Shown here one piece after another: positions 1-20,364 of a DNA stretch of 20,364 nt. The stretch covers positions 1 to 20,364 of the IMG/VR virus record IMGVR_UViG_3300013006_000154. One strand, 5' to 3'. Position 1 is the stretch's first letter; every line of letters starts with the position of its first letter. A program made the position numbers and the translations under genes. The notes beneath the pieces are model-generated. The model was not told where the DNA came from. It made no database searches and worked only from the letters and a program-made list of their open reading frames with translations. Origin of the DNA: a virus.

Positions 1-225
1 CTCAGCCGAAAGGTCACCGATATTATCCTTCAACTCAGCAGCGCGAGCAGATGCTTTTTTGAACGCGTCACTCGTTTGATCCATTGTAAGCAACTGCTGA
101 TTCAGCGCACGCAACTCAGCCTTCGCGCTTGTAAACCCTTTCGCTGTATTTTCAGCCGCGTCGGCGGTTTGGTTGAGGACGGTGACACCGTTTGTATTTA
201 CAATTAAATCAATTGTGCTTGCCAT
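1..225 (-). CDS. Tail tape measure protein, N-terminal fragment
   Basis: Only the first 75 codons are inside the window; the gene continues past the left edge. The visible protein starts MASTIDLIVNT and then becomes an alanine-, lysine- and glutamate-rich helix with the pattern KAELRALNQQLL and ARAAELKDNI. This N-terminal pattern is common in phage tape measure proteins, which fill the tail tube, set tail length and are ejected with the DNA. The ATG at 225-223 shares one base with the stop of the upstream gene (TAATG), so the two are probably translationally coupled. Position after the tail chaperone and baseplate-like genes fits. The identification is by N-terminal character and context only; the transmembrane and repeat regions that would settle it lie outside the window. 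Confidence 0.72.
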   Translation of the reverse strand, partial: MASTIDLIVNTNGVTVLNQTADAAENTAKGFTSAKAELRALNQQLLTMDQTSDAFKKASARAAELKDNIGDLSAE

Positions 226-443
226 TATGAGAGTAGTTTATAAATAATAAATATCCAAAACCCGACGTTTACGGAAATGCGCGTTACTTTCCAAGCGTAG
301 TGCTTCCACATTTGTAGCTTACGCTTGCCGTTCGCGATGCGTCCGAACTCGCTGTTACTTTTCATGTTCAATTTGATGAACTCTAAACAGGCGACCATTG
401 CGCCTGCCTTATTTTGTACTTGTTCCTTTGAAGTTGCTTCCAT
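225..443 (-). CDS. Small phage protein with C-terminal membrane segment (72 aa)
   Basis: A 72-residue protein of unknown function lying directly before the tape measure gene, whose ATG overlaps its stop by one base. The N-terminal two thirds are polar and basic. Residues about 54-71 (SVNVGFWIFIIYKLL region) are hydrophobic enough for a single membrane-spanning helix, leaving the C-terminus at the membrane. The ATG at 443 gives a 35-base overlap with the end of the 880-residue gene; a second in-frame ATG at 398 would remove that overlap and has an AAGG sequence upstream, giving a 57-residue product. I cannot decide between the two starts. Genes in this slot often encode tail assembly chaperones, but no chaperone motif is visible here and a better chaperone candidate lies at 7598-8182. 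Confidence 0.6.
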   Translation of the reverse strand: MEATSKEQVQNKAGAMVACLEFIKLNMKSNSEFGRIANGKRKLQMWKHYAWKVTRISVNVGFWIFIIYKLLS

Positions 444-3051
444 TACTTATTATTGTTATTGTGCTTCCTGCTCCGCTTATTGTTACGCTTCCGCTATTAT
501 CAATCGTTTCACCTGTGTATGCTTGCACCGCTAAAACATTTGGTGCGACAACTCTTTGTATTACAAATTCACGACCTGCTGTTGTTGTTGCTGAAGGCAA
601 ATAAATTGTGATGTTATTACTCGTTGTATCTGCGAAAATCATTCGGTCGAAATTCGTCATAACGTAGTCTGTCGTTATTGTTCTAACGGGTTGACTGATT
701 GACGCGTTGAAGCTCACAGGCGCACCGAATCGTGTCGGTGCTAACGAAGGTACTTGTTGCGTGATGAATGAACGTGTGCCGCCGTTTGGTTGTGAATAGC
801 AATCGTTCCTTGCGCTGTTCCAGTTGTAACCAAAACGCAAACAACAGTCTTGCGTCACTACCGCAGGATCACCATTCGGTGTTTCCCAATTTAACGATTG
901 GTCGAGGTTGGCACTTACCGGTACGATGTCGCATCCGTTGTCGATGTCGAGAACGCGAATAAGTTTTACTTTCGTCAGGTCTTGTTCACCTACGACGTAG
1001 CCTTGAATTTCAAGAACTCTCCACCACGAATCGATAATCCAAATCTTGTCGCTGAATTGAAACGTGAATACATCATTCAATGTTAGCGCGAACATTCCCT
1101 CTAAGATTCGCGCTTGTCCGTCGAATAACTCACGATAGTAGTTTCTCCACCAACGATTGTAAAGGTTGTTGTATGGGTTCGCAATGATTGTGTGAATAGG
1201 TACTTCGGGAGCAAAGTTCAAGTCCTTATCCGTTACCGTTGCGTTCATTGTCGAGTAGTTATTCAAACACTTAACCGCCGTTTGAATTACGCTGTCCGAA
1301 ACTTCGTCGTACATATTCACGAAGAAGTCTGCGAAGTAGTAAAGAATGCGAGGCTTCGGTTGTACGAATTGACCTTCTGCATTCGTAAAAAATGGAACAA
1401 CGACGTTGGTGTTTTCCACAGGTGCTGAAGGTGTAGACGCGAACGCTAACTCAACTTTTTCTTCACCTGTCGCGAACTCGTTAATTACTTCGAAGTCGCT
1501 TTCTGTTACTTCGTAGCGTCCATAAATGCGTCCGTTGTCTTTGTATATTGAATTAAAGTAGTCACCATCTTCGGTGTATGTAAAAGTGAACTTTGCCTTT
1601 TGTAGGTCGGTCGTTGGCGAATACATAATGTCTTTCGACAAGTCCAACTTCTGCGACCAATCGAGAGTGTTTCCGCTTGCGATGTATTCGACCATTGGTT
1701 CAATGCGAAGCGTGTTCGGAAGTGTCTTGTCAGCAACGAAGACAAGGTTGAACATCTTTTGAATTGACGTCATGAAATCAATTTGTTTCATGTCGGGAGC
1801 GTTGAACTCCATGAGAACTGTGTCGCCTGTCAACGCTGTTCCAACGCTTACAAGTTCAACACCCGTTCCTGTGTAATCATTTGCTCCGTTGCCTATTATA
1901 TCAAAGTCCATTCCTCCTGTTTCATCATTGTTTGGAGTTAATGGTTCAATCCACATTTTTATTTTTAATTCGTCGCCTGCGCTTAAGTCTGCTGTTTGAT
2001 TTGTTATGTAACTTAAAGTTCCTGCATTTTCGGGAATTGTAACTCCTGTCGGTTGAAATGGTGGTTGGTTGTTTATAAAAAAGTCATATCTTAAAGAATA
2101 CAAATATCCGTTTGAATCAATTATCGTTGCGTTAAACCATAACTTAAAAGTAAATTGACCGCTAAAAGGAGCAGTAAAAATTCCACTCGCCCAATTATTT
2201 CCTGCGTCTTCATATTCAGAAAGATGCGTGTAAAATGGATAACTATAAGTTCCGTAAGTAACACTTTCCCCGTTTACATTGGATGCAAACGCTAACGTGC
2301 TTGCATTGTCATTTAACCCCAACGAACTATTCAAGTATTGACCATTAACAAATGGAACGTAAACGTTATCTAAACACTCAGAAAGATTGTCACTCGAATA
2401 CTGCAATCCTGCGTCGTTCATTATTTCGTCGAACAAGTATTGCGCCTTCACGGCAGGTGTTAAGTGACCAACATAAAGTGGTTTGTAAAGCAATGAGATA
2501 GGAACGGTGTTTGAATAAATCGGTTGCCCTTCTGGATTACTTGCAGTAAGATTCCACTTGTCGCATAGCGTTAGAATCGTGTGTGCGTTAGGTGGTGTTT
2601 CTACGTTAGCATGAAGCAAGTCGTAGTCAAGGTCGCCTGCAACGATGCTCTCAATGTCTTTAAGTTTCTTTTCGTTCAGCAAGCGTGCAAGGTTTGGAAC
2701 TTCACCGAAGAACACAACTTCAAATTCGAATAACTTACCGCTTTGCCAGTACAATTTTTTAACCTGAATGTGACCGCTTGCAATGGGTATTGTGTTAACC
2801 GTCAACACCGCGTCGACCTTCTTTCTAAAATCAAACCAACCGTCAAAATTGACGTTGAAGATTGCACCGAAGAAGTCGGTGTTTGTCTTGCTTGCAGGAA
2901 CACGAAATTCCTGCGAGTAATTGCCCACAGAAGCGAAGTCGGTGATGTCCGTGAACTTGTAATTGAGGTGCATCTTCTCGTTCTCATAAAGGTCGAGAAT
3001 CGCGCTGTTGCCGTCGTAGTCGGTTAACGTCAGTATTACTTCATTCATCAT
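409..3051 (-). CDS. Large tail/baseplate-like protein with C-terminal fibre-type domain (880 aa)
   Basis: An 880-residue structural protein. The N-terminal region includes NYSQEFRVPASKTNTDFFG (about residues 44-62), a pattern I associate with large tail proteins of Bacteroidota phages; the precise role (distal tail or baseplate hub) is inferred from its place just upstream of the tape measure gene. The last 85 or so residues differ in character: a polar linker rich in Q, P and S, then a small beta-rich module with IYLPSATTTAGREFVIQR followed by TGETIDNSGSVTISG and a final SNGSNFKG. This matches the short beta module often found at the ends of fibre and receptor-contact proteins. The ATG at 3051 overlaps the preceding stop as ATGA; a second ATG follows at once (3048). 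No catalytic motif was seen. Confidence 0.75.
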   Translation of the reverse strand: MMNEVILTLTDYDGNSAILDLYENEKMHLNYKFTDITDFASVGNYSQEFRVPASKTNTDFFGAIFNVNFDGWFDFRKKVDAVLTVNTIPIASGHIQVKKLYWQSGKLFEFEVVFFGEVPNLARLLNEKKLKDIESIVAGDLDYDLLHANVETPPNAHTILTLCDKWNLTASNPEGQPIYSNTVPISLLYKPLYVGHLTPAVKAQYLFDEIMNDAGLQYSSDNLSECLDNVYVPFVNGQYLNSSLGLNDNASTLAFASNVNGESVTYGTYSYPFYTHLSEYEDAGNNWASGIFTAPFSGQFTFKLWFNATIIDSNGYLYSLRYDFFINNQPPFQPTGVTIPENAGTLSYITNQTADLSAGDELKIKMWIEPLTPNNDETGGMDFDIIGNGANDYTGTGVELVSVGTALTGDTVLMEFNAPDMKQIDFMTSIQKMFNLVFVADKTLPNTLRIEPMVEYIASGNTLDWSQKLDLSKDIMYSPTTDLQKAKFTFTYTEDGDYFNSIYKDNGRIYGRYEVTESDFEVINEFATGEEKVELAFASTPSAPVENTNVVVPFFTNAEGQFVQPKPRILYYFADFFVNMYDEVSDSVIQTAVKCLNNYSTMNATVTDKDLNFAPEVPIHTIIANPYNNLYNRWWRNYYRELFDGQARILEGMFALTLNDVFTFQFSDKIWIIDSWWRVLEIQGYVVGEQDLTKVKLIRVLDIDNGCDIVPVSANLDQSLNWETPNGDPAVVTQDCCLRFGYNWNSARNDCYSQPNGGTRSFITQQVPSLAPTRFGAPVSFNASISQPVRTITTDYVMTNFDRMIFADTTSNNITIYLPSATTTAGREFVIQRVVAPNVLAVQAYTGETIDNSGSVTISGAGSTITIISNGSNFKGTSTK

Positions 3052-4286
3052 AAGCCAACAGGTTGTGAGTATTTAAGATTCAAAGTAACGTTGTATAGTT
3101 TCGAATATCTTTCGTCTTTAATAACAAAATTCTGCGTGTCGACAAGAACGGGTGTTACTGTGCTGTCGTCGTTAATTATGTACACGTCGTTTGAACGACA
3201 AAGCGTTTGAAGTAAGTTAAATTCACCTACACTTATCCAGTCGCTGTTTATTTGTAGTCCTTTCGTTGTTGTTACATAACGGTCGGTCATTCCCCTGTTG
3301 GAAAAATCGAAACTAAACGTCGAGCTATTGTAAGAACCAATTACTTTTTGATATTGTTTGCGGTCGTAATTGTACGACAACTCCGACTTCTTAGTGAAAT
3401 TGAAATAATCCACACCACCGCAAGTATTCGTCCAACCCAAACGAACATTGTCAAAGCGACAATCGTCAGGAACAATATAAAAACAATAAACAGTTGAAGC
3501 AGGCGTGTAAACAGGGAACAAAATTTCTTTTCCCGCTTGTATTGTGTAGTATTTGACATTCGTGAAATCTAAATAGTCGTTAATTAAATTGGGCGGATAT
3601 GCGCCTAAACGAGAAACTCCGTTGTCGCTTGTAAATAAAGTATAAAATTTATTTTCTATAATTGCGTTATTGTTGTCATAAGTTGTAACAGCTAAAATAT
3701 CCGCATCGTTGTCGGCTAAAAGTCCGTTGTTATTTATGCAATACAATTGTCCCCAATCAGTTAATCGCGTTGGTATGTAGACGTAATCATTTGACAAACC
3801 GCGCGAAGGTGCTTCAATCCATTTGTGTGTGTCCGTTGTTCTTTCGCTTAACAAATATTTTCCAGGCGCGAATAACGCATAGCGTGTGTTTGGGTCTGGT
3901 CTGTAACTGTCGCTTACTTGGTATTCAGCAAGGAAGGCGAACACGTCGTCAATGCTTGCCGAACCCGAACCGCTTACTGTGAATACCCCGTCAACCAACC
4001 ACCCCTCGCGAATTGTACAACTGATATTCGCAACGCTTGTAAATTCTTCATTAATTCCTTCGTTTGCGGCACTACCCGAATCGTGTTGTAAAGATTCGCG
4101 GAATATCGGCGCGAGGTCTAACATTCCCTTGTTCGCTGCGTTGGGTTGTACGTTCACCTGGAACGAACCGAAGTCGAACACGAAGCGGAAGCCTGCGTTC
4201 GCTACGTTGGTTGAAGATGCAACGAGCATCAATCGTTGTCCGACTGGTGTGTATTGGTATGGTTGATCGTTGATTGTAATTGCCAT
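3048..4286 (-). CDS. Probable tail structural protein (412 aa)
   Basis: A 412-residue protein without a domain I can name. It is rich in aromatic, Asn and Ser residues, with alternating hydrophobic patterns typical of beta-structured virion proteins (for example GFRFVFDFGSFQVNV near residues 32-46), and has no membrane segment. It sits between a neck-like gene and the 880-residue tail protein: two bases separate it from the upstream stop, and its own stop overlaps the next start as ATGA. The context makes a tail or baseplate component most likely. Several Cys residues (for example DCRF and TNTCGGVDYF near 280-300) may be buried structural residues; they are not arranged as a metal site. The functional call is inference from position; the coding call is strong. 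Confidence 0.65.
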   Translation of the reverse strand: MAITINDQPYQYTPVGQRLMLVASSTNVANAGFRFVFDFGSFQVNVQPNAANKGMLDLAPIFRESLQHDSGSAANEGINEEFTSVANISCTIREGWLVDGVFTVSGSGSASIDDVFAFLAEYQVSDSYRPDPNTRYALFAPGKYLLSERTTDTHKWIEAPSRGLSNDYVYIPTRLTDWGQLYCINNNGLLADNDADILAVTTYDNNNAIIENKFYTLFTSDNGVSRLGAYPPNLINDYLDFTNVKYYTIQAGKEILFPVYTPASTVYCFYIVPDDCRFDNVRLGWTNTCGGVDYFNFTKKSELSYNYDRKQYQKVIGSYNSSTFSFDFSNRGMTDRYVTTTKGLQINSDWISVGEFNLLQTLCRSNDVYIINDDSTVTPVLVDTQNFVIKDERYSKLYNVTLNLKYSQPVGL

Positions 4287-4288
4287 GT

Positions 4289-4894
4289 TTATTGTATGTC
4301 TTTTAGTTGATTCTCTATTGTCGCGTTAAAGTCCTTTCCGTATGCTGCTACGACCTTTGCTTCGTATTCGTCCCATACGTTCTCCATTGCGTACCCAAAC
4401 GCGTTCCACCCCTTTATTCCGTCGCGACGAACTTTGAACATGATTAGCTTCGCCACCTGTTGTTTCAGTTCTTCAGTTGACTTCTTGAATTTTCCGCTAC
4501 TTGTGTCGCGTAGTCTTATTCCTTTTATACTCATCCAGTCGTAGATTGCTTTTTGCATAGGCGACATTTGACCTTTGGCGGGTTTGCTTCCGCTTCCGCG
4601 TTTGAATGAGTACGGCGCGCCTTGTGACTTCTGCGTTCCGTTGACACCCTTTTCACGAAACAAAAAGTATTGCCCTGCCTTGCCTTTCGCATAAACCGAA
4701 ATGTTTATTGACGATCCTTTGATTTGCAACCGATAGGCGAGCGACTTTTCGAGAGTACCACTTGCTACCGCGTTGGTGAAGTTGCGTCCAACCTTTCGCT
4801 TCATGCGATAGTCGGACTGCATCAGTTCGACAAAGCGTTTAGCCATGTCGTTCACGACAGCGAAGAAGTTGGGTGCGCTCTGTTCGTTAGGCAT
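4289..4894 (-). CDS. Neck / tail-completion-like protein, HK97 gp10-like character (201 aa)
   Basis: A 201-residue basic protein. A helical N-terminus (DMAKRFVELMQSDYRMKRK) is followed by a section about a small beta domain (LAYRLQIKGSSINISVYAKG) and by a C-terminal helix with IMFKVRRDGIKGWNAFG and AMENVWDEYEAKV. The closing order, a long helix carrying RDGIKG and then a helix ending in a D/E-rich stretch, resembles HK97 gp10-type head-tail joining proteins, which bind the connector where the tail docks. The length is somewhat above that family's usual 110-170 residues. It overlaps the 41-residue gene upstream by 8 bases. The family assignment is from sequence impression only and should be tested by profile search; a minor tail protein is the main alternative. 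Confidence 0.5.
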   Translation of the reverse strand: MPNEQSAPNFFAVVNDMAKRFVELMQSDYRMKRKVGRNFTNAVASGTLEKSLAYRLQIKGSSINISVYAKGKAGQYFLFREKGVNGTQKSQGAPYSFKRGSGSKPAKGQMSPMQKAIYDWMSIKGIRLRDTSSGKFKKSTEELKQQVAKLIMFKVRRDGIKGWNAFGYAMENVWDEYEAKVVAAYGKDFNATIENQLKDIQ

Positions 4895-5012
4895 TGTCGT
4901 CGGGAACTTCTTCTGTTACTACTTCGTAATTACCCCACTCAGTAGCCTCTTGTTTATTAAGTGTTTCGATGTAACCGTTATCGGTTATCATTCTGTATTT
5001 TGTTAGTATCAT
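4887..5012 (-). CDS. Small acidic protein (41 aa), unknown
   Basis: A 41-codon gene between the 816- and 201-residue genes. Its ATG (5012-5010) overlaps the upstream stop as ATGA and its TAA (4889-4887) lies 8 bases inside the next gene, so it fills the only space between two coupled genes. The product starts MILTKYRMITDNGYIE and ends EEVPDDNA; it is acidic at the C-terminus, has no Cys and no membrane segment. The tight overlaps on both sides are the main evidence that it is translated. Function unknown; small proteins at this site may be head-tail or tail accessory proteins, but that is only context. Confidence 0.65.
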   Translation of the reverse strand: MILTKYRMITDNGYIETLNKQEATEWGNYEVVTEEVPDDNA

Positions 5013-7459
5013 CGTGGTGTTGTTTGGATGTTTTCGTAGCCTAAATAGTCAACGTACATAACTCTTGAAGTTAGTCCAGTTGCTTTGTAAAGACCTTGTT
5101 TTACATTCAAGTATCGTGAATTGCTACCTAAAGGAATGTTAGTTGTATGCGTTGCTACTAAAGTTCCGTTTACATAAAATGCAACCGATGTCCCTGCTAC
5201 ATTAACTTCAATTCTTAATTTATTCCAAGCCGATGCAGTTACTGCCGTTGATGTAGTTGTAAGTGTGCGAACTGAGTTAGCTACTGTAACACATTGCCAG
5301 TTTGGAGAGGCAGCCGTTCCATTAAAAATACCTCCTTCTTCGTATGTAAAAAACACTCCGTCTGATTCCGTGCCTTGCGATACAGAAGTAGAAAATCCAT
5401 GAAAAGTTCTAAAGCGTTCTAAAGCTGTACTTAAATTAGATAAGTTTATTGATGTTTCAAAAACCCATGCTCCATTTCCTAAATAAATTGACAAAACACC
5501 TGAGCTTAGATGTTGAGCAAAATTAGTTGCCACTATTCCCGTTGCGTATTGATGAACTCCTATCTGATTTGTGAGCTGTGGTGCACTGCTTATTGATTGC
5601 GTAGAAATTGTACCACCTGAAACATTAACTACTAAACCATCTATATTCAAACTATTACCGAAAAAATCAGTAAAGAAAGACACTACTCTTTTACCTCTAT
5701 CAATCATTGAAAGATTATTAACAGCGTCAACAGTTGGGAATTTTACCCCTGTTCCGTCTACTGCTAACGAGTTCTGTTTGTTCGCTGTATTTTCGGGAGT
5801 GAATCCTAACGCTGGTTGCTTGCCGTTGAACGTTGACCAATCCGCAGAACTCAAAGCGCCTCTATTCGCTGCGCTTGCCGTTGGTAAATTGAACGTGTGC
5901 GTACTTGTCGCGGAAGATATACCGAAGTCCGTTCCTGTTGTTCCTGTTGCAAAGTTTTGCACTTGTGCCGTTAAGCCATTCAACGCTGTTAAGCCCGTTG
6001 AGAATGTAGTTATAACTTGACAAAGGTGACTGTTTTCGGTGTGAAGTTTAATCGTCCTTCCTGAGTTGTTAACGTAGATTCGAACCGCTAACCTATCCGT
6101 TAATGCTAACGTCGTTTGTGGTATCGCTAACGCGCTAACATAAAGGTCAGTTACCGTTCCGTTCGTTATGCCTTCTGGAGTAGCTGAGTTAGACGCTATC
6201 AAAGATAAAGTCGCTCCGTTCCATTTGTATAACTCGATGTAAAATGAAGGAGTACCGCCATTACTCGATGCGCTGAAATATGTTTCGAAGTTCCAATTGC
6301 CTGCTGGTATTTCTAACTGATTAGGAACGTTAGCGTCTGTGATAAAACTTTGAATGTAGCCATTCGTTGCAATCGTGAAGTCTGTTCCTGCTCCTAAGAT
6401 TGGCGTTCTATCCATTTCCTTCATTGCTACACCGCCAAAAGTACCTTGCGCTACCGATCCATTTAAGTAGAAAGATAATGAAGCACCGCCACCTGTAGAA
6501 GATGGAAAGTTAGCTAAGCTACCATCACCTCTCACATATTGTGAAACCGTTCCTGCTCCTGTTACCGCTATATCTCCAGACGATGTGATTGGACTATTCG
6601 CTACACTAAACGCAGCAGGCATTGTTAAACCAACGCTTGTAACTGTTCCCGTTGGTATTGTCGGCAGGTTGTCTAAGTCGTTGTAGTTGTTGCTAAAACC
6701 AACCGCGCTTATGCTTGTAATGTCAGCCTTCAAAACAATTTCTTCTTCGAGTGCGTCAATCGCTGCTTCGATGTCAATAATCGTCTGGCAATCACCGATT
6801 GTTTCACACGTCAATCCTACTTCGTCGCTCAACAAGTACCAACCGCGCACCCCTTCGTCATTCGTTCCGTAGTAATAGTTCGGTGCTGGTGTTTCTTCGT
6901 CGTTGACAAGACTAACGTTGCCGTTTGCATCTCGATTGATTGAATCAATGAACGTTAGTATCGAACCCGTCCCACCGCTTCCACTTTCGAAGAAGTCGTT
7001 CCACTCCGCAGGAATACTGCACGCGTCCCAATAGTAAGGGACAAGAAGGTCAAGACTAATCGTCCAACCTGTTAACGTGTGTTGAAATTCTTCTAAGAAC
7101 GGTTCTAACGAAACGTTTTGTACCGTGATTAAATCACCAAACAACATTCGGTGGTTCGTAATCTCGGCAACCAAGTCTTCTGCGATCCGTTGAAGGTCGC
7201 TTAATACTTCGCGTTGGTATTCAGGTTTGTCTTCTTTGTCGCGTGGTAAGTCGGCAAGGACAATCTGAAAACTGAATGTCTTCATTCCTTTTGCGTACGT
7301 CACGTTCGAAGGCACAACGTGCATGAACGGATATTCACCAAACTTTTCAAGGTCAGAAACCTCAATCTGTCCGTGTGAGAATCTTTTGAGAATGAAGTGA
7401 CCTGACGCAAATGCGTGGAATCTATCTATGAGCGCGTTGTAGCTTTGTACGTTCGACAT
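5009..7459 (-). CDS. Tail protein with receptor-binding/fibre region and C-terminal lectin-like domain (816 aa)
   Basis: An 816-residue modular protein. Residues 1 to about 150 form a compact domain (YPFMHVVPSNVTYAKGMKTF, SFQIVLADLP, GWTISLDLLVPYYWDACSIP) resembling the small beta domain of tail-terminator or tail-tube-end proteins. A low-complexity linker (ESGSGGTGS) and a fibre shaft follow, with motifs common in phage fibres: NNYNDLDNLPTIPTGTVTSV, VSQYVRGDGSLA, and KQNSLAVDGTGVKFPTVDAV. The last 230 or so residues look like a concanavalin-A-type jelly roll (GVFFTYEEGGIFNG, then SAWNKLRIEV, VAFYVNGTLVATHTTNIPLG, MYVDYLGYENI), a fold used for glycan binding. It is therefore the best candidate for host recognition. 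The joining of a terminator-like head to a fibre in one chain is unusual. No diversity-generating template or reverse transcriptase is present. Confidence 0.75.
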   Translation of the reverse strand: MSNVQSYNALIDRFHAFASGHFILKRFSHGQIEVSDLEKFGEYPFMHVVPSNVTYAKGMKTFSFQIVLADLPRDKEDKPEYQREVLSDLQRIAEDLVAEITNHRMLFGDLITVQNVSLEPFLEEFQHTLTGWTISLDLLVPYYWDACSIPAEWNDFFESGSGGTGSILTFIDSINRDANGNVSLVNDEETPAPNYYYGTNDEGVRGWYLLSDEVGLTCETIGDCQTIIDIEAAIDALEEEIVLKADITSISAVGFSNNYNDLDNLPTIPTGTVTSVGLTMPAAFSVANSPITSSGDIAVTGAGTVSQYVRGDGSLANFPSSTGGGASLSFYLNGSVAQGTFGGVAMKEMDRTPILGAGTDFTIATNGYIQSFITDANVPNQLEIPAGNWNFETYFSASSNGGTPSFYIELYKWNGATLSLIASNSATPEGITNGTVTDLYVSALAIPQTTLALTDRLAVRIYVNNSGRTIKLHTENSHLCQVITTFSTGLTALNGLTAQVQNFATGTTGTDFGISSATSTHTFNLPTASAANRGALSSADWSTFNGKQPALGFTPENTANKQNSLAVDGTGVKFPTVDAVNNLSMIDRGKRVVSFFTDFFGNSLNIDGLVVNVSGGTISTQSISSAPQLTNQIGVHQYATGIVATNFAQHLSSGVLSIYLGNGAWVFETSINLSNLSTALERFRTFHGFSTSVSQGTESDGVFFTYEEGGIFNGTAASPNWQCVTVANSVRTLTTTSTAVTASAWNKLRIEVNVAGTSVAFYVNGTLVATHTTNIPLGSNSRYLNVKQGLYKATGLTSRVMYVDYLGYENIQTTPR

Positions 7460-7706
7460 AATTGTAATCTATTAGGTAAGTCATAAATGTAAATATCTCC
7501 CACGCTGATTTTTCCGTAATTGCGTCCAACTTTGTTATGTCGCGTCCGCAGGCTTCCATAAAAAGATGATACCAACCGTAGCGTCCCAACACTTGGTTTA
7601 GGTTGTCTCGGTCTTCAATTGCTCCGTCAATTCCTGTGTCAACTTCTTCACCTCGTTCTCCAAATAATCTAGCGAAGTGTTGCTTAGTTCGTTGAGCAAA
7701 GTCGAA
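7422..7706 (-). CDS. -1 frame extension of the tail assembly chaperone (gpT-like)
   Basis: An open stretch in the -1 frame relative to the 194-residue gene, without its own usable start: the frame opens after a TGA a few codons before the slippery run and its only ATG (7559-7557) is internal. Reading from TTC at 7706-7704 gives 94 codons to TAG at 7424-7422. The sequence is plainly protein-like: FDFAQRTKQHFARLFGERGE, a linker, then RYGWYHLFMEACGRDITKLD and WEIFTFMTYLIDYNYVERTK. The Y-G-W-Y...GRDITK pattern recalls downstream parts of tail chaperone fusions in other long-tailed phages. A -1 slip on the T9 run would fuse it to the first 159 residues of the 194-residue protein, giving about 253 residues. 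It runs 38 bases into the next gene. Confidence 0.72.
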   Translation of the reverse strand, partial: FDFAQRTKQHFARLFGERGEEVDTGIDGAIEDRDNLNQVLGRYGWYHLFMEACGRDITKLDAITEKSAWEIFTFMTYLIDYNYVERTKLQRAHR

Positions 7707-8182
7707 AAAAAAAGCATCGCACCGTTGAATTGTTCAAGCGTCATCTGCTCAACATAGCCTTCAACGAGTTCTCTGTTTTGCTTGCTGTGTGGTACAATCG
7801 TATACTTCGAACTAACGCGTTTGTCGATAGGTCGGTAAAGCGTTCCCATAATCTTGACCATGTTAGTAGAAACGTCCGCTGCCCACGTTGAAATGTCCGC
7901 GTACTCGCCCATTGAGATTGAGTAAAGGTCAGGAATAAAACCAAAGTCTTTGTCTTTGATTGTAATCGTCTCAAAGAACTTCGCTGTTTCGTTTGCGAGT
8001 GTTCCTTCGAACGCTGCGATTAATGTCGGCAAGTGTTGGAAGGGTATCTGCTCAGCCTGTTCTTTCAGTAGGTTACTAATACTAACCAACTTGTCGATGT
8101 CGTTCTTCGCGCTGTGGTAGTCAACGTATTGCTTGACGCTTATGCTTGAATAGTCAGCTGGTATGCTTACTTTTATGCTCAT
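7598..8182 (-). CDS. Tail assembly chaperone, 0-frame product (gpG-like, 194 aa)
   Basis: A 194-residue, largely helical soluble protein, starting MSIKVSIPADYSSISVKQYV. Its body (VKQYVDYHSAKNDIDKLVSI, RPIDKRVSSKYTIV, and a late helix around NGAMLFFSTLLNEL) resembles proteins that I recall upstream of frameshift products in Bacteroidota phage tail regions. The role inferred is the abundant tail chaperone that coats the tape measure during tail building. The key support is the T9 run at 7705-7713, lying in codons 157-160, and the start-less -1 frame after it. Unframeshifted translation continues 35 more codons to TAA at 7600-7598, ending in a charged QELTEQLKTETT tail. Unusually, the gene is separated from the tape measure by six structural genes, whereas in most phages it is next to it. 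Confidence 0.68.
   Translation of the reverse strand: MSIKVSIPADYSSISVKQYVDYHSAKNDIDKLVSISNLLKEQAEQIPFQHLPTLIAAFEGTLANETAKFFETITIKDKDFGFIPDLYSISMGEYADISTWAADVSTNMVKIMGTLYRPIDKRVSSKYTIVPHSKQNRELVEGYVEQMTLEQFNGAMLFFSTLLNELSNTSLDYLENEVKKLTQELTEQLKTETT
7703..7714 (-). promoter_or_regulatory. Slippery sequence for -1 ribosomal frameshift (C-T9-CG)
   Basis: On the minus strand the coding frame reads CTT TTT TTT TCG (Leu157-Phe-Phe-Ser). The nine-T run (7713-7705) contains TTTTTTT, a classical X XXY YYZ heptamer on which both tRNAs can re-pair after a one-base backward slip. The -1 frame is open right after it for 94 codons. This is the arrangement known from gpG/gpGT of lambda and equivalents in many long-tailed phages. 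No strong downstream stimulatory hairpin was seen; the best is a 5-base stem (TTGCT/AGCAA on the plus strand) near 7680-7699. Confidence 0.7.
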
Positions 8183-8227
8183 ATTATTTTTGTTGTTTAA
8201 TATCTACAATTAAGATTGTTTTGTTGA

Positions 8228-8383
8228 CTACGAACCGCAATAAAGACACCCTTCGTCGTCGTCGTCGATTGTGTTTGCTTCTTCGTGTACGCGTATGGCT
8301 TCCATGTGTACCTGTTCCTTCGTCCATTCTGGATGAAACATTGCAATCTGTGACCGCAAGAAGTTTAATTTGTTTTCGCTCAT
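8228..8383 (-). CDS. Small protein with acidic run and CxxC end (51 aa)
   Basis: A 51-codon gene read from ATG at 8383 to TAG at 8230-8228. The start lies right behind TAAGGA, an unusually good ribosome-binding-like sequence for this window, though close to the ATG. The product begins MSENKLNFLRSQIAMFHPEW, is helical, then has four consecutive Asp (a GAC repeat) and ends GCLYCGS with a CxxC pair. One CxxC alone cannot make a full zinc site, so dimerisation or a structural role is possible. It is the first gene after the operator-like array at 8412-8488 and is followed 45 bases later by the tail chaperone gene. Function unknown. Confidence 0.65.
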   Translation of the reverse strand: MSENKLNFLRSQIAMFHPEWTKEQVHMEAIRVHEEANTIDDDDEGCLYCGS

Positions 8384-8411
8384 TCCTTATTTTACGTTTA
8401 GTTCTTTGTTC

Positions 8412-8488
8412 TTTGTCGCAAAAATCTCCTATACTTGCGACAAAACCACATTATAAAGTGTCACAGTTTTTCAAATAATTGTGACAAA
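8412..8488. promoter_or_regulatory. Array of four alternating operator-like half-sites
   Basis: The 114-base gap between two minus-strand genes holds four related ten-base sites: TTTGTCGCAA (8412-8421), TTGCGACAAA (8435-8444), AGTGTCACAG (8457-8466, 7 of 10 to the consensus) and TTGTGACAAA (8479-8488). Orientation alternates, so they form two inverted repeats (a perfect 10-base and a 7-base one), and centres lie 23, 22 and 22 bases apart. Regular spacing near two helical turns on one face suggests cooperative binding of a dimeric regulator. It stands before 8228-8383 and the tail chaperone gene. No clear TAnnTTTG promoter was found inside; TATAAT occurs on the minus strand at 8455-8450. The regulator is unknown. 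Confidence 0.55.
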
Positions 8489-8497
8489 CATTTGCCA

Positions 8498-8644
8498 TTA
8501 ATTGTCTTGTTCTGTCTTTTGTTTGTCGGCGACCCGATTATGTTCTTTTTGCATATTCCTCGCCTTGTTCAAGATAGCGTTCCACTCGAACTTGTCCTTC
8601 GGGGTGTTCCACAGTTCTTCGAACATCCAGTCGAGTGCGTTCAT
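8498..8644 (-). CDS. Small helical protein (48 aa), unknown
   Basis: A 48-codon gene. Its frame is open further upstream to an ATG at 8683, but the ATG at 8644-8642 overlaps the stop of the 54-residue gene as ATGA, the junction type used throughout this block, so the shorter form is preferred. The product, starting MNALDWMFEELWNTPKDKFE, is amphipathic and charged, with the pattern DWMFEELW...WNAILNKA, and ends in a lysine- and glutamine-rich polar tail. No Cys, no membrane segment. Function unknown. It is the last gene before the operator-like array. Confidence 0.6.
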   Translation of the reverse strand: MNALDWMFEELWNTPKDKFEWNAILNKARNMQKEHNRVADKQKTEQDN

Positions 8645-8805
8645 TTCGATTTGATTTCTCGCACGTCCCAAAACATATCGCACTCCCCGTTTTTGATTGG
8701 TGTCTTCATAAAGAAAGATTGGTAGTTATTTTCCTTCGCGAGGAAGCGAAAACAATTGTCTTTCTTATCACACCACATACCTGAGCATTTAGTTATATCA
8801 GCCAT
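8641..8805 (-). CDS. Cys-rich small protein starting MADITKC (54 aa)
   Basis: A 54-codon gene from ATG at 8805 to TGA at 8643-8641. The product begins MADITKCSGMWCDKKDNCFR and continues to KTPIKNGECDMFWDV. The cysteines at residues 7, 12, 18 and 42 (C-x4-C-x5-C-x23-C) are well placed for a single zinc site or two disulphides. I recognise the start MADITKC, the C-F/Y-R segment and the closing GxCDMFW as a small family recurring in Bacteroidota phages; no function is known to me. The gene begins 2 bases after the stop of the 81-residue gene and overlaps the next gene as ATGA, so it is translated in a chain with its neighbours. Confidence 0.8.
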   Translation of the reverse strand: MADITKCSGMWCDKKDNCFRFLAKENNYQSFFMKTPIKNGECDMFWDVREIKSK

Positions 8806-8807
8806 TG

Positions 8808-9053
8808 TTATACGATAAGTTGTTCAACGTCGATTTCATGATGAGTCATTAGTGCGCGAAAGTATTCGAACACTTCTTCAATGCCTTCCTGATACGCGCC
8901 TTCCTGCCTGTCGTTGTACTTCGTGAACTTGCGATATCCATTCATTTCAATTTCCCAAAGTAACGAAGCCATATCACGAGCCTTTGTTATTCTGTTGAAC
9001 TCCACACGATCGTTGGAATCGTTAAGGTCAAATGTCAAAGTTGCTTTACTCAT
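8808..9053 (-). CDS. Conserved phage protein of unknown function (81 aa)
   Basis: An 81-residue acidic protein. The N-terminus MSKATLTFDLNDSNDRVEFN followed by DMASLLWEIE matches a small protein type seen in Bacteroidota phages: a short beta strand, a D-rich loop, then a helix with Ala-Leu-Trp-Glu. The middle contains charged residues (KYNDRQEGAYQEGIEEVFEY) and the C-terminus is helical (MTHHEIDVEQLIV). Its stop is 2 bases from the start of the MADITKC gene. It is found in my recollection near terminase or structural genes, consistent with the neighbour 9077-9346, but no activity can be read from the sequence. Confidence 0.75.
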   Translation of the reverse strand: MSKATLTFDLNDSNDRVEFNRITKARDMASLLWEIEMNGYRKFTKYNDRQEGAYQEGIEEVFEYFRALMTHHEIDVEQLIV

Positions 9054-9076
9054 TCGGTGTTTTGTCGAATTGGTGG

Positions 9077-9346
9077 TTATAATTTGTCATTGATTATTAT
9101 TTGCACTGGTGCTTCGCTATCTCCTGCGTGAACTGTCCTTGCCTGTTTAGGTTTAAAGTATTCGAGCATCATTAAGTAATTGTGCAAGTAGTCTTCGTCA
9201 TCCATTGAGTGCAAGACAGTCATCGCACGTTCTGCTCCTTGCGTCACGACGTACTCACCAAGTTGCTGCCACATTATTGTCCGTTCGTTTTGTGAACCGA
9301 CAGGTCTGCCTTTTGGATTGTTTGTTTTGCCTTTTGGTAACCCCAT
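9077..9346 (-). CDS. Small terminase subunit-like protein (89 aa)
   Basis: An 89-residue protein starting MGLPKGKTNNPKGRPVGSQN. The basic N-terminal PKGKTNNPKGRP-GS-N motif is shared by a group of phage proteins often annotated as small terminase subunits or DUF5681-like DNA-binding proteins, followed here by a helical body (MWQQLGEYVV, HNYLMMLEYFKPKQ). If so, it recognises the packaging site and recruits the large subunit. The PKQAR and the closing VQIIINDKL also fit that group. The problem is context: the large terminase gene is on the other strand, 7 kb away at 16576-17895. It could be another DNA-binding protein with the same basic head. Confidence 0.5.
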   Translation of the reverse strand: MGLPKGKTNNPKGRPVGSQNERTIMWQQLGEYVVTQGAERAMTVLHSMDDEDYLHNYLMMLEYFKPKQARTVHAGDSEAPVQIIINDKL

Positions 9347-9390
9347 CTTTTTCTAAACTTTTGATGTTTACTAAAATGTAAATATAAGAA

Positions 9391-9744
9391 CTACCCTAAT
9401 TTTCCTTTGTAGTGGTTAATAAGTTGTTCCATTCTGCTGTCGTAGTATTTCGAGAACGTCTTGAACCCGTCGTTGTCTTGTTCGAACAGTCTGAATAGAA
9501 CACCTCTCAATCGTTGTGAAGGTTTCTTAAGCGTATCTTCAAGTTCACTCTTAAGACTTTCTACCGCATCTAGTTCTTCGCGTTTGAAATCTTCGTCCTT
9601 GAACGCGAGGTAACCGAACTGATTAGCTATTGTAAATAACTCAGACGCTTGCGCAGGACTTAACTCATTCGTTCCAAACGTAAGTTTGAGCGTCTTGTCC
9701 TTTCTTGTTCCTACGCTTTCGAGTTGAGCTGGAATGATTATCAT
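9391..9744 (-). CDS. Unknown phage protein (117 aa)
   Basis: A 117-residue protein starting MIIIPAQLESVGTRKDKTLK. A short beta N-terminus (TLKLTFGTNEL) precedes SPAQASELFTIANQFGYLAF, then charged helices (VESLKSELEDTLKKPSQRLR) and a C-terminal segment, RLFEQDNDGFKTFSKYYDSR. The helical part with PSQRLRGVLFRLFEQ and YYDSRMEQLINHYK has the look of a Bacteroidota phage protein located near replication or packaging genes, but I cannot assign a function. The ATG at 9744 immediately follows the stop of the 76-residue gene (9747-9745), with no spacer, so the two are coupled. Confidence 0.75.
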   Translation of the reverse strand: MIIIPAQLESVGTRKDKTLKLTFGTNELSPAQASELFTIANQFGYLAFKDEDFKREELDAVESLKSELEDTLKKPSQRLRGVLFRLFEQDNDGFKTFSKYYDSRMEQLINHYKGKLG

Positions 9745-9975
9745 TTATTGTAAGTGTGTTTGGAAGTCTTGTAAAGTTGTAAGGTCGCCACGTAGGTTTT
9801 TTTTGATGTCGTGCCAACGTAAACTGTTAATGTAGAAATCAATTGTCTTGTCAGGTGTGAAAACGCGAAAGTGAGCGTTTTGAAAGTTAGTCCACGACAT
9901 CACATTGTTTTCTTTGTACTTATCTAACATTTGACCGAATAGTTCTCGTTTGGCTTTGTTACTTACTTTGTTCAT
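9745..9975 (-). CDS. Unknown phage protein (76 aa)
   Basis: A 76-residue basic protein starting MNKVSNKAKRELFGQMLDKY. A helical N-terminal half is followed by an aromatic, beta-like part (HFRVFTPDKTIDFYINSLRW) and a short charged end. No known motif. The stop abuts the ATG of the 117-residue gene. A 119-base gap containing a hairpin (10062-10090) separates it from the gene upstream; inside the gap no TAnnTTTG promoter was seen on the minus strand. There is a 6-base inverted repeat, CTCACT/AGTGAG (10003-10008 and 10044-10049), enclosing two copies of CTTGAG, of unknown meaning. Confidence 0.7.
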   Translation of the reverse strand: MNKVSNKAKRELFGQMLDKYKENNVMSWTNFQNAHFRVFTPDKTIDFYINSLRWHDIKKNLRGDLTTLQDFQTHLQ

Positions 9976-10061
9976 CTTGTTACTTCTTAAATTCTTGAAT
10001 GACTCACTATACTAATTACTCTTGAGAATAGATCTTGAGCTAAAGTGAGAGATAGAAGTAT

Positions 10062-10090
10062 CCAAGCACACTAATTTCTTAATGTGTTGG
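10062..10090 (-). terminator. Hairpin with GNRA tetraloop, terminator- or processing-like
   Basis: On the minus strand, 4 bases after the stop of the 60-residue gene, CCAA-CACA pairs with TGTG-(bulged C)-TTGG, then T.G, then TAA with TTA, leaving a GAAA loop. GAAA is a stable GNRA tetraloop. No U-run follows, so classical Rho-independent termination is not clear; a stabilising or processing hairpin is equally possible. On the plus strand the loop is TTTC, so the element is oriented to the minus transcript. Confidence 0.4.
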
Positions 10091-10094
10091 ACGC

Positions 10095-10277
10095 TCACTT
10101 TTGCGATGTAATCACTCTGTCGAATGAGTCTTTTCGCTTTCGTGTCCTAACGTGAACAGCAATGTCCGTTAGTCTGGAATCTATCTTTCGAAGAATTGCC
10201 TCTCCGTGTGTCGTATGGCTTATTCCTTTGTCATACCATTGGGCTAATAACACAATCCCACAGTTGCCCTTATTCAT
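10095..10277 (-). CDS. Small basic protein, possibly winged-helix-like (60 aa)
   Basis: A 60-residue basic protein starting MNKGNCGIVLLAQWYDKGIS. The order G-I-S-H-T-T-H-G-E-A-I-L-R...S-R-L-T-D-I-A-V-H-V-R-T-R loosely resembles small helix-turn-helix phage proteins with the pattern G-x-S/T...A...RL...I..LR, which may bind DNA. The resemblance is weak: HVRTRKRKDSF replaces the usual LRxxG turn. It is the first gene behind the minus-strand promoter near 10386-10393 and has a long (about 100 base) leader containing interlocked inverted repeats, which would suit a regulatory gene. ATG at 10277 is the only reasonable start. Whether it is a regulator or not cannot be told from the sequence. Confidence 0.5.
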   Translation of the reverse strand: MNKGNCGIVLLAQWYDKGISHTTHGEAILRKIDSRLTDIAVHVRTRKRKDSFDRVITSQK

Positions 10278-10317
10278 TTTCTATCCTGCCGTTCAATACT
10301 CCCGACGATAAAAAATA

Positions 10318-10381
10318 TACCCCTAATTGTTTTGCTCCGTCAAGTGCTAAACAAAAAGGGGTAATGCTAAATACACTTGAC
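10318..10381 (-). promoter_or_regulatory. Interlocked inverted repeats in a leader (pseudoknot topology)
   Basis: Two inverted repeats overlap in the order 1-2-1'-2': TACCCC (10318-10323) with GGGGTA (10358-10363), and GTCAAGTG (10339-10346) with CACTTGAC (10374-10381). Both are perfect. This is the order needed for an H-type RNA pseudoknot. The segment lies between the -7 element at 10386-10393 and the start codon at 10277, so it would be in the 5' leader of that transcript. TGCTAA also occurs twice, exactly 20 bases apart (10345-10350 and 10365-10370), so a protein operator is an alternative reading. Confidence 0.4.
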
Positions 10382-10385
10382 TTTA

Positions 10386-10393
10386 CAAAGATA
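10386..10393 (-). promoter_or_regulatory. Bacteroidota-type -7 promoter element TATCTTTG
   Basis: The minus strand reads TATCTTTG at 10393-10386, an exact match to the TAnnTTTG -7 element of the Bacteroidota housekeeping sigma factor. Transcription would start near 10380 and run left into 10277-10095. No TTG lies at the N19 spacing seen in the plus-strand promoters of this window; the nearest lie at spacings of 12 and 25. Thus the -33 part is weak or absent. Confidence 0.45.
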
Positions 10394-10433
10394 CATTTGT
10401 TGTGTCAAAAGTTGCCTGCAAAGTTTTGAGTTT

Positions 10434-10901
10434 CTAATTGTTCAAATCAACATCAACGTCCTTCATTGATTCAAGGAACGTATTGATGTCTTTCTTAACG
10501 CAAGGAGGACACGTTGAACGCTCGTTGAACGCTCCTGTGGCTTTGTCCTTGAACGAATAGAAGCGAAGCATATCTTTCTGCTCTAAACGTCCTTGCGCCT
10601 TCATATCGAGCAAGAATCGTTTGAACTCTATTTGTTCTTCTAACGACAAGACACCTTCCCATTTAGATGCTGGACAAGAAGCGAAAGCTAACTTTGCTTT
10701 TATCGGCATAACACAACCACAAAGTTGAATTGATTTGCGACGGAACAACACTTCGTATTTTGTTTCAAATACATTTCCTTCTGCGTCCACTTCGCCACCC
10801 ACGATCAATTGTCCACAGCTTTGCGTTGATGCTTCGAAGAATTTACAGGTGCGACAAATTTCAAGTCGTCTTTTGTACTCATTTGATTTTGCGAATAACA
10901 T
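10434..10901 (-). CDS. Cys-rich, probable zinc-binding phage protein (155 aa)
   Basis: A 155-residue protein. After a basic N-terminus it has RRLEICRTCKFFEASTQSCG, then LCGCVMPIKAKLAFASCPAS, and near the end STCPPCV. The C-x2-C...C and C-x-C...C groups would make one zinc-ribbon or zinc-knuckle site; CPPC is a further pair. I recognise the ICRTCxFF...CG...LCGC-MPxKAxLAxASCP order as a recurrent protein of Bacteroidota phages whose function is not established. The ATG at 10901 overlaps the sigma-like gene by 23 bases, so it belongs to the same minus-strand transcript. A DNA- or RNA-binding role is plausible but is only inferred from the cysteines. Confidence 0.75.
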   Translation of the reverse strand: MLFAKSNEYKRRLEICRTCKFFEASTQSCGQLIVGGEVDAEGNVFETKYEVLFRRKSIQLCGCVMPIKAKLAFASCPASKWEGVLSLEEQIEFKRFLLDMKAQGRLEQKDMLRFYSFKDKATGAFNERSTCPPCVKKDINTFLESMKDVDVDLNN

Positions 10902-11382
10902 TGGCTCTTATTTTAGTTTTTATTGAATCGATAGTGCGGTAAAGAAAGACCGTTGGTATTCCTGTTTGTTTGGAGAACTCACGATATGTGAATCCTTCGA
11001 AGATATATTCTTGAAAGATTAGTCTTTCGAACTCGGTTAGTCGACTTATAAGAATGTCCAGTTGTTCGTTGGTCATGCGTGCACCTAACCACGTCTTGTC
11101 AACTTCGTGAGCGTAGTCTTTAAAGTCACGTCTGTTTCTGTTCCAGGCGATTGTTTGGCGATAGAATGGCGACGTTGGACTATTGACCGCAAGATACATC
11201 ACACGGATAAGATAGAACTCGAAGTCGCCTGTGTCGATTAGATTCTCGATGTGCTTTGAACCAAACATTGACAACAAAGAATCGTGAAGCAAATCTTCGT
11301 AGTAATCTTCACCTCGCGAAATGTTCTTCGCAAGTTCTTTGAACTTTTTATAGTTACCTTCTATGTAGTGGTCAAGTGTCAC
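10879..11382 (-). CDS. Sigma factor-like protein (167 aa)
   Basis: A 167-residue helical protein with the plan of a short RNA polymerase sigma factor. The N-terminal part (LAKNISRGEDYYEDLLHDSL, then FYLIRVMYLAV) resembles sigma region 2, including the D-L-L-H-D/E helix; the C-terminal part (LTEFERLIFQEYIFEGFTYR then EFSKQTGIPTVFLYRTIDSI) resembles region 4, with its helix-turn-helix. It probably redirects host RNA polymerase to phage promoters, or acts as a HTH regulator with the same shape. The start is GTG at 11382-11380, chosen because it overlaps the nuclease stop as GTGA; no better ATG exists. Expression before the tail genes would make it a candidate for their activation, which is inference. 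Confidence 0.7.
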   Translation of the reverse strand: MTLDHYIEGNYKKFKELAKNISRGEDYYEDLLHDSLLSMFGSKHIENLIDTGDFEFYLIRVMYLAVNSPTSPFYRQTIAWNRNRRDFKDYAHEVDKTWLGARMTNEQLDILISRLTEFERLIFQEYIFEGFTYREFSKQTGIPTVFLYRTIDSIKTKIRANVIRKIK

Positions 11383-11783
11383 ATCTTAAAGTATTCATCT
11401 ATAATCTTAATAGCTTCCTCGCTACCTTTACAAATATACGAACAATACCCCCTGTTTCTTAATTGTTCCTGCCACCTCTTTTGTTCTGGTGATGCGACAC
11501 CACCTTTCTCTTTCTTCATTTCGATTGCAAGACCGAAGAACGATCCGCGTGGTTCGTAAATGAATAGGTCGGGAAAGCCTTTAACGTAGCCCGTGCGCTT
11601 CATTTTGATTGCTTGCAAGTAACTCGTTCTCATTCCTCCTGCGGAAGCGCAATACAAAGCGTCAGGATATGCTAAACGAAGGTATTTTATTACAATTTCT
11701 TGTTGGTTCTGTTCACTTTCGGGTGTTGCTTTACGTCTTGTGCTACTTTTTTTATACGTTTTCTTAAAAGTTTTTACGTTCAT
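11379..11783 (-). CDS. VRR-NUC-type nuclease (134 aa)
   Basis: A stand-alone VRR-NUC domain, a PD-(D/E)xK-type nuclease. From the preferred ATG at 11783, Glu24 (SEQNQQEIV) opens the fold, GFPDLFI (69-75) gives the catalytic Asp72, and LAIEMKKEKGG (85-95) gives Glu88 and Lys90; SPEQKRWQEQLRNRGY follows, the conserved helix. All core residues are present, so it should be active. Such short VRR-NUC proteins are common in phages, usually near replication or recombination genes, and probably cut DNA structures or junctions. The frame extends to a TTG at 11789, but ATG at 11783 is the natural start. It is first in its transcript, reading away from the divergent promoter region. Confidence 0.85.
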   Translation of the reverse strand: MNVKTFKKTYKKSSTRRKATPESEQNQQEIVIKYLRLAYPDALYCASAGGMRTSYLQAIKMKRTGYVKGFPDLFIYEPRGSFFGLAIEMKKEKGGVASPEQKRWQEQLRNRGYCSYICKGSEEAIKIIDEYFKM

Positions 11784-11828
11784 TTTCAATTAGTTATAAA
11801 TTATTTTCAATTTATTTTCATTTTTTTG

Positions 11829-11858
11829 TTGTGTATTTAAAAGTTTAGCATATATTTG
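11829..11858 (+). promoter_or_regulatory. Bacteroidota-type promoter for the early plus-strand genes
   Basis: TTG at 11829-11831, then 19 bases, then TATATTTG at 11851-11858: a full TTG-N19-TAnnTTTG match. Transcription would start near 11865, giving an untranslated leader of about 30 A/C-rich bases ahead of the ATG at 11894. It faces the promoter-like element on the other strand at 11880-11887. Confidence 0.7.
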
Positions 11859-11879
11859 TCAAACAATTAACAACAACAC

Positions 11880-11887
11880 CAAAGATA
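11880..11887 (-). promoter_or_regulatory. Possible -7 element for the nuclease/sigma-like genes
   Basis: The minus strand reads TATCTTTG at 11887-11880, which fits TAnnTTTG, and would start transcription near 11873 toward the nuclease gene. There is no TTG at N19 upstream of it (only one at N11), and the sequence also lies in the A-rich leader of the plus-strand gene, so this may be chance. If real, the two promoters overlap face to face. Confidence 0.3.
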
Positions 11888-11893
11888 AACAAA

Positions 11894-12115
11894 ATGAACA
11901 ACATGAACACTATCACACCAAACACCACAATCAAAGCAACTTTAATCTGTGATTCTAACATCACTATTTTTGCAAAAGTATTATCTCGCAAAGGTGACTT
12001 CGTTACTCTTGAAGTAGAAAACGAGGTTGTTCGCAAGAAAGTTAAGAAAGGTTTTGACGGTGGCGAATACGTTCTTGCGTTAGGTTCTTATTCAATGGCT
12101 CCAATCTTTATGTAA
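11894..12115 (+). CDS. Conserved small early protein (73 aa)
   Basis: First gene of the plus-strand block, 35 bases behind its promoter. The 73-residue product begins MNNMNTITPNTTIKATLICD and has VLSRKGDFVTLEVENEVVRK followed by LGSYSMAPIFM. I recognise the T-I-I/K-A-T-L-x-C-D...VLSRKG-FVTL-x-x-E-x-x-V-V-R-K-K...ALG-YSM order as a small beta-barrel-like protein found in Bacteroidota phages; its function is unknown to me. The lysine- and valine-rich strands suggest a small beta fold, possibly a nucleic-acid binding barrel, but that is speculation. Confidence 0.75.
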   Translation: MNNMNTITPNTTIKATLICDSNITIFAKVLSRKGDFVTLEVENEVVRKKVKKGFDGGEYVLALGSYSMAPIFM

Positions 12116-12133
12116 TCTAAAAACAAAAACAAC

Positions 12134-12247
12134 ATGAAAAAACAACTACTCTACATTGCGATACTATTCGCAGGAATGTTAATCGCAGGAACGATTGACG
12201 AACAAACAAGAATCTTAGAACAACAACCAAACACAACAAACAAATGA
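12134..12247 (+). CDS. Small single-span membrane protein (37 aa)
   Basis: A 37-codon gene starting MKKQLLYIAILFAGMLIAGT, with two lysines followed by a hydrophobic helix at residues 4-19 and a polar Gln/Asn-rich tail (EQTRILEQQPNTTNK). This is either a single membrane span with the C-terminus outside, or an uncleaved signal-anchor; no lipobox Cys is present. Its TGA overlaps the next ATG as ATGA (12244-12247). Small membrane proteins are typical of early phage regions; the function cannot be read. Confidence 0.65.
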   Translation: MKKQLLYIAILFAGMLIAGTIDEQTRILEQQPNTTNK

Positions 12248-12414
12248 AAGTAGAACTAATTCAAAAAACAACGCTTACCGATATGTACTACAAGATCGTA
12301 GTCAACGGAGAGTTTCATATGTCGTACAACGACTACGACGAAGCGGTACGCGCTTACGACCGCATCAAGACAGCCATTCCCCGCGAAGAAATCATCTTAT
12401 CAAAAGAAATCTAA
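12244..12414 (+). CDS. Small soluble protein (56 aa), unknown
   Basis: A 56-codon gene starting MKVELIQKTTLTDMYYKIVV, followed by NGEFHMSYNDYDEAVRAYDR and a short C-terminal end (EEIILSKEI). The pattern of a beta hairpin (YYKIVVNGEF) followed by a helix with EAVRAYDRI and a final strand looks like a compact alpha/beta domain. The ATGA overlap with the membrane protein before it supports coupled translation. Function unknown. Confidence 0.65.
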   Translation: MKVELIQKTTLTDMYYKIVVNGEFHMSYNDYDEAVRAYDRIKTAIPREEIILSKEI

Positions 12415-12428
12415 AACCCACAAATCAA

Positions 12429-12659
12429 ATGAACAATGAAAGAGCCAATTTTTACAAATCAATTTTTCTCTTTGAAGACGAAGTACACATTCTTATTGAC
12501 GGAATCATTACCGCACAAAATTACTACGGTAATCAAAAGAGCGGTTCACCTTCTCGGGATCAATTGTGCGACCAACGAATTGCAGAACTTGAACGAGTAT
12601 TCCTCAAACTTAATACGTCGCATTGGAAGGAACTACCAGAACCAAACCAAGAAATCTAA
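12429..12659 (+). CDS. Unknown small protein (76 aa)
   Basis: A 76-residue acidic protein starting MNNERANFYKSIFLFEDEVH; a beta-rich start (LFEDEVHILIDGIITAQNYY) is followed by a helix (DQRIAELERVFLKL) and a short end, LPEPNQEI. The leader CAAATCAA before the ATG matches other genes in the block. A second frame of 119 codons (12436-12795) overlaps it completely; it reads as low-quality protein until 12659 but looks coding after that point, so the region after this stop is discussed as a finding. I consider this frame the real gene because its codon use matches the neighbours. Confidence 0.55.
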   Translation: MNNERANFYKSIFLFEDEVHILIDGIITAQNYYGNQKSGSPSRDQLCDQRIAELERVFLKLNTSHWKELPEPNQEI

Positions 12660-12755
12660 CTTTGTTTGTGTTTATTCCTCAGCGAACGCTTACAACCTAA
12701 CTCACAACGAGGTTGCAGACAACATCGAGAAATGTCAAAAACTTTCCGAAGCGCG

Positions 12756-12785
12756 TTGGAACGACAACTTAATTGAATACATTTG
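12756..12785 (+). promoter_or_regulatory. Bacteroidota-type promoter before the SSB-like operon
   Basis: TTG at 12756-12758, 19 bases, then TACATTTG at 12778-12785. The TTG-N19-TAnnTTTG arrangement is the same, base for base in spacing, as the promoter at 11829-11858. Transcription would begin near 12792 and give a short leader before the ATG at 12809. It lies in the 150-base gap after the 76-residue gene. Confidence 0.6.
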
Positions 12786-12808
12786 TAACCACTAAAATCA
12801 AATAAACT

Positions 12809-13099
12809 ATGTACTGTCCAAAAATCACTTACTGCTTCAGCGACGACGATATACGCACGTTGAACGAAAGAATCAAAGCCATTGCCAACAACTACAACGA
12901 CGACGTAACCGGTTGGTTTGAAGTAGACCAAGAACAACACCTCGTGTTCATCGACGACCTCGACAATATGTACACAATCAACTTGCGCGGTAGGTTCTTT
13001 CGCAGCGACGATCCTGAATTTGACCTTGACTTCGTGACGCTCGAAAAGGACGGTGTCTCGTTTAGCTTTGACGTTAACATATTCGACGACCATATCTAA
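12809..13099 (+). CDS. Unknown acidic protein (96 aa)
   Basis: A 96-residue acidic protein starting MYCPKITYCFSDDDIRTLNE. It has many Asp and Asn and beta-type segments (GWFEVDQEQHLVFIDDLDN, NLRGRFFRSDDPEFDLDF, VSFSFDVNIF). Two early Cys are the only ones. The strongly negative surface might mimic DNA, as several anti-restriction phage proteins do, but no family motif supports that idea. Its stop at 13099 is adjacent to the next ATG (13100), so the next frame is coupled. Confidence 0.65.
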   Translation: MYCPKITYCFSDDDIRTLNERIKAIANNYNDDVTGWFEVDQEQHLVFIDDLDNMYTINLRGRFFRSDDPEFDLDFVTLEKDGVSFSFDVNIFDDHI

Positions 13100-13237
13100 A
13101 TGGGGTACTTCAAACGAATCAACGAGCAGTCGGATATTCACGACAGCCAGTTGCGACACATCGAAAGCGACCACGAACTCGCTATAAAGTTCGAACAATA
13201 TCTAAATTCATTTAATCATCAAATAAACAACAACAAC
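13100..13237 (+). CDS. In-frame upstream ORF that extends the SSB-like protein
   Basis: 46 codons (MGYFKRINEQSDIHDSQLRH ... FNHQINNNN) that read without a stop into the SSB-like gene. The amphipathic helix IHDSQLRHIESDHELAIKFE looks coding, while the last 15 or so codons have the look of an intergenic A-rich leader (AACAACAACATG). The ATG at 13100 abuts the preceding stop. Either this is a small gene that lost its stop and is now an N-terminal extension, or it is a fused longer form. The start of the main protein is taken at 13238. Confidence 0.35.
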
Positions 13238-13891
13238 ATGAGCATCATTGCCCAACAAACAAACAACGGCGGGGGTCAAACAGTACCCGCAGGAACACAC
13301 GTAGCGCGTTGCTACCAAATCATTCACATCGGAACTATTCCTGACACCTTTCAAGGCGAAGACAGACTTGTCGACAAGGTTCGCTTAGTATTCGAACTAC
13401 CTTTAGAAACTGCCGACTTCGGTAAAGGCGAACAACCTTTCTCAATTGGACGCGACTTCACATTGTCGATGCACGAAAAGAGTGGATTGCGTGCATTCGT
13501 TCAATCGTGGCTTGGAAAGTCAATGAGCGATTCTGACGCTGCTAAATTTGACATCGGTACTTTGCTCGGCAAAGAAGCAATGGTGTCCGTAATGCACCGC
13601 ACAGCGAATACAGGTCGTACTTATGCAGACTTAAAAGGAGCGTCGCCACTTGCTAAAGGAATGACTTGCCCACCACAGGTGAACTCAGCTTTCCTTTTGG
13701 ACTACGATAGCGAAGACTTCGACTTGCGTTTCAAGATGCTTCCAGAGTGGTTGCAAAACAAAGTGAGTTCGTCTGCTGAATTTAGTCAACGATTGGATCG
13801 TGCAGCTGACCAAATGAACAATGCGAAAGCAATGTTGGAACAAAGCGGTTTAGTTCAGTCAACGGACGACACGGACGATATGCCGTTCTAA
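13238..13891 (+). CDS. SSB-like DNA-binding protein with acidic tail (217 aa)
   Basis: A 217-residue protein, beginning MSIIAQQTNNGGGQTVPAGT and continuing RCYQIIHIGTIPDTFQG, VRLVFELPLE, then a helical section with LRAFVQSWLG, and MHRTANTGRTYADLKGASPL. The ending DDTDDMPF is the acidic aromatic tip of bacterial single-stranded DNA-binding proteins (DDIPF), by which they recruit repair and replication partners. The body resembles phage DUF669-type replication proteins rather than the classical SSB, so it probably coats single strands at the phage replication fork. The ATG at 13238 is preferred because it follows a leader typical of this phage and starts the conserved part; an in-frame extension goes back to 13100. 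Confidence 0.78.
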   Translation: MSIIAQQTNNGGGQTVPAGTHVARCYQIIHIGTIPDTFQGEDRLVDKVRLVFELPLETADFGKGEQPFSIGRDFTLSMHEKSGLRAFVQSWLGKSMSDSDAAKFDIGTLLGKEAMVSVMHRTANTGRTYADLKGASPLAKGMTCPPQVNSAFLLDYDSEDFDLRFKMLPEWLQNKVSSSAEFSQRLDRAADQMNNAKAMLEQSGLVQSTDDTDDMPF

Positions 13892-13905
13892 ATGAATAAG
13901 ATGTT

Positions 13906-13942
13906 ATAAAAGGCGTTTATATCATACATACGCGCCTTTTAT
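13906..13942 (+). terminator. Hairpin with 10-base stem, terminator-like
   Basis: ATAAAAGGCG (13906-13915) and CGCCTTTTAT (13933-13942) are perfect inverted copies with a 17-base loop, 15 bases after the SSB-like stop. The stem ends in CGCC-TTTT, so it can act as a Rho-independent terminator on the plus strand and, being symmetrical, also on the other strand. The loop is long, so efficiency is uncertain; attenuation of the operon is an alternative. Confidence 0.5.
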
Positions 13943-13985
13943 GACGCTTAATGAATAATAAACCATACAATTAAAACACAACACA

Positions 13986-14381
13986 ATGAAAACAAGAAAA
14001 CAATTTAACATCGAAAGAGTTCGTGAATTTTGCAAGTTAGTAAACGAAGGACACACACCAACAGAAGCCATTTACAAAATGAATAGTAGTCGTGGATATT
14101 GCCGTCCATTATTTGAAGCAGGGTTTTATTGGAAGGAGAACGGAACGTATAAAGCCGTTGAGCGAATTCACACCGACCGCTACTTGTTGTTTACTGAAAA
14201 GAAAGACCAGTACAACGAATTAAAGAAGTTAGGCAAGACAAAACTACCAAAGCAAACGAATCTCTTTTCTCAACCTAAACCAAAACAGAAACAAACAACC
14301 ACTAACGCGCCAACAATGAAAGCGAAGGAACGTCAACTCACCTTCATTCAACGCGTGGTGAAATCTCTTTTTAACTTATGA
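13986..14381 (+). CDS. Basic HTH-like protein (131 aa), unknown
   Basis: A 131-residue basic protein starting MKTRKQFNIERVREFCKLVN. The first 60 residues (VNEGHTPTEAIYKMNSSRGYC) have a helix-turn-helix shape with two helices around a GHTP-EA turn; the rest, from residue 80, is a Lys-, Gln- and Pro-rich linker (KLPKQTNLFSQPKPKQKQTT) and a short C-terminal helix (RVVKSLFNL). It could bind DNA near the replication origin, but the HTH is only a resemblance. It overlaps the next gene as ATGA (14378-14381). The KQTNLFSQ segment is a short hydrophobic patch within the linker; a binding role for it is speculative. Confidence 0.65.
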   Translation: MKTRKQFNIERVREFCKLVNEGHTPTEAIYKMNSSRGYCRPLFEAGFYWKENGTYKAVERIHTDRYLLFTEKKDQYNELKKLGKTKLPKQTNLFSQPKPKQKQTTTNAPTMKAKERQLTFIQRVVKSLFNL

Positions 14382-14617
14382 ATAAAGCAATTTACAAAAC
14401 TCCGTTCGGTCGCCTTGTCAAGATTAACTTCAAGACAATGAAGAACTTCAAGACAGCGTTACGCATAAGCGATCCGACGGCACGACTTTACGTCACACAC
14501 CCAGAGCGAATGAGAATCAAAGACTTCAACAACATCTGTCTTCATACCGGTCTTTCTCGCGAAGAAGTATTTAGCACCTTTACACCAACCAAATTAATAA
14601 ACGAAGAAAATGACTAA
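14378..14617 (+). CDS. Unknown basic protein (79 aa)
   Basis: A 79-residue basic protein starting MNKAIYKTPFGRLVKINFKT. A basic segment with several Lys and Thr is followed by a helix-rich end (RIKDFNNICLHTGLSREEVF), where TGLSREEV could be the turn of a small HTH. Its start is an ATGA overlap with the preceding gene, and its stop lies 8 bases inside the DnaA-like gene. The family is not recognised. The context, between an HTH-like gene and a DnaA domain IV protein, suggests a helper in replication initiation, which is only inference. Confidence 0.7.
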   Translation: MNKAIYKTPFGRLVKINFKTMKNFKTALRISDPTARLYVTHPERMRIKDFNNICLHTGLSREEVFSTFTPTKLINEEND

Positions 14618-15143
14618 CGAGCAGATTAGACAAGAGATGATTGACATGATTCCTTTCAGGCACATGGAACGCTTCGAAACGCTATGGTTGATGCTAACGC
14701 CACGATACGAAAGATTAACGACGCAGCAAATAAAGATTCAGCAAGAACTGGAGAACGAAAGGGAAATGTTTTGGTCAGCACTCGAAGACATAACGTGCAG
14801 CGTCTTGGGAATACCTTCGCAGCAATTGTACACACCAACGCGACGACGTGAGATTGTAACGGCACGACAAGTGATATTCTTTCTTATACGTCCTTGCTAT
14901 CTTCAGAGTTATGAAAGTATCGGGAAGCACTACGGCAAGGATCACGCGACGGTTATGCACGGTGTAAAGCAAGTTAGTTGGCAAATCGAATGCGACAGGA
15001 ACTACGCAGCCAACGTCGAAAGAATCTGTTACATCTTAAATGATATGGGTTATGCTAAACCAATGAAGTTTTATACTAAATTTGTCGAGCATCTGGAACA
15101 TCAAAAAGAAATCAAACTTAAAAAACAACTTAAAACAAAATGA
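14610..15143 (+). CDS. Phage initiator-like protein with DnaA domain IV (177 aa)
   Basis: A 177-residue protein. After a helical, coiled-coil-like first part (EMIDMIPFRHMERFETLWLM, then QQIKIQQELENEREMF) comes a DnaA domain IV-like DNA-binding region: TARQVIFFLIRPCYLQSYES, IGKHYGKDHATVMHGVKQV (residues 104-122). The D-H-A-T-V-M-H-G signature matches the DnaA DHTTVLHA motif that contacts DnaA boxes. There is no Walker A or B, so this is not a DnaA ATPase; such stand-alone domain IV proteins probably bind the phage origin or recruit host DnaA. The ATG at 14610 overlaps the previous gene by 8 bases; the stop overlaps the next ATG as ATGA (15140-15143). Confidence 0.8.
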   Translation: MTNEQIRQEMIDMIPFRHMERFETLWLMLTPRYERLTTQQIKIQQELENEREMFWSALEDITCSVLGIPSQQLYTPTRRREIVTARQVIFFLIRPCYLQSYESIGKHYGKDHATVMHGVKQVSWQIECDRNYAANVERICYILNDMGYAKPMKFYTKFVEHLEHQKEIKLKKQLKTK

Positions 15144-15334
15144 AAGACTATTGCAGAAATTGCGATGTAGAACAAATCGAAGAACGCATTGCAGAGATTA
15201 AATCAACCAACAGAAAATATCGTGACTGGGACGATTCAGATGTGCAGGAATTATTTGAAGACGAAATTGGTCTTTGTTATGAATGCACACGCGAAGAAGA
15301 CGCGGACGATTACAAAGGCGAAGGTTGGGACTAA
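15140..15334 (+). CDS. Small Zn-ribbon-like acidic protein (64 aa)
   Basis: A 64-residue acidic protein starting MKDYCRNCDVEQIEERIAEI and continuing to GLCYECTREE. The two CxxC pairs (residues 5-8 and 46-49) can hold one zinc ion, which is the plan of a small zinc ribbon, with a long helical insert between them. The second half is Asp- and Glu-rich and ends DDYKGEGWD. The ATG overlaps the DnaA-like stop as ATGA, so it is probably made with it. Function unknown; protein-protein contacts in the replication module are possible. Confidence 0.75.
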   Translation: MKDYCRNCDVEQIEERIAEIKSTNRKYRDWDDSDVQELFEDEIGLCYECTREEDADDYKGEGWD

Positions 15335-15349
15335 CTAAAAAACAAAAAC

Positions 15350-15772
15350 ATGATGTTAATACTACAACTCAAAAAGAGAATCGAGATTCTCGAAGCTAAG
15401 GTGCAAGAGCAAGAAGTAAAGATAAACGACATACTTACTCGCTTGTCAGTTCCAACCGCACCAACGCTAATCGCAAAAGAAAAGAAGTCGCCATTTAAGA
15501 AACCAACAGTTGTTGAAATCTACGACTACGCTTGCGAAAAACTAAGCGACAAAGACGCGCTTGCGTTTACCGAGAAATTTCATGCACACTACGAGGCAAA
15601 CGGTTGGAAGGTCGGACGCAATGCAATGAAAGACTGGAAGGCTGCCGTGCGGAAGTGGGACTTATCTACCTTTGTAACTACAAACCAAAACACTAAAATC
15701 AAAAATGGAAAATTCGACTCCGACGCTGCGCAACGCATCTACAACGACGCTCAGCATTACACAAAGGGTTGA
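15350..15772 (+). CDS. Replication-organiser C-terminal-like protein (140 aa)
   Basis: A 140-residue protein with a coiled-coil N-terminus (LQLKKRIEILEAKVQEQEVK), a proline linker (SVPTAPTLIAKEKKSPFKKP) and a C-terminal domain with FKKPTVVEIYDYACEKLSDK then FHAHYEANGWKVGRNAMKDW KAAVRKW. The FYxxxGWKVGxxxMKDWKAAVRxW signature is that of the small C-terminal domain found in many phage replication initiators and replisome organisers. Here it stands alone, without the usual N-terminal winged helix. The last 32 residues are encoded in DNA that also encodes the start of the next gene (overlap 68 bases). Start: two ATG in a row at 15350 and 15353. Confidence 0.7.
   Translation: MMLILQLKKRIEILEAKVQEQEVKINDILTRLSVPTAPTLIAKEKKSPFKKPTVVEIYDYACEKLSDKDALAFTEKFHAHYEANGWKVGRNAMKDWKAAVRKWDLSTFVTTNQNTKIKNGKFDSDAAQRIYNDAQHYTKG
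15667..15674 (+). promoter_or_regulatory. Possible internal -7 element TACCTTTG
   Basis: TACCTTTG at 15667-15674 matches TAnnTTTG and stands 30 bases before the ATG of the 251-residue gene, at the same kind of distance as the two stronger plus-strand promoters. There is no TTG at N19. It lies inside the coding region of the 140-residue gene, so conservation alone could explain it. Confidence 0.3.
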
Positions 15773-16460
15773 TCGTGCAGAGCGTGAAAGCGCGTTCGTT
15801 GCCGACTACGAACTACCTGCGTTCGTAAAGTTATGCTCAAAGGTTTGCGCAATGTACGGAATAGCGTTACCCGAAGCGCAACTACTCCAGATGCTTCATG
15901 AGTTTATTGTTAAGCATTTTCGTTGGGTTACGTTTGAACACTTTAACCTTGCGTTCGAACTAAATGCGGCTAATGAACTGTCAAAGAAATGCGAACACTT
16001 CGGAGCATTAAGCGTGTCGTTCATTGGTGACGTGTTGACGCACTACAAACCACACCGCGACAAAGCGAATCTACAAATACAACGCGAAATCGCGGAATCA
16101 AAAGAAGAAGAATCTAAACAATTAAAAGAGAAAGAAATGGCGGTAAACGATGACAGCTGGAGAAGAATGTTTGCGGAAGACTTGCACAACTATAAAAAAG
16201 GAAAGTACACGGTAATTGAGATTCGTGCGGTGTCGCTTATGCGGTGGCTCGAAGAAAGCAAACAGATAAACGCTGACACCTTTACGGAAGAAGAATACAG
16301 GTTGTGCAAAGCAAACGCGAAGAAGAACATTTACTTTGAACAACAGCTCGTTCAATCAATGGTCGAGCGAATGAGTGACAGGAAAAGAATGTTGTTGAAG
16401 GAATCAATTCAATTCGAAGGTATGAGAGAACTTTATAAATTATATCTAAGTAAACAATAA
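15705..16460 (+). CDS. Unknown replication-region protein (251 aa)
   Basis: A 251-residue protein. A Ser/Thr-rich start (MENSTPTLRNASTTTL) leads to helical regions: LPAFVKLCSKVCAMYGIALP, VKHFRWVTFEHFNLAFELNA, NELSKKCEHFGALSVSFIGD and VLTHYKPHRDKANLQIQREI. The middle part is a strongly charged helix (AESKEEESKQLKEKEMAVND) and the end is helical (MVERMSDRKRMLLKESIQFE). I recall related proteins between initiator-like and helicase or terminase genes of Bacteroidota phages; a helicase-loading or primosome role is possible but not shown. No Walker or metal motif is present. The ATG at 15705 has the leader AAAATCAAAA typical of this phage, which supports this start despite the 68-base overlap. Confidence 0.6.
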   Translation: MENSTPTLRNASTTTLSITQRVDRAERESAFVADYELPAFVKLCSKVCAMYGIALPEAQLLQMLHEFIVKHFRWVTFEHFNLAFELNAANELSKKCEHFGALSVSFIGDVLTHYKPHRDKANLQIQREIAESKEEESKQLKEKEMAVNDDSWRRMFAEDLHNYKKGKYTVIEIRAVSLMRWLEESKQINADTFTEEEYRLCKANAKKNIYFEQQLVQSMVERMSDRKRMLLKESIQFEGMRELYKLYLSKQ

Positions 16461-16465
16461 AAACA

Positions 16466-16585
16466 ATGGACACAAAAGACAAAATCATAACAATCGTTAG
16501 TTTCGTATTAACTCTTTCCTTGAACGTAGCAATTATTGGCGGAATCGCCTACATAATTTATCACTTTATTACTAAATGGTGGTAA
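16466..16585 (+). CDS. Single-span small membrane protein (39 aa)
   Basis: A 39-codon gene, MDTKDKIITIVSFVLTLSLN then VAIIGGIAYIIYHFITKWW. Nearly the whole length from residue 7 to 36 is hydrophobic: a long single or a very short hairpin membrane segment. The closing TKWW is typical for interface anchoring. It ends TAA at 16583-16585 and overlaps the terminase start at 16576 by 10 bases. Nothing indicates its role. Confidence 0.65.
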   Translation: MDTKDKIITIVSFVLTLSLNVAIIGGIAYIIYHFITKWW

Positions 16586-17895
16586 GCAAACCATACAAAC
16601 CAAACTACCTGCCGCGTCAAATTGAAGCGTTGAACTACTTGAACACCGATAGCATCGTTGAACAGTTGTTATACGGTGGCGCGGCAGGTGGTGGCAAGAC
16701 GAAGTTTGGTTGTATGTGGCAGATTCAACGTCGTTTGAAGTACGCAGGGACGCGTTCGCTTATTGGACGTAGCAAATTAGACACGTTAAAAAAGACGACG
16801 TTAAACACGTTCTTTGAAACCGCTGAAGAATTTGGATTGATAGCGAATAAACACTACACCTTCAATGGGCAATCCAACGTGATAAAGTTCTTCAACGGAA
16901 GCGAAATTGTTTTGAAAGACTTATTCGCATACCCTTCGGACGTTAACTTCAATAGTCTTGGATCGTTAGAAATTACAGACTACTTCATTGACGAGTGTTC
17001 CGAAGTAACTGAAAAAGCGGTCAGCATTGTTCACTCTCGTTGTCGTTACAAGTTGAACGAGTTTGGTCTTATTCCCAAAGGTTTTCTTTCGTGCAATCCT
17101 GCGAAGGGTTGGTTGTACAATGAGTTCTACATGAAGAATAACAGGAACGAACTACCTTCACACCGTGCTTTTGTTCAGGCACTTCCGCAAGATAATCCGT
17201 TCCTTCCTGTTGCTTACATTGAATCACTCAGAAGACTTCCTGAATACGACCGTAAACGTCTACTCGAAGGCAACTGGGAGTTCGACGACGACAGCGACAA
17301 ACTATTTCAGACGGGGAACTTACTGCGAATGTTTAGGAACGAAGTAATCAATGAAGGAAAGAAATATATCACAGCCGACATAGCGCGTTTCGGGAAGGAC
17401 AGAACGATTATCTGCGTATGGGAAGGTTTAACTATCATTGACATAATTGAAATGAATCGTGCAGCGTTAGACGAAGTAGTGAACAAAGTTCGTTTAACCT
17501 GTCAACAGCATTCGATTTTATTGCAAGACGTAGTCTGCGACGAAGACGGTGTTGGTGGTGGAGTTGTCGACTTCTTAAAATGTCGAGGGTTTGTCAACGG
17601 ATCTAAACCAAAGCACCAGCAATATCAAAATCTCAAAAGCGAATGTTACTATAAGTTGGCTCAGTATGTCGAAGAAAACAAGGTAACGATTCTATCCAGT
17701 ACGCGCAAAGAACAAATCATTCGCGAATTAGAAATGATTAAACGACACCGCGCTGACGTTGACGGAAAACTTATGGTCACACCGAAGGACGTAATCAAGA
17801 ACCGCGAAGGTATTTCGCCTGACGTTGCCGACGCTATCATGATGCGTATGTACTTCGAACTCAATCCAAGTTATGGACAATACGTTGTCGGATAA
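16576..17895 (+). CDS. terL: Terminase large subunit
   Basis: A complete 439-residue packaging motor. The N-terminal ATPase has Walker A YGGAAGGGKTKFG (residues 33-45, P-loop Lys41) and Walker B YFIDE (136-140, catalytic Glu140), and a coupling-like SCNP (172-175). The C-terminal nuclease of RNase H fold has YITADIARFG (Asp268), VVCDEDGVGG (Asp322, Asp324) and DVADAIMMRM (Asp416, Asp419), so both activities should be intact. It cuts concatemeric DNA and pumps it into the capsid. Length is normal for compact terminase large subunits. The gene follows replication genes, not a small terminase gene; the candidate partner at 9077-9346 is on the opposite strand. No portal follows; the next genes are three small proteins and a terminator. 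Confidence 0.95.
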   Translation: MVVSKPYKPNYLPRQIEALNYLNTDSIVEQLLYGGAAGGGKTKFGCMWQIQRRLKYAGTRSLIGRSKLDTLKKTTLNTFFETAEEFGLIANKHYTFNGQSNVIKFFNGSEIVLKDLFAYPSDVNFNSLGSLEITDYFIDECSEVTEKAVSIVHSRCRYKLNEFGLIPKGFLSCNPAKGWLYNEFYMKNNRNELPSHRAFVQALPQDNPFLPVAYIESLRRLPEYDRKRLLEGNWEFDDDSDKLFQTGNLLRMFRNEVINEGKKYITADIARFGKDRTIICVWEGLTIIDIIEMNRAALDEVVNKVRLTCQQHSILLQDVVCDEDGVGGGVVDFLKCRGFVNGSKPKHQQYQNLKSECYYKLAQYVEENKVTILSSTRKEQIIRELEMIKRHRADVDGKLMVTPKDVIKNREGISPDVADAIMMRMYFELNPSYGQYVVG

Positions 17896-17918
17896 AAACA
17901 ATTTAATAATTTAGCATA

Positions 17919-18176
17919 ATGAAAATAACAGAAGCCTTTGGATACGATGAAATAGAAGAAGCCTGTAAAGGTTTAACAATGGAGCAATTTATACAGCAAT
18001 ATGCTGATGAAATTTTCGAAAGAAGCAGCGCCCGTAATCCAAACACTCCTGTAAAAGTAATAAAACACGCGTGTCAAATTGAATTAGATGCGTTAATTGA
18101 ACACATGACAGAACATAAAGAAGTAATTGAATGGGCTTATAAAGTAAAACAACAAATAGAAAACAAACAAGAATGA
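17919..18176 (+). CDS. Unknown helical protein (85 aa)
   Basis: An 85-residue acidic helical protein starting MKITEAFGYDEIEEACKGLT. The body (MEQFIQQYADEIFERSSARN) is followed by PNTPVKVIKHACQIELDALI and EHMTEHKEVIEWAYKVKQQI. No metal or ATP motif. It follows terL after a 23-base A/T-rich gap and overlaps the next ATG as ATGA (18173-18176). The family is not recognised. Confidence 0.65.
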   Translation: MKITEAFGYDEIEEACKGLTMEQFIQQYADEIFERSSARNPNTPVKVIKHACQIELDALIEHMTEHKEVIEWAYKVKQQIENKQE

Positions 18177-18397
18177 AAAACACACCACTATACGAAACGC
18201 TCAAAATGACATACGATCGTGAGCGAGAAATTGTTAATTCAATCGCAACCTACTTTCAACAGGGAAAGATTCTCGGAGATATTCTTCTGGAGCTTTCACA
18301 GCGCAAAGACTTGAACGCGAAAGAGAAAATCTACTTAGCGTTAATGATTGGAACAATGATGACTAAAAACAAAGAAGATGGCGCAGAGCAAAACTAA
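18173..18397 (+). CDS. Unknown helical protein (74 aa)
   Basis: A 74-residue protein starting MKNTPLYETLKMTYDREREI and continuing VNSIATYFQQGKILGDILLE and RKDLNAKEKIYLALMIGTMM; all helical, with a moderately hydrophobic C-terminal helix (IYLALMIGTMM), not long enough to be sure of membrane insertion. It overlaps the ribbon-helix-helix gene by 20 bases. The position after terL and before a regulator gives no clear hint of function. Confidence 0.65.
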   Translation: MKNTPLYETLKMTYDREREIVNSIATYFQQGKILGDILLELSQRKDLNAKEKIYLALMIGTMMTKNKEDGAEQN

Positions 18398-18563
18398 AAA
18401 AGGAATATGCGTGTACTTACACAAAGACCTTTGGAACGAGATTGACGAAAAACGTGGAGAGAACAGTCGCAACACTTTTCTAAGCGAAGCAATCCAGTTC
18501 TCAATGAAGTTTTATATTCCCGAATCTAAAGTAAAATTGCAAGAACAAACGTCGACAAAATAG
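18378..18563 (+). CDS. Ribbon-helix-helix DNA-binding protein (61 aa)
   Basis: A 61-residue protein with the plan of a small CopG/Arc-type regulator: a basic N-terminus (MAQSKTKKG), a short beta strand ICVYLHKDLW, helix 1 EIDEKRGENS and helix 2 RNTFLSEAIQFSMKF. Such proteins dimerise through the strand, which sits in the major groove, and often repress operons by binding paired short repeats, like those at 8412-8488, though no link is shown. The C-terminal tail is charged (ESKVKLQEQTSTK). It is the last plus-strand gene, and its 3' end overlaps the opposing membrane protein gene by 38 bases. Confidence 0.65.
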   Translation: MAQSKTKKGICVYLHKDLWNEIDEKRGENSRNTFLSEAIQFSMKFYIPESKVKLQEQTSTK

Positions 18564-19101
18564 CGACGGACGATGTTACAATCAAAGCGTGGTTTCTGCG
18601 CTTTTTTTGTTTGTCTAACTTTTTCTTTTCAACGTTTAGAGTGTTAATTTCTTCGGTCAAAATATCGGTCTTCTGTTCATAAGCCTCAACGACTTCTTGC
18701 AAGTTGTCAATCTTTTGTTCTTCGATGTTTAATTGTTCTTTTAGATTGTCAATAACAAGCGAATCGGACGCAATAACGCTATCGCAGGAGTTGACTAAAC
18801 GGATAACATCAACCCTATAAATAGTATCTCGAATAACAATAGCAGAACGAGTTCTTTGATAGGTGGTTTTGGCTGCAAGTTGAGCATCTTCATACGTTCG
18901 AAGTTGTTTGTAAAGTTCAATTTGTTCTTGAATTAGGCGGTCATATTTGCCAGCATTGTAATTGATAACGCTATCTTGTTTTTGTATTTCAGTTGTTGCA
19001 TTATTTGCATGAACTTTTCCCCAAATGTTCCAACAAACGACCAACCAAAGAATCGATGTTCCGGTAAATAGCAGTATTGCTGCGAGTATATTTCTATTCA
19101 T
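18526..19101 (-). CDS. Two-span membrane coiled-coil protein, spanin-like (191 aa)
   Basis: A 191-residue protein with an N-terminal membrane segment (ILAAILLFTGTSILWLVVCW, residues 5-24), a long charged region of coiled-coil type (residues 30-165, with heptad-like SDSLVIDNLKEQLNIEEQKI and VEAYEQKTDILTEEINTLNV) and a second hydrophobic segment at the end (ALIVTSSVAILSTFVLAILL). An N-terminal anchor plus periplasmic coiled coil is the plan of an Rz-type inner-membrane spanin, but a C-terminal second span is unusual for that class, so it might instead be a unimolecular spanin-like or host-membrane protein. Neighbours are a metallophosphoesterase and two membrane proteins, a plausible lysis cassette. 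ATGA overlap at 19098-19101. Confidence 0.6.
   Translation of the reverse strand: MNRNILAAILLFTGTSILWLVVCWNIWGKVHANNATTEIQKQDSVINYNAGKYDRLIQEQIELYKQLRTYEDAQLAAKTTYQRTRSAIVIRDTIYRVDVIRLVNSCDSVIASDSLVIDNLKEQLNIEEQKIDNLQEVVEAYEQKTDILTEEINTLNVEKKKLDKQKKRRNHALIVTSSVAILSTFVLAILL
18584..18608 (+). terminator. Rho-independent terminator of the plus-strand block
   Basis: AAAGCG (18584-18589) pairs with CGCTTT (18599-18604) around a 9-base loop and is followed by more T (run 18602-18608), the usual layout of an intrinsic terminator. It lies 20 bases past the ribbon-helix-helix stop but inside the coding end of the opposing gene (18526-19101), so the same bases also encode protein. Confidence 0.65.
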
Positions 19102-20099
19102 AGTATTTTTCCTTCGTGTATTCTGTGGTTCTTTACGCTGTAACTTCCATTCGTGCCTTTCTCAACTATTGCGAACCCGTGATTGTACTTCGAATAAGGG
19201 TTGTAGTCAGGACTTAATTCAGATAAGCAACCAACACCCCAACAAGTAATGAACTTGCCGTTAGCATCGCGCTCGTTGTGTTCCGCTGTCTGGTGATGAT
19301 GTCCACACAACGCAGAAACTTTTGTCTTCATAAACAATCCACGCGCTACGTTTACCGACGGAAGGAATTGTTTGCCGAACTCGTGTCCGTGAAAGATTGA
19401 AAGTTTACCGATATTCAGTTTGCTCTTTCCGTCAATCCATTTCACGTCGTGCTTATCGCAATGCGTAAGCGAAGGAAAGTCGAACGCGTCAATGTCGAAT
19501 AACTCAGGTGCTTTGATTCTCATGTAACGCCAGTATCTTTCTTCGTGGTTGCCTTCTTTGTAGTAAATGTTCGCATTTGGAAACGTGTGTCTTAATGACG
19601 CAAGGAATTGACGAATAGAATAAAGTTCGTCCTTGAATTTACGCTTGCGCGGATCTTTAACGAAGTCTGAAATCATGTGACAGTCCAACGCGTCACCATT
19701 CAAGATGATTGAATCACAGCCTTGTTTTATGCCTTCATTTATAGCGCACTCAATAGCTTCGTTGTCTTGGTAAGGAAAGTGTAAATCGCAAAGAATTAAA
19801 AACTTCGTTCCCTTCACTTCGACGTGTCTACGCTTTTTAGCGTAAGACTTAGGAAGTGCAAATGGGTTCAATGGTCGTGGTTTTTCTTCGAACAATTTTT
19901 TATCTGTTGTGGTTTTTCTTTTTAATTCGCCATTCTTTCCGCGAATTGTACGAATTAAAGACCTCGCGTGTTCGGTGTCTTTATAGACTTCAGGATATTC
20001 AGTAAACAACTTTTTCGCTAAGGTAAGCGTGGGTGTTTCTGAAAACTTACTACATATCTCCGCTGCTATTTGTCGTGCTGTCGTTAGTTCCTTTGTCAT
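19098..20099 (-). CDS. Calcineurin-like metallophosphoesterase with N-terminal HTH-like part (333 aa)
   Basis: A 333-residue protein of the calcineurin metallophosphoesterase family with its metal-ligand motifs in order: LCDLHFPY (D105, H107), LNGDALD (G134-D139), KEGNHEERY (N184, H185), FHGHEF (H237, H239) and CGHHHQT (H267-H269). It should hold two metal ions and hydrolyse phosphoesters. The first 70 residues are helical and basic (TARQIAAEICSKFSETPTLT, then SLIRTIRGKNGELK), like a DNA-binding part. The frame can be extended to a TTG at 20126, but ATG at 20099 is preferred, having the AAATCAAAATCAA leader typical of this phage. It overlaps the upstream membrane protein by 50 bases. The phosphatase may act on nucleic acid ends or in anti-defence; the substrate is unknown. 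Confidence 0.85.
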   Translation of the reverse strand: MTKELTTARQIAAEICSKFSETPTLTLAKKLFTEYPEVYKDTEHARSLIRTIRGKNGELKRKTTTDKKLFEEKPRPLNPFALPKSYAKKRRHVEVKGTKFLILCDLHFPYQDNEAIECAINEGIKQGCDSIILNGDALDCHMISDFVKDPRKRKFKDELYSIRQFLASLRHTFPNANIYYKEGNHEERYWRYMRIKAPELFDIDAFDFPSLTHCDKHDVKWIDGKSKLNIGKLSIFHGHEFGKQFLPSVNVARGLFMKTKVSALCGHHHQTAEHNERDANGKFITCWGVGCLSELSPDYNPYSKYNHGFAIVEKGTNGSYSVKNHRIHEGKIL

Positions 20100-20316
20100 T
20101 TGATTTTGATTTAGTAAATCTTTCAATCACAGTACCACCAAACAAACCACCTGTCAACAATGCGAGAGTGTCGTACATCGCAATAGGACAAACGTAGTGT
20201 GTAAAAGTAGCAACATAACTGAAAACGATTAGGTTAATGACAACAAATATAGCAACAATTCGTTTCGAACTAACTTTTGAACACGATGTTAACAAAGATT
20301 TTAACCATTCCTTCAT
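20050..20316 (-). CDS. Small membrane protein with two spans, holin-like (88 aa)
   Basis: An 88-residue protein with two hydrophobic segments: IVAIFVVINLIVFSYVATF (about 20-38) and IAMYDTLALLTGGLFGGTVI (about 45-64), and a hydrophilic, charged C-terminus rich in Lys, Asp, Asn and Ser (TKSKSNDKGTNDSTTNSSGD). Two spans, small size and polar tail fit a class II holin, as does its place beside a spanin-like gene. A short basic start (MKEWLKSLLTSCSKV) precedes the first span. The ATG at 20316 overlaps the upstream stop. No endolysin is in the window, so the assignment is from topology only. Confidence 0.55.
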   Translation of the reverse strand: MKEWLKSLLTSCSKVSSKRIVAIFVVINLIVFSYVATFTHYVCPIAMYDTLALLTGGLFGGTVIERFTKSKSNDKGTNDSTTNSSGDM

Positions 20317-20364
20317 AATACTTTTACAATGAACTGAACGATTAACCCACCAATAACACCAGCA
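20313..20364 (-). CDS. C-terminal end of an upstream membrane protein (partial)
   Basis: The last 16 codons of a gene entering from the right edge, reading AGVIGGLIVQFIVKVL and then TGA (20315-20313), which overlaps the ATG of the next gene. The Gly-rich hydrophobic end is a membrane helix, so a second small membrane protein adjoins the holin-like one, as in dual-holin or holin/antiholin pairs. Too little is visible to name it. Confidence 0.5.
   Translation of the reverse strand, partial: AGVIGGLIVQFIVKVL

Follow-up and report, generated by a model that had tools for sequence, protein, structure and literature searches.

The type IV toxin-antitoxin system AbiE acts against phages, and its antitoxin AbiEi is also the repressor of the operon; the C-terminal domain of AbiEi alone is sufficient for antitoxicity (PMC3985639). 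The binding site of AbiEi consists of two inverted repeats of 23 bp, that of Rv2827c of two such pairs. The phage palindromes described here can be likened to these operators of Streptococcus agalactiae AbiEi and M. tuberculosis Rv2827c, i.e. to inverted 23-bp repeats in the abiEi-abiEii promoter that sometimes stand as two pairs in tandem, by layout rather than base by base (PMC7319586). The operator-like sites of the phages, however, stand alone, without operon or promoter box. A closer counterpart is found in the DUF6088-AbiEii operons of Bacteroidota, called AbiE by PADLOC, where the palindrome is identical in 28-29 of 31 bases and tandem pairs occur too. Yet the host copy overlaps a -7 box and precedes the DUF6088 start, while the phage copies do neither.

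Palindromes and their surroundings in the window

The window, i.e. the whole stretch of 20,364 nucleotides that was analysed (IMG/VR record IMGVR_UViG_3300013006_000154), derives from a freshwater phage; no relative of its DNA was found among GenBank phages. Direct reading of the window confirmed the four alternating half-sites of the original prediction, TTTGTCGCAA (8412-8421), TTGCGACAAA (8435-8444), AGTGTCACAG (8457-8466) and TTGTGACAAA (8479-8488), with centres at 8416.5, 8439.5, 8461.5 and 8483.5 and spacings of 23, 22 and 22 bp. The half-sites make up two palindromes, B (8412-8444) and A (about 8457-8488). Thus the 23/22/22 phase arises because two palindromes of ~33 bp lie in tandem, not from a helical array of four sites. 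The features of the locus are as follows.

7598-8182, minus strand: conserved gene of 194 aa, PHROG 32199, unknown function; used for collecting relatives
8228-8383, minus strand: 51-aa gene MSENKLNF..., the first gene downstream of B, 29 bp away
8412-8444, no strand: palindrome B, TTTGTCGCAA-AAATCTCCTATAC-TTGCGACAAA, putative orphan operator of the TGTCGCAA class
8446-8460, no strand: short imperfect palindrome CACATTATAAAGTG between A and B, from the inverted-repeat search
8457-8488, no strand: palindrome A, AGTGTCACAGTTTTTCAAATAATTGTGACAAA, operator-like, TGTCACAA class with a 12-nt spacer
8489-8530, minus strand: segment X, CAAACAAAAGACAGAACAAGACAATTAATGGCAAATG in gene direction, common to other phages and overlapping the 3' end of the upstream gene
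8498-8683, minus strand: small upstream gene of the MNALDWMF family, an optional cassette

The arms of B are a perfect 10-bp inverted repeat with a 13-bp spacer, and B is the sole perfect short-spacer inverted repeat with arms of at least 10 bp in the window. A has a 7-bp perfect core within an imperfect repeat; its arms match fully in relatives, e.g. L010. In first-order shuffles of the gap a perfect 10-bp repeat occurred in 127 of 20,000 sequences, which gives p ~0.006 for B alone, and recurrence in relatives settles that the sites are real. Both palindromes are predicted to fold as hairpins (z -2.1).

The gap is flanked by small genes on the same strand, a 61-aa gene ending at 8498 and the 51-aa gene starting at 8383, for which a PHROG search gave no match. 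The label 'chaperone' previously given to the 194-aa downstream gene was unsupported, its PHROG family being without known function. A search for a canonical Bacteroidota promoter in the gap found none, and inspection of A and B revealed no overlapping -7 box (TAnnTTTG). Neither a promoter consensus nor a terminator was found at the site. Elsewhere in the window, a canonical Bacteroidota promoter (TTG-N-TAnnTTTG) lies at 11829-11858 on the plus strand ahead of the rightward early genes, and the product of the plus-strand gene at 14610-15143 has the C-terminal DNA-binding domain of DnaA (PF08299), which makes it a possible replication initiator. No recombinase was recognised among the window proteins searched.

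Distribution of the sites among phages

The 194-aa gene as a query yielded 80 loci on viral contigs, and the rows examined were the window and 79 loci. A and/or B was present upstream of the gene in 36 of the 80 rows and missing from 44. On the gene tree this distribution required 16 parsimony changes, at least seven of which were forced by well-supported branches. The position relative to the 194-aa gene varied from about -200 to -890, in either orientation, within a hypervariable series of same-strand small genes in changing combinations. In L028, L067 and L078 the B site lay within the coding end of the MNALDWMF-family gene, and the short palindrome CACATTATAAAGTG recurred next to B in L012, L011 and L106. 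L149 and L085 have a common left flank with B in opposite orientations. Altogether B (GTCGCAAGTATAGTAGATTTTTGCGAC) and its inverted form (reverse complement GTCGCAAGTATAGTAGACTTTTGCGAC), which are one base apart, occurred in 33 and 41 stretches, respectively. In L040, L044 and L055 both arms had changed jointly from TCGCAA/TTGCGA to TCACAA/TTGTGA.

In relatives with the same layout the A-B distance was 44 bp in every pair except L066 with 29 bp. Spacings of 56, 79 and 90 bp between palindromes in other phages show that the regular phase is not general. B was also detected in other phage families, e.g. between terminase and VRR-NUC, and a relative of the window's terminase is missing from some of the carriers, contigs of 114 and 119 kb among them.

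PeSLs of T4-type phages are mobile cassettes of an early promoter and a stem-loop terminator at the borders of shuffled small genes. They share with the present sites that short palindromic elements border shuffled small genes; the phage sites here differ in that they are without promoter or terminator and that the palindrome has an identified host counterpart. A mobile hairpin of the Rickettsia palindromic-element type was also considered, but the identity with a host operator explains the data better.

The general palindrome TTTGTCRCAA-N~13-TTGYGACAAA is present in full in B and with a 12-nt spacer and mismatches in A. A search with TTGTCRCAA-N12/13-TTGYGACAA found at least 119 stretches of viral contigs compared to 4 for a composition-matched control palindrome. 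Placement, based on simple ORF calling, was between same-strand genes at 43 of 84 viral sites, inside ORFs at 24, between convergent genes at 5 and elsewhere for the rest. Arm covariation of G-C/A-T was seen in 75 of the 84, and a -7 box on either strand in 49. The strict site occurred exactly once per record in all 35 phage records. Two cultured phages have the site or a close form, Tenacibaculum phage pT24 and Maribacter phage Panino (PP540027, 67807-67837), where it lies in a tRNA cluster. In L250 (96-198) a covariance model identified a phage tRNA gene with the anticodon loop TTGTCTC, in which the AbiE-type operator palindrome forms the long variable arm. By eye, the arrangement at the sites of L212, L225, L238 and L239 resembles this arm, and in L245 the site is inside or between tRNA genes.

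Further palindromic elements were seen in these contigs. In L278 (2935-2995) three operator-like palindromes are adjacent or interleaved (TGTCCAGT..ACTGGACA, TTGTCACAA..TTGTGACAA and TGTCGCAA..TGCGACA). In two different phages a GIY-YIG endonuclease gene adjoins palindrome arrays (L115, 5539-6105, minus strand; L125, 6426-7031, plus strand); in the L115 protein the GIY-YIG domain is followed by a Cro/CI-type HTH domain. Noncoding zones of more than 1 kb in L106 (3321-4826) and L131 (3448-4795) are dense with short inverted repeats common to unrelated phages (TGTCCG..CGGACA, TGTCAG..CTGACA, AGATG..CATCT and TTTTCCAC). Some of these may be operators of further regulators; the TGTCCG..CGGACA array element had no host match in 395 genomes. 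L131 also has three parS-like sites (TTTCACGTGGAACA / TGTTCCACGTGAAACA) at about 3815, 4687 and 4741. DnaA-box-like repeats (TTTTCCAC) are found near the site in other phages and none at the window site, and a replication origin was rejected.

The host counterpart in DUF6088-AbiEii operons

The exact B core had no match in GTDB genomes. A search with the arms only found at least 117 stretches, overwhelmingly in Bacteroidota, and most were located directly before a start codon reading MxSIExK..., the gene being DUF6088 by Pfam. With a profile from these genes, a DUF6088 ORF was detected within 400 bp at 74 of the 123 bacterial sites among the matches listed. The other 49 had no DUF6088 detected near; some of them are in other phyla and are probably chance matches. 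About 2% of the sampled genomes carried the site, and 23 of 149 sampled genomes of the host class had a DUF6088 over the cut-off.

In the reverse approach the DUF6088 family was searched independently of the site and the region upstream of each gene was examined. Most strong members had a palindrome of ~27-37 bp at 8-26 bp before the start codon, which makes it very probably the operator of the family. The arms varied by lineage (TTGTCRCAAAT, TTGTAACAAAT, TTTCACAAA and TTTTGTCAAACA; in more distant members TGTCCAGTTT or TTTGTCAAGTA), and other or unclear repeats preceded DUF6088 in L469, L470 and L473. All 65 host sites displayed G-C/A-T covariation of the arms, and 58 of the 65 operators overlapped a sense -7 box (TAnnTTTG). 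In 58 of 59 cases DUF6088 was followed by a gene with the KGGTS motif of AbiEii, and PADLOC named the pair AbiEi (2e-70) and AbiEii (6e-101). The predicted model of DUF6088 (pLDDT 95) had AbiEi 6y8q and Rv2827c 1zel as top PDB fold matches, i.e. it matches the AbiEi repressor fold of S. agalactiae and Rv2827c. Host operons also have palindromes in tandem, with the same or a different arm class, at distances of 41-57 bp; two neighbouring palindromes were seen in L372, L350, L396, L409 and L413. The pairs suggest cross-regulation between AbiE paralogues.

On a scoring matrix built from 75 host operators B reached 40.9 bits, within the host range of 32-52 and with -14.2 for the next best site in the window. 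A scored 14.0 with one gap, compared to -8.7 for the next best and a shuffled maximum of -1.3. Of 31 positions, B shares 28 with the operators that precede DUF6088 genes in L350, L446 and L347; the consensus of the B group shares 29 with those in L350 and L446. The A-B spacing equals the 44 bp of the host tandem in L350. On the other hand, window A and B do not overlap a -7 box as an AbiE operator would. No DUF6088 ORF was found within 400 bp of any of the 114 viral sites among the matches listed, and even weak profile similarity to AbiEi or AbiEii was lacking among 65,666 ORFs of viral loci. Because adjacent abiEi and abiEii genes are thus absent, the viral locus is not an AbiE system. PF19570 was absent from 35 whole phage records that have the site either as such or in its A or B form; as a control, the same search had matches in 16 of 20 Bacteroidota genomes.

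A dimer-type regulator very likely binds the inverted repeat. Among the candidates originally put forward, the match to host operators favours a host factor over the phage's own ribbon-helix-helix or sigma-like protein.

Role of the phage sites

We favor the view, with a probability of about 0.6, that A and B are orphan operators of Bacteroidota AbiEi-type (DUF6088) repressors, which would mainly titrate the host repressor in trans. The phage carries the operator-like sites, but neither a DUF6088 nor an AbiEii gene. During infection a host DUF6088 dimer would bind each palindrome, and the replicating phage genome would titrate or capture the repressor and thereby disturb AbiE regulation. At the level of sequence this is supported by the match to host operators, the patchy gain and loss, the occurrence in either orientation and the placement in ORFs and a tRNA arm in other phages. 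The benefit would be mainly in trans because position and orientation of the site hardly matter; this tolerance, together with the lack of a promoter box and of an operon, argues for a binding site of a host protein that acts in trans. A titration decoy thus appears to be the likeliest role. Some points call for caution. A pure decoy might be multi-copy, yet the strict site occurs once per record, only a minority of the sampled host-class genomes has DUF6088, and A is imperfect in the window. Furthermore, as AbiEi is the repressor of the operon and needs no more than its C-terminal domain for antitoxicity (PMC3985639), its titration could lead to more of both toxin and antitoxin.

The main rival, which we consider unlikely but ahead of the others, is a switch in cis, where a host AbiEi-type repressor would control neighbouring phage genes, in the window the 51-aa gene and those behind it, and these would be switched on once the antitoxin is lost or if there is none. 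B being 29 bp before a start codon, the frequent placement between same-strand genes and the single site per record would fit, as would the sites within tRNA genes or between them (L250, L245 and Maribacter phage Panino), since tRNA is the target of toxins related to AbiEii such as MenT (PMC10435456). However, the sites within ORFs or between convergent genes, the lack of an orientation rule, exemplified by the same slot with B both ways round in L149 and L085, and the missing promoter box in the window are at odds with such control. It is still less probable that the palindromes are linkers or relics which mosaic recombination has moved between phages and hosts and which stay unbound during infection. 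The hypervariable small-gene region, blocks common to unrelated phages and the frequent changes on the gene tree are what this would produce, but the dyad symmetry of the arms is kept by matched changes on both sides, sites in ORFs or a tRNA arm are no linkers, and remnants of host genes were not found.

The original prediction, an operator for a phage-encoded ribbon-helix-helix or sigma-like regulator of a late tail transcript, has become very improbable. It accounted for palindromic sites in a gap within the late operon, yet the site is dispensable, variable in position and orientation and present at other loci, the spacing that suggested helical phasing is kept in one lineage only, and phages without the window's terminase share the site, which matches a host operator instead. 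When 10 genomes carrying the site were compared in gene content with 10 lacking it, no associated regulator emerged, so that no regulator gene is lost along with it; the named gene most associated with the site was the neighbouring cassette, which was not significant. A function as RNA hairpins, be it as terminators or as other RNA elements, has a similarly slight chance: A and B both fold, but there is no U-tract and no Rfam family, both orientations occur, and in hosts the palindrome overlaps the DUF6088 promoter. Least probable of all is a site-specific recombination site of dif/lox geometry. One site per record and inverted arms with an asymmetric spacer are reminiscent of it, whereas the host copies precede DUF6088 start codons, and with about 2% of sampled genomes carrying the site it is no chromosome dimer-resolution site.

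Taken together, the data suggest that phages use the bare switch of AbiE to interfere with or to sense this defence. A literature search found only the biochemistry of AbiE operators and nothing on orphan AbiE operators in phages, a weak negative as subscription papers were mostly outside the search. More tentatively, as a view we hold with somewhat less than even confidence, unrelated Bacteroidota phages may carry DNA-only elements for counter-defence or sensing of AbiE, namely bare operators, one per specificity, that would capture the antitoxin-repressor and are placed wherever tolerated, be it intergenic, in frame in genes or in the variable arm of a tRNA. Should AbiEi bind to the sites, ~33 bp of DNA would be enough for a phage to interact with a defence system without any protein, and gene-based searches would miss this route of counter-defence. 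The phage sites then provide a sequence handle for how AbiE senses infection or is blinded by it, and the search for known operators of defence operons as orphans in phages may be applied to other toxin-antitoxin families.
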